Shown: positions 1-64,000 of the stretch, piece by piece | How the letters are laid out: each line of letters begins with the position of its first letter | Numbering within the stretch: the first letter of the stretch is position 1 | Assembly: GCF_013414345.1 (NCBI RefSeq) | Contig: NZ_CP058670.1 | Coordinates: 248,001 to 312,000 of the forward strand | Length of the DNA stretch: 64,000 bases | Source of the DNA: Microcella indica | Lineage (GTDB): Bacteria > Actinomycetota > Actinomycetes > Actinomycetales > Microbacteriaceae | Direction: 5' to 3' | The notes under the pieces: generated by a model | Told to the model about the DNA's origin: nothing | Databases searched by the model: none | What the model saw: only the letters and a program-made list of their open reading frames with translations | Position numbers and translations under genes: made by a program

Positions 1-17
1 TCGAGCGAGGACACCGC

Positions 18-671
18 ATGGCCAGCACCGACATCCCCAGCCCCGCCGCCAACGAGGGGGCTGCCGACGAGCCCCTCGCCGCGGCGAAGAAGCCAGCAGC
101 GGCCAATAAGTCCGCAGCCAAGAAGCCGGCAGCGGCGAAGAAGCCCGCTGCTGCGAAGAAGCCGACTGCCGCGCCGCCGCCCCCGCCTCCCGCTCCGGTC
201 GAGGCGGAACCCGCTGCTCCGCCAGCACCCGCGCCCGCCGCTCCGCCGGCGCCCGCCCCCGCAACTCCTGCGGCACGTCCAGACCCCTACGCCGCGCCTC
301 CCGCGGCGCCGGGAGCCTCCCCCTATGCCGCCCAGCAGCCGTACGCCGCACAGCAGCCGTACGCGAGCCAGCAGCCCTACGCGGCCGCGCCGGCCGGCCC
401 CGCGTCGACGCTCAGCATTCTTGCGCTCATCGGCGGCATCGTGGGCCTGCTGCTCTCGTTCGTCGGCTTCGGTCTCCTGCCGGCGCTCGCGGGCGTCATC
501 CTCGGCCACCTGGGCCTCAAGCGCGAGCCGCACGCTCGCGGCATGGCCATCGCGGGCCTCGTGACCGGCTACATCGGGCTCGGCATCTCGATCCTGTGGG
601 GCATCTTCTGGGTCGGCATCTTCCTGCTGCCCCTGCTCTTCATCCCGGCGGCGACGCTCGGCGGGTTCTAG
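18..671 (+). CDS. DUF4190-type membrane protein with Lys/Ala/Pro-rich tail
   Basis: The product is 217 residues. Residues 1-60 are Ala/Lys-rich with repeats of the AKKPAA type, about 60-130 are Pro/Ala-rich, and 105-125 carry a QQPYA repeat. Two hydrophobic segments follow (about 130-165 and 175-210), with the Gly-rich pattern of the DUF4190 family, including GHLGLKRE between them. It is probably anchored in the cytoplasmic membrane with the disordered basic tail outside the bilayer; function is unknown. It stands alone and ends 6 bp before the end of the convergent methyltransferase gene. The start ATG is only about 17 bp into the window, so its promoter is not visible. Confidence 0.75.
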   Translation: MASTDIPSPAANEGAADEPLAAAKKPAAANKSAAKKPAAAKKPAAAKKPTAAPPPPPPAPVEAEPAAPPAPAPAAPPAPAPATPAARPDPYAAPPAAPGASPYAAQQPYAAQQPYASQQPYAAAPAGPASTLSILALIGGIVGLLLSFVGFGLLPALAGVILGHLGLKREPHARGMAIAGLVTGYIGLGISILWGIFWVGIFLLPLLFIPAATLGGF

Positions 672-677
672 GCACTG

Positions 678-1886
678 CTAGGCCCCGCTCGTCGCGCGCG
701 GCGGTTCGTCCGCCCGCTTGGCGAGCAGGGCCGCCTTCTCGCCCGCGACGCGGGTGAGGATGAGCACCGCTGAGCGATCACCGCGCAGCTGCAGCTTCGG
801 CCGCAGGGCTGCGGGATCGATGTCGACGCCGCGCTTCTTAATCTCGAGCACTCCGATCTTGCGCGCGGCGAGCTCGCGCCGCAGATGACGCACATCGAGG
901 GGCCAGCGTTCCCGAACGTGGAACGCGCGTGCGAAGGGGGTAGGCGCGAGCCGGTCGGCCGCGATGTACGCGATCGTCGGGTCGAGCATCCGGCCCCCCA
1001 GCTGGTCGGCCAGCAGGCCGATGAGGCGGGCTCTGATGACCGCGCCGTCTGGCTCGTAGACCCAGTCGCCGAGCTCGCCGACCGGAGCGTCCTCGCTGTC
1101 GCGCTCCGCGGTGAGCTCGTGCGCGCTGTCGTCGGCGCCCAGAACCAGAGCGGCGCGCCCGACGTTCGGGCGGGCGAGGCTGCCGCTCCACAGCACGAGC
1201 TCGACGACGTCGCCGCCCACGGAGACCCACTGCGCCTCGCCGGAATCGGGCAGCAGCGCTCGATCCATGCCCGGCCCGAGCTTGATGCCGGCCGGCCGCC
1301 GACGGGCGAGCTCGAGGGCCGTGTCGAGGCGGGGCGACCAGTCGCCGGGGTCGGCGAGTCGGCGTGCGCCTTCGCGCCGAGCGGGGTCGAGCCAGATGCC
1401 GTCGACGCCGTCGAGGTCGATCGCCGTCAGATCGCCATGCACGACGTGGGCGCTCGCCCACGGCGCCAGGTTGTAGGCGGCGAGGGCGGCCGTGACCTCG
1501 TCGCGCTCGACCGCGGTCACGCGCAGGTCGAGTGCGGCCATCGCCATCGCGTCCCCCCCGATGCCGCACCCGAGATCGGCGACGTGCTCGAGGCCCGCGG
1601 CCGCGAAGCGGCCGGCGTGGAGCGCGGCGACGCGCAGTCGGGTGGCCTGTTCGAGGCCGGTTTCGGTGAACAGCATGCGATCGGCGAACTGGCCGAATTT
1701 TGCGGAGGCGCGGCGGCGCAGACGGTACTGCGAGAGTACGGCGGCTACGCGAGTAGCGGGATGCCCGTCTCGACGCAACCGACCCACGAGTCGCACGACA
1801 TCGTCGGTGGAGGTGCTCGGTTCGAGCGAATCGAGCAGTACGAGCGCCTCCTGCGTCAACAGTTCTCGTAGCTCGGCGCTCTCCAT
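678..1886 (-). CDS. class I SAM-dependent methyltransferase, THUMP-like domain family
   Basis: The protein has 402 residues. An N-terminal helical region is followed by a Rossmann methyltransferase core: the AdoMet-binding loop DLGCGIGGD is at about residues 104-112, an acidic strand end AVERD follows, and a WLDPARR motif near residue 165 replaces the usual catalytic motif IV. The C-terminal 150 residues match the THUMP-like domain that accompanies this family in actinobacteria. Substrate is unknown, probably an RNA base. I chose ATG 1886; a reading frame extends upstream to 2027 but would run through the groES operator region. It lies divergent to groES. Confidence 0.75.
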   Translation of the reverse strand: MESAELRELLTQEALVLLDSLEPSTSTDDVVRLVGRLRRDGHPATRVAAVLSQYRLRRRASAKFGQFADRMLFTETGLEQATRLRVAALHAGRFAAAGLEHVADLGCGIGGDAMAMAALDLRVTAVERDEVTAALAAYNLAPWASAHVVHGDLTAIDLDGVDGIWLDPARREGARRLADPGDWSPRLDTALELARRRPAGIKLGPGMDRALLPDSGEAQWVSVGGDVVELVLWSGSLARPNVGRAALVLGADDSAHELTAERDSEDAPVGELGDWVYEPDGAVIRARLIGLLADQLGGRMLDPTIAYIAADRLAPTPFARAFHVRERWPLDVRHLRRELAARKIGVLEIKKRGVDIDPAALRPKLQLRGDRSAVLILTRVAGEKAALLAKRADEPPRATSGA

Positions 1887-1921
1887 GCCAGCGATCCTCC
1901 CACCCTTGCGCACTCGGCGCA

Positions 1922-1948
1922 TTGGCACTCGGATTGCATGAGTGCTAA
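1922..1948 (+). promoter_or_regulatory. CIRCE operator (HrcA) upstream of groES
   Basis: TTGGCACTC, 9 bp, GAGTGCTAA matches the CIRCE consensus TTAGCACTC-N9-GAGTGCTAA with one mismatch in the left arm. It overlaps a plausible promoter, either TTGGCA-18-TAACTC or TTGCAT (1934) with TACAGT (1958). HrcA repression of groES is the established role of such sites. Confidence 0.9.
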
Positions 1949-1967
1949 CTCCTTGGGTACAGTGGTG

Positions 1968-1994
1968 CTGGCACTCGCAGGGCGAGTGTGCCAA
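1968..1994 (+). promoter_or_regulatory. degenerate second CIRCE-like inverted repeat
   Basis: CTGGCACTC, 7 bp, GAGTGTGCCAA: the arms resemble CIRCE but the spacer is 7 bp and the right arm has a TG insertion. It sits about 20 bp downstream of the perfect CIRCE, within the likely groES leader. It may be a weak second HrcA site or a decayed duplicate. Confidence 0.4.
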
Positions 1995-2029
1995 CTCCCT
2001 CATCGTCTTTAGGAAAGAAGAGGTCAACC

Positions 2030-2326
2030 GTGTCGGTCTCCATCAAGCCGCTCGAAGATCGCATCGTCATCAAGCAGGTCGAGGCGGAGCAGACCACTGC
2101 TTCCGGTCTCGTGATCCCGGACACCGCCAAGGAGAAGCCCCAGGAGGGCGAGGTCGTGGCGGTCGGCCCCGGCCGCATCGACGACAACGGCAACCGCGTC
2201 CCCATCGATGTCTCCGTCGGTGACCGCGTGCTGTACTCGAAGTACGGCGGTACCGAGGTCAAGTACGACGGCGACGAGCTGCTCGTCCTCTCGGCGCGCG
2301 ACGTGCTCGCGGTGGTCGTCCGCTAG
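2030..2326 (+). CDS. groES: co-chaperonin GroES
   Basis: A 98-residue Cpn10 that caps GroEL and closes the folding chamber in the cytosol. It shows the family pattern [13 protein letters not shown] at the N terminus, the mobile-loop region around residues 18-32, and [11 protein letters not shown] before the last strand. The start is GTG 2030, preceded by a purine-rich ribosome-binding site AGGAAAGAAGAGG at 2011-2023; an upstream in-frame GTG lies in the operator and is rejected. No groEL follows; the gene is monocistronic and ends in a strong terminator. CIRCE upstream implies heat induction through HrcA. Confidence 0.97.
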
Positions 2327-2343
2327 CGCGGATCCTCCACGGG

Positions 2344-2383
2344 CCGAGACCCCCGTTGCGCTTCGGCGCAACGGGGGTCTCGG
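2344..2383 (+). terminator. strong hairpin terminator after groES
   Basis: A perfect 18-bp stem (2344-2361 with 2366-2383) closed by a TTCG tetraloop, 17 bp after the groES stop. There is no T-tract, as is common in high-GC actinobacteria. Confidence 0.85.
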
Positions 2384-2432
2384 CGTCTCCGGGAGCATGC
2401 CGGAGCGGTGCGGCGAGCCCCGCGAGCGGCAC

Positions 2433-2438
2433 TACAGT
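2433..2438 (+). promoter_or_regulatory. -10 hexamer TACAGT, leaderless start of rarD-like gene
   Basis: TACAGT is followed by a 6-bp gap and then GTG 2445. This spacing puts transcription initiation at or next to the start codon, and no Shine-Dalgarno is present. Confidence 0.55.
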
Positions 2439-2444
2439 GAGGCT

Positions 2445-3374
2445 GTGCCCGACCCTCGCTCCTCGTCGACAGGCCTTCTCGCCGCCATCGGCGCCTACGG
2501 GCTCTGGGGTCTCCTGCCGGTCTACTTCATCGCCCTCATGCCGACGGGGCCCGTCGAGATCGTCGCGTGGCGCATCCTGCTCTCTCTGGTCTTCTGCCTT
2601 CTCATCATCGGGGTGACGCGCACCTTCCCTGCCCTACGGGCGCTCATCGTCGACCGGCGCATCCTGCTCCTCAGTGCCGTCGCGGCAGTCCTCATCGCCG
2701 TCAACTGGCACGTCTACGTCTACGCCTCCCTCAGCGGCTTCATCCTCGAAGCCGCGCTCGGATATTTCATCAATCCCATCGTCACGGTCGCGCTCGGGGT
2801 CGTCTTCCTCCGCGAGCGGTTGCGGCCCGCCCAGTGGTGCGCAGTCGCTCTGAGCATCGTCGCCGTGATCGTGCTGGCCGTCGGCTACGGCACGGTGCCC
2901 GTGATCGCGCTCGCGCTCGCCTTCTCGTTCGGGTTCTACGGCTATGTGAAGAACCGCATGGGCCCCCGAGTCTCGGCTGTGGGCGGGCTCACCCTCGAGA
3001 CCGCCTGGCTCGTGCCGCTCGCCATCGGCGAGCTTGTCGTCATCAGCATGCTCGGCTCGCTCACCGCCGGCACGGTGGACCCCGGTCACACGCTGCTGCT
3101 CGCTCTCGCCGGCGTGGTCACGGCCATTCCGCTCCTCCTCTTCGCCGCGGCAGCCCGGCGACTGCCCCTCACCGTGGTCGGCTTCGTGCAGTACCTCGCA
3201 CCCGTGCTCCAGTTCCTCTTCGGGGTGATCGTGATGGGAGAAGCGATGCCCCTCGAGCGCTGGATCGGCTTCTCCCTCGTCTGGCTCGCCCTCATCGTGC
3301 TGAGCACGGACGCGGTGCGTGCGCGTCAGCATTCCCGGCGCCGCGCCGCACCGCCGCCGGTGGAACCGGTCTGA
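2445..3374 (+). CDS. rarD: EamA/RarD family transporter
   Basis: The product has 309 residues and about ten transmembrane helices arranged as two EamA repeats, with the RarD-type opening AAIGAYGLWGLLPVYF and an internal FLRERL motif. It is an inner-membrane permease of the drug/metabolite superfamily. RarD is named for a chloramphenicol phenotype but the natural substrate is not established. GTG 2445 is chosen because the hydrophobic part begins about ten residues later and a -10 hexamer lies 6 bp upstream; the longer reading frame passes through the groES terminator. Confidence 0.85.
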   Translation: MPDPRSSSTGLLAAIGAYGLWGLLPVYFIALMPTGPVEIVAWRILLSLVFCLLIIGVTRTFPALRALIVDRRILLLSAVAAVLIAVNWHVYVYASLSGFILEAALGYFINPIVTVALGVVFLRERLRPAQWCAVALSIVAVIVLAVGYGTVPVIALALAFSFGFYGYVKNRMGPRVSAVGGLTLETAWLVPLAIGELVVISMLGSLTAGTVDPGHTLLLALAGVVTAIPLLLFAAAARRLPLTVVGFVQYLAPVLQFLFGVIVMGEAMPLERWIGFSLVWLALIVLSTDAVRARQHSRRRAAPPPVEPV

Positions 3375-3386
3375 GCGGCGGAGCGC

Positions 3387-3392
3387 TAGTGT
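3387..3392 (+). promoter_or_regulatory. candidate -10 TAGTGT for the first binding protein
   Basis: TAGTGT lies about 70 bp upstream of ATG 3462 in the gap after rarD. I see no convincing -35, so this is a weak call. Confidence 0.35.
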
Positions 3393-3461
3393 GCGGGTGA
3401 GCAGCCACCGTCGTCCGCGCGACCCCAGCACTCGACACCGACCAGCGCGAAGGAGACCCCG

Positions 3462-4727
3462 ATGCGCACAACACCTCGTGCCGCCTCAGCGGTGCTCGTC
3501 GCGGCCGCGCTCGGCCTCACGGCATGCTCGGGCCTCGGGCCCATGCCGACGCCCAGCGAGACGCCGAGCGCCGTCGCGACCGTCGAGGCGAGCGGCGACG
3601 GCGTGCTGCGTATCGGCACCCTCTTCCCGACGAGCGGCGACATCTCCTTCATCGGCCCTGCCCTCGTCGCGGCCGCCGAGGTCGCGGTGCGCGACGTCAA
3701 CGCGGCCGGGGGAGTGCTGGGCGAGCCCGTCGAGGTCTTCCACCGAGATTCCGGGGACGCCTCGGGCGACGACCTCGAGTCGGCGATGGCAGACCTCCTC
3801 GAGCTCGAGGTCGACGTGATCATCGGGCCCGCAACCTCCGTGCTGGCCGAGCGGATCATCCCGCTCGCCGCGGAGGCGGGCGTGACGGTCATCTCGCCCG
3901 CGGCCACCTACCCCTCCTTGCGCGCGCAGGATGAGGATGGCGTGCTCTTCCGCACCATTCCCTCCTACGAGAACCAGGGGGCGCTCATCGCGCAGTCGGT
4001 CCTCGCCGCAGGGGGCTCCTCGATCGTGCTCGTCACCGACGATGACCAGCTCGGCCTCGCCCTCGAGGCGAGCATCATCGCGGGCCTCGCTGACGAGGAC
4101 GCGCTGCTGGGCGGCCTCGAGACGCTCACCGAGTCGAGCAACCTGGCGCGCATGGCGACCGACATCGCAGCGGTGGAGCCGGATGCCGTGGTCATCGCGA
4201 CGACGACGGCCCTCGATGAGCAGACACGCGGTCTCATCGTCGCGCTCGCGGAGGAGGACGTCGCAGGGCGCACGCTCTGGCTGACATCGCAGAACATGGC
4301 CGATTACTCCGCCACCCTTCCCGAGGGCGTGCTGGAGGGCGCGTACGGGGTGCTCGAAGGCACCCCAGCGAGCGATCAGTTCATCGCGCGGCTCCGCCAG
4401 TCCGACCCGGCGCTGCGCAGCTTCCGATACGCGGTCGAGACCTACGACGCCGTCGTCCTCGCCGCGCTCGCCGCGCTCGAGTACGACGACGACGGCGGAC
4501 CGTCCATCGCCGCCGGCCTGCCCCGCATCACCGCGGAGGGCTACCGTTGCGGGAGCGTCGCCGAGTGCCGGGTCGTCCACGACGATCGTGGCTCGTTCCA
4601 CTACGTCGGGCTCGTCGGCGATGTCGCGTTCGACGCCTCGGGTGACGTCACGAAGGCCGACTACGGGCTCTACCGGTACTCGGAGGAGAACCGGCCGGTG
4701 CGCATCGGCACGCTGCGGTTGCGATGA
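3462..4727 (+). CDS. lipoprotein substrate-binding protein, branched-chain amino acid type (paralogue 1)
   Basis: The protein has 421 residues. Residues 1-20 form a lipoprotein signal peptide with lipobox LTAC. A type I periplasmic-binding fold follows, opening with RIGTLFPTSGDISFIGP as in LivJ/AmiC-like proteins. It should be tethered outside the membrane and deliver a small amide or amino acid to an ABC permease. The ribosome-binding site AAGGAG (3450-3455) supports ATG 3462. It lies directly before a clear paralogue (4942-6201). The liv transporter genes are on the opposite strand, convergent, so the binding proteins are expressed separately from their probable permease. Ligand not determinable. 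Confidence 0.85.
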   Translation: MRTTPRAASAVLVAAALGLTACSGLGPMPTPSETPSAVATVEASGDGVLRIGTLFPTSGDISFIGPALVAAAEVAVRDVNAAGGVLGEPVEVFHRDSGDASGDDLESAMADLLELEVDVIIGPATSVLAERIIPLAAEAGVTVISPAATYPSLRAQDEDGVLFRTIPSYENQGALIAQSVLAAGGSSIVLVTDDDQLGLALEASIIAGLADEDALLGGLETLTESSNLARMATDIAAVEPDAVVIATTTALDEQTRGLIVALAEEDVAGRTLWLTSQNMADYSATLPEGVLEGAYGVLEGTPASDQFIARLRQSDPALRSFRYAVETYDAVVLAALAALEYDDDGGPSIAAGLPRITAEGYRCGSVAECRVVHDDRGSFHYVGLVGDVAFDASGDVTKADYGLYRYSEENRPVRIGTLRLR

Positions 4728-4826
4728 TCGACCGGGCATCACCGTCCCGATGCGGAATCGCGCGCTCGATGCACACTTCTCGACGGAATCCGTCGCTGTG
4801 ATCGGATTGTGACATCGAATCTCGGC

Positions 4827-4842
4827 GTTACAGGGATGTAAC
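4827..4842 (+). promoter_or_regulatory. inverted repeat GTTAC-N6-GTAAC, GlnR-like box
   Basis: GTTACA-GGGA-TGTAAC is a perfect palindrome about 100 bp upstream of the second binding-protein gene. Read as GTTAC-N6-GTAAC it fits half of the actinobacterial GlnR consensus (gTnAc-N6-GaAAc). A second palindrome around CCGTACGG lies near 4867-4881. Regulator assignment is inference. Confidence 0.4.
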
Positions 4843-4941
4843 CCGTACGTATTGTGCGTGCCTCACTACCGCCGTACGGTGGCTTAATGGTGACGTATCC
4901 CGTTGCCGTGTCCTGAACACATTCGAAACGCAAGGAGCAAC

Positions 4942-6201
4942 ATGGGCGTATTCACTTCCGGCTCGGCCGGCCGCTCTCGTTCTCTCAAGTCGGTCCTCGG
5001 CGGCATTGCCGTCCTGGGCACCAGCGCACTCATCCTCGGTGGATGCGCAGCGACGACAGAGGAAGAGCCTGCTGGCCCCGCTGAAGACCTGACTCTCACG
5101 ATCGGCACCATCCTGCCCCAGAGTGGCGCGCTGGCGTTCCTCGGGCCCCCCGAGGAGGCGGGCGTCGCGCTCGCCGTGCAGGAGATCAACGAGGCGGGTA
5201 CGAGCCTCACCGTCGAAGCGATCTACCGCGACTCCGGTGACACCACGACCGACACCGCAACCGTCTCGGTGACCGACCTCCTCTCGCAGGACGTCGACGC
5301 CATCATCGGCGCAGCGTCCTCGGGTGTCTCGTTCACGGTGATCGACCAGATCACCGGCGCGGGCGTCGTGCACTTCTCGCCGGCGAACACCTCGCCGGAC
5401 TTCACGACCTACGACGACGACGGCCTGTACTTCCGCACCGCCCCCTCGGACCTGCTCCAGGGTGAGGTTCTCGGAAACCTGATCGCGGAAGACGGCGCAG
5501 CGACCCTCGGTCTGCTCGTGCTGAACGACGCGTACGGCACCGGTCTCGCGGCCCAGCTCACCTCGACCTTCGAGGCCGCCGGTGGCGAGGTCGTCGAGGA
5601 GCAGCTGTTCAACGAGGGTGACACGAGCTTCGACTCGCAGATCTCGGCGCTGACCGCTGCCAACCCCGACGCGGTCGCCGTCATCACGTTCGACCAGGCG
5701 AAGATCGTCGTTCCGGGCCTCGTCGGCGCGGGATACCCGGGTGAGAACCTGTACTTCGTGGACGGCAACCTCGCCGACTACAGTGCAGACTTCGAGACCG
5801 GTCTGATCACGGGCGCCAAGGGCACTGCCCCGGCCCCGAACCTGACGGACGACTTCCTTGAGCGTCTCGATGCGATCGACCCCGACCTGGACTCGTACCT
5901 GTACTCGTCCGAGTCGTATGACGCCACCATCCTCATCGCGCTCGCCGCTCTCGCGGCCGGCTCGACCGATGGTGTCGACATCGCGTCGAAGCTCCAGGAG
6001 GTCTCCGGTGGTTCCGGCGACGGTGAGAAGTGCACGGACTTCGCGTCCTGCGCACAGATCATCGCCGACGGCGGCATCGTCGACTACGACGGCCCCTCGG
6101 GTCCGATCACGCTCAACGACGCCGGTGACCCCACTGAGGCCACCATCGGCATCTTCGAGTACGGTGACGACAACACCTACGCGGGCAACCGCCTCAACTA
6201 G
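4942..6201 (+). CDS. lipoprotein substrate-binding protein, branched-chain amino acid type (paralogue 2)
   Basis: The protein has 419 residues with a long signal sequence ending in lipobox LGGC, then a type I binding fold (TIGTILPQSGALAFLGPP), homologous along its length to the preceding gene. ATG 4942 has AAGGAG at 4932-4937. Its codon usage is the most biased of the pair and it has a 214-bp upstream regulatory gap, suggesting it is the highly expressed one. It is the likely main binding protein for the convergent livHMGF-type permease. Branched-chain amino acids, short amides or urea are possible ligands; the sequence does not decide. Confidence 0.87.
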   Translation: MGVFTSGSAGRSRSLKSVLGGIAVLGTSALILGGCAATTEEEPAGPAEDLTLTIGTILPQSGALAFLGPPEEAGVALAVQEINEAGTSLTVEAIYRDSGDTTTDTATVSVTDLLSQDVDAIIGAASSGVSFTVIDQITGAGVVHFSPANTSPDFTTYDDDGLYFRTAPSDLLQGEVLGNLIAEDGAATLGLLVLNDAYGTGLAAQLTSTFEAAGGEVVEEQLFNEGDTSFDSQISALTAANPDAVAVITFDQAKIVVPGLVGAGYPGENLYFVDGNLADYSADFETGLITGAKGTAPAPNLTDDFLERLDAIDPDLDSYLYSSESYDATILIALAALAAGSTDGVDIASKLQEVSGGSGDGEKCTDFASCAQIIADGGIVDYDGPSGPITLNDAGDPTEATIGIFEYGDDNTYAGNRLN

Positions 6202-6222
6202 TCTCGACTAGCTGACCACGGA

Positions 6223-6250
6223 GGGCCCCGGCATCACGCCGGGGCCCTTT
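6223..6250 (+). terminator. terminator after binding-protein gene
   Basis: A 10-bp stem GGGCCCCGGC/GCCGGGGCCC (6223-6232, 6238-6247) with a 5-nt loop, followed by TTT, 21 bp after the stop codon. Confidence 0.85.
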
Positions 6251-6291
6251 GTCGTGCCGCCGCGTGGCGGAGCCCCGCGAGCAGACGCACG

Positions 6292-6324
6292 AGGGCCCCG
6301 CGGAGACGTGCTCTACGGGGCCCT
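6292..6324 (-). terminator. terminator of the liv-type operon
   Basis: AGGGCCCCG and CGGGGCCCT pair across a 15-nt loop, 20 bp downstream of the livF stop on the minus strand. The arm AGGGCCCCG repeats part of the neighbouring plus-strand terminator. Confidence 0.6.
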
Positions 6325-6343
6325 GGTGGCGGTTCTGAGGGCG

Positions 6344-7091
<748 letters not shown>

Positions 7092-7120
<29 letters not shown>

Positions 7121-8024
7121 CGGCCAGCTCCTTGATCGCTTCCTTCGCCTCGGAGTCGATGTCTCCGAGATCTTCGTCGTGGTGGGCGCCCAGGTAGGCG
7201 TCGATCACGGCCGGATTCGCCATGACCTCGTGCGGGTCGCCCTCGGCGACGATGCGGCCCTCCGCCATGACGATGACCCAGTCGGCGATGTGCCGCACCA
7301 TGTGCATGTCGTGCTCGACGAAGAGCACGGTCATGCCTTGCTCCTTCAGACCCAGGATGTGGTCGAGGAGCGACTGCGTGAGGGCGGGGTTCACACCCGC
7401 CATAGGCTCGTCGAGCATGACGAGCGTGGGCTCGCTCATGAGAGCGCGTGCCATCTCGAGCAGCTTGCGTTGACCGCCGGAGAGACTCGCGGCGTAGTCG
7501 TCCTTCTTCTCGAGGAGCTTGAAGCGTTCGAGCAGCACGAGCGCGCGCTCCTCGATCTCCTTCTCCTGCTTCCTCCAGTTGAACGGGAAGAGCGCGCGGA
7601 AGAGGCTCTCGCCCCGCTGCCCCTTCGCCCCGAGCATCATGTTGTCGAGAACCGTCAGGAGCGCGAGGGCCTTCGTGAGCTGGAAGGTGCGAACCTGACC
7701 CTTGCGGGCGACCTTGAAGGCGGGGATGCCCGAAATGCCGGAACCGTCGAACGTCCATTTCCCCGAGTCAGGCTGATCGAAGCCCGTGAGCAGGTTGAAG
7801 AGCGTCGTCTTGCCCGCCCCGTTAGGGCCGATCAGGGCCGTGATCGCGCCGCGGGGAATCTCGATGTGGTCGACATCGACCGCCGTGAGACCACCGAAGC
7901 GGCGCGTGATGTGATCGGCGACGATGATCGGATCGGTCTTGGCCACACCCGGTGCGGCCTCGCCGACGTGGAGCCCCGTCGTCTTGACGGGCCCCGTGGC
8001 GTCACTCGGGCTGCTACTTGACAA
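7092..8024 (-). CDS. livG: ABC transporter ATP-binding protein, LivG type
   Basis: The protein has 310 residues: Walker A GPNGAGKTTL, an extended insert after the Walker A region as in LivG, signature LSGGQRKLLEMARAL, Walker B MLDEPMAGVNP, and the BCA-type C-terminal YLG. The start is a TTG at 8024: AAGGAG lies 7 bp upstream (8032-8037) inside the end of livM. GTG 7946 is the alternative. The acidic C-terminal tail of about 30 residues (rich in D/E) is an addition to the family core. It is the second ATPase of the importer. Confidence 0.9.
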
Positions 8025-8994
8025 AAGCCAGCTCCTTCTTGTTGCCCAGGATTCCCTGTGGTCGATATATGACGATGAGCATGATCGCGACGCCGACGAA
8101 GATGAAGCGCAGCTGGCCGGCCTGCACGGTGGTCATGAAGGGTATGAAGCCCTCGCTGACAGCCCGGGCGATGAACCCGGAGAAGAACGACAGGAGCACC
8201 CAGAAGACCATCGCGCCGAGAATCGGGCCGAAGACCGTGGCGGCGCCGCCGAGCAGGAGGATCGCGTAGATGAAGAACGTCAGAGTCGGCTGGTAGTTCG
8301 CGGGTACGACCGACCGCGGGAGGATGAAGATCATGCCCGCGAGGGAGCCGTAGACGCCGCCGAGGATGAGCGACTGCATCTTGTAGAAGTACACGTTCTT
8401 GCCGAGTGCGCGCACAGCATCCTCGTCCTCGCGGATGCCCTTGATGACGCGGCCCCAGGGGCTCTTGAAGAGCTGCCACGTGATGATGGCCGCGATGACG
8501 ACGACCCCCCACCCGACGATGCGGACCCACCAGTCGTACTCGTTGTACACGAAGGGTCCGAAGCCGTAGGTGCCTTCGGGAATCGGGTTGAGATCTTCAA
8601 AGCCGCCCTTGTAGCCCTGCAGGCCGTTGGCGGACCCCGTGACGGGCTCGAAAACGTTCGTCGTGAACAGCAGGCGCACGATCTCAGCCGCGGCGATCGT
8701 CACGATCGCGAGGTAGTCGGCGCGCAGCCTCAGGGTGGGTAGGCCCAAGATGAAGGCGAACACGATGGACGCGACCACGCCGAACAAGACGGCGGCCCAC
8801 ACGGGCCAGCCGAACGTGAGCGTCGCGATGGCGAAACCGTACGCGCCGAGCATCATGAAGCCCGCTTGGCCGAAGTTCAGCAGGCCCGTGAATCCGAAGT
8901 GCACGGCGAGGCCGAGAGCGGCGAGCGCGTAGGCGGCCGTCGTCGGGGAGATGAACTCCTGCGCGGCGTTGGAGAGTAGTTGAATCCAGTCCAT
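8014..8994 (-). CDS. livM: ABC transporter permease, LivM type
   Basis: The permease has 326 residues with about ten hydrophobic helices and the BPD_transp_2 pattern GFTGLLNFGQAGFMMLGAY near residues 35-53. It is one half of the transmembrane channel for the amino-acid-type importer. ATG 8994 has AGGAG upstream. It overlaps livG by 11 bp and follows livH after 9 bp. Confidence 0.9.
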   Translation of the reverse strand: MDWIQLLSNAAQEFISPTTAAYALAALGLAVHFGFTGLLNFGQAGFMMLGAYGFAIATLTFGWPVWAAVLFGVVASIVFAFILGLPTLRLRADYLAIVTIAAAEIVRLLFTTNVFEPVTGSANGLQGYKGGFEDLNPIPEGTYGFGPFVYNEYDWWVRIVGWGVVVIAAIITWQLFKSPWGRVIKGIREDEDAVRALGKNVYFYKMQSLILGGVYGSLAGMIFILPRSVVPANYQPTLTFFIYAILLLGGAATVFGPILGAMVFWVLLSFFSGFIARAVSEGFIPFMTTVQAGQLRFIFVGVAIMLIVIYRPQGILGNKKELAFVK

Positions 8995-9003
8995 GGTCCG
9001 CTC

Positions 9004-10335
9004 CTAGCCGATTCGTTCTTTGCGTCCGAGGATTCCCTGAGGCCTCACGAGCAGCACCAGGATGAGGATGATCAGCGCCCCGACGTACTTCGTGTCGGAC
9101 GGGATGATGAGCGTCGACATCTCGACGAAGAAGCCGACGATGAGGGCGCCCACGAGAGCGCCGAATGCCGTGCCGAGCCCGCCGAGCGTCACCGCGGCGA
9201 AGGTGAGCAGCAGCAGCTGGAAGCCCATGTCCCAGCCAACGCCGGGGCGGAAGTACGCCCAGATGATGCCCGACATGCCGGCGAGGAATCCGGCGAGCAC
9301 CCACACGATCCGGATCACGCGGTCGACGTCGATGCCCGAGGCCGCCGCGAGAGCCGGATTGTCGGAGACGGCGCGCGTCGCCTTGCCGATGCGGGTGCGC
9401 AGCAGGAAGTACGCGACCGCGAGCAGCACGACGACCGAGAGCGCCATGCTGCCGACATCGATCCAGGAGAGACCGAAGGCGCCGATCGAGAACGATGAGT
9501 CGGTCGCGCCGGGAAGCTGTTGGGTCTCGCCGCCGTAGAAGAACTGGAAGACGTAACGGAGGGTGAGCGACAAGCCGATGCTCACGATCATCATCGGGAT
9601 GAGCCCGACTCCGCGCCTGCGCAATGGCTTCCACAGGCCAGCATCGTTGGCCCACCCGAATGCAGCACTCAAGATGAGTGCGATGAGAAGAGCGAGCCAG
9701 AGCGGCAGCGCGACCACGGTGCTGAAGGTGAGCGCCATGAGGGCGCCGAAGGTGATGAGCTCGGCGTGCGCGAAGTTGCTCAGGCCAGTCGTGCCGAACA
9801 CGAGAGACAGGCCGATGGCGGCGAGCGCCAGCAGCAGGCCGAAGTTGAGCCCGTTGAAGAAGCGGTCAACGATCTGATCCCACAGATTGAGGGTGTTGCG
9901 CTCGCCCTGGCCGATGAAGAAGTTCAAGACGGTGCTGCCGGACTGTCCGACGTTGACATCGCGGCTGTTGGGGGTCTCGTCCCCCTCCTGCGTCGTCTGC
10001 ACGACGGCGATGCCGTCGGGGAGCGTCGTCTCGTCGAGCGTGACGGTGTAGTCGCCCTGTTCGGGCACGCCCACGGCCCAGCGGCCGTCCGCGCCGGTCT
10101 CCACCTCGACGCTGAAGCCAGCCCCGTCGATGACGAGCCGTACGTCTTCGAGTGGTTCGTCGGCGAGCTCGACGAGGCCGCTGATGCGGAAGTCGTACTC
10201 GTCGAGACCGACTTCGTCGGCGGCAGCAGGTGCGGCGACGGAGAGAGTGAGAGCAGCCACGACCGTGGCGAACAGGACAGCCATGAGCCGCCGTGGTGCC
10301 CGCCGGGCGACTGGTCTGCTAGCAGCGTGTGCCAC
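9004..10335 (-). CDS. livH: ABC transporter permease, LivH type, with extracytoplasmic N-terminal domain
   Basis: The protein has 443 residues, about 150 more than LivH. Residues 1-39 are a signal peptide ending APAAA. Residues 41-130 form a predicted beta-sandwich resembling carboxypeptidase-regulatory/Cna-B domains (ISGLVELADEPLEDVRLVIDG, then DGRWAVGVPEQGDYTVTL). The permease core starts near 150 with NFGLLLALAAIGLSLVFGTTGLSNFAHAEL. The extra domain faces outside and may dock the lipoprotein binding proteins; that role is inference. GTG 10335 has GGAGG 4 bp upstream. It is first gene of the operon. Confidence 0.87.
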   Translation of the reverse strand: MAHAASRPVARRAPRRLMAVLFATVVAALTLSVAAPAAADEVGLDEYDFRISGLVELADEPLEDVRLVIDGAGFSVEVETGADGRWAVGVPEQGDYTVTLDETTLPDGIAVVQTTQEGDETPNSRDVNVGQSGSTVLNFFIGQGERNTLNLWDQIVDRFFNGLNFGLLLALAAIGLSLVFGTTGLSNFAHAELITFGALMALTFSTVVALPLWLALLIALILSAAFGWANDAGLWKPLRRRGVGLIPMMIVSIGLSLTLRYVFQFFYGGETQQLPGATDSSFSIGAFGLSWIDVGSMALSVVVLLAVAYFLLRTRIGKATRAVSDNPALAAASGIDVDRVIRIVWVLAGFLAGMSGIIWAYFRPGVGWDMGFQLLLLTFAAVTLGGLGTAFGALVGALIVGFFVEMSTLIIPSDTKYVGALIILILVLLVRPQGILGRKERIG

Positions 10336-10393
10336 GAAACCTCCAGGTTGTTCCGGGTCGAGGCGTGCTGCCCCGCGGGCGGGTTGGGCCCTG

Positions 10394-10448
10394 TCGTCAT
10401 CGTTGACGATACGGATCGTTTGTTGCCGTCGCGTTTCGCGGCGGCAAC
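10394..10448. promoter_or_regulatory. inverted repeats in the livH-guaB intergenic region
   Basis: Two adjacent dyads: TCGTCA-TCGT-TGACGA (10394-10409) and GTTGCCG...CGGCAAC (10422-10448, with an inner GCG-TTT-CGC). They lie 60-115 bp upstream of livH, in a position for an operator or leader hairpin. No regulator can be named. Confidence 0.35.
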
Positions 10449-10490
10449 CACCGATGACTAGCCATTATTGCCACGGAATACGTTTCTGCC

Positions 10491-12065
<1,575 letters not shown>

Positions 12066-12110
12066 GCGCCATCCACCCCACTCCCGCCGGCCGCGCATCT
12101 GCGGTCGCCT

Positions 12111-12168
12111 CGTACGGGTTGCGACACCTCGCACTGTCGGAAGCGTGCGAGGTGTCGCAACGAGTACG
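12111..12168. repeat. long hairpin, upstream flank of the AbiEi-like gene
   Basis: A perfect 17-bp stem (12118-12134 with 12145-12161) around a 10-nt loop, extended by a further 5 bp (CGTAC/GTACG) across a 2-nt mismatch. It follows guaB by 46 bp and could act as a terminator. The core GACACCTCGCAC recurs in the hairpin at 13250-13283. Confidence 0.8.
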
Positions 12169-12269
12169 ACGTGCTGACGCGCCTCCTCAGGAGATGCTCG
12201 CGAGCGGACACTGTGCACATTCGGGTACCTGACGCACGCGGCTCCCGGTAGCTGGGGCAAGGTCACGGC

Positions 12270-13268
12270 ATGGCCGACATCATCGCCGACGCACTCGCTC
12301 ACGCCATCGTGGTCGCCGAGGTCGACGACCCATCCCTCGCCCGGTCGCTGCAGCGAGCGACTGTGCAGGGCGAGGTCGTGCGACTGGTTCGCGGCATCTA
12401 CGTGCCGCGCGCGGTGGTCGAGCGTCTTGACCCTTGGGATCGCGAATTGCTGCGCACGGTTGCCGCCGCAACTCGGGGGCGCCTTCGGCAGCCGCTGTGC
12501 GGCATCTCTGCGGCGCGGGTGTGGGGAGTACCGATTCTGGAGGACGAGTTCGCTCCGGTGGTGGATGCGCTCGGGTGGGACGACCGCGCCACCCGGCGTG
12601 CCTCTGATCTGCGGTACTGGGCAACCGCGGATGACGAGTTCCGTGTCGTCGAGCATCGCGGGGCAGTGGTGACGGATCTGCCGCGCACGCTCGCCGAACT
12701 GGCCGTCCGTTCAGGGTTCGGGCGGGCCGTCGCGGCGATCGACTGGGCGGTTCGGGTACGGCGGCGTCCCGGCGCCCCGGCGACGACCCTGGACGACATC
12801 CGCGCGGCTGCGGAGGCTCTCGCGCTCGTGCGAGGCAGGGCTCGCCTCGAGCGCGCTCTCGCATTCGCCGACGGACGCGCCGAGTCGCCGGGGGAGTCCT
12901 GGATGCGTGTGCTCATCCACCAACTCGGCTTCGAGGTTCCCGACCTGCAGCATGAGTACCGGCTCGCCGACGGTCGACGCTTCCGCACCGACGTTCGGTG
13001 GCCGACGATTCGGCTCGCGGGTGAGTTCGATGGGCGCCTCAAGTACCGAGCCGGCGAGGCGCGGGGCGGCCGCAGCGCCGAGCAGGTGGTCATCGAGGAG
13101 AAGGATCGGGAGGACGCCGTTCGGGGAACCGGCGACGGGATGCTCCGCTGCGTGTGGGACGACCTGCGAGATCCGCGTCTCCTGCGCCACAAGCTCGAGG
13201 CTGCCGGAGTGCCTCGGCGGTCACGGCCTGCGCGCCTCGCACTGAAAGAGACACCTCGCACGCTCTGA
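12270..13268 (+). CDS. AbiEi-like winged-helix protein with DUF559/Vsr-like endonuclease fold
   Basis: The protein has 332 residues. The N-terminal 70 residues (VVRLVRGIYVPRAVV) match the AbiEi antitoxin winged-helix domain. The C-terminal 120 residues have a PD-(D/E)XK-like arrangement: ESWMRVLI (about 210), a conserved Asp in FRTDVRWP, then LAGEFDGRLKYR, as in DUF559/very-short-patch endonuclease relatives. Many actinobacteria carry such proteins annotated as type IV toxin-antitoxin components; no AbiEii-like toxin is adjacent here. It is a singleton, bracketed by hairpins sharing sequence, and its stop codon lies in the loop of the downstream one. Biological role unknown. Confidence 0.7.
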   Translation: MADIIADALAHAIVVAEVDDPSLARSLQRATVQGEVVRLVRGIYVPRAVVERLDPWDRELLRTVAAATRGRLRQPLCGISAARVWGVPILEDEFAPVVDALGWDDRATRRASDLRYWATADDEFRVVEHRGAVVTDLPRTLAELAVRSGFGRAVAAIDWAVRVRRRPGAPATTLDDIRAAAEALALVRGRARLERALAFADGRAESPGESWMRVLIHQLGFEVPDLQHEYRLADGRRFRTDVRWPTIRLAGEFDGRLKYRAGEARGGRSAEQVVIEEKDREDAVRGTGDGMLRCVWDDLRDPRLLRHKLEAAGVPRRSRPARLALKETPRTL

Positions 13269-13283
13269 CGCGTGCGACGTGTC
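13250..13283. repeat. hairpin overlapping the end of the AbiEi-like gene
   Basis: GACACCTCGCACG pairs with CGTGCGACGTGTC (13 bp, one C-C mismatch) around an 8-nt loop containing the TGA stop (13266-13268). Its core is identical over 12 bp to the arm of the upstream hairpin at 12123-12134. Confidence 0.75.
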
Positions 13284-13322
13284 ACTTTCCGTGCGAAGCG
13301 CGGGTGGCGGGGCGGGTGCGGC

Positions 13323-13361
13323 GGGCGGCTACGCGCCTGCGCCGACGGGCGGCTACGCGCC
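13323..13361. repeat. short direct repeat at the end of the oxidoreductase gene
   Basis: GGGCGGCTACGCGCC occurs at 13323-13337 and 13347-13361, a 24-bp period. The second copy holds the stop codon of the minus-strand oxidoreductase, so the repeat duplicates the gene end. Confidence 0.6.
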
Positions 13362-14384
13362 GGCGGGCGCGGTCGGCACGCGAGCCCCGGTCTCGTGCGA
13401 GCGGATGACCGCGTGCGCGAGCTCGAGCGCACGGCGACCCGCCGACGCCGGCACGGGCGGCGGCGTGCCGGCGCGCAGAGACGCGAGCACAGCATCCAGG
13501 TGCCGGTCGAAGGTGCGCTCGAACGACCGTGCCTCGTCGTCGAAGTAGCCCGGCCGCCACACCCGCTCGGTCTCGTCGCCGACCGACTGCAGGCTCAGCG
13601 ATCCGACGGTGTCGCGGATGACCGCACGGCCCGCCGTGCCGTTGAGCTCGACGACCTGGCTGTCGCGGTAGGCGTACGACGAGTCGTACGTGCCGAGCAT
13701 CGTGCCGACCGCGCCCGAGGCGAACTCGAGGGCGATCGCGACCGTGCTGAACGCCCCGTAGGTCATCGACGTCATCTGCGCGGCGACCGACGCGATAGGC
13801 CAGCACAGGTGCTCGAGCAGGTCGAAGCCGTGGCACTGCGTCTCGATGAGGTTGGCGTGCGGCGACGGCCCGCGGTTCGCCTCGCCGCCGAAGCGCCAGG
13901 TCGCGAACACGAGGTCGCCGAGCTCGCCGGCCTCGATCGCGGCCCGCGCGCGCAGCACGGGCTCGGCGTAGCGGTGGTTGAAGTTGATGGCGAAGAACGT
14001 GTCGCCTGCGGCCTCGAGCAGCGCGTCCGCCTCGCCGAGGTCGAACACGAGCGGCTTCTCGACGAGCAGGGGCACGCCTGCGCGCAGCAGCGCGAGGGTG
14101 GGGGCGAAGTGCTCCTCATTCGGGAGGCACACGGTGACGAGGTCGGGATGCTCGGCCTCGAGCATCCCGTCGAGGGAGGTGTAGCCGCGCGTGCCGTAGG
14201 TGGCCGCGCGCGCCTCGGTGCGCCCGGGGTCGCGACCCACGATGCCCACGAGCTCGGTGTCGAGACGCTCGGTGACGACCCGCGCGTGCTGGGCGCCCCA
14301 GCCGCCTGCGCCGACGACCGCGATGCGCAACGGCGCGACGTCGCGCTCGCCGCGCCGCTCGATGCTCAGTGCGCTGCTCGTCAT
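13353..14384 (-). CDS. Gfo/Idh/MocA family oxidoreductase
   Basis: The protein has 343 residues. The N-terminal Rossmann fold shows RIAVVGAGGWGAQHARVV (about 19-36), and the family catalytic EKP motif appears as LLVEKPL near 110. A C-terminal alpha/beta domain follows. Members oxidise or reduce sugars, inositols or related metabolites with NAD(P). No sugar transporter or kinase is adjacent, so the substrate is open. ATG 14384 has GAGGAGGG upstream; GTG a few codons in is an alternative. It is divergent to guaB3. Confidence 0.8.
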   Translation of the reverse strand: MTSSALSIERRGERDVAPLRIAVVGAGGWGAQHARVVTERLDTELVGIVGRDPGRTEARAATYGTRGYTSLDGMLEAEHPDLVTVCLPNEEHFAPTLALLRAGVPLLVEKPLVFDLGEADALLEAAGDTFFAINFNHRYAEPVLRARAAIEAGELGDLVFATWRFGGEANRGPSPHANLIETQCHGFDLLEHLCWPIASVAAQMTSMTYGAFSTVAIALEFASGAVGTMLGTYDSSYAYRDSQVVELNGTAGRAVIRDTVGSLSLQSVGDETERVWRPGYFDDEARSFERTFDRHLDAVLASLRAGTPPPVPASAGRRALELAHAVIRSHETGARVPTAPAGA

Positions 14385-14460
14385 GTCGCCCTCCTCGCGG
14401 CGCTCGCCGTCGACCGCCTTCCGTCACCGCACCGCTCGCCGTGCGCCGGGCTTCCGCCGG

Positions 14461-14466
14461 TAGGGT
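14461..14466 (+). promoter_or_regulatory. -10 hexamer TAGGGT, leaderless start of guaB3
   Basis: TAGGGT, 6 bp, then GTG 14473 (or 9 bp to ATG 14476). No Shine-Dalgarno is visible. Confidence 0.5.
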
Positions 14467-14472
14467 TGAGGC

Positions 14473-15594
14473 GTGATGGAGATCGAGATCGGGCAGACCA
14501 AGCGCGCGCGTCGGGCGTACTCGTTCGACGACATCGCGGTCGTGCCCAGCCGTCGTACCCGCGACCCCCAGGTGGTGTCGCTCGCGTGGAGCATCGACGC
14601 GCTCAAGTTCGAGATGCCCGTGCTCGCGGCGCCCATGGACTCGGTGATGAGCCCCGCGACGGCGATCGCGATGGGTCGCCTCGGCGGTCTGGGCGTGCTC
14701 GATCTGGAGGGGCTGTGGACCCGGTACGAGGATGCTGAGGCTCAGCTCGCCCGCATCCGCGACCTCGACCCGGCCGAGGCGACGGCAGCCATGCAGGCCA
14801 TGTACGCCGAGCCGATCAAGCCTGAGCTCATCAGCGCGCGGCTCGCGGAGATCCGCGCGGCAGGGGTGCCCGTTGCTGGAGCGCTGAGCCCGCAGCGCAC
14901 GCAGGAGTACCACGAGGCCGTGCTCGAGGCCGGGGTGGACCTCTTCGTGATCCGAGGGACGACGGTGAGCGCCGAGCACGTGAGCACCGACGCCGAGCCT
15001 CTCAACCTGAAGAAGTTCATCTACGAGCTCGACGTGCCCGTCATCGTGGGCGGCGCCGCGAGCTACACCGCCGCGCTGCACCTCATGCGCACAGGCGCTG
15101 CAGGGGTGCTCGTCGGCTTCGGCGGCGGGGCTGCGTCGACGACGCGCTTGAGCCTGGGCATCCACGCGCCGATGGCGACCGCGATCAGCGATGTCGCCGC
15201 CGCCCGACGCGACTACCTCGACGAGTCTGGAGGCCGCTACGTGCACGTCATCGCCGACGGCGGCCTCGGTACGAGCGGCGACATCGTCAAGGCGATCGCA
15301 ATGGGCGCCGACGCGGTCATGCTCGGGTCGGCTCTCGCGCGCGCGACGGATGCTCCGGGCGGGGGCTGGCACTGGGGCGCCGAGGCGCACCACCCCGAGC
15401 TGCCGCGCGGCCATCGCGTGCACGTCGGCCAGCTCGCGCCGCTCGAGCAGGTGCTCCTCGGGCCGAGCTCTCAGGCGGATGGCCAGGTCAATCTCATGGG
15501 AGCTCTGAGACGATCGATGGCGACGACCGGCTACTCGGACGTCAAGGAGTTCCAGCGCGTGGAGGTCGTGATCGCGCCGTACCAGTCGCACTAG
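14473..15594 (+). CDS. guaB3: GuaB3 family IMP dehydrogenase-related protein
   Basis: The protein has 373 residues and an IMPDH/GMPR-type TIM barrel without CBS domains. The loop that holds the catalytic Cys in IMPDH (SICTTR) reads GGGAASTTR here, so the nucleophile is missing, as in the GuaB3 subgroup of actinobacteria. The phosphate-binding VIADGGLGTSGDIVKAIAMGADAVMLGS is intact, so nucleotide binding is plausible. The reaction is not established. The start is GTG 14473 or ATG 14476. It is separated from glpD by a hairpin terminator. Confidence 0.88.
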   Translation: MMEIEIGQTKRARRAYSFDDIAVVPSRRTRDPQVVSLAWSIDALKFEMPVLAAPMDSVMSPATAIAMGRLGGLGVLDLEGLWTRYEDAEAQLARIRDLDPAEATAAMQAMYAEPIKPELISARLAEIRAAGVPVAGALSPQRTQEYHEAVLEAGVDLFVIRGTTVSAEHVSTDAEPLNLKKFIYELDVPVIVGGAASYTAALHLMRTGAAGVLVGFGGGAASTTRLSLGIHAPMATAISDVAAARRDYLDESGGRYVHVIADGGLGTSGDIVKAIAMGADAVMLGSALARATDAPGGGWHWGAEAHHPELPRGHRVHVGQLAPLEQVLLGPSSQADGQVNLMGALRRSMATTGYSDVKEFQRVEVVIAPYQSH

Positions 15595-15597
15595 CGT

Positions 15598-15619
15598 CGG
15601 GGGCGCCGCGCGGCCCCCG
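15598..15619 (+). terminator. GC-rich hairpin after guaB3
   Basis: CGGGGGC and GCCCCCG form a 7-bp stem around an 8-nt loop, 4 bp after the guaB3 stop. There is no T-tract. Confidence 0.45.
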
Positions 15620-15642
15620 CGCCTCACACTCGGGAGAACAGC

Positions 15643-17388
15643 ATGGTTCGAGGAAAGACCGTCACCCGCTCCACCAAGCTCGGCCCCGACGAGCGTGCGG
15701 CGGCGATCGCCCGGCTGCGTGAGAAGGAGCTCGACATCCTCGTCGTCGGCGGCGGCATCGTCGGCACCGGCGCCGCGCTCGATGCCGTGACGCGAGGGCT
15801 CAGTACCGGGATGCTCGAGCAGCGTGACTGGGCGAGCGGAACGAGCTCGCGCTCGTCGAAGCTCGTGCACGGCGGCATTCGGTACCTCGAGCAGCTCGAC
15901 TTCCGCCTCGTGCGCGAGGCGCTCATCGAGCGGGGGCTGCTGCTGCAGCGCCTCGCCCCGCACCTGGTCAAGCCCGTGAAATTCCTCTTCCCCCTCACGA
16001 AGCCGCTCATCGAGCGCGCCTACATCGGAGCGGGCATGGCGCTCTACGACCTCTTCAGCTACACGGGCGGGCGCCCGCCCGGGGTTCCCCACCACCGACA
16101 CCTGAGCCGCCGCCAGGTGCTGCGGGCGGCACCGAGCCTGCGCGGCGACGCGTTCACGGGTGGGCTCACGTACTACGACGCCCAGGTCGACGATGCCCGC
16201 TACGTGTCGACCCTCGCGCGCACGGCCTCGTTCTACGGGGCCCACGTCGCGAGCCGCGTGCGCGTCGAAGGGTTCCTCAAGGTCGGCGAGCGAGTCGTCG
16301 GGGTCACGGCGCACGACCTCGAGACGGGGGAGCGCTTCGAGGTGAAAGCGCGCCAGGTCGTCAATGCGACGGGCGTGTGGACGGACGACACGCAGGCGAT
16401 GGTCGGGGAGCGCGGGCAATTCAAGGTGCGGGCCTCGAAGGGCATCCACATCGTTGTGCCGCGCGATCGGTTCCAGTCGACCCTCGGCCTCCTGCTGCGC
16501 ACCGAGAAGAGTGTGCTCTTCGTCATCCCGTGGGGCCGGCACTGGCTCATCGGCACGACCGACACCGACTGGGATCTCGATAAGGCGCACCCGGCAGCGA
16601 CGGCGGCCGATATCGACTACCTGCTCACGACGGTCAACGAGGTGCTCGCCGTGAAGCTCACGCGCGAGGACGTCGAGGGCGTGTTCGCCGGGCTGCGGCC
16701 GCTGCTCGCGGGGGAGTCGGACGAGACTTCCAAGCTGTCTCGCGAGCACATCGTCGCGCACACCGTGCCCGGGCTCGTCGTCGTCGCGGGCGGCAAGTGG
16801 ACGACGTACCGCATCATGGCCAAGGACGCGATCGACGAGGCCGCGGCCGCACTCGACGGCAAGGTGCCGGCGAGCGTCACGGAGGACATCGCGCTGCTCG
16901 GTGCCGAGGGCTACCAGGCGGCGTGGAACAAGCGGGGCAAGATCGCGCGGGCCTTCGGCGTGCACAAGGTGCGCATCGAGCACCTGCTCAACCGCTACGG
17001 CGTGCTCACGGATGAACTGCTCGACCTCATCATCGCGCGGCCTGAGCTGCAGGAGCCCCTGCCGGGTGCCGATGACTACATCGCCGCGGAGGTCGTCTAC
17101 GCCGCGACGCACGAGGGCGCTCTGCACATCGAGGACGTGCTCGCGCGTCGCACGCGCATCTCGATCGAGGCGTGGGATCGCGGCGTCGAGGCGGCACCCG
17201 TCGTCGCGGACCTCATGGCTGCCGAGCTCGGCTGGGACGACGAGCGCCGCCAGTGGGAGGTCGAGCACTATCTCCGCCGTGTAGAGGCGGAACGCGCGAG
17301 CCAGGAGCAGCCGGACGACGAGAGCGCCGACCGCGTGCGGATCGCGGCGCCGGATGTGTCATCGCGCGTGGGCGGTAGCAGTGCCTAA
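15643..17388 (+). CDS. glpD: aerobic glycerol-3-phosphate dehydrogenase
   Basis: The enzyme has 581 residues. It oxidises sn-glycerol 3-phosphate to dihydroxyacetone phosphate at the membrane and passes electrons to quinone. The FAD-binding motif DILVVGGGIVGTGAALDA is at about 28-45, followed by the DAO/GlpD pattern SSRSSKLVHGGIRYLEQ. The C-terminal DAO_C domain (KIARAFGVHKVRIEHLLNRYG) is present. ATG 15643 has GGGAGA upstream. Its last 8 bp overlap the SURF1-like gene. The glycerophosphodiesterase at 22199 could supply its substrate, but the two are not linked. Confidence 0.95.
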   Translation: MVRGKTVTRSTKLGPDERAAAIARLREKELDILVVGGGIVGTGAALDAVTRGLSTGMLEQRDWASGTSSRSSKLVHGGIRYLEQLDFRLVREALIERGLLLQRLAPHLVKPVKFLFPLTKPLIERAYIGAGMALYDLFSYTGGRPPGVPHHRHLSRRQVLRAAPSLRGDAFTGGLTYYDAQVDDARYVSTLARTASFYGAHVASRVRVEGFLKVGERVVGVTAHDLETGERFEVKARQVVNATGVWTDDTQAMVGERGQFKVRASKGIHIVVPRDRFQSTLGLLLRTEKSVLFVIPWGRHWLIGTTDTDWDLDKAHPAATAADIDYLLTTVNEVLAVKLTREDVEGVFAGLRPLLAGESDETSKLSREHIVAHTVPGLVVVAGGKWTTYRIMAKDAIDEAAAALDGKVPASVTEDIALLGAEGYQAAWNKRGKIARAFGVHKVRIEHLLNRYGVLTDELLDLIIARPELQEPLPGADDYIAAEVVYAATHEGALHIEDVLARRTRISIEAWDRGVEAAPVVADLMAAELGWDDERRQWEVEHYLRRVEAERASQEQPDDESADRVRIAAPDVSSRVGGSSA

Positions 17389-18208
17389 TCTTGCCTATTC
17401 GGGCGGCGCGACATGGTGGGCGGTCGCCCGACGCCCCAAGTGGGTCGCCGCCCTCGCCCTCGCCCTCGGCGTCGCCGCCGCCTTCGCGGCCCTCGGCCAG
17501 TGGCAGCTCGAGCGGTCCATCGAGAGCGCGACCGTCATTGAGCGCGACACCGAGACAGCGGTGCCGCTCGCCACCGTTGCCGAACCCCAGCAGGTCATGA
17601 CCTCCGACGCGAGCGGCCGGCTCGTCACGGTCGACGGCTCCTGGCAGGCCGACGACGAGGTCGTCGTCACCGGTCGGCTCAACAACGCTCCCGGCGGCGA
17701 CGGTGCGCCGGGCGACTGGGTCGTGCGCCACCTCGTGACCGACGACGGCCACAGCCTTGCCGTGGTGGTGGGCTTCGTCGAGCCCGGGGCGAGCATCCCG
17801 ACCCTGCCGGCGGGCGAGACGCAGCTGACCGGGCGGTACGTGCCCGGGGAGGCGCCGCAGGTCGGCGACTTCGAATCCGGCGCACGCGAGACGATCTCCG
17901 TCGCCGAGCTCGTCAACCTGTGGGCCGACCCGCAACCCGTCTACGCCGGCTACCTCGTCGACAGCGACCCGCCCCCCGGCTTCACCGCCGTCGCCGCACC
18001 CCCGCCCGAAGCGGAGGTCGAGCTCAACCTGCTCAACCTCTTCTACGCGCTCGAGTGGGTCATCTTCGGCGGCTTCGCCGTGTACCTGTGGTGGCGACTC
18101 GTGAAGGACGAGCAGGAGAAAGAGCAGGCCGAGCGGGATGCGGACGCAGCAGACCCGGCAGGGCTCGCCCCCGCGCACGAGTCGCCCCAGCCCGCGCCCG
18201 TAGACTGA
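17381..18208 (+). CDS. SURF1 family membrane protein
   Basis: The protein has 275 residues. The SURF1 layout is clear: an N-terminal helix (WVAALALALGVAAAFAALGQWQLERS), a periplasmic beta-rich middle, and a C-terminal helix (FYALEWVIFGGFAVYLWW) followed by a charged tail. SURF1 proteins assist cytochrome c oxidase assembly; no oxidase gene is in this window. GTG 17381 overlaps glpD by 8 bp and is chosen over ATG 17354, which would overlap by 35 bp. The next gene follows after 4 bp. Confidence 0.85.
   Translation: MPNLAYSGGATWWAVARRPKWVAALALALGVAAAFAALGQWQLERSIESATVIERDTETAVPLATVAEPQQVMTSDASGRLVTVDGSWQADDEVVVTGRLNNAPGGDGAPGDWVVRHLVTDDGHSLAVVVGFVEPGASIPTLPAGETQLTGRYVPGEAPQVGDFESGARETISVAELVNLWADPQPVYAGYLVDSDPPPGFTAVAAPPPEAEVELNLLNLFYALEWVIFGGFAVYLWWRLVKDEQEKEQAERDADAADPAGLAPAHESPQPAPVD
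18201..18206 (+). promoter_or_regulatory. -10 hexamer TAGACT, leaderless start of DUF3817 gene
   Basis: TAGACT, 6 bp, ATG 18213. It lies at the end of the SURF1-like gene, so the DUF3817-guaA pair can be transcribed on its own. Confidence 0.55.
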
Positions 18209-18212
18209 GCGC

Positions 18213-18659
18213 ATGGTGATCGGCCCGAAGCCCGCAGACATCCCCCTCATCCGACGAACTCTCGCGGTCTACAAGGTCTCCTCGATCATCACGGGCATCT
18301 TCCTGCTCGGGCTCGTCGTCATGATGGTGACCCGCTACGGCCTCGGCAGCGACATCGAACTGAACGGCCCCTCCGGGTTCATCGCGCTCAGCCCCGTCGA
18401 CACCCTCACCGGGTTCAACCTCTCGATCTTCCTGCTCGCCGTCCACGGCTGGCTCTACGTGCTCTACCTCGCCTGCGACTTCGTGCTGTGGCGCGTGCTG
18501 CGGTGGCCGTTCCGGCGGTTCCTGTGGATCGCGATGGGCGGCATCATCCCGTTCCTCTCGTTCTTCTTCGAGCGCCAGGTGCCCCGCCAGGTGGAAGACG
18601 TCATCGCCGGGCTGACGCCCGAGGATGCGCACGCCGTCACCGAGGGGAGCGCGGCATGA
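18213..18659 (+). CDS. DUF3817 domain membrane protein
   Basis: The protein has 148 residues with three hydrophobic segments (about 22-40, 65-90, 100-118) and the DUF3817 signature [15 protein letters not shown]. Function is unknown. It precedes guaA with a 4-bp ATGA overlap, an arrangement common in actinobacteria, so the two are cotranscribed. It is integral to the cytoplasmic membrane. Confidence 0.85.
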
Positions 18660-20260
18660 GCGAGGTCAGCACTGAGGCGGTCACTGCGGCGGTCACCGAA
18701 GCCCGGCCCGTGCTCGTCGTCGACTTCGGCGCTCAGTACGCCCAGCTCATCGCGCGGCGTGTGCGCGAGGCGAGCGTGTACAGCGAAATCGTGCCGCACA
18801 CGATCACGGCCGCCGAGGTCGCGGCCAAGAACCCCGTCGGCATCGTGCTCAGCGGCGGCCCCTCGAGCGTGTACGAGCCGGGCTCGCCCGACCTCGACCC
18901 GGGAATCCTGCAGCTCGGCGTGCCCGTCATGGGCATCTGCTACGGCTTCCAGGTCATGGCCAAGCAGCTCGGCGGCGAGGTCGCGCGCACGGGTCGCCGT
19001 GAGTACGGGTCGACCCCGATGCGCGTCGTCGGCGACGGCGGCGTGCTGCTCGCCGGTCAGCCCGACGCGCAGACGACGTGGATGAGCCACGGCGATTCGG
19101 TGGCGCAGGCCCCCGACGGCTTCGACGTGCTCGCCTCCACCGACGACACCCCCGTGGCGGCGTTCGCGAGCGACGAGCGCAAGCTGTACGGCGTGCAGTG
19201 GCACCCGGAGGTGAAGCACTCCGAGTTCGGGCAGGGCGTGCTCGAGAATTTCCTGCACCGCGCGGCGGGCATCCCGGCCGACTGGAACAGCGGCAGCGTC
19301 ATCGCCGAGCAGGTGGAGCGCATTCGCGAGCAGGTCGGCTCGGCCCGCGTCATCTGCGGCCTCTCGGGCGGCGTCGACAGCGCGGTCGCGGCGGCCATCG
19401 TGCACGAGGCGGTCGGCGATCAGCTCGTGTGCGTCTTCGTCGACCACGGCCTGCTGCGCGCCGACGAGCGGCGGCAGGTCGAGGAGGACTACGTCGCGGC
19501 GACGGGCATCCGACTGGTGACGGTGGATGCCCGCGAGCAGTTCCTCGACGCCCTCGCAGGTGTCACCGACCCCGAGTCGAAGCGCAAGATCATCGGGCGC
19601 GAGTTCATCCGCACCTTCGAGGGTGCGGCGGAGGCGCTCGTGCTCGAAGCGCAGGGCGAGGGGGAGGCCGTGCGTTTCCTCGTGCAGGGCACGCTCTACC
19701 CCGACGTCGTCGAGTCCGGCGGGGGCACCGGCACGGCCAACATCAAGAGCCACCACAACGTGGGCGGGCTGCCCGAGGATCTCGAGTTCGAGCTCGTCGA
19801 ACCGCTGCGCGCGCTCTTCAAGGATGAGGTGCGGGCGATCGGCCGCGAGCTCGGGCTGCCCGAGGCGATCGTCGGCCGTCAGCCGTTCCCCGGGCCGGGG
19901 CTCGGCATCCGCATCATCGGCGAGGTCACGCTCGAGCGCCTCGACCTGCTGCGCGAGGCGGACGCGATCGTGCGCGCCGAGCTCACGGCGGCGGGGCTCG
20001 ACCAGGAGATCTGGCAATGCCCGGTCGTGCTGCTTGCCGACGTGCGATCGGTCGGCGTCCAGGGCGACGGGCGCACGTACGGGCATCCCATCGTGCTGCG
20101 CCCCGTCTCCTCGGAGGACGCGATGACGGCGGATTGGACGCGCCTCCCATACGACGTTCTCGCGCGCATCTCGAACCGCATCACGAACGAGGTGGACGGC
20201 GTCAACCGGGTCGTGCTCGACGTCACGTCGAAGCCCCCCGGCACTATTGAATGGGAATAG
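18656..20260 (+). CDS. guaA: GMP synthase (glutamine-hydrolysing)
   Basis: The enzyme has 534 residues and aminates XMP to GMP using glutamine and ATP. The class I amidotransferase domain has Cys95 in GICYGFQ and the His/Glu pair in [10 protein letters not shown]. The ATP pyrophosphatase P-loop is [12 protein letters not shown] near 235. The C-terminal dimerisation domain has [15 protein letters not shown] and ends with the standard GTIEWE. The start overlaps the DUF3817 gene by 4 bp. The last codons and stop form the left arm of a 22-bp perfect hairpin. Confidence 0.97.
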
Positions 20261-20303
20261 TTGCGCAGCGAGGCCATTTCTGGCCTCGCTGCGCAACTAT
20301 TCC
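20254..20303. repeat. 22-bp perfect hairpin with ATTTCT loop across the guaA stop
   Basis: Arms 20254-20275 and 20282-20303 are perfectly complementary over 22 bp, with loop ATTTCT. The guaA stop codon (20258-20260) is in the left arm. The loop and adjacent GGCC match the hairpins at 20338-20361 and 37883-37906, so it belongs to the same element family. Confidence 0.9.
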
Positions 20304-20315
20304 AGCGGGCGTCCC

Positions 20316-20396
20316 GGTGCGCGCGCTGGAGCTAAAGGCGAAGGCCATTTCTGGCCTTCGCGCGACGCCAGCGCCGACCGCGGTCCCCGCGGTCGG
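20316..20396. repeat. palindromic element copy 1 (intergenic)
   Basis: An 81-bp unit: outer arms GCGCTGG (20323) and CCAGCGC (20368), an inner 9-bp hairpin (20338-20361) with loop ATTTCT, then a second 10-bp hairpin (20374-20396) with a 3-nt loop. It aligns with 37861-37942 in purH, sharing loops and linkers while stem bases differ in pairs. Confidence 0.85.
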
Positions 20397-20477
20397 TCTC
20401 TGAACCCGCGGGCAACATGAGCCGGACAGTGCTGTCGTTGGGCTCCGAACTCCCAAGCAACCCCCACACAACAAGAA

Positions 20478-20501
20478 AGGGCCGCCCCGAAGGGCGGCCC
20501 T
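20478..20501 (-). terminator. terminator of the Bax-inhibitor-like gene
   Basis: A 10-bp stem AGGGCCGCCC/GGGCGGCCCT with a 4-nt loop, followed on the minus strand by TTTCTTGTTG, 20 bp after the stop at 20521. It may also stop guaA transcripts. Confidence 0.8.
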
Positions 20502-20520
20502 CATCCCGTACCTCTGTCGG

Positions 20521-21330
20521 CTATTCGCCGCGCAGGATGGCGAGCATCCGCAGAATCTCCATGTAGAGCCAGATGACGGTGAGGACGATGCCGAACACGG
20601 CGCGCCAGGCGAACATGCGCGGGGCGCCGTTCTCGACGCCGGTCTTGATCTGGTCGAAGTCGAGCACGAGCGAGTAGGCGGCGAGCAGGACGACGAGCAC
20701 GCCGAGCACGAGGCCGATCGGGATCTCCGTGCCGGGAATGTACGCGCTGCGCAGGCCGAACGCGTTGTCGGTTGCGCCGAACAGCATCATGCCGAGGTTG
20801 ACGAGCGAGAACAGGGCGTAGCCGACCATCGCGATGAGGAAGACCTTCGTGGCCCGCTTCGACGCACGAATTTTGCCGCTGCGGAAGAGAAGGAGGGTCA
20901 CGACGAAGACAGCTGCGGTGCCGATGAGCGCCTGGATTGCGATGCCCGGGTAGAGCACTTCGAAGATCGCCGAGATGCCTCCGGCGAAGATGCCCTGCAC
21001 ACCGGAGTATGCGAGCACGAGGCCGGCTGACGGCTTCTTCTTGAAGATGTTGACGAGGGCGAGTACGAAGCCGACGATCGCGGCGGGGATGGTGAGGAAG
21101 GGCACGAACCAGCCGACTGCGGCGCCGAGGGCGACGAGCGCGAACGCGCCGACGGCCTTCTGGATCGTGTCTTCGTAGGTCATGCGTTCGGTCTGCTCGG
21201 GGCTCGCCGAGGGCTTGCCGTAGAGCTCGTCGAGCTGCTCGCTGGAGGGCGTCGCGGCACGGTGCATGATCGCGGAGGACTGGTTGAGCGAGAACGCGGG
21301 GGAGTTGAACGCGGGGTTCGAGGTAGCCAT
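20521..21330 (-). CDS. Bax inhibitor-1/YccA family membrane protein
   Basis: The protein has 269 residues. A 50-residue polar N terminus (NPAFNSPAF opening) precedes seven hydrophobic helices from about residue 57 onward, matching the actinobacterial YccA/BI-1-like subgroup. Related proteins are implicated in ion homeostasis or membrane protease control, but function here is unknown. ATG 21330 is preceded by TAGAAT with a 6-bp gap, a leaderless arrangement. It ends in its own terminator. Confidence 0.87.
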   Translation of the reverse strand: MATSNPAFNSPAFSLNQSSAIMHRAATPSSEQLDELYGKPSASPEQTERMTYEDTIQKAVGAFALVALGAAVGWFVPFLTIPAAIVGFVLALVNIFKKKPSAGLVLAYSGVQGIFAGGISAIFEVLYPGIAIQALIGTAAVFVVTLLLFRSGKIRASKRATKVFLIAMVGYALFSLVNLGMMLFGATDNAFGLRSAYIPGTEIPIGLVLGVLVVLLAAYSLVLDFDQIKTGVENGAPRMFAWRAVFGIVLTVIWLYMEILRMLAILRGE

Positions 21331-21336
21331 GGCTCG

Positions 21337-21342
21337 ATTCTA
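21337..21342 (-). promoter_or_regulatory. -10 hexamer TAGAAT, leaderless start of Bax-inhibitor-like gene
   Basis: On the minus strand TAGAAT is followed by a 6-bp gap and then ATG 21330. This is the best -10 match of the window's leaderless set. No Shine-Dalgarno is present. Confidence 0.65.
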
Positions 21343-21834
21343 GTGAGAATCGCTATGAGCACGCCGAGCGATCGCTGCGGCCCACCAGGCCGACCCGACG
21401 ATGACGAGGGCGGATGCGCCCAGTGCCAGCGGCATCCCTTCGTACTCGCGGAACACCGCCGCAGCGATCACGCCGTTGAGCAGCACGGGGCTCACGGCGA
21501 GCAGGCTGCGCCACGGGCGGTGCCGCACGAGCAGCCAGAAGAGAAAGGGAATCGTGAGGGTCCACATCAGCTGCGGCCCGGCGAGCAGCAGCCACCCGAC
21601 GAAGGTGCTGAGCACGATCGGCAGCACTCGGCGCCAGCCCCGCGCGGGCATGATGAGCCAGCCGACGACGTGCGCGACCGTGCCGACGGCGAGGGGCAGC
21701 AGGCTGTCGGGGCCGGCGGCCTGCAAGTGCACGAGGCCGCCGACGATGAGGGTGAGGCCCGCCCAGCGGCGACCGTCGTAGGTGCCCCAGCGCAGGGGTA
21801 GCCGCGCCGCGGCCTCGAGGGGCGCTACGGCCAC
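21340..21834 (-). CDS. integral membrane protein of unknown function
   Basis: The protein has 164 residues with about five hydrophobic segments, including GLTLIVGGLVHLQAAG, VGTVAHVVGWLIMPARGWR and PLALGASALVIVGSAWW. I do not recognise the family. GTG 21834 overlaps the upstream DUF4190 gene by 10 bp and has GGAG 7 bp before it, indicating translational coupling; the reading frame is open further upstream but inside that gene. The 3' end overlaps the promoter of the Bax-inhibitor-like gene. Confidence 0.6.
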   Translation of the reverse strand: MAVAPLEAAARLPLRWGTYDGRRWAGLTLIVGGLVHLQAAGPDSLLPLAVGTVAHVVGWLIMPARGWRRVLPIVLSTFVGWLLLAGPQLMWTLTIPFLFWLLVRHRPWRSLLAVSPVLLNGVIAAAVFREYEGMPLALGASALVIVGSAWWAAAIARRAHSDSH

Positions 21835-22166
21835 GGCAGCACTCCGCCGTCGAGGGCCACGAGCACCGCTCCCACGATGATGAGCAGGCCGACGAGCCAT
21901 AGGTAGCCGAGGCCGACGGCGATCCAGGCGGGTGCGGTGCCCCGTTCGCGGCCCTGCGAGCGCGCGATCTGGCCGAGCGCGATGTGGCCGAAGAGGGCGG
22001 CCACGGGGCTGAGTAGCACGGCGAGGATGAGCGCGGCGATCGCGAGCGGGTTGGTGCGGCGTCGCGGCCGTCGGGGAGGAGTGCGCGCGGTGTCGCCCTG
22101 GCGCTCATGGAGGTTCGCGCCGGGCAGCGTGTCGCCGTCGGCGACCCCGGGCTGCTCGGCGTTCAT
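21825..22166 (-). CDS. small DUF4190-type membrane protein
   Basis: The protein has 113 residues. A polar, Arg-rich N terminus of about 40 residues is followed by two transmembrane helices around the loop GHIALGQIARSQGRERGTAPAWIAVGLGY, typical of DUF4190. Function is unknown. ATG 22166 is chosen because TACTCT lies 7 bp upstream. It shares the short divergent promoter region with the phosphodiesterase gene and is coupled to the downstream membrane protein. Confidence 0.7.
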   Translation of the reverse strand: MNAEQPGVADGDTLPGANLHERQGDTARTPPRRPRRRTNPLAIAALILAVLLSPVAALFGHIALGQIARSQGRERGTAPAWIAVGLGYLWLVGLLIIVGAVLVALDGGVLPWP

Positions 22167-22173
22167 GCCTTGC

Positions 22174-22191
22174 AGAGTATCGGCGTAGCGT
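22174..22191. promoter_or_regulatory. divergent pair of -10 hexamers, both leaderless
   Basis: Minus strand TACTCT (22179-22174) sits 7 bp before ATG 22166. Plus strand TAGCGT (22186-22191) sits 7 bp before GTG 22199. The two promoters are only 6 bp apart, so their -35 regions lie within the opposing genes. Confidence 0.55.
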
Positions 22192-22198
22192 TGACGGC

Positions 22199-23230
22199 GT
22201 GTCAGACGCGCCACGCCCCCAGGTCATCGCTCATCGCGGCGCGAGCGCGTACCGGCCGGAGCACACGATGGCCGCCTACCGCCTCGCCATCGCGCTGGGC
22301 GCCGACGCGATCGAGCCCGACATCGTGCCGACCAGGGATGGCCAGCTCGTGCTCCGCCACGAGAACGAGATCGGCGGCACGACCGACGTGGCAACCCGCC
22401 CCGAGTTCGCCGACCGTCGGCGCACGCAGACCATCGACGGCGAGCGCGTCACCGGCTGGTTCACGGAGGACTTCACGTGGGCCGAGCTCGCGACCCTGCG
22501 GGCCCGCGAACGGCTGCCCGAGCTGCGTCAGGCGTCGGCCCGGTTCGACGGGCACTACCCGATACTGCGGCTGCGCGACCTCATGGCGTTGCTCGATGGC
22601 GCGGAGCGGCCCGTGCGCATGGTGGCCGAGCTCAAGCACGCGACGCACTTCGCGGCGGCTGGCCTGCCGCTCGACGAGCTCTTCGCCGCCGAGGTGGCCG
22701 GCTGGGGCGGTCGGGAGCGCCTCGTCGTCGAGTCGTTCGAGCAGACGGTGCTCGGGCAGGTGCGCGCGCGGGGCGTCGATGCCGAGTACGTGTACCTGCT
22801 GGAGCGGCGCGGTGCGGCGGCCGACCTCGTCGCGCGCGAGGGGTCGGCGGCGCCCAACTATGCCTCGCAGCTGACCGATGGCGGCCTCGCGGTTCTTGCT
22901 CGCGACGTGGACGGCATCAGCCCGGAGGTCTCCCTGCTCGTGCGGCCCGGGACCGGGGTGGCGGGCCGCGACGGCGAGGACTGGCGGATGCTCGATCACG
23001 GCCTCGCAGCATCCTCTCTCGTGGCGCGCGCTCACGACCGGGGCCTGCGCGTCTACACGTGGACTCTGCGCGCCGAGAACCGCTTCCTGCCGGCTCCTTG
23101 CCGCGTCGGCTCGAGCCCTGCCGCGCACGGCGACTGGCATGGGTTCTTCGGCGCCGTGCTGTCGACCGGGCTCGACGGCGTCTTCGCCGACCAGCCCGAC
23201 CTGGCTCTCGAGGCTCGCGCCGCCCTCTGA
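22199..23230 (+). CDS. glycerophosphodiester phosphodiesterase family protein
   Basis: The protein has 343 residues with a GDPD-type TIM barrel: AHRGASAYRPEHTMAAY (catalytic His and Arg-Gly), then the metal-binding EPDIVPTRDGQLVLRHE. Enzymes of this family release glycerol 3-phosphate from deacylated phospholipids. No signal peptide is seen, so a cytosolic enzyme is likely. The second Glu of the usual E-x-D is retained (IEPDIV). The start GTG is supported by a leaderless -10. Confidence 0.88.
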   Translation: MSDAPRPQVIAHRGASAYRPEHTMAAYRLAIALGADAIEPDIVPTRDGQLVLRHENEIGGTTDVATRPEFADRRRTQTIDGERVTGWFTEDFTWAELATLRARERLPELRQASARFDGHYPILRLRDLMALLDGAERPVRMVAELKHATHFAAAGLPLDELFAAEVAGWGGRERLVVESFEQTVLGQVRARGVDAEYVYLLERRGAAADLVAREGSAAPNYASQLTDGGLAVLARDVDGISPEVSLLVRPGTGVAGRDGEDWRMLDHGLAASSLVARAHDRGLRVYTWTLRAENRFLPAPCRVGSSPAAHGDWHGFFGAVLSTGLDGVFADQPDLALEARAAL

Positions 23231-23263
23231 CCCTCGAGCGGGGAGGCGGTCGGGGGCGCGACC

Positions 23264-23269
23264 TAGACT
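23264..23269 (+). promoter_or_regulatory. -10 hexamer TAGACT upstream of the helicase
   Basis: TAGACT lies 9 bp before ATG 23279, compatible with a leaderless or very short leader transcript. Confidence 0.45.
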
Positions 23270-23278
23270 GGGGCCGCC

Positions 23279-25633
23279 ATGAGCTTCCTCCCCGACGACA
23301 CCCTTGACACCTCGAGTGGGCACGGTGACCCGCTGCTCGAGGGCCTCAACCCGCAGCAGCTCACCGCAGTGCAGTCGCGCGCGCAGGCGCTGCTCATCGT
23401 CGCGGGTGCCGGCTCGGGCAAGACGAGCGTGCTCACCCGCCGCATCGCCCGGCTCATCCGTGATCGCGAGCTGTGGCCCAGCCAGATTCTCGCAATCACC
23501 TTCACCAACAAGGCGGCGGGCGAGATGCGTGAGCGCGTCGAGCAGCTCGTCGGCCGGGATGCCGCGCAGGGCATGTGGATCTCGACGTTCCACTCGGCGT
23601 GCGTGCGCATCCTGCGCCGGGAGGCCGAGCAGTTCGGGTTCACGCGCGGGTTCACGATCTACGACTCCGCCGATTCCCGCGCGCTCATCAAGCGGCTTGT
23701 GAAGGATATGCAGGCCGACACGCTCGGCTTCACGGTGAGCGCGGTCGCCGGCAAGATCTCGAAGCTCAAGAACGAGCTCATCGACGTCGAGGGCTACAGC
23801 CGCCAGATCAACGCCAACGACCCGACCGAGGTCATGTTCCTCGAGCTGTTCCGCCGCTACACGGCCGAGCTCCGACGTGCGAATGCTTTCGACTTCGACG
23901 ATCTCATCGCGCAGACCGTGTACCTGTTCCGCGCCTTCCCGCAGGTTGCGGCGCTCTACCAGCGCCGGTTCCGGCACCTCCTGGTGGACGAGTACCAGGA
24001 CACCAACCACGCGCAGTACGCCCTCATCCGCGAGCTCACGCGGCCGGTCGAGCCGGCGCACGTGCCCGCCGATACTCGCATCGAGACCGACGCGAGCGGG
24101 GGCATCCCCGCGGCGGCACTCACGGTCGTGGGCGATTCCGATCAGTCGATCTACGCGTTCCGCGGAGCCGACATCCGCAACATCGTCGAGTTCGAGCGCG
24201 ACTTCCCCGGCGCCGAGGTGATTCTGCTCGAGCAGAACTACCGGTCGACGCAGACGATCCTCGACGCCGCGAACGCCGTCATCGCGAACAACTTCGACCG
24301 CATCGCGAAGAACCTGTTCACGGCGGTCGGCTCTGGGGAGAAGATCGTCGGCTTCACGGGCTACAGCCAGCACGACGAGGCGCAGTTCGTGGCCGACGAG
24401 ATCGGCACGCTGCACGATGCGGGCACGCCGTACAACCAGATCGCCGTGTTCTACCGCACGAACGCGCAGACGCGAGCGCTGGAGGAGATCTTCATCCGCT
24501 CGGCGATCCCGTACCGCGTGCTCGGTGGCACGAAGTTCTACGAGCGCGCCGAGATCAAGGACATGATGGCGTACCTCATCGCCGTCGCGAACCCGGCCGA
24601 CGGCCTCGCCATGCGGCGCATCCTCAACACCCCCAAGCGCGGCATCGGGCCGGCGACGGAGACGGCCCTCGCGAACCACGCCGACGAACTGGGCGGCACG
24701 ATGATCGATGCGCTGCGGGATGCCCCCGCCCTCGGTCTCGGGCCAAAAGTGACCGCCGCCATCGTCGACCTCGCCGCGATCCTCGACGCGGCGAGCGAGT
24801 CGCTCGACACGGGTCTGGTGCCGGACATCCTCACGGGAATCCTCGAGAAGACCAAGTATCTCGAGCTGCTGCGCGGCAGCCGCGACCCGCAGGACGAGGC
24901 GCGCGCCGAGAACGTGGAGGAGCTCGTGGCGGTGACCCGCGAGTTTCAGAAGAACAACCCAGAGGGTCGCCTCATCGACTTCCTCACCGAGGTCGCGCTC
25001 GTCGCCGCAGCCGACGACCTCGACGACTCGAGCGGCACCGTGTCGCTCATGACCCTGCACACGGCCAAGGGGCTCGAGTACGACGCCGTCTTCATCACGG
25101 GGGTGGAGGAGAACCTGCTGCCGCACCAGATGAGCGCGACCGAGCCGGGCGGCCCTGCTGAGGAGCGCCGCCTCTTCTATGTGGGCATCACGCGCGCCCG
25201 CCAGCGGCTGCACCTGAGCCTCGCGATGACCCGCACGACCTTCGGTGACACGCAGGTCGCCGCCCCGAGCCGGTACCTGCAGGAGATTCCGGCCGAACTC
25301 ATCGACTGGCGGGACGCCCCGGGCATGGGCACGCGCACGACCGGGGGCGGCCAGCGCGCGCTCGGCGGCTCGGGCACGCCGAAGTTCGGGTACAGCACCT
25401 CGCTGCCACCGGGGAAGCCGAAGAAGGAGTGGGCGAACACGGTCACGGCGAAGGTGCGCGACAACGGCGACCTGACGCTTGACGTGGGAGACCGCATTCG
25501 GCACGCCGACTTCGGCGACGGATCGGTGACGAGCGTGACGCAGAACGGCGCGAAGTCGATCGCCGAAGTGCAGTTCGAGAAGGCGGGGCGCAAGCGCCTC
25601 CTCGTGAAGATTGCCCCGATTCAGAAGCTCTAG
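23279..25633 (+). CDS. pcrA: ATP-dependent DNA helicase UvrD/PcrA
   Basis: The protein has 784 residues, an SF1A 3'-5' helicase of nucleotide excision repair and replication restart. Motif I is AGAGSGKTS (about 42-50), Ia is ITFTNKAAGEM, II is VDEYQDTN, III is GDSDQSIYAFRGAD, IV is EQNYRST, V is TLHTAKGLEYD and VI is YVGITRARQRL. The C-terminal Tudor-like region (LDVGDRIRHADFGDGSVTSV), which contacts RNA polymerase in PcrA, is present. All motifs look intact. Confidence 0.96.
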   Translation: MSFLPDDTLDTSSGHGDPLLEGLNPQQLTAVQSRAQALLIVAGAGSGKTSVLTRRIARLIRDRELWPSQILAITFTNKAAGEMRERVEQLVGRDAAQGMWISTFHSACVRILRREAEQFGFTRGFTIYDSADSRALIKRLVKDMQADTLGFTVSAVAGKISKLKNELIDVEGYSRQINANDPTEVMFLELFRRYTAELRRANAFDFDDLIAQTVYLFRAFPQVAALYQRRFRHLLVDEYQDTNHAQYALIRELTRPVEPAHVPADTRIETDASGGIPAAALTVVGDSDQSIYAFRGADIRNIVEFERDFPGAEVILLEQNYRSTQTILDAANAVIANNFDRIAKNLFTAVGSGEKIVGFTGYSQHDEAQFVADEIGTLHDAGTPYNQIAVFYRTNAQTRALEEIFIRSAIPYRVLGGTKFYERAEIKDMMAYLIAVANPADGLAMRRILNTPKRGIGPATETALANHADELGGTMIDALRDAPALGLGPKVTAAIVDLAAILDAASESLDTGLVPDILTGILEKTKYLELLRGSRDPQDEARAENVEELVAVTREFQKNNPEGRLIDFLTEVALVAAADDLDDSSGTVSLMTLHTAKGLEYDAVFITGVEENLLPHQMSATEPGGPAEERRLFYVGITRARQRLHLSLAMTRTTFGDTQVAAPSRYLQEIPAELIDWRDAPGMGTRTTGGGQRALGGSGTPKFGYSTSLPPGKPKKEWANTVTAKVRDNGDLTLDVGDRIRHADFGDGSVTSVTQNGAKSIAEVQFEKAGRKRLLVKIAPIQKL

Positions 25634-25714
25634 GACCTCGCCGAACCCCGCCAGCCTGCCGGGCTCGAGCGGACGCAGCAGGGACAATGGTGTGACAGAC
25701 GTCAGGAGACCTTC

Positions 25715-26050
25715 ATGGACATCTCGATCATTCCGCACCCGCAGGGCGTGACGGAGATCAGCGTGAGCGGCCGGCTCAACATGGTCACCGCGGCTCGGGT
25801 GCGCGAAGCCATCCAATCGGCCGTCGACGACAACCGGCCCCGCGTCGCGATCACTCTTGAGCACGTCGTCTTCCTCGACTCCTCGGGTCTCGGCGCACTC
25901 ATCGCCGGCATGAAGACAGCACGAGAGGCGGGGGGCGATGTGCGGCTCGTGAAGCCGACCGAGCAGGTGGAGCTGGTGCTGGAGCTCACCAACATGGCCG
26001 GCGTGCTGCGGAGCTTCGACAGCGTGGAGAGTGCGTACGCGGATGCCTGA
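25715..26050 (+). CDS. STAS-domain anti-sigma factor antagonist
   Basis: The protein has 111 residues, a single STAS domain with the phosphorylatable Ser in VVFLDSSGLGALIAG (about residue 51), as in SpoIIAA/RsbV. Such proteins bind a serine kinase of the RsbW type in partner-switching pathways and are inactivated by phosphorylation. ATG 25715 has AGGAGA upstream. It overlaps the following kinase-phosphatase gene by 8 bp, so both halves of the switch are made together. Confidence 0.9.
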   Translation: MDISIIPHPQGVTEISVSGRLNMVTAARVREAIQSAVDDNRPRVAITLEHVVFLDSSGLGALIAGMKTAREAGGDVRLVKPTEQVELVLELTNMAGVLRSFDSVESAYADA

Positions 26051-27659
26051 CATGGTGACCCGCACCCTGCGGCTCACTGCGCCGCCCCACACGGTCGACA
26101 CTGTGCACGACCTGCTCGACTCGGTGTGGGAGAGCGTGCCTGACCTGAGTGCGCGCGACCGCATGTCGCTCGAGACGGCGATCATCGAGCTCACGGCGAA
26201 CGTCATCCAGCATGCGAACCACGGGCGAGGTGTGCAGGCGACCCTCACCGTCATCGCGTACGAGGACCGCCTGGAGGCGACGCTGAGCGACTCGGGCGAG
26301 GTCGACCACGTCGACCTCGAGGGCCGCGAGATGCCCGAGGCGGAGTCCCTCGCCGAGTCGGGCCGGGGCGTTCCCCTCATGAAGGCCCTCGTCGACACGG
26401 TCGAGCACCGACGCGTCGACGGATTCAACCACTGGACTCTCGTGCGTGGCCGTGAGGCGCAGGACGTGGATCGCTCCTCGACCCGCGGCATGCCCTCGGT
26501 GTCGATCACCGGGGTCATCGACGAGATGGCGCGGCAGCGCGCGCTCGAGGAGCTGGGCATCCTCGATACGTCGCCGGAGGAGCGCTTCGATCGGGTGACG
26601 CGCCTCGCGAAGAGCCTGTTCGGCGTGCAGTCGGCGGCGATCAACCTCATCGACGGCGACCGCCAGTGGGCGAAGTCCATCGCCGGCGATGCGGTCGTGG
26701 AGATGCCGCGAGAGAGCTCCGTGTGCACTGACACGATCATGGGCGACGACACTCTCGTGGTACCGGAGCTGACAGCCGATCCCGCGTACGCGGTTCGCGC
26801 GCAGGACGGTCTCATCAACTTCTACGCGGGCCACCCGCTCTACGCGTCGACGGGCGAGCGCATCGGAGCGTTCTGCATCTACGACCCGCACCCTCGAGCG
26901 TTCAGCGAGCGCGAGCAGGCGATGCTGCGCGACCTCGCGTCATGGGTGCAGCAGGAGCTCTCGGTGAGCCAGGAGCTCTCGCGCGCCGCCGAGGTGCAGC
27001 AGGGCCTGCTGCCGTCGAAGATGCTGAGCATGCCGGGGTGGGACATCGCCGGTTTCTGCCAGCCCGCGAGGGCGGTGGGCGGCGACTTCTACGACTGGTA
27101 CCCGGTCGGGGAGGGTGCGGCGATCACGCTCGCCGACACGATGGGCAAGGGCATCGCGGCGGCGATCATCGCGGCGACGGTGCGCGCGGTGCTGCGGTCG
27201 GCGGCGCGCTTCGGCGATGTCACGGGCGCTGTCAACCTCGCCGCGGCCTCCCTCAACGCCGACCTCGACACGACGGGCCTGTTCGTGACGCTCTTCCACG
27301 CGCGCGTCGACATGGACTCGGGCGAGGTCACCTTCGTGGATGCCGGGCACGGCCTGACGGTCATCGCGCGCACGGACGGCACGATCGAGCGCCTGCGCTC
27401 GCACTCTCCGCCCCTCGGCGTCGACATCGACACGGAGTGGGAGGAGCAGACGATCACGCTGGAGCCTGGAGACACGCTCGTGGCGGCGAGCGACGGCGTG
27501 CTCGATCTATACGACGGCTCGCTCGACGGCCTGGATCGCGTGGCGGCGCTCGCCCTGCTCGCGTCCTCCTCGCAGGAGGTCGTGGATGCTCTGCGCACGC
27601 GTGCCCGCGGCACCTCCTCCGACGACGTCACGGTCGTCGTCGTGCGGCGCGACGACTGA
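26043..27659 (+). CDS. HATPase-GAF-SpoIIE fusion: anti-sigma kinase plus PP2C phosphatase
   Basis: The protein has 538 residues in three parts. Residues 1-140 are an RsbW-like GHKL kinase (N box ELTANVIQHAN, DSGEV, GRGVPLMKALVD). Residues 165-310 are a GAF sensor (FGVQSAAINLIDGDRQWAKS to IGAFCIYDP). Residues 320-538 are an RsbU/SpoIIE PP2C phosphatase (ARAVGGDFYDWY, DTMGKGIAAA, VDAGHG, SDGVLDLYDG, SSDDVTVVVV). The opposing kinase and phosphatase activities for the STAS protein are thus in one chain. No cysteines near the GAF suggest a known cofactor. No sigma factor is adjacent. ATG 26043 chosen; ATG 26052 is possible. Confidence 0.9.
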   Translation: MPDMVTRTLRLTAPPHTVDTVHDLLDSVWESVPDLSARDRMSLETAIIELTANVIQHANHGRGVQATLTVIAYEDRLEATLSDSGEVDHVDLEGREMPEAESLAESGRGVPLMKALVDTVEHRRVDGFNHWTLVRGREAQDVDRSSTRGMPSVSITGVIDEMARQRALEELGILDTSPEERFDRVTRLAKSLFGVQSAAINLIDGDRQWAKSIAGDAVVEMPRESSVCTDTIMGDDTLVVPELTADPAYAVRAQDGLINFYAGHPLYASTGERIGAFCIYDPHPRAFSEREQAMLRDLASWVQQELSVSQELSRAAEVQQGLLPSKMLSMPGWDIAGFCQPARAVGGDFYDWYPVGEGAAITLADTMGKGIAAAIIAATVRAVLRSAARFGDVTGAVNLAAASLNADLDTTGLFVTLFHARVDMDSGEVTFVDAGHGLTVIARTDGTIERLRSHSPPLGVDIDTEWEEQTITLEPGDTLVAASDGVLDLYDGSLDGLDRVAALALLASSSQEVVDALRTRARGTSSDDVTVVVVRRDD

Positions 27660-27679
27660 GCGAGAAGGACCCCGCGGTC

Positions 27680-27706
27680 TTGAGGCTGCGGCGAGCACGC
27701 TAAAGT
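27680..27706 (+). promoter_or_regulatory. candidate sucCD promoter
   Basis: TTGAGG (27680) and TAAAGT (27701-27706) with 15 bp between them. Initiation near 27713 would place the twin operator immediately downstream, suited to repression. Confidence 0.45.
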
Positions 27707-27720
27707 TGGACGCGGATTTG

Positions 27721-27750
27721 TCTCGACATCGAGAAATCTCGACATCGAGA
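27721..27750 (+). promoter_or_regulatory. tandem palindromic operators upstream of sucCD
   Basis: TCTCGACATCGAGA occurs at 27721-27734 and again, identical, at 27737-27750. Each is a perfect TCTCGA-N2-TCGAGA dyad, with 16 bp between centres. The same palindrome lies upstream of icd (50874-50887). A dimeric regulator binding two helix-face-related sites is likely. Confidence 0.75.
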
Positions 27751-27800
27751 GACCGCATCGACCACTTCCAATGTTGTGCACGCGGATGGGATGAAACACC

Positions 27801-28964
27801 GTGGATCTTTTCGAGTACCAGGCCCGAGACCTCTTCGAGAAGTACGGGGTTCCCGTGCTTCCCGGCGTCATCGCCGACACCCCTGAGGAGGCGAGGGCCG
27901 CAGCCGAGAAGATCGGCGGCGTCACGGTCGTCAAGGCCCAGGTCAAGGTCGGCGGGCGCGGCAAGGCCGGCGGCGTCAAGGTCGCCAAGACGGCCGACGA
28001 GGCCGAGGCTCACGCCCGTGACATCCTCGGCCTCGACATCAAGGGCCACGTCGTCCAGCGCGTCATGGTCGCGGCGGGCGCCGACATCGCCGAGGAGTAC
28101 TACTTCTCGGTGCTCCTCGACCGGGCGAACCGCACCTACCTCGCGCTCTGCAGCGTCGAGGGCGGTGTCGAGATCGAGCAGCTCGCGGAGGAGCGCCCCG
28201 ATGCCCTCGCGAAGGTGCACGTCGATCCGCTGACGGGCATCGACCTCGACACGGCGCGCGAGATCGCCCGTCAGGGCGGCTTCTCGGAGGAGCTCGTCGA
28301 GAAGGTCGCCCCGGTCTTCGTGAGCCTCTACCGCGTCTTCGACGACGAGGATGCGACGCTCGTCGAGGTGAACCCGCTCGTGCTCACGGGCGCTGGCGAC
28401 ATCATCGCGCTCGACGGCAAGGTCTCGATCGACGAGAATGCCGGCTTCCGCCACCCGCATCAGGCAGAGTGGGCTGGCGGCGAGCAGGGCGACCCTCTCG
28501 AGGCGAAGGCCAAGGAGCACGACCTCAACTACGTCAAGCTCGACGGCGAGGTCGGCATCATCGGCAACGGTGCGGGGCTCGTCATGTCGACGCTCGACGT
28601 CGTCGCCTACGCGGGCGAGGCCCACGGTGGCGTCAAGCCGGCGAACTTCCTCGACATCGGGGGCGGAGCATCCGCGACCGTCATGGCGGCCGGCCTCGAC
28701 GTGATCCTCGGTGACGCCCAGGTCAAGAGCGTGTTCGTCAACGTCTTCGGCGGCATCACCTCGTGCGATGCCGTCGCGAACGGCATCGTGAAGGCGCTCG
28801 AGATTCTCGGCGATGCGGCGACCAAGCCGCTCGTCGTGCGCCTCGACGGCAATAACGTCGAGGAGGGCCGCCGCATCCTCGCGGAGGCCGCTCACCCGCT
28901 CGTGACGCTCGCGAGCTCCATGGACGAGGGCGCCGACAAGGCTGCCGAACTGGCTGCGAAGTAA
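27801..28964 (+). CDS. sucC: succinyl-CoA synthetase beta subunit (ADP-forming)
   Basis: The subunit has 387 residues, with an ATP-grasp domain ([22 protein letters not shown] opening, [16 protein letters not shown]) and a C-terminal ligase-CoA fold ([17 protein letters not shown]). It couples succinyl-CoA hydrolysis to nucleotide triphosphate formation in the TCA cycle with SucD. It starts at GTG 27801 after a 141-bp leader region containing the twin operator. sucD follows after 14 bp. Confidence 0.96.
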
Positions 28965-28978
28965 GGGATACGCGAACA

Positions 28979-29881
28979 ATGTCGATCTTCCTCACCAAGG
29001 ATTCCAAGGTCATCGTCCAGGGCATCACGGGCGGCGAGGGCACCAAGCACACCGCGCTCATGCTCAAGGCGGGCACCCAGATCGTCGGCGGCGTGAACGC
29101 GCGCAAGGCCGGCACGACGGTCGAGCACTCCGCGAAGGACGGCTCGGCTCTCGAGCTGCCGGTCTTCGGCTCGGTCGCCGAGGCGATGTCGAGCACGGGC
29201 GCCGACGTGTCGATCGCCTTCGTGCCCCCGGCCTTCGCGAAGGACGCCGCGATCGAGGCCATCGAGGCGGGCATCCCGCTGCTGGTCATCATCACCGAGG
29301 GCATCCCCGTGCAGGACTCCGCCGACATCTGGGCGACGGCGCAGGCGCACGGCAACGTGACGCGCATCATCGGCCCGAACTGCCCCGGCATCATCACGCC
29401 GGAGGAGTCCCTCGCGGGCATCACGCCCGCGACGATCACGGGCAAGGGCCCGATCGGTCTCGTCTCGAAATCGGGCACGCTCACCTACCAGATGATGTTC
29501 GAGCTGCGCGACCTGGGCTTCTCGACCGCGATCGGCATCGGCGGCGACCCCATCATCGGCACCACGCACATCGATGCCCTCGCGGCATTCGAGGCCGACC
29601 CCGAGACGAAGGCGATCGTCATGATCGGCGAGATCGGCGGTGACGCCGAGGAGCGCGCGGCCGACTTCATCAAGGCCAACGTCACGAAGCCCGTCGTGGG
29701 CTACGTCGCGGGCTTCACCGCCCCCGAGGGCAAGACCATGGGCCACGCCGGTGCCATCGTTTCCGGCTCCGCGGGAACCGCGCAGGCCAAGAAGGAGGCC
29801 CTCGAGGCCGCGGGCGTCAAGGTCGGCAAGACGCCGAGCGAGACGGCTTCCCTCATGCGCGAGGTCATCGCCGCGCTGTAA
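28979..29881 (+). CDS. sucD: succinyl-CoA synthetase alpha subunit
   Basis: The subunit has 300 residues. The CoA-binding Rossmann fold opens with [19 protein letters not shown], and the phosphorylated active-site His is in [16 protein letters not shown] near 248. It pairs with SucC and is cotranscribed. The complex sits downstream of an operator shared with icd. A terminator-like hairpin follows. Confidence 0.96.
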
Positions 29882-29906
29882 GCGGCGACCGCACTCAGCA
29901 GACGAC

Positions 29907-29941
29907 GGCCCTGCCGACCCCCTGGATGGGGCGGCAGGGCC
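29907..29941 (+). terminator. terminator after sucCD
   Basis: GGCCCTGCC (29907-29915) pairs with GGCAGGGCC (29933-29941), with an inner CCCC/GGGG helix. It starts 26 bp after the sucD stop. Confidence 0.7.
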
Positions 29942-29999
29942 GACGCTGTGTGCGGAGAGGCGGGCGTGTGCCACCCCGCACGATCGTGGGCGCCCGAGC

Positions 30000-30149
30000 T
30001 CAGGCGCGGTAGTGGTCGTCGCGCTCGTACTCGCGCAATGGGCGGGCACGGGGAACCCGGCGGTAGCCGTCGCGCATGATCGCGATGCCCTTGCCGCCGA
30101 TGCCCGCGGCGGCGAGGAGTGCGAGGAGGATGAGAGCGATCGTGGTCAT
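30000..30149 (-). CDS. small membrane protein, 49 residues
   Basis: A reading frame of 49 codons from ATG 30149 to TGA 30000. Residues 3-24 form one hydrophobic helix (ALILLALLAAAGIGGKGIAI), followed by a basic, Tyr/Arg-rich cytosolic tail (GYRRVPRARPLREYERDD). TAGATT lies 7 bp upstream of the start, in leaderless spacing. The hydrophobic-then-basic layout and promoter support a real gene; I do not recognise a family. It is divergent to the GlxA-type regulator. Confidence 0.6.
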   Translation of the reverse strand: MTTIALILLALLAAAGIGGKGIAIMRDGYRRVPRARPLREYERDDHYRA

Positions 30150-30156
30150 GGCAGAA

Positions 30157-30162
30157 AATCTA
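30157..30162 (-). promoter_or_regulatory. -10 hexamer TAGATT of the small membrane protein gene
   Basis: Minus-strand TAGATT, 7-bp gap, ATG 30149. The surrounding region (30152-30235) is unusually AT-rich for this window. Confidence 0.5.
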
Positions 30163-30186
30163 TGACTGGATAATCTCGGCCACGAG

Positions 30187-30200
30187 TGGCAGGATTGCCA
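30187..30200 (+). promoter_or_regulatory. inverted repeat TGGCA-N4-TGCCA upstream of the GlxA-type regulator
   Basis: A 5-4-5 dyad located 50 bp before the regulator start and between two divergent promoters. It is a candidate autoregulatory site; the assignment is inference from position. Confidence 0.35.
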
Positions 30201-30250
30201 TAGTCAGTCAATATTCCGCCACGCTGCTTCGTCTCCTGGAAAGGCCGTCC

Positions 30251-31204
30251 ATGCTCCGACGTGTCGTCGCCCTCGCAATCCCCGGCCTCGCGCCCTTCGA
30301 GTTCGGCGTGCTGTGCGAGGTCTTCGGTATCGACCGCAGTTCCTCCGGCGCACCCGCGTTCGACTTCCACGTCGTCACCGCCGACCCCGGGCCCGTGCGC
30401 ACGAGCCTCGGGTTCGACATCCTCGTGACCGACGACCTGTCGGTCGTGGCCGAGGCCGATCTCATCGCGGTCGCCGCGCGCAGCATCGGTCCGGTGGACG
30501 AGCGCTACCTCGAGGTGATCCGCGCGGCGGAGGCGCGGGGAGCCTGGGTGCTCAGCGTGTGCAGCGGGTCGTTCGTGCTGGGTGAGTCGGGCATCCTCGA
30601 CGGTCGCCGCAGCGCGACGCACTGGATGTACGCGGAGGAGATGCAGCGCACCTACCCCCGCACCGTCGTCGACCCTGACGTGCTGTTCGTCGAGGATCGT
30701 CGCGTCATCACGGGCGCGGGCACCGCGGCCGGCATCGACGCGTGCCTGCACCTCGTGCGCCGCGAGCACGGTGCCGCCGCAGCGTCGGTGATCGCGCGGC
30801 GCATGGTCGTGCCGCCGCAGCGCGATGGCGGGCAGAGCCAGTACATCCAGCAACCCGAGCTGCAGCACGGCGGCACGAGTCTCGCCGAGCTCACCGACTG
30901 GATGCTCGACCACCTCGGCGACGATCACTCGGTCGAGGCCCTCGCGCGCCGCGCGCTGATGTCGGAGCGCACCTTCGCCCGCCGATTCCGCGCCGAGCTC
31001 GGCGAGAGCCCCGCCGCATGGCTCAACCGCCAGCGGCTCTTGCGCGCGCAGCAGCTGCTCGAGGAGTCCGACGCCCCCGTCGAGGAGGTCGCGCGCGTGT
31101 GCGGCTTCGGCTCCTCGGCGACGCTGCGGCACCACTTCACGCGGTCGCTCGGCACGACGCCGCAGGCCTACCGCCGCGCGTTCGGCGTGCGCGTCGCGCG
31201 CTAG
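30251..31204 (+). CDS. GlxA-type AraC family transcriptional regulator
   Basis: The protein has 317 residues. Residues 1-185 form a DJ-1/PfpI-like sensor domain with the nucleophile-elbow region LSVCSGSFVLGESG. Residues 215-315 carry two AraC helix-turn-helix motifs (VEALARRALMSERTFARRFRAELG and VEEVARVCGFGSSATLRHHF). Such regulators often control amino acid, quaternary amine or stress genes. Its target is not evident; the divergent small membrane protein is one candidate. Confidence 0.88.
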   Translation: MLRRVVALAIPGLAPFEFGVLCEVFGIDRSSSGAPAFDFHVVTADPGPVRTSLGFDILVTDDLSVVAEADLIAVAARSIGPVDERYLEVIRAAEARGAWVLSVCSGSFVLGESGILDGRRSATHWMYAEEMQRTYPRTVVDPDVLFVEDRRVITGAGTAAGIDACLHLVRREHGAAAASVIARRMVVPPQRDGGQSQYIQQPELQHGGTSLAELTDWMLDHLGDDHSVEALARRALMSERTFARRFRAELGESPAAWLNRQRLLRAQQLLEESDAPVEEVARVCGFGSSATLRHHFTRSLGTTPQAYRRAFGVRVAR

Positions 31205-31235
31205 GTTGCCGGCATCGCTGCCAGGTGCAGGAACA

Positions 31236-31254
31236 TCGGGCAGGTACTGCCCGA
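31236..31254 (+). terminator. short hairpin after the GlxA-type regulator
   Basis: TCGGGCA-GGTAC-TGCCCGA forms a 7-bp stem 32 bp after the stop. A weak terminator is plausible. Confidence 0.35.
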
Positions 31255-31356
31255 GATGAGCGGGTCCACTACCTGCGGGGCCCCGACTTACTGCACGTGG
31301 CAGAACCCCACGTGATCTCCACGCACCTTTCCTCGGATCTGTGGAACCCTGTCCGC

Positions 31357-31785
31357 ATGAGGAATGCACGCGATCGCGCCGGCCCTCGCCTCGCGGCGAT
31401 CGTCGCGGTGACGGCCGTCACGGTGACGATCGCGGGATGCTCCCCTCGGGTTCTCGAGTCGCCGAGCGGGCTGCTCGTGCCGGTGGCGGCCGAGTACAAC
31501 GGAATGGAAGCACTGCTCGAGGGCGAACTCGCCACGACATCGGGTGGGTGTCTCGCTGTTCGCTGGGGTGAGCCGGCGACGGTGACGGTCATCGTGACCG
31601 CTCCCGGGACCCGGCTTGAGGGTGACAGCGCCGTCGTCATGCCCGGCCACGAGTCGCTGACCGTGGGAGACACGGTTGCACTGGGAGGGGGCTTCCGGAA
31701 CCCGGACGACTGGCCCGAGAACATCGCCCTTCCCGCCGAGTGCGATTCGGAGACCGAGGTCTTCTTCGTCAACTCGGGCGGCTGA
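31357..31785 (+). CDS. small lipoprotein of unknown function
   Basis: The protein has 142 residues. The signal peptide ends in lipobox IAGC at Cys28, followed by about 110 residues rich in beta-type sequence with two Cys (SGGCLAVRWGEPATV and LPAECDSETE) that could form a disulfide. It is predicted to be membrane-tethered outside the cell. No family is recognised. ATG 31357 is the first start with a good signal peptide. It is convergent with the DUF4166 gene and ends 5 bp from it. Confidence 0.65.
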   Translation: MRNARDRAGPRLAAIVAVTAVTVTIAGCSPRVLESPSGLLVPVAAEYNGMEALLEGELATTSGGCLAVRWGEPATVTVIVTAPGTRLEGDSAVVMPGHESLTVGDTVALGGGFRNPDDWPENIALPAECDSETEVFFVNSGG

Positions 31786-31790
31786 CCGGT

Positions 31791-32525
31791 CTACTCGCGG
31801 CGGTCGTGCCGCCGGGGGAGGACGTGCGCGGGCGCCTCGACAGCGGCCGGGAACTCGCACGTGAAGCGGCCCTCGTAGCCGAAGAGGAACCCGAACGTGC
31901 GGTTGCGCACCTCGAGGCGGATCACGTACTCGCGCGCCTCGTCGTCGAACGACTCGCGCAGGTCGGCGCGGCCCGAGAAGAGCATCGGGAAGGGGAACGC
32001 GAGTGGACCGGCAGAGAAGCGCTGAGCATCCGACCGCAGGTGCAGCGAGCCGTCCTCCTCGACCGCGAGGTCCAGGTCGACGGCGAGGTGCTGGTGCGTG
32101 CCGAGGTAGTCGACGACGCGACCCGTCGCGCCGAGGATCATGGTGGCGTCGAAACGCCCGGGCCGCTCAGGGTGATGCGGGTAGTCGAAGGTGCGCACGA
32201 ATGTCACCGTCTCGCGCCCGAAGGGGTCGCGGTAGGCGTAGTTCTCGACGGTGAAGGGCACGTTCTTGCCGGGATACGGGGCGAGGATGTTGCGGATGCG
32301 CCCGATGTGGAGGAACGGCACCGTCCACCACGGGCCGCGCCGGATGCTCGTCATGATGCCGCCACCGACGCACGCGTAGCCCGCCGCGAGGCTGACGCCG
32401 AAGCGTCTCTGCAGCATGGGGTGCAGCCGGTCGAAGTCTTCGCCCATGGCTTGCGCGAAGATGCTGCTGCTGTCGGGCCCCTCCCCGCGCTCGGCGTCCC
32501 GCGGCACGGCGTCGGGGGTGCTCAC
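31791..32525 (-). CDS. DUF4166 domain protein
   Basis: The protein has 244 residues. After about 20 variable residues comes the DUF4166 pattern (FAQAMGEDFDRLHPMLQRRFGVS, later GRADLRESFDDEAREYVIRLEVRNRTFGFLFGYEGRF). No signal peptide or helix is evident; function is unknown. GTG 32525 overlaps the upstream SRPBCC gene by 4 bp, so the two form an operon and may act on the same lipid-like or hydrophobic substrate (inference). Confidence 0.75.
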   Translation of the reverse strand: MSTPDAVPRDAERGEGPDSSSIFAQAMGEDFDRLHPMLQRRFGVSLAAGYACVGGGIMTSIRRGPWWTVPFLHIGRIRNILAPYPGKNVPFTVENYAYRDPFGRETVTFVRTFDYPHHPERPGRFDATMILGATGRVVDYLGTHQHLAVDLDLAVEEDGSLHLRSDAQRFSAGPLAFPFPMLFSGRADLRESFDDEAREYVIRLEVRNRTFGFLFGYEGRFTCEFPAAVEAPAHVLPRRHDRRE

Positions 32526-33130
32526 GGCGCCGCCAGCGCGGCGAGGTCGGCCGGGGCATCCGCCATCGCGGCGGGGCGTCCGATGCTCCACGTGCAGTCG
32601 GAGGCGCGCGGCCGGCCGCGCGGCCACGGCAGCACTGCGCGCCACAGCGGCCAGCGCTCGGGCTCCTCGCCGCGCTCAACCCACCGTCGCAGCCGCGCGA
32701 AGCTGTAGGCCGTCATCCACGCGACGAGCGGGCGCACGAGCACTCGGTCGAGCAGCGCACCCCAGCCGGGCTCGTAGTCGTAGCCCGTGAGGAAGCGCAC
32801 GCCGCCCTCGACGGGCTCGTACCGCCAGTAGCCGCGGCCGTCGCGCAGCGGCGAGAGCCGGTCGGTGGTCGTGAAGCGCAGCGCGGAGGTGCGGGCGCCG
32901 TCGGCGCCGAGGCGGGAGCCGAGCGAGATGCCGGTTCCGCGGATCGTGCGCACGAGCATCCCGCGTTCGTACTGGAACCGCCAGAGGCCGCCCTCGCCCT
33001 GCTCGGTGGGCACGATGCGGCTGAAGCGCGCGTCCCATCGTGCGTGCGACTGCGGGTCTTGCGTGAGGCTCCACACCGCGTCGAGGTCGGCCGCGACGGT
33101 GATCTCGACGCGGATCGCTCGACTGCTCAT
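32522..33130 (-). CDS. SRPBCC (START/polyketide cyclase-like) family protein
   Basis: The protein has 202 residues. The helix-grip fold is suggested by RVEITVAADLDAVWSLTQDPQSHARWDARFSRI at the start and YWRYEPVEGGVRFLTGYDYEPGWG in the middle, with a C-terminal helix. These proteins bind hydrophobic ligands in a pocket. A CAGACT hexamer 6 bp upstream of ATG 33130 resembles the leaderless -10 but lacks the first T. It is cotranscribed with the DUF4166 gene. Confidence 0.75.
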   Translation of the reverse strand: MSSRAIRVEITVAADLDAVWSLTQDPQSHARWDARFSRIVPTEQGEGGLWRFQYERGMLVRTIRGTGISLGSRLGADGARTSALRFTTTDRLSPLRDGRGYWRYEPVEGGVRFLTGYDYEPGWGALLDRVLVRPLVAWMTAYSFARLRRWVERGEEPERWPLWRAVLPWPRGRPRASDCTWSIGRPAAMADAPADLAALAAP

Positions 33131-33180
33131 GCGCTCAGTCTGGCAGGCGGGGCACGGCGTTCGGGGTGCGGGCCGCGCCG

Positions 33181-33186
33181 TAGACT
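33181..33186 (+). promoter_or_regulatory. -10 hexamer TAGACT, leaderless start of HPr-EI
   Basis: TAGACT, 6-bp gap, GTG 33193, the same sequence and spacing as at 18201. Confidence 0.55.
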
Positions 33187-33192
33187 GCCGCC

Positions 33193-35250
33193 GTGAGCGC
33201 GGGTGAAGCGGGGCCGGTGAGCGGCGGCGGCGAGGTCGTCGTCGAGACCGCCGTGCGCAATGTCGGCGGCCTGCACACGCGCCCCGCCGCCGTCATCGCC
33301 GAGCTGCTCGCAGGCTTCGCCGCGACCGTGACGCTCGCCGTGCCCGGCAAGGAGCCCGCGACCGCCACGAGCGCCATCAGCATCGCGATCCTCGCCGCCG
33401 CCCCCGGAACCCCCGTGCGCATCACCGGCACCGGCGCCGACGCGCGCGCCGCCGTCGAGGCCGTGCGCGAGCTCATCGAGGAGGGCTTCGGGGAGGAGCT
33501 TGCCGAGGAGCTCGCTGAGGAGCTCTCCGAGACGGGCGGGCCGTCGACGGGGGCACCGGATGCGGCCCCCGTCGCTGCGCCGCCGTCCGCCCCCGCCGAG
33601 CACCACCCCGCCCGCCCGCTCGGGGTCAGCCCCGGCCGGGTCGTCGGCCCGGTGGCCGTGCGCCGCGGCGCCCGCCCGGTCGCGCCGTCCACCGCGGAGC
33701 GGCTTCCGGCGGCCGCGCGCCCCGACGCCGTCGAGCGCCTCGAGCGCGCGACGGCGCACGTCGCCGAGGGTCTGCGCGCGAGCGGCGAGCGGCTCGAGGG
33801 TCAGCGGCGCGAGGTGCTGCTCGCCACGGCGGTGCTCGCTGCAGACGAGGCTGTCGCGGCGGCCGCCGCCGCGGGAATCCGCGATGACGGCCTCACGCCC
33901 GAGGCCGCTGTGTGGCGCGAGCTCACGCGCACGGCGGAGCGCTACCGCGAGGCGGGCGGGCGGTTCGCCGAGCGCACGATCGACCTCATCGATGTGCGCG
34001 ACCGCATCATCGCGCGCCTGCGCGGCGTCGAGCTGGCCGGGCTGCCGGAGACGGGGCATCCGGTCATCGTCGTCGCCGACGATCTGGCGCCCGCCGACAC
34101 GGTCGCGCTCGACGCGACCACGTGCCTCGCGCTCGTGACGGAGCAGGGCGGGCCGACCTCGCACACGGCGATCATCGCGCGCGAGCTCGGAATCCCCGCG
34201 ATCGTGGGCGCGGTGGGGGCGACGGGCCTCGCCGACGGCACGCTCGTGCTCGTCGACGGCAGCACGGGCGAGCTCGTCGTGCAGCCCGACGCGGCCGAGC
34301 AGGCCACCGCGACGGGGGTGCTCACGGTGCCGCCGTTCGTCGGGCCCGGCCGCACGAGAGACGGCCACCTCGTGCAGCTCACCGCCAACATCGGGGCGCC
34401 GCGCGATGCCGCGCGCGCCCTCGAGCGGGGCGCGGAAGGCGTGGGTCTGTTCCGCACCGAGTTCTGCTTCCTCGACCGCACGACCGCGCCGATCGTGGAG
34501 GAGCAGGTCGACGCCTACGCCGAGGTGCTCTCGGCATTCGCGGGGCGCACCGTCGTGCTGCGCACGCTCGACGCCGGCAGCGACAAGCCCCTGCCGTTCC
34601 TGACCCCCCAGGACGAGCCGAACCCGGCGCTCGGCGTGCGCGGCTACCGCACGTCGCGGCGCGACCCCGGGGTGCTCGACGACCAGCTGCAGGCGATCGC
34701 GATCGCGGCCGAGCGCACGGCCGAGCATCCCCACGTCATGTCGCCCATGATCGCGACCGTCGGCGAGGCGCGCGAGTTCGTGCGGCGCGCACGCGCCGCG
34801 GGGCTCGCCACGGTGGGCATCATGATCGAGACGCCCGCCGCCGTCATGGTCGCCGAGGAGCTGTGCGCGCTCGCCGACTTCGTCTCCGTCGGCACGAACG
34901 ACCTCGCCCAGTACACGATGGCCGCCGACCGGCAGTCGGGGGAGCTCGCCGAGCTCACCGACGCGTGGCAGCCGGCCGTGCTGCGCATGATCTCGCTCGT
35001 CGGCGCGGCCGCCGCACGCACCGGGACACCGCTGAGCGTGTGCGGCGAGGGCGCGGCGGATGCGCGCCTGGCTCCCGTGCTGGTCGGCCTCGGGGCACAG
35101 AGCCTGTCGATGGCGGCACGCGCGATCCCCGCCGTCGGCGACACGCTCGCGCAGGCCACGCTCGAGCAGTGCCGCCGGGCGGCCGAGGCGGCGTGCGCGG
35201 CCGACACGCCCGCCGCGGCGCGCGAGGCGGCGCAGCGGGCGCTCGCCTAG
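33193..35250 (+). CDS. HPr-enzyme I fusion of the PTS
   Basis: The protein has 685 residues. Residues 13-100 are an HPr domain with the phosphorylated His28 in GGLHTRPAAV. An acidic linker (EELAEELAEEL) and Pro/Ala-rich stretch lead to enzyme I from about 138 (LGVSPGRVVGP), with His324 in GGPTSHTAII, the PEP-binding TNDLAQYTMAADR, and the C-terminal catalytic Cys in LSVCGEGAADARL. It transfers phosphate from PEP to HPr in one chain. No EIIA or EII permease is in the window, so the acceptor is unknown; DhaM-type multidomain proteins are a possible relative, but no EIIA-Man domain is seen. Confidence 0.88.
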   Translation: MSAGEAGPVSGGGEVVVETAVRNVGGLHTRPAAVIAELLAGFAATVTLAVPGKEPATATSAISIAILAAAPGTPVRITGTGADARAAVEAVRELIEEGFGEELAEELAEELSETGGPSTGAPDAAPVAAPPSAPAEHHPARPLGVSPGRVVGPVAVRRGARPVAPSTAERLPAAARPDAVERLERATAHVAEGLRASGERLEGQRREVLLATAVLAADEAVAAAAAAGIRDDGLTPEAAVWRELTRTAERYREAGGRFAERTIDLIDVRDRIIARLRGVELAGLPETGHPVIVVADDLAPADTVALDATTCLALVTEQGGPTSHTAIIARELGIPAIVGAVGATGLADGTLVLVDGSTGELVVQPDAAEQATATGVLTVPPFVGPGRTRDGHLVQLTANIGAPRDAARALERGAEGVGLFRTEFCFLDRTTAPIVEEQVDAYAEVLSAFAGRTVVLRTLDAGSDKPLPFLTPQDEPNPALGVRGYRTSRRDPGVLDDQLQAIAIAAERTAEHPHVMSPMIATVGEAREFVRRARAAGLATVGIMIETPAAVMVAEELCALADFVSVGTNDLAQYTMAADRQSGELAELTDAWQPAVLRMISLVGAAAARTGTPLSVCGEGAADARLAPVLVGLGAQSLSMAARAIPAVGDTLAQATLEQCRRAAEAACAADTPAAAREAAQRALA

Positions 35251-35263
35251 GCTCGGGGCACCC

Positions 35264-36571
35264 ATGACGCGCCGCCTCACCGCCACTCTCGCCGCCCTCG
35301 AGGCGCTGCTCGTCGTCGGCGTCGGGCTCAGCATCCCGCTCGCTCTCGGCACCGTTCTGTGGGCGGCGCAGTTCGGCTTCCAGCTCGACTGGATCATCTT
35401 CTGGCGCGCCGCCGCAGACCTGTGGCTGCTCGGCCACGGGGTCACCATCACCTTCCAGCTCGACCCCGTGACGGCCCTCGCGCTCGGAGGCGGGGTCGAC
35501 AGCAGCGCCGGCGTCGGCGATCCGTTCGCCGTCACGCTCGCGCTGCTCGGCTTCGCCCTGCTCACGGCGCTGCTCGGCGTCCGTCTCGGGCGTCGACTGC
35601 GGGCAGAGCCGCACCGCATCCTCGGCGAGCTCGTGGCGGTCACAGGAGTGCTCGTGCTCTCGGCCCTCGTGGTGCTCAGCGCCGGGCATCCCGCCGCTCT
35701 GCCGTCGCGGTGGCAGGGGGCGATGTTCCCCGCCCTCGTCTACGGGCTCGGCGTCGCGATCGGCTCGATAGGTGCGACCAACCCGGCGCGCGTGCGCCTG
35801 CGGCAGCTCATCGCGGATGCTCCGCCCCTGCTCACCGGCGTCGGCGGCGCCGCCCTCCGCACGGGCCTCGGTGCCGTCGCCACCGTGGTGCTCGCAGGCT
35901 CCCTGCTCGCGACCACCGCACTCGTGTTCGGCTTCGGGCAGGTCATCGCGCTCTACGAGAGCGTGCAGGCAGGCGTGCTCGGCGGGCTCGCGCTCACACT
36001 CGGGCAGCTCGCGCTGCTGCCGACGATCGTGCTGTGGTCGGCGTCGTGGCTCATCGGGCCGGGCTTCGCGCTCGGCGCAGGGTCGATCGTGAGCCCCGTC
36101 GCGGTGTCGCTCGGGCCGCTGCCGGCGATCCCGTTGCTGGGGGCGCTGCCGGCCGGCGAGTCCCCGCTCGGCTACCTGACCCTCCTCGTGCCGGTCGCCG
36201 CGGCGTTCGCGGCGGGCCTTGCCGTGCGCCCCCGCCTCGCGGACGCCTTCGGTCGCGCCTACGCGTACGACCTGCCACTCGGAGCGCGGGTCGGCTGGTC
36301 CGTGCTCACGGGCGTGCTCGCGGCGATCGTCGCCGGCCTCGCCATGGGCTTCCTCGCGTGGCTCGCCGCGGGTGCGGCGGGGCCCGGTCGCCTCGCGGTG
36401 GTTGGCCCCGACCCGGTCGCCGTCGGGGTCTGGATGCTCGCCGAGACGCTCCTCGGAGTCACCCTCGGCCTGCTCGCCGCCGGCGCGCGAGCACCGCGGC
36501 CCACCACGCCCCGCGCGGGCGCTAACTCGGCCCGCGCGCAACCGCCAACTGGCCCCGCGCGCAGCCGCTAG
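35264..36571 (+). CDS. DUF6350 multi-pass membrane protein
   Basis: The protein has 435 residues with about ten hydrophobic segments and a Ser/Thr/Pro tail. It matches the actinobacterial DUF6350 family usually found directly before purN-purH; mycobacterial relatives are linked to cell division. TAGGCT overlaps the preceding stop codon 10 bp before ATG 35264. It ends 23 bp before purN, so the three genes are probably one operon. Confidence 0.8.
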
Positions 36572-36594
36572 CCTGGCGTGGTGGTGAGAGTCGC

Positions 36595-37197
36595 GTGCTG
36601 AGGGTCGCTGTGCTGATCTCCGGCGGCGGGTCGAACCTGCGCGCTCTGCTCGAGGAGTGCCGCCACGACTCCTACCCCGCGCACGTCGTCGCGGTCGGCG
36701 CCGACCGTGACGCCGACGGGCTCGCCCACGCCGAGGTCTTCGGCATCCCCTCCTTCACGGTTCCCTACTCGGCGTACCCCACGCGCGAGGCCTGGGGTGA
36801 CGAGCTGCTCGCGGCCCTCGCACCGTGGGGTGCCGACCTCGTCGTGCTGAGCGGCCTCATGCGGCTTCTGCCCGCAGGCGTCGTCACCGCGCTCGCCCCC
36901 GGGCTCATCAACACCCACCCCGCGTACCTGCCCGAGTTCCCCGGCGCGCACGCCGTGCGCGACGCGCTCGCCGCGGGCGCCACGCAGACCGGCGCGAGCG
37001 TCATCGCCGTCGACGCGGGAGTCGACACTGGCCCGATCCTCGCTCAGGAGCGCGTGCCCGTGCTGCCCGGCGACACCGAGCACGCGCTGCACGAGCGCAT
37101 CAAGCCCGTCGAGCGGCGCCTGCTCATCGACGTCGTGCGGGGCATCGCCGACGGGTCGATCGACCTCGGCGCAGCATCCGCGCCCCGCTCCTCCTGA
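36595..37197 (+). CDS. purN: phosphoribosylglycinamide formyltransferase
   Basis: The enzyme has 200 residues and formylates GAR with 10-formyltetrahydrofolate in purine synthesis. It opens with [17 protein letters not shown] and has the catalytic Asn-His-Asp region [24 protein letters not shown] and DTGPILAQE. The start is GTG 36595, immediately before the conserved strand. purH follows 34 bp later with its own ribosome-binding site. Confidence 0.94.
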
Positions 37198-37231
37198 CCC
37201 CACGACCCCGTACCTACCCTTGGAGACCCTC

Positions 37232-38893
37232 ATGGCCGGCCCCGTTCACGACCCCGCCCTCTACCGTGAGCGCGACGCGATCCCCGTGCGCCGTGCGCTC
37301 ATCAGCGTGAGCGACAAGACCGGTCTGCTCGAGCTCGCTACGGCGCTCGCGGGGGCGGGCGTCGAGATCGTGTCGACCGGCTCGACGGCGGCGACGATCG
37401 CCGAGGCCGGGCATGCCGTCACCGAGGTCTCCGCCGTCACGGGCTTCGCCGAGACGCTCGACGGGCGCGTCAAGACGCTGCACCCGAGCGTGCACGCCGG
37501 CATTCTCGCCGACTTGCGGCTCGCGTCGCACGAAGCGCAGCTCGCCGAGCTCGGCATCGCGCCGTTCGACCTCGTGATCGTCAACCTGTACCCCTTCGTG
37601 GAGACCGTCGCGAGCGGTGCGGAGGCGAGCGCGATCGTCGAGCAGATCGACATCGGCGGGCCCGCGATGGTCCGCGCCGCCGCGAAGAACCACGCCAATG
37701 TGGCGATCATCGTCGACCCGGCCGACTACCACCAGGTGACGAAGGCCGTGACGCTCGGCGGCACCACCCTGCTGCAGCGGCAGCGTTTCGCGGCGAAAGC
37801 CTTCGCGCACACCGCTGCGTACGACACCGCTGTCGCCGGGTGGTTCGCCGAAAACCTCGGGGTGCGCGCGCGCGGAGCTGAGGCGAAGCCCATTTCTGGG
37901 CTTCGCGCGACGCCAGCGCCCGACGCCGTCTCGGCGTCGGGCCCAGCGGGGGACGGCAGCCCCGAGACCGTCGACGTGCACGCGCGACTGCAGCAGGTAC
38001 TGCGCTACGGCGAGAACAGCCACCAGTCGGCGGCCCTCTACCGAACGGACGGGGGCGCGGGCATCGCGCAGGCCACGCAGCTGCACGGCAAGGAGATGTC
38101 GTACAACAACTACGTCGACGCCGATGCCGCCGTGCGCGCCGCCTACGACCACGAAGCCCCCGCCGTCGCGATCATCAAGCACGCCAACCCGTGCGGCATC
38201 GCCGTGGGCGCGTCGATCGCCGCAGCCCACGCCGCCGCGCACGCGTGCGACCCCGTCTCCGCCTTCGGCGGCGTCATCGCCGCCAACCGCGTCGTCACGC
38301 TCGCCGCCGCCGAGTCGATCGCACCGATCTTCACCGAGGTCGTCGTCGCTCCCGGCTTCGAGCCCGAGGCGCGGGCCTTGCTCAGCGAGAAGAAGAACAT
38401 CCGCCTGCTCGAGCTGCCGACCGGGTTCACCCTGCCGGCCGTCGAGCTGCGGCAGGTGAGCGGGGGGCTGCTGCGGCAGGAGGCCGACCACTCGTTCGCG
38501 CCCGCATCGACGTGGCAGCTCGCGGCGGGAGAGCCGGCCGACGACGCGACCCTCGCTGATCTCGAGTTCGCGTGGCGCGCGTGCCGCGCCGTGAAGTCGA
38601 ACGCGATTCTGCTGGCGTCGGGCGGAGCATCCGTCGGTGTCGGAATGGGCCAGGTCAACCGGGTCGACTCGTGCCACCTCGCGGTGTCGCGCGCCGGCGA
38701 CCGGGCGCGCGGCTCGGTCGCCGCGAGCGACGCGTTCTTCCCCTTCGCCGACGGCCTGCAGGTGCTGCTCGACGCGGGAGTGCGCGCGATCGTGCAGCCC
38801 GGCGGCTCGGTGCGCGACGAGGAGGTCGTCGCGGCGGCGCAGGCCGCTGGGGTGACGATGTATCTCACGGGCGAGCGCCACTTCTTCCACTGA
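37232..38893 (+). CDS. purH: bifunctional AICAR transformylase/IMP cyclohydrolase with in-frame insert
   Basis: The enzyme has 553 residues, about 25-30 longer than usual. The MGS-like cyclohydrolase domain (1-200) has [25 protein letters not shown] and [18 protein letters not shown]. The AICAR transformylase domain (from about 250) has [39 protein letters not shown] and ends GERHFFH. Between them, residues about 211-237 (including [15 protein letters not shown]) are encoded by a palindromic repeat also found next to guaA. The insert falls in the variable interdomain linker, so activity should be retained. ATG 37232 has GGAG 6 bp upstream. Confidence 0.95.
37861..37942. repeat. palindromic element copy 2, inserted in purH
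   Basis: An 82-bp unit with a 9-bp hairpin (37883-37906, loop ATTTCT) and an 11-bp hairpin (37918-37942, loop TCT), joined by the linker GCGACGCCAGC shared with the copy at 20316-20396. Inner stem bases read AAGCCC/GGGCTT here and AAGGCC/GGCCTT there, so pairing is kept. It is translated in frame. Confidence 0.88.
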
Positions 38894-38944
38894 CCGCACG
38901 GCCCGGTGGCACCCTCGACGGTCTCAGCACGGTCGCGCGGGCGA

Positions 38945-38950
38945 TAGCGT
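38945..38950 (+). promoter_or_regulatory. -10 hexamer TAGCGT of the DDAH-like gene
   Basis: TAGCGT, 7-bp gap, ATG 38958; no Shine-Dalgarno. Confidence 0.5.
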
Positions 38951-38957
38951 GGCACGC

Positions 38958-40154
38958 ATGACCCCGATGCTGCGCCGCCTGCTCGACTCGACCCTCACCG
39001 CCCTCGCGGTCGCCCTCACGACCCACCTGGTGACGATCGTGCTGTTCGCCGCGATCAACGGCGCGACCCTCGAGGTGCTCACGCAGGTGAACGGCATCTT
39101 CGGCTTCTCGTCGATCCTGCTCTTCGTGTTCCTCGCCCTCGCGGGCCTCGCCCCGATCTACCGGCACTGGGCGGTCGCGCTCGGCACGGGCATCCTCGCG
39201 GCGCTGCTCTCGTCGTGGTTCGGCGCGCTGCTCGCGCTCGTCGTCGCCGGCAACCCGATCACGCAAGAGCTCATCGACTACCTGTGGCTGAGCGTGCTCG
39301 GCTTCAACCTGCTGTACCAGGTCATCGCCGTGCTCGCGGTCATGACGATCGGCCGTCGCATCATGACGACGCGGGATGCCTCTGCCACGGCCGCGCGCCG
39401 CCTCGCGCTCGTCCGCATGCCGTCACCGCGCCTGGCCGAGGGGCTGCTCACGCACCAGGACCGCGTGGAGGTCGACGTCGACCTGGCCGACGCGCAGTGG
39501 GAGGGATACGTGGAGGCACTGCGGGCGGAGGGCTTCACCCTCGTCGACGTGCCTCCCGCCGATGAGCTGCCCGACACCGTCTTCGTCGAGGACGCCCTCG
39601 TCGTCATCGCCGGTACCGCGGTCGTCACACGGCCCGGCGCTGTGGAGCGGCAGCCGGAGACCGCGGCGGCCGAGCAGACCGCGCGCGAGCTGGGTCTGCG
39701 CCTCGAGCGCATCGTCGAGCCCGGCACGCTCGACGGCGGCGACGTGCTCGCGGTCGGCGACACCCTCTACGTCGGCCGGGGCGGCCGCACCAACGCGGAG
39801 GGCATCCGCCAGCTGCGCGTCATCGCCGCGCGGCACGGGCTCGGCGTCGTCGCGGTACCCGTGTCGAAGGTGCTGCACCTCAAGAGCGCCGTGACGGCGC
39901 TGCCCGACGGCACGGTGATCGGGCATCCCGATCTGGTGGATGACGTGTCGATGTTCCGCTCGTTCCTGCCCATGCCCGAGCCGGAAGGCGGACACGTCGT
40001 CGTCCTCGACGACCACACGGTGCTCATGGCGGCGAGTGCACCGCATTCCGCCGAGCTGATCCGCTCGCTCGGCTACCGCGTGATCACGGTCGACATCTCC
40101 GAGTTCGAGAAGCTCGAGGGCTGCGTCACGTGCCTGAGCGTGCTCGTGCGGTAA
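38958..40154 (+). CDS. membrane-anchored dimethylarginine dimethylaminohydrolase-like protein
   Basis: The protein has 398 residues. Residues 1-140 hold four transmembrane helices. Residues about 150-398 form a DDAH/arginine-deiminase beta/alpha propeller: ELPDTVFVEDALVVI, EPGTLDGGDVL, the His in VLHLKSAVT, and Cys392 in GCVTCLSVLVR. DDAH enzymes hydrolyse methylated arginines to citrulline. Soluble DDAH lacks the membrane part; no stop or frameshift separates the domains here. The catalytic domain is probably cytosolic, following an even number of helices if the N terminus is inside. Confidence 0.82.
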   Translation: MTPMLRRLLDSTLTALAVALTTHLVTIVLFAAINGATLEVLTQVNGIFGFSSILLFVFLALAGLAPIYRHWAVALGTGILAALLSSWFGALLALVVAGNPITQELIDYLWLSVLGFNLLYQVIAVLAVMTIGRRIMTTRDASATAARRLALVRMPSPRLAEGLLTHQDRVEVDVDLADAQWEGYVEALRAEGFTLVDVPPADELPDTVFVEDALVVIAGTAVVTRPGAVERQPETAAAEQTARELGLRLERIVEPGTLDGGDVLAVGDTLYVGRGGRTNAEGIRQLRVIAARHGLGVVAVPVSKVLHLKSAVTALPDGTVIGHPDLVDDVSMFRSFLPMPEPEGGHVVVLDDHTVLMAASAPHSAELIRSLGYRVITVDISEFEKLEGCVTCLSVLVR

Positions 40155-40169
40155 CGATCCGCTCTCGCG

Positions 40170-40199
40170 TTTCTGCGCCCGCCCGCTGAGGGATAGTCT
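40170..40199 (+). promoter_or_regulatory. candidate promoter of the ABC exporter pair
   Basis: TTTCTG (40170) and TAGTCT (40194-40199) are 18 bp apart. The transcript would have a leader of about 105 nt before GTG 40310, in which no clear riboswitch fold is seen. Confidence 0.45.
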
Positions 40200-40309
40200 G
40201 TAAGGCTGCGCGCTCGACCACCACCGAGCCTCTGCGGCACCATCACCACCGTGCCAACACCACTGTGCGACCGCCACAAGCGGTCGCCGCGCTCACTCGA
40301 GGATCCACC

Positions 40310-42232
40310 GTGTCGACGACCACGCCCGCCCCGCCCCGCCTGAACACCATGCGGGCGATCGCGCGCATCTACCCGTACGCGAAGCCGGCCATGAAGTGGA
40401 TCTACGCGGGCATGGGCGCGGCGCTCGCCGCGGGAGTCGTGACCCTCATCATCCCGATCGTGCTGCAGGGCCTCGTCGACGGGCCACTGCGCACGGGCGA
40501 CGCCTCGCAGATCTGGCCGGCCGGCCTGCTCGTGCTCGCCCTGGGGTTCCTCGAAGCCGTCTTCATCATGCTGCGCCGCTGGTTCGTGCTCACGCCCGGC
40601 ACGCACATCGAGGCGCGCATGCGCAACGGCCTCTACGCGCAGCTGCAGGACTTGCCCGTCGCGTTCCACGACCGCTGGCAGTCGGGGCAGCTGCTGAGCC
40701 GCGCGGTGAGCGACCTCAACCTCATCCGCCGCTGGCTCTCCTTCGGCTTCGTGCTGCTTATCGTCAACACGGTCACGATCCTCATCGGCTTCGCGGTGCT
40801 GCTGAGCTGGAGCCTGTGGCTGGGCCTGCTGTTCCTCGCGATGAGCGTCCCCCTCTGGGTGTACGGCTACCTGTTCGAGAAGAAGTACTCGATCATCGCG
40901 CGGCGCGCGCAGGACCAGCAGGGCGACCTCGCGACGGCGGTCGAGGAGAGCGTGCACGGCATCCGCGTGCTCAAGGCGTTCGGGCGCGGCAAGCATTCGC
41001 TGCTCAAGTTCGCCGATCAGGCCGAGCTGCTGCGCGGCACCGAGATCGAGAAGGCCAAGGCGATCGCCGGCATCTGGTTCTGGCTCGTGCTCATCCCCGA
41101 CGTCGCTTTCGCGCTGTGCCTGCTGGGCGGTGTGGCGCTCGCCGCCGCCGGAGAGCTGAGCGTGGGCGAGCTGTTCGCGTTCTTCGCGACGGCGACGGTG
41201 CTGCGCTTCCCGATCGAATCGATCGGATTCCTGCTGTCGATGACCTTCGACGCGCGCACGGCCACCGACCGCTTCTTCGAGGTCATGGACGAGGTCAACA
41301 CGATCACCGACCCGGAGGCGCCGCGCACGCTCGAGAAGCCCACGGGGCGCATGACGTTCGAGAACGTCGAATTCCGCTATCAGGATGCTCCCGCCGACCT
41401 TCCTGGAACGCTCGACGGCATCACCCTCACTCTCGAGCCGGGCGAGACCATGGCGCTCGTCGGCATCACGGGCAGCGGCAAGACCACGCTCACGGCACTC
41501 GCGACGAGGCTCTACGACGTCACGGGAGGGCGGATCCTGCTCGATGACGTCGACATTCGCGACCTCACGCGCGAAGAGCTGCGCCGCCACGTCGCGATGG
41601 CGTTCGAGGACGCGACGCTGTTCTCGGCGAGCGTGCGCGACAACGTTCTGCTCGGCCGCCCCGACCTCACCGAGAGCGACGACCCCGCCGCCGCGCGCGA
41701 GGCCGAGCGGGTGCTCACCGAGGCGATCGAGATCGCCCAGGCAGGCTTCACCTACGATCTGCCGAACGGGCTCGACACGCTCGTCGGCGAGGAGGGCCTG
41801 AGCCTCTCAGGCGGTCAGCGTCAGCGGCTCGCGCTCGCGCGCGCCGTCGCGGCCGACCCGGCCGTGCTCGTGCTCGACGATCCGCTGAGCGCCCTCGACG
41901 TCGACACCGAAGCCCTGGTCGAGGCCGCCTTGCGCCGCGTCCTCGCGAAGACGACGGGCCTCATCGTCGCGCATCGCCCCTCGACCGTGCAGATGGCAGA
42001 CCGCGTCGCGCTCCTGCAGGAGGGCCGCATCACCGACGTCGGCACGCACTCCGAGCTGCTGCAGCGCAACGAGCACTACCGCTACGTGATCTCGTCCCTC
42101 GAGGACGAGGAGCTCGCGGCCGAGGAGCGCGCTGAGCGCGAGCTGCGTCTCGCCGAGGAGCAGAGCCGCCGACAGGATGCGATCGACCGCGAGAGCAGGG
42201 TCATCGACCACGACGGGGAGGGAATCCGATGA
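40310..42232 (+). CDS. ABC exporter half-transporter, degenerate-site subunit
   Basis: The protein has 640 residues: an ABC type I exporter membrane domain (six helices, about 30-320), then an ATPase with Walker [10 protein letters not shown], signature LSGGQRQR, and H-loop AHRPST. Walker B is LVLDDP, with Asp replacing the catalytic Glu, and the Q-loop Gln is Glu (AFEDATLF). An 60-residue Glu/Arg-rich tail follows. GTG 40310 has GAGGA 6 bp upstream. It overlaps its partner gene by 4 bp. Substrate unknown; lipid or drug export is typical. Confidence 0.9.
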
Positions 42233-44037
42233 GCGTCGTCGGCGTCGAGGGCGAGGAGCGCGACGACTTCACGCGAGGCGAGTCCCGTCAGATGAGAGCC
42301 CGCTCGCTGCGGCTGCTCGGCTCGCTCGTGCGCCCGGTGCGTGCGCGGGTCATCCTCACCATGGTCGTCATCGTCCTCTCGACGGCGCTGCAGGTGGCCG
42401 GCCCCGCGCTCATCGCGTACGGCATCGACACCGGTCTGCCGGCGCTGCTCGACGAGAACGACTGGATGCCGATCGGCCTCATCGTGGGCGCGTACCTGCT
42501 GACGGGCATCTCGGGTGCGGCGTTCATCGCGCTGTACCAGGTCATGTCGGCGCGCTTGAGCCAGGCCATCCTGCTCGATCTGCGCAAGCGCGTGTTCCTG
42601 CACACGCAGCGCCTGTCGCTCGAGTTCCACGAGTCGTACACCTCGGGCCGCATCATCGCGCGGCAGACGAGCGACCTCGACTCGATCCGCGAGCTGCTGG
42701 ATTCCGGCCTCAACCAGCTGGTCTCCGGGATGCTCTACATGAGCTTCACAGCCGCCGCACTCGTGCTGCTGGACCCGACCTCGGGTCTCGTCCTGGCCGT
42801 GTCGCTCGTGCCGCTCCTGCTGCTCACGCGCTGGTTCCAGGTGCGCTCGCAGAAGCTCTTCCGGTACACCCGCGTCGCCTCGGCGCGCCTCATCGTGCAC
42901 TTCGTGGAGACCATGACGGGCATCCGCGCCGTGAAGGCGTTCCGCAAGGAGCCGCGCAACGCGGTGCAGTTCGGCGACCACGTCGAGGAGTACCGGCACG
43001 CCAACGCGCGCGTCATCCGCCTGTTCGGCATCTTCGACCCGGGCCTCGTCCTCATCGGCAACGTGACCGTCGCCGCCGTGCTCGTCGTCGGCGGATTCCG
43101 CATCGTCGACGGCGCGCTCGAGATCGGCGCGCTGCTCGCGATCGTGCTCTACACCCGCCGGTTCTTCGACCCGGCGGAGGAGATGGCGATGTTCTACAAC
43201 TCCTACCAGGGTGCCGCGGCCGCGCTCGAGAAGATCTCGGGCGTGCTCGAGGAGACCCCCTCGGTCGCGGACCCGACGACACCCATCGACCTGTGGAAGG
43301 CGCGCGGCACCGTGCACTTCGACCGCGTGCGCTTCCAGTACACGCAGGATGAGGTCGTGCTGCCGGATCTCGAGCTCGAGATCCCGGCCGGGCAGACGAT
43401 CGCGCTCGTCGGCACGACGGGGGCGGGCAAGTCGACTCTCGCCAAGCTCATCGCGCGCTTCTACGACCCCACGTCAGGAGCGGTGACGCTCGACGGCGTG
43501 GACCTGCGCAAGCTGCACCCGAAGGATCTGCGGCGCGCGATCGTCATGGTCACGCAGGAGGCGTACCTGTTCTCAGGCACTGTCGCCGACAACATCGCCT
43601 TGGGCAACCCGGAGGCTTCGCGTGACGAGATCGTGGACGCGGCGAAGGCCGTGGGTGCGCACGAGTTCATCGAGTCGCTGCCGCACGGCTACAACACCGA
43701 CGTGAACAAGCGCGGCGGCCGCGTCTCGGCCGGCCAGCGCCAGCTCATCTCGTTCGCGCGCGCGTTCCTCGCCGACCCGGTCGTGCTCATCCTCGACGAG
43801 GCGACGGCCTCGCTCGACATCCCGAGCGAGCGGCTCGTGCAGCAGGCCCTCAACACCCTGCTCAGCGATCGCACGGCCGTCATCATCGCCCACCGCCTGT
43901 CGACGGTCGCGATCGCCGACCGCGTGCTCGTCATGGAGCACGGCCGCATCGTCGAGGACGGCACGCCCGCCGAGCTCATCGCCGGCACGGGCAAGTTCGC
44001 GCAGCTGCACGCCGCCTGGCGCGACTCCCTCGTGTAG
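42229..44037 (+). CDS. ABC exporter half-transporter, catalytic-site subunit
   Basis: The protein has 602 residues with six membrane helices (about 35-320) and an ATPase with Walker [11 protein letters not shown]-loop VTQEAYLF, Walker [12 protein letters not shown] and H-loop AHRLST, all canonical. Its signature motif is RVSAGQRQ rather than LSGGQ. Together with the upstream subunit this gives one competent site (this Walker A/B with the partner's LSGGQ) and one degenerate site, as in heterodimeric exporters of the BmrCD type. Confidence 0.9.
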
Positions 44038-44065
44038 CGGAGCGGTGCCGCGGGGGATGCTCCGC
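44037..44065. terminator. hairpin between ABC exporter and RpiR genes
   Basis: GCGGAGC (44037-44043) pairs with GCTCCGC (44059-44065) across a 15-nt loop in the 34-bp convergent gap. It can serve both strands. Confidence 0.5.
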
Positions 44066-44071
44066 GCGGGC

Positions 44072-44938
44072 CTACTCCGACAGCGAGCGGCTTAGCATCG
44101 AGAGCGTCGCCGCCTGCGCGACGCGCGCTCGATCGCCGCGCCGCGAGACGAGCAGTTCGACGACGAACTCCGTGACGAGCATGAGCGCCGCGCGCGAGGT
44201 GTGCACGAGCTCGTCGCGGAAGGTGTCGTCGATCGGGGCGACGATGAGCGCGGCGTCGGCGAGCTTGGCCGCCGCGGACTGCGGAAAGCACGTGATGACG
44301 AGCACCGTCGCCCCGCTCTCCCGCGCCGCGGTCATGACCTCGAGCGAGGCGCGGTTGGCGCCGGATCCCGTGACGACGACGCACGCCGAGCCCGCGCCGA
44401 GCTGCGTCGCCGAGATCTGCTGCCCGATCGTGTCGGGCAGGTACTCGGCCGGGCGCCCCGCCGAGATGAGGCGAAGCGCGAGGTCGAGACCGAGCGGCAA
44501 GGAGAGGCCGTTGGCAACGACGAGCACGCGCTGCGACTCGTCGACGACCCGCACGAACTGCTCGACGCTCTCCTCCGTGAGTGCCGAGAGGGTGTGGCCG
44601 AGGCGGTCGGAGAAGCGCTCGATCATCGTGCGGAGCGCACCCATCACCGTGCCGTCCGCGCCCTCCGAGGCGCTCGTCGTCTGAGATCCGAGGGCGAGCT
44701 CGCGCACGAGCGCGACGCGCAGCTGCTGATATCCGCTGTAGCCGAGGGACTGGGAGGTGCGGATGACACTCGCCCGCCCCACGCCGAGGAGGTCGGCGAC
44801 GTCCTGCGCGGTGCGCTCGATCGCCGCCTCGACATCGCTCGCGATCGACTCGGCGACGCGCCGCTCGGTCGGATGGAGCGAGGGCGCGAGCATGGCGATG
44901 CGCGCCGTCGGCGGGGCGTCAGCGGATCCCGACCACAT
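44072..44938 (-). CDS. MurR/RpiR family transcriptional regulator
   Basis: The protein has 288 residues: an N-terminal RpiR helix-turn-helix (ERTAQDVADLLGVGRASVIRTSQSLGYSGYQQLRVAL, about 40-78) and a C-terminal SIS sugar-phosphate isomerase-like domain (RVLVVANGLS, VVTGSGANRASLEV). SIS domains in this family sense phosphosugars. It is the last gene of a six-gene operon with a phosphonate-type transporter and a HAD phosphatase, overlapping the permease gene by 20 bp, so it likely controls that operon. Confidence 0.88.
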   Translation of the reverse strand: MWSGSADAPPTARIAMLAPSLHPTERRVAESIASDVEAAIERTAQDVADLLGVGRASVIRTSQSLGYSGYQQLRVALVRELALGSQTTSASEGADGTVMGALRTMIERFSDRLGHTLSALTEESVEQFVRVVDESQRVLVVANGLSLPLGLDLALRLISAGRPAEYLPDTIGQQISATQLGAGSACVVVTGSGANRASLEVMTAARESGATVLVITCFPQSAAAKLADAALIVAPIDDTFRDELVHTSRAALMLVTEFVVELLVSRRGDRARVAQAATLSMLSRSLSE

Positions 44939-45764
44939 GGCGGCTCCTCTTCTCCGTGATGCGCGGACCGCCCGTGATGCGTCGGCGGATCGCGCCCGAG
45001 ATCGCGTCCATGATCATCGTCACGACGACGACCACGATCAGCAGCATTCCGACGGTATCCCACTCGCGGAAGTTGGTGTAGTTCGCGAGCATGCTGCCGA
45101 CGCCGCCCGCGCCGACGAGGCCGAGCACGGCGGAGGTGCGGATGTTGATCTCGAAGCGGTACAGCGCGAACGACATGAGCGCGGGGGCGACCGCGGGCCA
45201 GAGCGCCCAGCGGGCGACCTCGGCCGTGCTTCCGCCCGCGGCTCGCACGGCCTCGGAGGCGCCCTCCTGGGCGGACTCGATGGTCTCGTAGACCCACTTG
45301 CCCTGCGTGCCGATGCCCGCGATGCCCAGCGCGAGAGCGCCCGTGAACGGGGTGAGGCCTGTGACGGTCAGGAGGAGGAGCGCGATGATCACCTCGGGCA
45401 CCGCGCGGATGATGGCGAAGACCACCCGCAGCGGCAGGCGCACCCAGGAGGGTCCGACGTTGCCGGCGGCGAGCATCCCGAGAGGGATCGAGACGATCAC
45501 GCACAGGATCGCGCCGATCCACGCCATGGAGATGGAGCGCCACATCTCGAATAGGGCGCGCGGCAGGCGCTCCCAGTTCGGGTCGGCGAACATGAGCGTG
45601 CTGTAGCGCAGCACGTCGCCGGGCACGTCGCCGAGCTCGCTCCAGTCGATCCTCAAGCCGACGGTCGCGGCGATCACGACACCGCCCACGACGATCGCCC
45701 ACAGGCTCGCGGCGGTGCGCGAGGGCCGCGACGGCGGAAGCGGCGGTGCGGTGCGCGCGTTCAC
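44919..45764 (-). CDS. phnE: phosphonate-type ABC permease (second PhnE)
   Basis: The permease has 281 residues with six hydrophobic segments and the binding-protein-dependent loop EAVRAAGGSTAEVARWALWP near 160. The PhnE-like pattern RAVPEVIIALLLLTVTGLTPFTGALALGIAGIGTQGKWVYE is clear. It forms a heterodimeric channel with the adjacent paralogue. GTG 45764 overlaps that gene by 4 bp. Confidence 0.88.
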   Translation of the reverse strand: MNARTAPPLPPSRPSRTAASLWAIVVGGVVIAATVGLRIDWSELGDVPGDVLRYSTLMFADPNWERLPRALFEMWRSISMAWIGAILCVIVSIPLGMLAAGNVGPSWVRLPLRVVFAIIRAVPEVIIALLLLTVTGLTPFTGALALGIAGIGTQGKWVYETIESAQEGASEAVRAAGGSTAEVARWALWPAVAPALMSFALYRFEINIRTSAVLGLVGAGGVGSMLANYTNFREWDTVGMLLIVVVVVTMIMDAISGAIRRRITGGPRITEKRSRHVVGIR

Positions 45765-46615
45765 ACGAGCCTCCGTCGCAGGGTCGTGGAGACAAGCTCG
45801 ATGAGCACGACGACGACGAGGATCTCGAGCACGATGATCGCGACGTCGTCGTAGGCGTAGAAGGCGCGTCGCTCGTCGAGCAGCCGCCCGATGCCGCCCG
45901 CGCCGACGATGCCGAGGATCGCGGAGATGCGCACGTTGAGCTCGAGGGCGTACAGCCACTGGTTGGCGAAGAGCGGCCAGGACTGCGGCAGCGCGGTCGC
46001 GCGGTTGATCTGCAGTTGAGAGCCACCCGCGGCGCGACCGGCCTCCATGTACGCGTGGTCGCCCGAGTCGATCGCCTCCGAGACGAGCTTGACGACGACC
46101 CCGACGTTGAAGAGGAAGAGCGTCACGAGGCCGGGAAGCGCGCCTACGCCGATCATCGCGACGAGGACGGTCGCGTAGACGAGGTCGGGCACGGCCCGCA
46201 GAACGTTGATGACCGTGCGGACAGCGTGACGCGTGACGCCGTTCGGGTTGGTGGGTGCGGCGGCCCACAGCGTCAGCGGCACGGAGACGAGCGCAGCGGC
46301 CGCCGCGCCCACGAGCGCCATCTGCAGCGTCTCGAGTATCGGCTCGAGCGTGCGGGGGAGGAAGGAGAAATCCGGCTGGATCAGTTGCACGAGCAGTCCC
46401 GAGCCGTTGCTCCAGTTGCGGACGAGAGCACCGAGGTCGACCTCGATGCCGCCGATCGCGGGCACGCACGTCGCGATCGTGAAGAGCGCGAACGCCGCGA
46501 TCGCGAGGCCGTTCCGCGCCCGGTTGCGGGGGCGGGGAGGCAGGTCGAGCGCGCGTAGCGGCGCGGTCGCCGCCTCGACGCTGTCGGCGCTCGCGCCGAT
46601 CAGCCTCGTGCTCAC
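45761..46615 (-). CDS. phnE: phosphonate-type ABC permease (first PhnE)
   Basis: The permease has 284 residues with six helices and the loop [24 protein letters not shown] (a coupling-helix region). It matches PhnE ([24 protein letters not shown]). GTG 46615 overlaps the ATPase gene by 4 bp. A long reading frame extends upstream over the ATPase gene but is a shadow. Confidence 0.88.
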
Positions 46616-47436
46616 GAGCCGAGCCGATCGTCGGGCTGGATGGGCCGACCGTAGATCTGCTCGAAGTCGCTCTCCGCCGCCTCCGCCGCCGGGCCGTCGT
46701 AGACGAGCCGGCCGTCGCGCAGGCCGATCATGCGCGTCGTGTACATGCGAGCCAGATCCATGAGGTGGATGTTCACCAGCACGGTGAGGCCCTTCTCGGC
46801 GTTGACCCGGCGCAGGTCGTTCATGACGGCGTGGGCGGTCGGCGGGTCGAGGCTCGCCACCGGCTCGTCGGCGAGCATGACGCTCGGTTCCTGCGTCAGG
46901 GCGCGGGCGATCGCGACGCGCTGCTTCTGGCCGCCCGAGAGCTGACCCGCGCGGGTCCACACCTTGTCGAGGATCCCGACCGAGTCCAGCGACCGCAGCG
47001 CGAGCTCGCGGTCGTGCGCCGTCGTGATGCCGAGCAGCGATCGGTAGATCGGAGTGTGGGCGAACCGCCCGACGAGCACGTTGCGGTACACGTCGGTGCG
47101 ATCGGCGAGGTTGAAGCCCTGGAAGATCATCCCGATGTGCCCGCGGAGGCTGCGCAGCCGACGGCCGCGCATGCCGTTGACGGTATGCGGCCCCACGGCG
47201 ACCGTGCCGCTCGTCACGGGTACGAGCCCGTTGATGGTACGGATGAGCGTCGACTTGCCCGAGCCGGAGAGTCCGACGATGGAGACCATCTCACCGGGAG
47301 CGATGTCGAGGGAGACGTTGCGCAGGGCCGTCGTGCCGTTCGGATAGGTGACCGATACGTCGTCGAGGCGGATGGACCACGACCCGGAGGCCGAGGGGGT
47401 GACCTCGGCCTCCGGGCGCTGCGGTGCAGAACGCAT
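46612..47436 (-). CDS. phnC: phosphonate-type ABC ATPase
   Basis: The ATPase has 274 residues: Walker [19 protein letters not shown], a PhnC-type Q-loop and insert ([21 protein letters not shown]), signature [15 protein letters not shown], Walker [14 protein letters not shown]. The Ala before Asp (LADEP) is usual in PhnC. It powers the two PhnE permeases. It lies 26 bp after the binding-protein gene. Confidence 0.9.
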
Positions 47437-47462
47437 GAAGCGAACCTTCGCGATCGATGCGA

Positions 47463-48467
47463 TCAGTTGGAGAACTGGGCGAGGATCTCGCCGTAGCGGG
47501 TGATCTCGCCGATCTCCGTCTCGCTCGTCCAGTCGGAGAGGCCGACGAGGTCGAACATGACGGTGGCCGCCTCCTCGGAGGAGTCCGCATAGGCGTCCAT
47601 GAGCGCGGTCAGCTGGGTGACGAGGTCGTCGGGCAGCGACGAGGAGACCGCGACGCCGCCGTTCGGGATGAGGTCGGTGTAGGCGAACGCCACGACTTGC
47701 TCGGCGATGTCGGGAGCCTCCTCGGTGACCGTGGTGCGGGCATCCCAGTAGGCGAAGCCCACCTCGGCGTCGCCGTTGTAGACGGCGAGGACCGAGTTGT
47801 TGTTGCCCTCGACCGGGATCTGCGTGATGTCGGCGTCGGTGTCGATGCCGAGCTCGCGCATGGCGACGACGGGGTACTGGTAGCCAGCGGGCGACGTGGC
47901 CGCCTGGAGGGCGACCTCCGTGCCGTTGTCAATGAGCTCCAGCGCTTCGAGGCCGGCCGGGCCTGCGCCAGCGGCGGTGCCCTGCTCGATGCCGTTGCAG
48001 TAGGACAGCTCGATGCCGCTCGCGGCGTACGTGGCCATGACAGGGGCCTCGGCGCAGTACTTGGCCGGGTTGTTGGTGTACGCGACAGACGCGTACGAGG
48101 TGGCTCCGAAGCGCACGTCACGCAGGATGAGCTCGGCGTCGTAGCGCTCGATCGCGTTGTACAGCGAGCCGGCGTCGGTGATGACGACCTGAGCCTGGTC
48201 GCTGCCCAGTGCTTCGACGGTCGCCGAGTATTCGGAGGCGACCACGCCGTTGATCTCGATGCCGAGGTTGTCGGAGAGGTAGCTGGTGAGCGGGTCGAGC
48301 GCCTCGGCGAGGTCAGCGCCCTCGACCGAGGGGACGAGGGAGATCGTGATGGACTCGGGCCACTCGGAGGCCTCGCCCGAGGCGTCGGTCTCAGCCTGGC
48401 CGCTGCAGCCGACGAGGGCGACGGCGGCGACGGCCGCGACACCGGAGATGAGGAGGGACTTGCGCAT
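47463..48467 (-). CDS. phnD: phosphate/phosphite/phosphonate-type binding lipoprotein
   Basis: The protein has 334 residues. The signal peptide ends in lipobox LVGC; a PhnD-type fold follows ([48 protein letters not shown], then [16 protein letters not shown]). The phosphonate-binding Ser/Thr residues cannot be confirmed without alignment, so phosphite, phosphonates or a phosphate ester are all possible ligands. It begins 2 bp after the HAD gene, with AAGGAA inside that gene's end. Confidence 0.88.
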
Positions 48468-48469
48468 GA

Positions 48470-49186
48470 TCAGTGGTTCCTTTCGATGGTGTGGTGAGGG
48501 AGGGAATCGGCAGAAGGAGTCAGGAGGGGAGGAGCGGCGTGCACCCACGCCGTGATCTCGTCGTAGAGATCGGCGAGGCTGTGACCGCGCATCGTGGTGG
48601 CAGCGGCGGAATGCGCGGCGGTGACGCCGACGAGAGCGGTGTCCGCTCCGAGCGCGGTCGCCGGGTCGAGGTCGAACTCGGCGATGTCGCCGATGGCGAG
48701 CACCGCACCCTGCTCGAGCGCCTCGCGCAGCACGGGCACGAGGCCGTGGGGCTTGCCGACCGCGAAGTGCAGATCGTCGAAGACCTCGGCCACGCCCCAC
48801 GCCTCGAGGACGTCGAGGATGCGGCCGGCCGGTGCGTTGGTCGCGAGGACGAGGCGCGCGCGTGCGCTGAGACCGTGCAGGAACTCGCGCAGGCCCTGCG
48901 GCGGGTCGACGAGGGCGTCGTCGGATCCGAGCAGCTCGCGCGAGGCGGCGTACGCGGCGTCGAGGCGCTCGCGTGCGATGCCCTCGGCGGCGGCGACCCG
49001 GCTGACGGCGTCGTAGCCGTCGCGGTACTCGGCCTCGCCCGCCTCGAAGGCGGCGAGCGCGGCCTCGGCGCGACCGAGGAACGTCGCATCACCGGCGTGC
49101 GCGGCGATCGCACGAGCGAACGCCGAGATCGGCCCGTTGCCGAGCGCGAGTGTGCCGTCGAAATCCAGCACGATCGTGGGCCTCAC
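48470..49186 (-). CDS. HAD family hydrolase
   Basis: The protein has 238 residues. Motif I is VLDFDGTLAL at residues 6-15 (nucleophile Asp8), motif II is LATNAPAG, and motifs III/IV are VGKPHG and AIGDIAEFDLDPA. It is a HAD subfamily I phosphatase with an alpha-helical cap (about 25-95). As first gene of the phn-type operon, it may hydrolyse the imported phosphorylated compound. GTG 49186 has GAGGAG upstream. Confidence 0.85.
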   Translation of the reverse strand: MRPTIVLDFDGTLALGNGPISAFARAIAAHAGDATFLGRAEAALAAFEAGEAEYRDGYDAVSRVAAAEGIARERLDAAYAASRELLGSDDALVDPPQGLREFLHGLSARARLVLATNAPAGRILDVLEAWGVAEVFDDLHFAVGKPHGLVPVLREALEQGAVLAIGDIAEFDLDPATALGADTALVGVTAAHSAAATTMRGHSLADLYDEITAWVHAAPPLLTPSADSLPHHTIERNH

Positions 49187-49248
49187 CGCTCTCCTCTCCG
49201 CCCGCGGGCAGGTTCGTCGCCCTGACGTGGACGATGCGTCTATGGTGG

Positions 49249-49258
49249 CCAAATTTGG
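49249..49258. promoter_or_regulatory. palindrome CCAAATTTGG upstream of the HAD-phn operon
   Basis: A perfect 10-bp palindrome with an AT core in otherwise GC-rich DNA, 63 bp upstream of the HAD start. It is a candidate operator for the operon's RpiR regulator; this is inference from position. Confidence 0.35.
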
Positions 49259-49317
49259 TGGACGAAGCGGCCATGAGTGGTGAACACTGCGTGAACTCAT
49301 CCGGGGCGACGGCCGTC

Positions 49318-49323
49318 TACGCT
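49318..49323 (+). promoter_or_regulatory. -10 hexamer TACGCT before the unrecognised gene
   Basis: TACGCT, 8-bp gap, GTG 49332. Confidence 0.4.
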
Positions 49324-49331
49324 GGGACGTC

Positions 49332-50024
49332 GTGATCCACACGCTCGACGATGCCGCGGCGCGAGCGCTCACCGACCCCAGCGGCGTCCTGCGCGAGCAC
49401 TCCTGGCTCGGCGCCGCGATCGACGATGACGTCGGCGCGGGCAGGCTCGAGAAGTGGGGCCGGTCGACGGCGATGGACGAGAACACCGGGACGGCGACCG
49501 TGGACCCCGCGCTGTTCGCGGCACTCCACTCCCGCGCGCACGTCGAGGCGCGCTGGCCAGTCGGCCATGCCGGCCTCCTGCACGTGTACGGCTACCTGCT
49601 GTCGACGACGCCCACTCCGTACGGGCTGAAGCGCGAGAGGTGGCTGGACGGCGGGCTCGCGCGCGCCTACGGGCTCGCCGACGACGCTTTCGTGCCGTGG
49701 GCGCGATCGACCACTCTGCTGGAGCGCGTGAGCGACGCGGCGGAGGCGCTCGTCGCGCTCGGGGCGACGCGCGTCCAGACCGTCGACGGGGTCGAGTCGG
49801 TGCTCGCCCTCGGACGCGCGCGCGACGACGGGCCGTTCGCGCTCGCCTACGCCGTGGACGGGAGGCTCGTCACCACATTCCCGGTCGGCTCGGCCGAATC
49901 GGTGCTCGCCGAGTGGGATGCCGACGCCGCGCGGCTGCGGTGGAACGCCGCGGGAGAGGCGCATTCCGCCGCGCTTGGTCCGGAAGGTCAGAGGTGGCGG
50001 GCGACCGCGAGGTCGAGCCGGTAG
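49332..50024 (+). CDS. conserved-looking protein of unknown function
   Basis: The protein has 230 residues, soluble, with no signal peptide or membrane helix. Features: EHSWLGAAIDDDVGAGRLEKWGRS near 22-45, a His-rich LFAALHSRAHVEARWPVGHAGLLHVYGYLLST segment (about 62-92), and a C-terminal strand-rich region. I do not recognise the family with confidence. Its 3' end overlaps the convergent alkyltransferase-like gene by 37 bp. The HAD operon is divergent from it. Confidence 0.65.
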   Translation: MIHTLDDAAARALTDPSGVLREHSWLGAAIDDDVGAGRLEKWGRSTAMDENTGTATVDPALFAALHSRAHVEARWPVGHAGLLHVYGYLLSTTPTPYGLKRERWLDGGLARAYGLADDAFVPWARSTTLLERVSDAAEALVALGATRVQTVDGVESVLALGRARDDGPFALAYAVDGRLVTTFPVGSAESVLAEWDADAARLRWNAAGEAHSAALGPEGQRWRATARSSR

Positions 50025-50347
50025 GCGAGGGCCTCGACGTACTCGGGCTCGTGCGGCTGCACGAGCCAGCGCAGGGGAGTGCGCTCGGCGCGGTAGTGCT
50101 CGAGCGCAGCATCCTCGTGTCCGGAAGGCGGTCGGCCGTCGGCGCGCACGACGCGCCACCAGGGCACTGAGCCGCCCTCCATGGCCATGACGCGGCCGAC
50201 GGCGCGGGCGCCGCGCGAGCCGAGCTCGGCGGCGACGTCGCCGTAGGTCATGACGCGGCCGGGCGGGATGTCGTCGACGACGGCGAGCACGGCGCCGGCG
50301 AAGTCGAGGGAGGTCACCGTGACACCGGGCGCGCGCTTCTCGTTCAC
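49988..50347 (-). CDS. alkyltransferase-like (MGMT family) protein
   Basis: The protein has 119 residues, only the MGMT DNA-binding domain: GRVMTYGDVAAELGSRGARAVGRVM followed by SVPWWRVVRADG. The active-site PCHRV of O6-alkylguanine transferases is PWWRV here, so Trp replaces the alkyl-acceptor Cys, defining an ATL. ATLs bind alkylated guanines and hand them to nucleotide excision repair. GTG 50347 is 25 bp after the GNAT gene, so the two are probably cotranscribed. Confidence 0.85.
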   Translation of the reverse strand: MNEKRAPGVTVTSLDFAGAVLAVVDDIPPGRVMTYGDVAAELGSRGARAVGRVMAMEGGSVPWWRVVRADGRPPSGHEDAALEHYRAERTPLRWLVQPHEPEYVEALAYRLDLAVARHL

Positions 50348-50372
50348 GAGTGTGCCCGTCTGCGCGGCCTCG

Positions 50373-50825
50373 TCAGACGGTGAGCTCGCCGATCTTCTCG
50401 CCGTACTCCGTCTCGCCGACCTCGGTGAAGCCGATGCGACGGAAGAACTCTCCGGGCCCGTCGTCGCCCGACTCCCAGATGACGGTGAGGCGGTCGAAGC
50501 CGCGCTGGCGGGCCTCCTCCGCGAGGGCGTGCACGGCGAACTTGCCGATGCCGCGGCCCTGAGCCGTGGCATCCACGTTGACGCGCCAGACGCAGCTGCG
50601 AAACTCCGGCTTCGGGTTGTCGGCGTCGAAGTTGCCGCGGATGAAGCCGACGACCTCGTCGCCGTCGAGGACGACGCGCGCCCACGTGGTGCTCGGGTCG
50701 ACGTAGGCGTCGGCGGCCGAGTAGGAGACCGGGGTGATGTACTGCTCCTGGCCCGGCAGCAGGGTGAGGCCGTTCGCGGCCACAATCGTCTTCGCCGACA
50801 GCTCTTCGACTCGCAAGTTCCCCAT
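50373..50825 (-). CDS. GNAT family N-acetyltransferase
   Basis: The protein has 150 residues. The acetyl-CoA pocket appears as VWRVNVDATAQGRGIGKFAVHALAEEARQRG (motif A, with the Q/R-x-x-G-x-G/A signature), followed by FFRRIGFTEVGETEYG. Substrate is unknown. ATG 50825 is preceded by TACTGT with a 7-bp gap, a leaderless promoter. It is divergent to icd across the operator region. Confidence 0.82.
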   Translation of the reverse strand: MGNLRVEELSAKTIVAANGLTLLPGQEQYITPVSYSAADAYVDPSTTWARVVLDGDEVVGFIRGNFDADNPKPEFRSCVWRVNVDATAQGRGIGKFAVHALAEEARQRGFDRLTVIWESGDDGPGEFFRRIGFTEVGETEYGEKIGELTV

Positions 50826-50832
50826 GCGCTCC

Positions 50833-50838
50833 ACAGTA
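50833..50838 (-). promoter_or_regulatory. -10 hexamer TACTGT, leaderless start of GNAT gene
   Basis: Minus-strand TACTGT, 7-bp gap, ATG 50825. Confidence 0.5.
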
Positions 50839-50873
50839 GCGCGTGGCCCCCGCACGAGGGTCAGACTTCGGTA

Positions 50874-50899
50874 TCTCGATGTCGAGATATCTCGCTCAG
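50874..50899 (+). promoter_or_regulatory. palindromic operator upstream of icd, same as at sucCD
   Basis: TCTCGATGTCGAGA (50874-50887) is the exact reverse complement of the sucCD sites. A half site TCTCG begins at 50890, again 16 bp along. It overlaps the expected -35 of the icd promoter, whose -10 may be TAGGCT (50904-50909). Confidence 0.7.
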
Positions 50900-50938
50900 C
50901 CGCTAGGCTGGCTTCTGCCACCGAAGAGAGGAACCCCC

Positions 50939-52153
50939 GTGCAGAAGATCAAGGTCGAGGGCACCGTCGTCGAACTCGACGGCGACGAGATGACCCGCAT
51001 CATCTGGCAGTTCATCAAGGACCGCCTCATCCACCCCTACCTCGATGTGACGCTCGAGTACTACGACCTCGGCATCCAGCACCGCGACGAGACCGACGAC
51101 CAGGTCACGGTCGATGCGGCGCACGCGATCCAGAAGCACGGCGTCGGCGTCAAGTGCGCCACGATCACGCCCGACGAGGCGCGCGTCGAAGAGTTCGGCC
51201 TCAAGAAGATGTGGCGCAGCCCCAACGGCACCATTCGCAACATCCTCGGCGGCGTCATCTTCCGCGAGCCGATCATCATCAGCAACATTCCGCGACTGGT
51301 GCCCGGCTGGAACAAGCCCATCATCATCGGCCGCCACGCGTTCGGCGACCAGTACCGCGCCACCGACTTCCTCTTCAAGGGCAAGGGCACGCTCACGGTC
51401 GAGTTCACGCCCGAGGACGGCTCCGAGCCTCAGAAGTTCGAGGTCTACCAGTCGCCCGGCGACGGCATCGCCCAGGTGCAGTACAACCTCGACGCCTCGA
51501 TCATCGACTTCGCTCGCGCCTCGCTCAACTACGGGCTCTCGCGCCAGTACCCCGTGTACCTCTCGACGAAGAACACGATCCTCAAGGCTTACGACGGCCG
51601 CTTCAAGGACCTCTTCCAGGAGGTCTACGAGAACGAGTTCAAGGACAAGTTCGAGGCTGCCGGCATCACCTACGAGCACCGCCTCATCGACGACATGGTC
51701 GCCTCCGCCATGAAGTGGGAGGGCGGATACGTCTGGGCCTGCAAGAACTACGACGGCGACGTGCAGTCAGACACCGTCGCGCAGGGCTTCGGCTCGCTCG
51801 GCCTCATGACGAGCGTGCTCACGACCCCGGACGGCAAGATCGTCGAAGCCGAGGCCGCGCACGGCACCGTCACGCGCCACTACCGCCAGCACCAGCAGGG
51901 CAAGCCCACGTCGACGAACCCCATCGCATCGATCTTCGCGTGGACCCGTGGCCTCATGCACCGAGGCAAGCTCGACGGCAACCAGGAGCTCATCACCTTC
52001 GCCGAGACCCTCGAGGACGTCGTCATCACGACCGTCGAGAGCGGCAAGATGACGAAGGACCTCGCGCTGCTCGTGAGCGACGACCAGGCCTACCTCACGA
52101 CGGAGGACTTCCTCGCAGCCCTCGACGAGAACCTCGCCTCGCGACTCGCGTAG
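50939..52153 (+). CDS. icd: NADP-dependent isocitrate dehydrogenase
   Basis: The enzyme has 404 residues, the short dimeric eukaryote-like class, making 2-oxoglutarate in the TCA cycle. It opens with [20 protein letters not shown] and has the substrate-binding [12 protein letters not shown] and [11 protein letters not shown]-type segments (here [12 protein letters not shown]), and the cofactor region [34 protein letters not shown] 50939 is preceded by AGAGAGGAA. It lies downstream of the palindrome shared with sucCD. Confidence 0.96.
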
Positions 52154-52189
52154 ACACCGTCGCTGCCGCGTGAGGCAGAACCGCTGACC

Positions 52190-52220
52190 GGATGCCCGTG
52201 GCCGAGTGCCACGGGTATCC
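52190..52220 (+). terminator. terminator after icd
   Basis: CCCGTGGC/GCCACGGG around a 5-nt loop, extended through a G-T wobble to GGAT/ATCC, 36 bp after the stop. Confidence 0.7.
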
Positions 52221-52427
52221 GTCGTCTCGGCGCACCTCCCCGCGGCACCCGCGGAGCCCCGACCCCCCGGAATGGGGCGCCCTCCGCCCCCGGATGGGGG
52301 GAGGTGAACCTCTTTCGCCCCCGCTCGCCGTCCCTCAGGATGGTGAAGCGGCGTCACGCCCGAGCGCCGCAACCCGACCGAGCCCCCGCTCGGCGCTGGG
52401 GGGAATCGGGCCCTGGGGGGATTCACC
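52221..52427 (+). other. G/C-rich leader region of the surface protein gene
   Basis: About 200 bp without a gene. It contains several small GC hairpins (for example CCGAG-N6-CTCGG near 52379-52394) and C/G homopolymer runs. GGGGGGA lies just before GTG 52428 as ribosome-binding site. I could not fit it to a known riboswitch. The promoter must lie here but no clear -10 stands out. Confidence 0.5.
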
Positions 52428-55400
52428 GTGTCGATCTCGCACGTTGCACACCGCGCACTGGCAGCACTGCTGACGACCGCCGTCATCACGGCGGCCGCGA
52501 TCTCGATGCCGACGGCACCCGCAACGGCGGCGCCCTCCGCCGTCACGCAGACCTTCAGCTACACGGGCGCCGTTCAGACCTTCACGGTGCCGGCCGGGGT
52601 CACGCAGCTCTCCACTGTCATCACTGGCGCCGAGGGCGGCCGCGGCGGCCGCGACTCGCAGGGCGAGCCCATCCCGGGCGGCTACAAGGGTCAGGTGACC
52701 GGCACGATCGCCGTCACTCCCGGCCAGGTGCTCACGATCGCTGTCGGCGGCGGCGGTGCGACGGGCAACAGCAGCACGTCGAGTCAGACGCGCGCGGCGG
52801 CGGGCCAGAGCCCGCTCACCGGATACGCCGGTGGTCGCGGCGGTATGCCTGGCGGACAGGGAAGCTCGGGCGGCGGTGGCGGCGGTGGCGCGGCCACCGT
52901 GCTGCTCACGGGCACCGAGACGATCGTGGCGGGCGGCGCAGGGGGTGGCGGCGGCAGCGGCCAGTACTACTCGCTCGTCGGCCGACAGGCCGAGGCCTCG
53001 CACGCACCGCGCACCGACATGACCACGGGCATCGGCCAGGACGGCCTCAACGTGCAAGACATCTGCACGACCCGCTGCGACGGCGGCGGCTCCGGCGCGG
53101 GCGGCGGTGGCGCCGCGGGCGGCTCCTCCGGCTCGATCGAGTTCGGCATCGGCGCCGACACCGAGTGGCTCGGCTACGGCGGCTTTCCTGGCGCGAACTC
53201 GACCGCGGGCCTCGCGAGCCTCAGTGCCACGTACGTCTACTTCTCGGGCAACAACGGGCACGGCTCCGTCTCGCTCACCTACTCGACCGGTTCGGCCGAC
53301 GCGCCGACGAGCGTCATCGGCGCCACGGGCGACGAGCAGATCGCCCTCAGCTGGACGGCGCCCGCCAACGAGGGCGGCGCGAGCATCACCGACTACGTCA
53401 TCGCCTACGCCGAGGACTCGGCGACGCCCGACTGGCAGATCGTCGAGGAGGGCGAGTCGACCGCAACCACCGCCACTGTCACGGGCCTGACCAACGGCAC
53501 GGCGTACATCTTCCGGGTCGCGGCCGTCAACTCGTTCGGCACGAGCGCGCCCTCGGCCGCCTCCGACCCGGTCTATGCGAGCGGCGTGCCCGGTGCGCCG
53601 TCCATCACCTCCGTCATCTCGCGGGATGCTGCGCTCACGGTCGCGTTCGACGCGGCTTCCTCGCCCATCGCGATCGAGCGCTACGAGTATCAGCTCGACG
53701 GCGGCCCCTGGGTCGCGACCGCCGAGGCCGAGTCGCCTCTTCTCATCAGCGGCCTCAGCAACGGCTCCACCTACGACGTGCGCGTGCGCGGGGTCAACGC
53801 GATCGGCGCTGGAGCCGCCTCCGACCCTGTTTCGGGCATGGCCATCTCGACGCCAGGAGCCCCGACGATCGACGCGGTCAGCCCCATGATCGGTGGTGCG
53901 AGCATCGAGTTCACTCCAGGCTTCGGCGGCGGTGGCACCATCACGGGCTACGAGTACCGCGTGGACGGCGGCAGCTGGGTCGATGCCGGCACCACGAGCC
54001 CCGTCACGATCGTCGGCCTCGACGACGGCGCGAGCGCGGTAGTCGAGCTGCGCGCCCTCAACTCCGCGGGAGCAGGCACGCCGTCGGCGCCCGTCACCGT
54101 CACGACGCCGTCGACTCCCGACGCGCCCGTCATCGACGGCATCACGGCGGCCGACACCTCCCTGCAGGTCGCCTTCCCCGCCGTCTTCGACGGGGGGTCC
54201 GTCGTCACCGCCTACGAGTACCAGCTCGAGGCGGGCGGCGCATGGACGCCCCTCGGCACGACCGCGAGCCCCGCGACCATCACGGGCCTCGTCAACGGAA
54301 CGAGCTACGACGTGCGACTGCGTGCCGTCAATGCTGTCGGCGCGAGCACTCCCTCGACCGCTGTCGTCGGCACACCCGCCACGACGCCGGGAGCACCCTC
54401 GATCGTCGGCGACACCGTCGCGGGCTCCGACGCGACCCTGAGCGCGCAGTTCACCGCCCCCGACTCCGACGGCGGGTCGGCGATCACGACCTACGAGTAC
54501 TCGACCGACGGCGGCGCCACCTGGCGAGCGCGCGACGCGGGTACGACCGAGAGCCCGCTCGTCATCACGACCCTCTCGAGCGACGGCACGACCCCGCTCA
54601 CGAACGGCACGACCTACTACGTCGAGGTGCGCGCCGTGAACGCGCAGGGCCCCGGCACCGCCTCCGGCGTCGCCGAGGGCATCGCCCGCACGACTCCGAG
54701 CGCCCCGACGATCGCGAGCATCACGCCCGGCTCGACGGAGCTGCGCGTGCGGTTCGACGCGGCCTCCAACGGCGGCTCGCCCATCACCGCGTACGAGTAC
54801 CGCGTCGATGACGGCGCATGGGTCTCGACCGGAGGTCTGGGCACCGCGTTCTCGATCGCGGGGCTGACCAACGGCACCGAGTACCTCGTCACCGTGCGTG
54901 CCGTCAACGCCGTCGGCGACGGACCCTCGTCCGAGCCCGTCGCGGCGACCCCCGTGGCGGTGCCCGGCCAGCCGACGATCGTCTCGTACCTGCCGACCGA
55001 CCGCACCCTCACCCTCACGGTGGATCTCGCCGACGACGGCGGCACCGAGGTCACAGGCTGGGAGTACTCGACCGACGCGGGCACGACCTGGGCCGCAGCG
55101 GGAGCCGACTCGAGCCCCTTCTCGATCACCTCTCTCTCCTCCGACGTGGATGCGCGACTCGTCAACGGCGAGAACTACACGGTCATCGTGCGCGCGGCGA
55201 GCGCTGCGGGCGTCGGTGCGGCGTCGGCCCCGCGCATCCTGACTCCGCGTGCGGTGCCGGCCCAGCCGGTCACGTCGCTCACGGCGCTCGACGGCGCCGT
55301 CTCGGTGGCCTTCTCGGTCGCCGACGACGGCGGCTCGCCGGTTCTCGACCTGCAGTACAGCCTGAACGGTGCGCCGTTCGTCTCGACCGGCACGCTCTCC

Positions 55401-58400
55401 TCGCCGTTCGTGCTCACGGGGCTCACCAACGGGCAGCCGGCCACGATCGAGCTGCGGGCCGTCAACGTCTCCGGCCCGAGTGCGGTCTCGGATGCCCGTT
55501 CCGCGACCCCGCGCACGGTTCCGGGCGCCCCGACCGGCGTGGCCGTCGTCTCCGGCAACGCTCTCGCCGCGGTGTCGTGGTCGGTGCCCGCCTCCACGGG
55601 CGGCGCCAGCATCACGCAGTACACCGCGAGCACATTCGCCACGGCGAGCTCGACGACCGCGCTCGCGAGCTGCTCGAGCGCGAGCACCGCCTGCGAGATC
55701 ACGGGACTGAGCAACGACACGACGTACTTCGTCTCGGTCGTCGCGCAGAACGCCGCGGGCACGGGGCCTGCGTCGGCGCCGCGCGTGTCGGTGCTGCCGC
55801 TCGCGAAGCCCTCGGCCCCGACGCTCGGCACGGTGACTCCCGCCAACACCTTCCTCTCGGCAGCCTTCACGCCGGGCGCTGCAGGCTCGCGTTCCATCAC
55901 GGGCTACGAGTACCAGCTCAACGGGGGCGAGTGGCGCCCCGCGGCCAGCACGTCGAGCCCCATCGTGATCTCCGGCCTCGCCAACGGCACGGAGTACACG
56001 GTCGCGTTGCGCGCGGTGAGCGCCGCCGGTGCCGGGGAGGCGTCGAACACGCGCACCGCCACGCCCTTCGCCCTGCCCAGCACGCCCGATTCGGCGACGA
56101 TCGTGGCGGAGCCCGCGAGCGGCTCCGCGATCGTGAGCTGGGAGGCGCCGAACGCCAACGGCTCGACGATCACGAAGTACACGGTCGTCGCCTGGTCGGC
56201 GGCCTCGCAGGGCAGCCAGCTGCGAACGTGCACGACGACGGGCGCGACGAGCTGCACGATCACGGGCCTGACCAACGGCACGACGTACTACATCACGATC
56301 GACGCGACCAACGCGGCAGGCACGAGCACGCGCTCCACGCCGCGCGTGCCCGTCGTCTACACGGGCAAGCCCGGCTCGGTGAGCGGTGTGACCGCCGTCG
56401 CCGGTGACGCGCAGGCCTCCCTCACCTGGACCGCGGGAGCGGCGGGCGCGAGCGCCGTCAGCGACTACACGGTCTGGTACCGCGCCGTCGGCGACAGCGA
56501 CTACACGCGCTTCATCGAACCAGTCTCGACCGACCGGTCGGCCACCGTCACCGGGCTCACGAACGGCACCGAGTACACGTTCATCGTCTACGCCGTCAAC
56601 GCGCAGGGCACGAGCCTCGCGAGCGCCCCGTCCGCCGCCGTGAGCCCCACGGGCATCGGCGTCGCGCCGACCTTCGCAGCGCCGGTGCGCACGCCGGACG
56701 GTTTCACGGTCGCGATCAGCAACTACTCGGAGGTCACGACGTACGGAGCGAGCGCGACGAACGGCGCGAGCGCACGTGTGAGCGGCTCCACCGTCACCGT
56801 GAGCGGCCTCGCGGCGAACGCCGAGTCGACGGTCACCGTTGAGGCGGTGCGCCACGGCTACACGACCGCGTCGGCGAGCACGAGCGGCACGTCGCTCGAG
56901 GCGGGTGTCGCGCCCGTGCTCGGCGAGCCGGTCTCGATCGACGGCGGTTTCACCGTGCAGCTCGAGAACCTCGACGCGCTCGCCGTGTACGAGTTCTCCC
57001 TGCCGGGTGAGGCGACCGCGACCCTCGACGGCACGACCGTGACGGTCGCAGGCCTCGCCCCGGGGGAGAGCGCCGAGCTCACGGTCACGGCCCAGCGCGC
57101 CGGTCGCGCCGACGCGCCCACGACGGTGACCGGCGAGGCCTTGCCCGCCGCACCGAGCCCGCAGCTCGGAGACGTGACGCGCACCTCCGACGGCTTCACT
57201 GTGCCGCTCGTCGACGCCGTCGACGGCGTCGACTACTCCGTCTCCTCGACGGAGGGCGTCGCGGCTCTCAGCGACGGCGTGATCGTCGTCACGGGTCTCG
57301 ACCCCGAGCAGGAGGCAACCCTCACGGTGACCGCTTCCCTCGCGGCTCACGTGGATGCGTCGACCTCGGTGACGAGCGCGGCACTGGGCACCGGCATCGC
57401 GCCCGCCCTGTCACTCGGCGACCGCACGCCGGACGGCTTCAGCGCGACGATCGACAACCCGCAGGACGGCGTGGACTACCTCGTCTCCACGACGGCGGGC
57501 TCCATCGTCCGCAGCGGTACGACCATCACGGTCACGGGACTCGCCCCGGCGCAGAGTGCGACGGTCACGGTCGTCGCGGTTGCTACCGGTCGCACCGACG
57601 CCCCCTCGAGCGTCACCTCGTCGGCGCTCGGTCAGGGCGCGATCGACCCGGCGGCCCCTGAGCCCACCCTCGACGGCTTCCGCGCTGAGATTCAGGACTT
57701 CGATGCCGAGGCGACCTACGAGGTCACGACCTCCGCGGGAGCGGTGGCGCTCGAAGGCGAGACGATCGTCGTCACGGGCCTCGCCCCCGGCGAGTCGGCG
57801 ACCGTCACGATCGCCTTCACGAAGGAGGGTGAGACGGATGCCACGGCCGAGGTGACCGGAGCGGCCCTCGCCATCGGCACGGCCCCGACGTTCTCGTCCT
57901 CCACGAGCTCGGCGAGAGGCTTCACCTTCACGATCACGAACTACTCGGCCGAGATCAGCTACACGCTCGCCGCGACCAACGCCGGCAGCGTCACGCGCAG
58001 CGGCGCAACGGTCACGGTTGCCGGTCTTGCCCCGGGTGCGACGTCCGCGGTGACGGTCACGGCGAGCCGTGTCGGCTACCGGGATGCGTCCGCGGTGACC
58101 TCGGGCGTGGCCCTGCCCCCGGCACCGACCCCGCCCCCCGCCCCGGCGCCCGAGCCCGAGCCGACCGAGCCGTCGACCCCGACGCCGCCGCAGACCACGC
58201 CGCAGAACCCCGGCACATCGACGGCGATCGTCGATGGCGAGACTCAGCAGTCGACGATCGTGGTCGACGGCGAGCGCTTCACGGTCTCGACCCAGGGTGC
58301 AACCCTCGTCGTCGAGCCGATGTCGGGCGGCGCCTCAACCGGCTCGAGCGGCGGTACCACTCCCGTCGTGTTCGTGGGCGGCGACGTGAGCATCGACGTC

Positions 58401-58817
58401 GGCGGGTTCGCGGCTGACAGCTCGATCGAGATCTGGGCGTACTCGACGCCCACTTATCTGACGAGCATGACCGTCGGCTCGGATCTCGCGGCTGGCACGG
58501 TCGTGACGCTGCCGTCGAGCATCCGACCAGGCGAGCACACGATCGTCGTGACGGGCACGGGCGCGGATGGCGAGCCGATCGAGCTCTCCCTCGGCATCCT
58601 CGTGGTCGAGGAGATCGAGGAGCCTGCGGCAGAGCCCGCGGTCGTCGCGGATGACGCGACCGAGGCGACGACGGAGACCGATGGCGGAGCCTCGACCGGT
58701 ATCGTCATCGCCTTCGCGATCCTGGCACTGCTGCTCGCGACGGGTCTGCTCTTCTTCCTGCTGGCGCGTCGTCGCCAGCGAGGCAGTACCGACGACAGCG
58801 CAGCCGCGCGGGCCTGA
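52428..58817 (+). CDS. giant fibronectin type III repeat surface protein
   Basis: The protein has 2129 residues. A signal peptide (about 1-36) precedes a Gly-rich domain (about 40-285, with GGGGGGG runs and two Cys in CTTRC). Twelve FnIII modules of about 93 residues run from 289 to 1408 (recurrent ITGLTNGTTY and VRAVNA motifs), then six shorter beta-modules of about 81 residues (1409-1897, recurrent TVTVAGLAPGESA). A Pro-rich linker, a C-terminal beta domain and one helix (IVIAFAILALLLATGLLFFLLA) followed by RRRQR anchor it; there is no LPXTG. It is probably an adhesin or cell-envelope polymer-binding protein. GTG start with strong ribosome-binding site. Confidence 0.88.
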   Translation: MSISHVAHRALAALLTTAVITAAAISMPTAPATAAPSAVTQTFSYTGAVQTFTVPAGVTQLSTVITGAEGGRGGRDSQGEPIPGGYKGQVTGTIAVTPGQVLTIAVGGGGATGNSSTSSQTRAAAGQSPLTGYAGGRGGMPGGQGSSGGGGGGGAATVLLTGTETIVAGGAGGGGGSGQYYSLVGRQAEASHAPRTDMTTGIGQDGLNVQDICTTRCDGGGSGAGGGGAAGGSSGSIEFGIGADTEWLGYGGFPGANSTAGLASLSATYVYFSGNNGHGSVSLTYSTGSADAPTSVIGATGDEQIALSWTAPANEGGASITDYVIAYAEDSATPDWQIVEEGESTATTATVTGLTNGTAYIFRVAAVNSFGTSAPSAASDPVYASGVPGAPSITSVISRDAALTVAFDAASSPIAIERYEYQLDGGPWVATAEAESPLLISGLSNGSTYDVRVRGVNAIGAGAASDPVSGMAISTPGAPTIDAVSPMIGGASIEFTPGFGGGGTITGYEYRVDGGSWVDAGTTSPVTIVGLDDGASAVVELRALNSAGAGTPSAPVTVTTPSTPDAPVIDGITAADTSLQVAFPAVFDGGSVVTAYEYQLEAGGAWTPLGTTASPATITGLVNGTSYDVRLRAVNAVGASTPSTAVVGTPATTPGAPSIVGDTVAGSDATLSAQFTAPDSDGGSAITTYEYSTDGGATWRARDAGTTESPLVITTLSSDGTTPLTNGTTYYVEVRAVNAQGPGTASGVAEGIARTTPSAPTIASITPGSTELRVRFDAASNGGSPITAYEYRVDDGAWVSTGGLGTAFSIAGLTNGTEYLVTVRAVNAVGDGPSSEPVAATPVAVPGQPTIVSYLPTDRTLTLTVDLADDGGTEVTGWEYSTDAGTTWAAAGADSSPFSITSLSSDVDARLVNGENYTVIVRAASAAGVGAASAPRILTPRAVPAQPVTSLTALDGAVSVAFSVADDGGSPVLDLQYSLNGAPFVSTGTLSSPFVLTGLTNGQPATIELRAVNVSGPSAVSDARSATPRTVPGAPTGVAVVSGNALAAVSWSVPASTGGASITQYTASTFATASSTTALASCSSASTACEITGLSNDTTYFVSVVAQNAAGTGPASAPRVSVLPLAKPSAPTLGTVTPANTFLSAAFTPGAAGSRSITGYEYQLNGGEWRPAASTSSPIVISGLANGTEYTVALRAVSAAGAGEASNTRTATPFALPSTPDSATIVAEPASGSAIVSWEAPNANGSTITKYTVVAWSAASQGSQLRTCTTTGATSCTITGLTNGTTYYITIDATNAAGTSTRSTPRVPVVYTGKPGSVSGVTAVAGDAQASLTWTAGAAGASAVSDYTVWYRAVGDSDYTRFIEPVSTDRSATVTGLTNGTEYTFIVYAVNAQGTSLASAPSAAVSPTGIGVAPTFAAPVRTPDGFTVAISNYSEVTTYGASATNGASARVSGSTVTVSGLAANAESTVTVEAVRHGYTTASASTSGTSLEAGVAPVLGEPVSIDGGFTVQLENLDALAVYEFSLPGEATATLDGTTVTVAGLAPGESAELTVTAQRAGRADAPTTVTGEALPAAPSPQLGDVTRTSDGFTVPLVDAVDGVDYSVSSTEGVAALSDGVIVVTGLDPEQEATLTVTASLAAHVDASTSVTSAALGTGIAPALSLGDRTPDGFSATIDNPQDGVDYLVSTTAGSIVRSGTTITVTGLAPAQSATVTVVAVATGRTDAPSSVTSSALGQGAIDPAAPEPTLDGFRAEIQDFDAEATYEVTTSAGAVALEGETIVVTGLAPGESATVTIAFTKEGETDATAEVTGAALAIGTAPTFSSSTSSARGFTFTITNYSAEISYTLAATNAGSVTRSGATVTVAGLAPGATSAVTVTASRVGYRDASAVTSGVALPPAPTPPPAPAPEPEPTEPSTPTPPQTTPQNPGTSTAIVDGETQQSTIVVDGERFTVSTQGATLVVEPMSGGASTGSSGGTTPVVFVGGDVSIDVGGFAADSSIEIWAYSTPTYLTSMTVGSDLAAGTVVTLPSSIRPGEHTIVVTGTGADGEPIELSLGILVVEEIEEPAAEPAVVADDATEATTETDGGASTGIVIAFAILALLLATGLLFFLLARRRQRGSTDDSAAARA
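53292..56651 (+). repeat. twelve FnIII-encoding repeats
   Basis: Twelve modules averaging 280 bp, diverged in sequence but each with a Pro-rich joint (such as TTPGAPSI) and the ITGLTNGT core. The divergence indicates old duplication. Confidence 0.85.
56652..58118 (+). repeat. six shorter beta-module repeats
   Basis: Six modules averaging 245 bp, distinct from the FnIII set, with a DGFTV opening strand and GLAPGESATVTV closing strand. I do not recognise a named family. Confidence 0.75.
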
Positions 58818-58891
58818 CGCCACCGGGAGGGTCGGTGAGGCAAGCCTCGGCTTGCTGGCGCCGCGCCCTCCCGGGGCGTAGACCTGTCATC

Positions 58892-60835
58892 ATGCGGAGA
58901 CTTGTCGCGGCGGCACGGCGCTACCCCCTCGTCGGGCTCGCGGTGCTCGTCGGCGCCGTGGGGCTCGCGCTCCTCGCCGCCGACCTCGAGCCGATCGCCC
59001 GCTGGGGAGTGTCGATCTTCGCTCTCGGGGTCGCCCTCAAAGAGGGCGTCGGCATGGTGCGCAGCCTGCTCTCCGGACAGTTCGGGCTCGATGTGCTCGC
59101 GATCATGGCCATCGTGAGCACCGTCGTCGTGGGCGAGTACTGGGCGAGCCTCGTGATCGTGATCATGCTCGCCGGCGGCGAGGCGCTCGAGGATGTCGCG
59201 GCGGGCCGTGCGCAGCGCGAGCTGCGATCGTTGCTGGGTAAGGTGCCGCAGCAGGCTCACCGCCTCTCCGCCGAGGGCGACGTCGAGGATGTCGCGGTCG
59301 ACGACGTCTCACCGGGCGATCGTCTACTCGTGCGCCCCTCCGAGGTCGTTCCCGTCGATGGCGAGCTCGCGAGTGCCGCCGCGACCTTCGACGAGTCCTC
59401 TCTCACGGGGGAGAGCATGCCCGTCGAGCGGCAGCGCGGCGACGCCGTGCTCAGCGGCTCGCTCGCCGGGGCCGACGCGGTCGAGATCGTGGCAACGGCA
59501 CGCGCCGCCGACAGCCAGTACCAGCGCATCGTCGCGCTCGTGGAGGAGGCCTCCCAGTCGCGCGCCCCCATCGTGCGCCTCGCTGACCGCTACGCGCTGC
59601 CCTTCACGATCGTGTCGCTCGTCATCGCGGGCGTCGCCTGGGCGCTCAGCGGCGACCCCGTGCGCTTCGCCGAAGTGCTCGTCGTCGCGACGCCGTGCCC
59701 GCTGCTCATCGCCGCGCCCGTCGCGTTCATGGGCGGCATGTCGAGTGCTGCCAAGCACGGCATCGTCGTCAAGAATGCTGCCGCGCTCGAGCGGCTCGCG
59801 CGCACACGCACGGTCGCCTTCGACAAGACGGGCACTCTCACGCAGGGGCATCCGCAGGTCGTCGCTGTGCACCCGGCCGGTGGTATCGATGAGGATGACC
59901 TACTACGGCTCGTCGGCTCGGCCGAGCGGTACTCCTCCCATGTGCTCGCCGCAGCTCTCGTCGAGGCCGCGACCGACCGCGGCCTGGCCCTCGGCAGCTC
60001 GGAGGATGCGCGCGAGGTCGCCACGCACGGCGTCACCGCGACCGTCGACGGCCTCGCTGTCGTCGTGGGCAAGCCGGCCTTCGTGGCCGAGCACGCCGTC
60101 GGCGTGGAGCGGCGAGAGCTGCCGAGCGGCGAGTCCGCCGTCTACGTGGCGGTCGATGGAGAGTTCGCGGGCACGGTCGTGCTGCGCGACGAAGTGCGGG
60201 CGGATGCCGCGGCGACGCTGCGCGTGCTGGGCGAGCTGGGCATCCGGCGCACCCTCATGGTGACGGGCGACGTCGAAGCGACCGCGCGCCCCATCGCCGC
60301 CGGTCTCGGCATCGACGAGCTGCACGCGGAGTGCCTCCCGGAGGACAAGGTGCGCATCGTGCGCGAGCTCCAGCCGCGTCCGGTCGTCATGGTGGGCGAC
60401 GGCGTCAACGACGCGCCTGTTCTCGCGGTCTCGGATGTCGGCATCGCGATGGGTGCGCGCGGCTCGACGGCCGCCTCCGAGTCGGCCGACGTCGTCATCA
60501 TGCTCGACGACGTCGCCCGCGTCGCCCGCGCCGTGAGCATCGGGCAGCGCACTGTGCGCGTCGCCTTGCAAAGCATCTGGATGGGCATCATCATCTCGGT
60601 CGGGCTCATGCTCGTCGCCGCGTTCGGGTTCCTGCCCGCGATCGCCGGCGCGGCCCTACAGGAGGTCGTCGACCTCGTGGCGATCCTCGGCGCCCTGCGC
60701 GCCGTGCGCGCGGGGGAGGCGCGGCTGCCGGGGCTCGATCGGGCCGGAGGCATGAGAACGGGCCCCGCATCCGAGGATGCGAGGCCCGTCGAGGCACCCT
60801 CCCGCGGGAGCGCGCCCGGAGGCGTCACCCGCTAG
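58892..60835 (+). CDS. heavy-metal P1B-type ATPase, TPC type
   Basis: The protein has 647 residues: TGE-type actuator (DESSLTGESMPVE), phosphorylation motif DKTGTLT (Asp311), hinge GDGVNDAPVLA. The metal-site motif in the sixth helix is TPCP (Cys269), not CPC, and no N-terminal HMA domain is present. The P1B HP dipeptide is replaced by HV (RYSSHVLAAAL). Metal specificity is therefore uncertain. ATG 58892 follows TAGACC; the final 25 residues lie over a hairpin. Stop overlaps the convergent hsp20 stop by 4 bp. Confidence 0.87.
   Translation: MRRLVAAARRYPLVGLAVLVGAVGLALLAADLEPIARWGVSIFALGVALKEGVGMVRSLLSGQFGLDVLAIMAIVSTVVVGEYWASLVIVIMLAGGEALEDVAAGRAQRELRSLLGKVPQQAHRLSAEGDVEDVAVDDVSPGDRLLVRPSEVVPVDGELASAAATFDESSLTGESMPVERQRGDAVLSGSLAGADAVEIVATARAADSQYQRIVALVEEASQSRAPIVRLADRYALPFTIVSLVIAGVAWALSGDPVRFAEVLVVATPCPLLIAAPVAFMGGMSSAAKHGIVVKNAAALERLARTRTVAFDKTGTLTQGHPQVVAVHPAGGIDEDDLLRLVGSAERYSSHVLAAALVEAATDRGLALGSSEDAREVATHGVTATVDGLAVVVGKPAFVAEHAVGVERRELPSGESAVYVAVDGEFAGTVVLRDEVRADAAATLRVLGELGIRRTLMVTGDVEATARPIAAGLGIDELHAECLPEDKVRIVRELQPRPVVMVGDGVNDAPVLAVSDVGIAMGARGSTAASESADVVIMLDDVARVARAVSIGQRTVRVALQSIWMGIIISVGLMLVAAFGFLPAIAGAALQEVVDLVAILGALRAVRAGEARLPGLDRAGGMRTGPASEDARPVEAPSRGSAPGGVTR
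60758..60789 (+). terminator. terminator-like hairpin inside the ATPase 3' end
   Basis: ACGGGCC/GGCCCGT and CGCATC/GATGCG stack with one C-A mismatch around a CGAG loop, 46 bp before the stop codon. It may end transcripts from either strand, or the coding tail may have grown through an older terminator. Confidence 0.5.
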
Positions 60836-61254
60836 GCGGAGACCTTCTTGCGGTCGCCGGCCATCGCAATCTCGATTTTGCGCGGCTTCGCCTTCTCGGC
60901 CACGGGGATCATGACGCTCAGCACGCCGTTCTCGTAGTGGGCCGAGATGTTCTCGGTGTCGATGTCTTTGCCGAGGGTGAGCTGGCGCAGGTAGCTGCCG
61001 GTGCCGCGCTCGCGGGCGAGCCACTGGACGCCCTCTTCGGTGCGGGCCGAGCGCTCAGCGCGGATCGTGAGCAGCTGGCCATCCACGTCCACATCGACCG
61101 TGCCGGGGTCGACACCAGGGAGGTCGGCGGTGAGCACGTAGTGGTCGCCGTCGCGGAACAGGTCCATGGGCATGAGGCGCGGGCTCTGGCGCTGGTCGAG
61201 CATGCTCGAGGCAACGCGGTCGAGCTCGCGGAACGGGTCGAAGAACATCGTCAT
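60832..61254 (-). CDS. Hsp20/alpha-crystallin small heat shock protein
   Basis: The protein has 140 residues. The alpha-crystallin domain spans about 30-125 (HYVLTADLPGVDPGTVDVDVDG; ending ENGVLSVMIPVAEKAKPRKIEI with the dimer-contact I-P-V motif). It holds unfolding proteins in the cytosol. ATG 61254 has AAGGAG 8 bp upstream; ATG 61248 is the alternative. Upstream lie a HAIR box and a CIRCE element, so it should be repressed by HspR and HrcA and induced by heat. Confidence 0.94.
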   Translation of the reverse strand: MTMFFDPFRELDRVASSMLDQRQSPRLMPMDLFRDGDHYVLTADLPGVDPGTVDVDVDGQLLTIRAERSARTEEGVQWLARERGTGSYLRQLTLGKDIDTENISAHYENGVLSVMIPVAEKAKPRKIEIAMAGDRKKVSA

Positions 61255-61305
61255 CGCGGTACTCCTTGTCACGTCGCCCGCCGGGTGGCGGGTGGTCGAT
61301 GTAAA

Positions 61306-61326
61306 CCTGAGTCGGGGTGACTCAAG
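61306..61326 (-). promoter_or_regulatory. HAIR box (HspR) upstream of hsp20
   Basis: CCTGAGT-N7-ACTCAAG differs from the HAIR consensus CTTGAGT-N7-ACTCAAG at one base. It lies between the -10 and the hsp20 start, in the untranslated leader. Confidence 0.85.
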
Positions 61327-61333
61327 TAAGGAG

Positions 61334-61363
61334 ATATTAGCACTCGAGTAGGGAGAGTGCCAA
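61334..61363 (-). promoter_or_regulatory. hsp20 promoter with CIRCE operator (HrcA)
   Basis: On the minus strand TTGGCA (-35) and TAATAT (-10) are 18 bp apart. A CIRCE, TTGGCACTC-N9-GAGTGCTAA (61337-61363), spans from -35 to -10 and its arms are identical to those at groES. Confidence 0.9.
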
Positions 61364-61387
61364 GTGTTCGCGCACGGCGAAAGTCCT

Positions 61388-61407
61388 GGTGAGAGCGGCT
61401 TCTCACC
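61388..61407 (-). terminator. weak hairpin after the RnfD-FNR gene
   Basis: GGTGAGA/TCTCACC, 7 bp, 6-nt loop, 16 bp downstream of the stop at 61423. Confidence 0.35.
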
Positions 61408-61422
61408 CGTGAATCGAGGTTC

Positions 61423-62880
61423 TCAGTACCCGACGAAGTAGTCGGTCTGCATGCGCTTCGCACCCGCCGCACGAAGGGCCGCGCGCCCCGCGGAGACCAC
61501 TGCAGGGGCACCCGAGACGTACCCGCGCCGAGAAGCGAGGTCGGGCACGAGCTCGAGCAGGGCATCCCGCGTCAGGCTCTCGAGCGGCACCTCGACGACG
61601 CGCGCTCCCGCCGCCTCGAGAACGTCGCGGTAGAGCAGCTCGCCGGGGTTCGACGGCACGACCAGCACGACGACGTCGCGCCGCTCGCCGCGGGCCGTGA
61701 GCTCGGCGAGCTGACTGGCGAACGGCGTCACGCCGATGCCGCCCGCGAGCAGGACCAGCGGGATGCTCCGGTCGCGGGGCAGCAGGAAGTCGCCGGCGAT
61801 GAGCGTGGTCGCCACGCGGGCCCCCGGCTTGAGCTCGCGCAGGGTTCGCTTGAGCGTGGAGCCCGGGTCGGGCATCCGCATGCCGAGGCGCACGATCGGA
61901 TCGCTCGGGGCCGACGCGATCGTGAAGCTGCGGCGCATTCCCCTCTGGTCGGCTCCGTGCGGCACGTGCAGCTCAAGGTACTGGCCCGCCTCGAAGCGCA
62001 GCGGCCGCGAGGGCTCGAAGCGCAGCTCGGTCGCGTGCGGCGAGAGGGGCGCCGCGCCGATGAGGCGCAGCGAGACACCGGGGCGGCGCGAGACAGCGAA
62101 GGCGACGATGTTGCCCACGACGAGGGCCAGCTCGGGGGAGGTGTAGAGCGGGCCGAGGCTGAAGGGCACCGAGAACACCACGGCGACGACCGCCGCGGTG
62201 AGCCACTGCTGCCAGCGTCGCGGCGGCAGGGTGAGCGGCTCGGTGAGCATGAACCCGGCGAGGAAGACGATGGGGAACAGCAGCAGCACCGAGCTGTAGG
62301 CGTCGAGCGGCGCCGCGCCCGTGAGGGTGATGCGCGTACCGATGATCGCGACCGTGAGCACGATCGCGACGAGCCCGACGTCGAGGCGCCGCGTGCGGTC
62401 GAGCAGCAGGAGGGCGCCGAGGGCGACGACGGGCAGCATGGCGGGAGTCGCGATCCACCACGCGCCGATCGTGAGCCCGGCGAGGCTCGCGACGAGCACG
62501 CCCGTCGCGGCAGGGTTGAGCAGATGCCGCCCGCGCCACACGATGAGGTACTTCGACAGCGCCGCGATGATGCCGGCGGCGGCGGCGCCCACGAGCGCCA
62601 TCGTGGCGAGGCTCGGCGGCACGAGGCACACGATGATGAGCGCTGTGATGACGCTCGACTCCCGGTGCGGCACGACGCGCGCGAGTCGTGCCGCGACCTC
62701 GTTTGCGCCGAGAGTGGCGACGAGCACGACCCCTGCGGTGCCGAGGATCGCGTACGGGTCGGGCCCGATGATGTCGAGGAACGCGAGGACGACACCGAGA
62801 GCGAGCACCACGACGAGGCTCGCGGTCGCCAGTCGGTACATGCTCACGCGGCCGGTGACGGCGTCGATCGTCGCTCTCAT
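61423..62880 (-). CDS. RnfD/NqrB-like membrane domain fused to ferredoxin-NADP reductase-like domain
   Basis: The protein has 485 residues. Residues 1-270 contain about nine helices with RnfD/NqrB-like features (SKYLIVWRGRHLLNPAATGVLVASL). Residues 275-485 form an FNR module: FAD-binding RGMRRSFTIASAPSDP (R-x-Y/F-S type), NAD(P)-binding LAGGIGVTPF, and a C-terminal MQTDYFVGY. It would move electrons between cytosolic NAD(P)H and flavins across the membrane. It overlaps apbE by 4 bp. Confidence 0.87.
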   Translation of the reverse strand: MRATIDAVTGRVSMYRLATASLVVVLALGVVLAFLDIIGPDPYAILGTAGVVLVATLGANEVAARLARVVPHRESSVITALIIVCLVPPSLATMALVGAAAAGIIAALSKYLIVWRGRHLLNPAATGVLVASLAGLTIGAWWIATPAMLPVVALGALLLLDRTRRLDVGLVAIVLTVAIIGTRITLTGAAPLDAYSSVLLLFPIVFLAGFMLTEPLTLPPRRWQQWLTAAVVAVVFSVPFSLGPLYTSPELALVVGNIVAFAVSRRPGVSLRLIGAAPLSPHATELRFEPSRPLRFEAGQYLELHVPHGADQRGMRRSFTIASAPSDPIVRLGMRMPDPGSTLKRTLRELKPGARVATTLIAGDFLLPRDRSIPLVLLAGGIGVTPFASQLAELTARGERRDVVVLVVPSNPGELLYRDVLEAAGARVVEVPLESLTRDALLELVPDLASRRGYVSGAPAVVSAGRAALRAAGAKRMQTDYFVGY

Positions 62881-63794
62881 GCGAACAGCTCTCCTGACAG
62901 GTCGGGGCTGCCCTCGAGGCGGCCATCGTCGAACAATCGAACCCACTGGAACGGGAAACGCTCGGCCAGGCGCGCCGGTTCGGTGAGAAAGAGCGCCGTC
63001 GCGAGCCCATCGGCGAGCAGCGCCGTCTCGGCGATCGCCCACGCCGCGATGACTCCGCCGACCGGTCGGCCCGTCGTCGCGTCGACGATGTGGTGCAGGC
63101 CGTCGCCCCACGCGCGCCGGTTCGACGCCGACCCGCAGAGGGCCGCGCCGCGCACCTCGACGACGCCGACCGCCTTCGCGGGGTTGGCCGGGTTCTCGAG
63201 AGCGACACGGATGCTGCGCTCGCCCCAGCAGCGCAGGTCTCCGCTCGCATCCACGACGGTCTCGATCGCGCCACGGGCCTGCAGCAGGTCGCCGACGAGG
63301 TCGACGAGGTAGCCCTTGCCGGCCGCGCCCACGTCGAGCAGCACGGGGGCGGGGCAGTCGAGCACGAGCCCGGCCGCGGTCTCGCGCAGGCTCAGGGCGT
63401 CGCCCCAGCGCGGCGCAGCGCGCGGGGCGCCGCGCGGCTCGAGCCGGTAGGTCGCGTCGTAGCCGAGCTGCTCGAGCGAGGCGCCCGCGAGCGGGCTGAG
63501 CCTGCCGTCGGTGAGGTCGTGCAGCTCGCGGTAGAGGTCGAGCATCGGCACAGCATCCTCGGGCAGGGTCCAGGAGCCGGCCCCGCGCGCGATGCGGCTC
63601 ACGAGCGAGTCGGTGCGGAAGCGCGACCAGTCGCGGTCGAAGCGCTCGATGCGCGCGTGCACGGCGGCGAGGTCGTCGTCGCTGAGTTCGCCGTCGGCCT
63701 CAACGCCGTGTTCACCGTCGTGCTCGCCGCCGTGCGCACCGCTGACGTCGAGGCGCCATGGCACCCCGATCGCGTCGAAGCGGCTCGACGCCAC
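62877..63794 (-). CDS. apbE: FAD:protein FMN transferase
   Basis: The protein has 305 residues, ApbE family: FDRDWSRFRTDSLVSRI, LLDVGAAGKGYLVDLVGDLL, VDASGDLRCWG and the metal/FAD-binding HHIVDATTGRPVGGV. It attaches FMN covalently to Ser/Thr of partner proteins. No signal peptide is seen (some ApbE are lipoproteins), which is atypical for a protein acting on exported targets. GTG 63794 is 3 bp after the FMN-binding gene, its likely client. Confidence 0.9.
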   Translation of the reverse strand: MASSRFDAIGVPWRLDVSGAHGGEHDGEHGVEADGELSDDDLAAVHARIERFDRDWSRFRTDSLVSRIARGAGSWTLPEDAVPMLDLYRELHDLTDGRLSPLAGASLEQLGYDATYRLEPRGAPRAAPRWGDALSLRETAAGLVLDCPAPVLLDVGAAGKGYLVDLVGDLLQARGAIETVVDASGDLRCWGERSIRVALENPANPAKAVGVVEVRGAALCGSASNRRAWGDGLHHIVDATTGRPVGGVIAAWAIAETALLADGLATALFLTEPARLAERFPFQWVRLFDDGRLEGSPDLSGELFA

Positions 63795-63797
63795 GTC

Positions 63798-64000
63798 TCA
63801 GCCCTCGAGCGCGTCGGCCTTGATGCTCGCGATGGCCTCGCGGAACCCGCCGCTCGTGAGCGAGGAGCCGGAGACGCGCGTGACGTCGAGCAGGTCGATG
63901 TCGACGCCGACCGCCTCGGCGGCGATGCCCTCGGCGAAGGCCGACTGGTAGAACTCGGTCGTCGGGTTGTTGGGGTTGGTCGTCACCTCGACCTCGGTCA
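63798..64000 (-). CDS. FMN-binding domain protein (partial, N terminus outside window)
   Basis: Only the last 66 residues are present; the reading frame is open to the window edge. The visible part (EVEVTTNPNNPTTEFYQSAFAE and DVTRVSGSSLTSGGFREAIASIKADAL) matches the end of the FMN_bind domain, the acceptor of ApbE-linked FMN. Ser/Thr in SGSSLTS are candidate attachment residues. It heads an operon with apbE and the RnfD-FNR fusion. Confidence 0.75.
   Translation of the reverse strand, partial: TEVEVTTNPNNPTTEFYQSAFAEGIAAEAVGVDIDLLDVTRVSGSSLTSGGFREAIASIKADALEG

Follow-up and report, generated by a model that had tools for sequence, protein, structure and literature searches.

The gene for P0001, a putative nuclease encoded in the window (the 64-kb stretch of DNA analysed here, which belongs to a 2,585,348-bp single-contig genome, 100% complete), and the two palindromes that bracket it seem to constitute a single unit similar to REPs and REPtrons, run by a nuclease that is not of the HUH type. 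We favour this reading by a modest margin, and the binding, cleavage and movement that it implies are inferred. Matching private ends, dispersed solitary copies of the palindrome, and presence or absence at orthologous sites are shown by computation, as are a change of locus, purifying selection and the conservation of the nuclease residues.

The nuclease gene, its two palindromes and its product

The gene for P0001 (332 aa) occupies positions 12270-13268 of the + strand. The upstream palindrome (12110-12169, with no strand assigned) is located 100 bp 5' of its start codon and has 25-bp arms with mismatches and a 10-nt loop, and the downstream palindrome (13231-13302, also without strand) overlaps the 3' end of the gene. 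Both are around 60-72 bp long and hold four TCGCAC-like words each, with a spacing of 19 bp between the outer and the inner word and a mirror-image arrangement around the 10-nt loop. In the upstream palindrome these words are TCGTAC (12110-12115), TCGCAC (12129-12134), GTGCGA (12145-12150) and GTACGA (12164-12169), and in the downstream one TCGCAC (13237-13242 and 13256-13261) and GTGCGA (13272-13277 and 13291-13296). The DNA folds were calculated at -28 kcal/mol (z -8.5) for the upstream palindrome and at -19.1 kcal/mol (z -5.0) for the downstream one (13240-13300), and in both cases 0 of 200 shuffles equalled the value. The stop codon of the gene (13266-13268) is inside the loop of the downstream palindrome, so the final residues of P0001 are encoded by the palindrome itself.

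The 12-mer GACACCTCGCAC was found in exact form at 12123 (+), 12145 (-) and 13250 (+), and the fourth arm, at 13272 (-), carries GACACGTCGCAC, with one mismatch to it. When up to one mismatch was allowed, four matches to GACACCTCGCAC were detected in the 64 kb, all of them in the two palindromes (0.98 expected), and 0 of 100 shuffles of the window attained this number. Throughout its own genome (2.585 Mb), the three exact copies (3/3) and both full palindromes sit at the P0001 gene. The reversed control also gave three matches in this genome, the same number as the bare 12-mer, and therefore it is not the frequency of GACACCTCGCAC but only its placement that rises above chance.

The neighbours of the gene are guaB, encoding IMP dehydrogenase, and a gene for a GFO/IDH/MocA oxidoreductase on the opposite strand. 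No AbiEii-type nucleotidyltransferase partner adjoins the P0001 gene, and neither a modification enzyme nor an antitoxin was found among its five named neighbouring genes; a type IV toxin-antitoxin system was rejected for lack of a partner gene. A single terminator-like match, on the minus strand, was detected at the gene (0.2 expected), and Rfam gave no match at the gathering score in six loci.

A preliminary description, made from the sequence alone, had claimed two related hairpins bracketing an AbiEi/nuclease gene, with the stop codon in the second loop and no toxin partner, and these claims held, supported by folds that beat 200 shuffles, by the shared words and by the neighbours named above. 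Its 12-bp core shared with its complement held for three arms, the fourth having one mismatch, and the end that it assigned to the second hairpin, at 13283, is amended here, as the palindrome extends to 13302.

Elsewhere in the window (20254-20303) there is a perfect palindrome with 23-bp arms (GGAATAGTTGCGCAGCGAGGCCATT...), located between convergent gene calls. Its sequence is unlike that of the window's own family, and it could be either a terminator or another family's solitary palindrome.

P0001 alone did not match any Pfam profile. A weak PADLOC AbiEi match (E 1.8e-5) was detected at residues 24-86 (12339-12527, +), and this AbiEi-like region is the presumed DNA-binding part. Of 25 aligned family members, nine matched AbiEi_4, two MTES_1575 and two DUF559. 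The Pfam matches of the relatives were AbiEi_4, AbiEi_1, MTES_1575, DUF559 and, once, DUF7485, but never Y1_Tnp; the match to AbiEi_1, the C-terminal domain of AbiEi, was in the relative L080, at residues 77-194. The nuclease core assigned to P0001 (residues 209-280; 12894-13109, +) comprises E209, D241, E252-x-D254-G255, K258, E277 and R280, all of them invariant across the 25 aligned sequences. Among 76 relatives, E209, D241 and G255 are kept in 100%, R280 in 99%, D254 in 96%, E252 in 95%, K258 in 87% and E277 in 86%. By analogy with the known fold, we take E209, D241, E252, D254 and K258 to be the PD-(D/E)XK active site. Comparison by hhalign of the window's set with the relatives bearing DUF559/MTES_1575 gave 100% and an E value of 2.9e-42 over 277 columns, which is most of the length.

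These profiles and invariant residues make it likely that P0001 is an AbiEi-type winged helix fused to a PD-(D/E)XK domain of the MTES_1575/DUF559 type, in agreement with the AbiEi winged helix and DUF559/Vsr-like nuclease of the preliminary description, with the fold unconfirmed. That description had also proposed inspecting the PD-(D/E)XK site in a predicted structure. The AlphaFold2 model, built from only four sequences, had a pLDDT of only 38, and because of this the assignment as a nuclease is based on the profiles and on the invariant residues. The search for PDB relatives by sequence produced only flagellin (E 0.56-0.65), taken as chance. The nearest relatives in public records belong to two actinobacterial MAGs and a 'Microbacteriaceae bacterium', and dN/dS values of 0.15-0.26 in seven pairs of nearest relatives show purifying selection.

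The sole paralogue of P0001 found in its own genome (L003, C1:361815-365705) is 35% identical to it. The flanks of this paralogue are weakly alike (score of 31 between upstream and downstream), without a strong hairpin adjoining, and it belongs to a locus, named C, that is common to several genomes of the genus.

The ends of homologous genes

The family was searched in 60 genomes, including that of the window, giving a total of 116 matches in 48 of them. From these, 91 loci were examined and 90 yielded a gene, the exception being L075, without a tblastn hit. For each gene, the 250 bp immediately upstream of the coding region were compared with the 260 bp around the stop codon, and a local-alignment score of at least 25 was taken as a match of the two ends; two of the 90 loci were left out of this comparison for lack of a flank, and three were left out of the downstream palindrome test. 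Matching ends within one gene were found in 53 of 88 homologues versus 2 of 141 control genes, and pairs of ends taken from different loci reached the threshold in 88 of 7656 cases. When the homologues were clustered at 50% identity, matching ends were found in 28 of the 56 clusters. A phylum-wide set, derived from 30 loci after exclusion of L251 and L252 (already in the first set) and of L276 (without flank), showed matching ends in 15 of 27 genes versus 0 of 702 mismatched pairs; one of its loci, L254, corresponds to the gene also listed as L074. The sequences of the flanks vary from gene to gene, yet they agree at the two ends of a single gene. No clear matching ends were detected in 35 of the 88 homologues.

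Long palindromes (score of 15 or more) were found upstream of 18 of 90 genes versus 0 of 57 control zones of neighbouring genes, and downstream of 22 of 87 genes versus 1 of 54 such zones. With a score of 10 or more, 19 of 87 genes had palindromes at both ends, 33 at one end and 35 at neither, and 15 of the 29 downstream palindromes with a score of at least 12 overlap the end of the gene. The 19-bp spacing is also a feature of the family within its own order: of 177 family flank zones, 48 contain identical 7-mers exactly 19 bp apart, versus 4 of 258 control windows. The phylum-wide set did not show this period (2/54 versus 1/82). A single genome (G044) carries four distinct family genes (L068, L069, L071 and L073), each with different palindromes. 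In the sub-clade formed by L079, L080 and L090, the flanks carry direct repeats of a word of around 20 nt (type GTGATCATGCAATCCCGCC) and not palindromes.

The family is present in at least 90 of the 246 phylum genomes sampled, with no more than nine candidates scored per genome. In three genomes of one genus from another family (G113, G148 and G169) all nine scored candidates were family genes, so the true number of genes is probably higher there, and this genus could serve as a many-gene model.

Solitary palindromes and changes of locus

In the 26 genomes of the genus, the bare GACACCTCGCAC gave 33 matches versus 12 for its reversed control. As the bare word mixes chance matches in coding sequences with real sites, the full palindrome was used in its place. 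With up to two mismatches, the full window palindrome was detected 44 times, in 12 of the 26 genomes, and the reversed pattern not once. Seven of these copies are at family genes and the other 37 are away from the gene, distributed in 11 of the 26 genomes; no family gene was found in the 36 loci fetched around these 37 solitary copies (0.5-2 kb to either side). According to our own simple gene caller, 25 of them are located between convergent genes, 9 between genes in tandem, none between divergent genes, and 3 inside weak ORF calls, with the orthologous sites L119/L122, L189/L190 and L285/L284 counted separately.

The number of solitary copies is low, with at most 14 per genome, and none was found in the window's own genome with the full palindrome at up to two mismatches. 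The presence of a window-type gene was not a significant predictor of solitary copies (4/5 versus 7/21 genomes, p = 0.13). An association between the gene and two or more palindrome copies (p = 0.0009) was set aside, as it counts the copies at the gene itself. Copies without a detected TCGCAC-type gene were found in G016 (99% complete; 2 copies), G020 (75%; 14 copies) and G004 (81%; 2 copies).

Solitary copies were also detected for two further gene families. The palindrome of the second one, around L068, is found in G044 twice at the gene and three times as a solitary copy, and G060 has two solitary copies, the presence of the gene in G060 being untested; it was not found in the other 16 of the 18 genomes of that genus, and its reversed pattern gave no match at all. 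The palindrome of the third family, that of locus B, has matches in G019, G007 and G002. The cognate gene is present in all three, and G019 and G007 have two solitary palindromes each. Contrary points are one stray match in G014, one match of the reversed control, and the absence of the palindrome from G023, which carries the gene relative L047/L048 (an identical sequence on two contigs).

An alignment of 37 copies of the window-type palindrome, comprising the 2 from the window and 35 solitary ones (L122 and L190 were omitted), was used to analyse the conservation of pairing between the arms. Pairing is kept in 81.9% of the cells, versus 77.3 ± 0.8 in shuffles and no more than 48.3 when the arms were slid, and changes on both sides that keep the pairing appear in 65 cells, versus 41.8 ± 4.9 in shuffles and 21-39 in slid arms, many of them in the spacer between the words. 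No clear excess was found when the pairs with a both-side change were counted (13 versus 11.1; 44 of 500 shuffles), nor in further pair types (33 versus 32.8). Weighed together, these pairing data favour a hairpin, or a mirror-image correction of the two arms, and the both-side changes could also stem from correction by template switching.

One convergent site was compared across 20 genomes. The window-type palindrome is present there in five (G015, G016, G004, G012 and G020), a different, terminator-like hairpin in ten, and no hairpin with a score of 10 in four. The terminator-like hairpins in half of these genomes (10/20) make a terminator role possible for the palindromes too. At this site in G003 (L210, orthologous to L111) there is a palindrome built on the same plan from a different word, and the spacer of this genome is around 650 bp longer than those of its relatives (845 versus 133-237 bp).

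It is indeed possible that the protein is an immobile regulator-nuclease, with the palindromes serving as its operators and terminators: the AbiEi-like domain would bind the upstream copy and so repress its own gene, transcription would end at the downstream copy, the solitary ones would act as bidirectional terminators or protein-dependent roadblocks, and no DNA would be mobilised. Support for this comes from AbiEi and Rv2827c, whose autoregulation relies on inverted sites repeated in their promoters (PMC7319586), from the 25 of 37 solitary copies between convergent genes, from the different terminator-like hairpins at the convergent site (10/20 genomes), and from the descent of several gene loci and some solitary sites, which are shared by inheritance. 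This explanation does not account for the same private sequence at both ends, for the word of the gene at dispersed sites, or for the presence and absence between relatives and the change of locus of a gene described below; moreover, none of the 37 solitary sites is at a divergent promoter, and the only terminator-like match at the gene is on the minus strand. Autoregulation alone was rejected as insufficient, given the downstream and dispersed copies and the 0/37 at divergent promoters.

A second alternative, which we consider unlikely, is that the palindromes are ordinary REPs moved by another enzyme, with the nuclease gene as a passenger or a favoured insertion site. Solitary copies in genomes without a detected cognate gene speak in its favour. 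Against it, Y1_Tnp was found in 0 of the 26 genomes of the genus, so that REPs driven by RAYTs were rejected, although other transposase families were outside that search; in addition, the different family genes of G044 carry different palindromes, and the link between gene and matching ends holds phylum-wide.

The preliminary description had likened the layout to that of REP-associated transposases, with a nuclease in place of the Y1 transposase, and this is supported by the matching flanks and the solitary copies. The two surveys it had proposed were favourable: the flanks match in 53 of 88 homologues, often as palindromes, with 35 of 88 lacking a clear match, and solitary palindromes were found in related genomes for three gene families. 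It had named as a refutation that the palindromes were common intergenic terminators unrelated to the gene, which is not what the data show, because the palindromes are gene-specific and matched at both ends.

The unit favoured here was also compared between orthologous loci. The guaB site is without the gene in six genomes of the genus, in such a manner that guaB adjoins the oxidoreductase gene in G010, G023 and G006, and guaB3 in G002, G009 and G019. At another locus, named D, the gene is present in G019 and G023, and many relatives have a short spacer; G024 was omitted from this comparison because one anchor was not found. The G019 gene has its palindromes and a third one, and that of G023 has similar ends and no strong hairpin. 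At the same position of locus D, G005 (L224) has a long palindrome of unrelated sequence, and a computed check found palindromes of other sequence in G005 only, and not in G002, G009, G018 or G001. Neither a target duplication nor an exact junction was found at guaB and locus D, only presence and absence, because the empty sites are too diverged at the nucleotide level for a boundary or a duplication to be read.

A tree was built from an alignment of 76 of the 90 proteins, those intact and within the length range. The locus-D genes nest among the guaB-locus genes, and a topology in which the guaB genes are held together was rejected (AU p = 1.3e-6), with the caveat that the grouping by locus was tested when an earlier tree had already been seen. 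These data show that a gene of the window's clade has changed locus. In the genus tree, the locus-C genes and most of the locus-E genes nest among the locus-B genes, and the flanks of L064, L021 and L074 tie them to B, E and C, respectively, with the tree placing them elsewhere. In the case of L064 (G009) both flanks are those of locus B, yet the gene is distant from the locus-B clade, as if this locus had received a second, unrelated member of the family. In other genera, L063 and L033 (a partial gene) are found at these loci (guaB and locus B), inverted relative to the flanks, as if they had been flipped or newly inserted. Transport by phages or plasmids was rejected: P0001 had 0 matches in phage records and three weak, partial matches in plasmids, and no relative was detected in viral contigs by a search that reached close relatives only.

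The absence of the gene from the guaB site in six genomes could also be expected from a selfish nuclease that cuts chromosomes without the palindromes, or with altered ones, in a homing-like or post-segregational manner, the palindromes being protective or guiding repair. The conserved nuclease residues under purifying selection, and an AbiEi-like domain that recalls a toxin-antitoxin ancestry, are also in its favour. Nevertheless, we regard this possibility as very unlikely, given that several lineages are without the gene, that no modification enzyme or antitoxin is among the five named neighbours, and that the 37 solitary copies are left unaccounted for.

Proposed mechanism and comparison with known systems

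In the mechanism that we propose for the REP-like unit, the winged helix would recognise only its own palindrome of around 60 bp, by means of a 6-7-nt word that is present in four copies, with a spacing of 19 bp and in mirror image around the centre. The nuclease would then cut or nick its own palindrome, whose form at that moment is probably that of a hairpin, either extruded or single-stranded, much as TnpAREP acts on REPs in spite of the two enzymes being unrelated. This cut would allow copying or transfer of the palindrome to further intergenic positions, most of them between convergent genes. The movement of the whole gene unit would be rare and the spread of the palindromes slow, and the system would otherwise persist by vertical descent, with protein and palindromes changing together. 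Binding, cleavage, the hairpin substrate and the mechanism of copying are all inferred, with no biochemistry behind them; by analogy, the promoter sites of AbiEi and Rv2827c support the binding step and leave the downstream and dispersed copies unexplained. Against a mobile unit stand the lack of a solitary copy in its own genome, the failure of gene presence to predict such copies, the small number of them, and the genomes that have copies without a detected cognate gene.

A bolder reading, which we find attractive but would not quite endorse, is that this is a phylum-wide, minimal kind of mobile DNA in Actinomycetota, of independent origin, in which a nuclease co-evolves with its own multi-word palindromes and spreads them, rewriting intergenic and terminator regions. 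If each gene moves its own palindromes, this would provide many unexplained actinobacterial nucleases with a role, and a REP-like economy would be run by a second enzyme family, unrelated to the first. As many genes carry the candidate binding site of their own product at either end, there are dozens of natural pairs of protein and site from which the recognition by AbiEi-type domains might be read directly if the inferred binding is correct. The system also offers a source of hairpin turnover between convergent genes.

Among known systems, IS200/IS605 and MITE-type elements have hairpin ends and non-autonomous copies without a gene. The unit described here is like them in both respects, and differs in lacking an HUH transposase and in that no target duplication was seen. 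With the AbiE type IV toxin-antitoxin systems it shares the AbiEi-like N-terminal region, with the AbiEi_1 match of L080, and the repeated inverted sites near the gene; unlike them, it is without an AbiEii partner and has an additional, C-terminal nuclease domain, and its sites are also found downstream and elsewhere in related genomes. By profile, P0001 belongs to the same protein family as the REase_MTES_1575/DUF559 nucleases (Pfam PF18741 and PF04480), and the open-licence literature searched did not yield any description of palindromes associated with this family.

The closest parallel is with REPs, which are intergenic palindromes, mainly between convergent or unidirectional genes, tied to HUH tnpAREP genes that are mostly single-copy and without evidence of mobility (PMC8266576, PMC3733652, PMC3116915). 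As in REPtrons (TnpAREP/RAYT with REP/REPIN), a single gene lies between palindromes, the cognate palindromes are dispersed in intergenic regions, mainly convergent or unidirectional, the gene is mostly vertical, and gene and palindromes diversify together. Unlike in REPtrons, the enzyme is not an HUH/Y1 protein but combines a PD-(D/E)XK nuclease with an AbiEi-like winged helix, the palindrome consists of four copies of one word with a 19-bp spacing and has no GTAG tetranucleotide in the consensus of the 37 aligned copies, the copies number at most 14 versus hundreds for REPs, and a gene of the window's clade has changed locus, a mobility not reported for tnpAREP. With no HUH enzyme, neither in the protein nor in the genus, and no GTAG, the window system is therefore not a REPtron, though it apparently works alike, and it meets the REPtron features of a gene flanked by its own palindromes and of cognate palindromes dispersed in the intergenic space.
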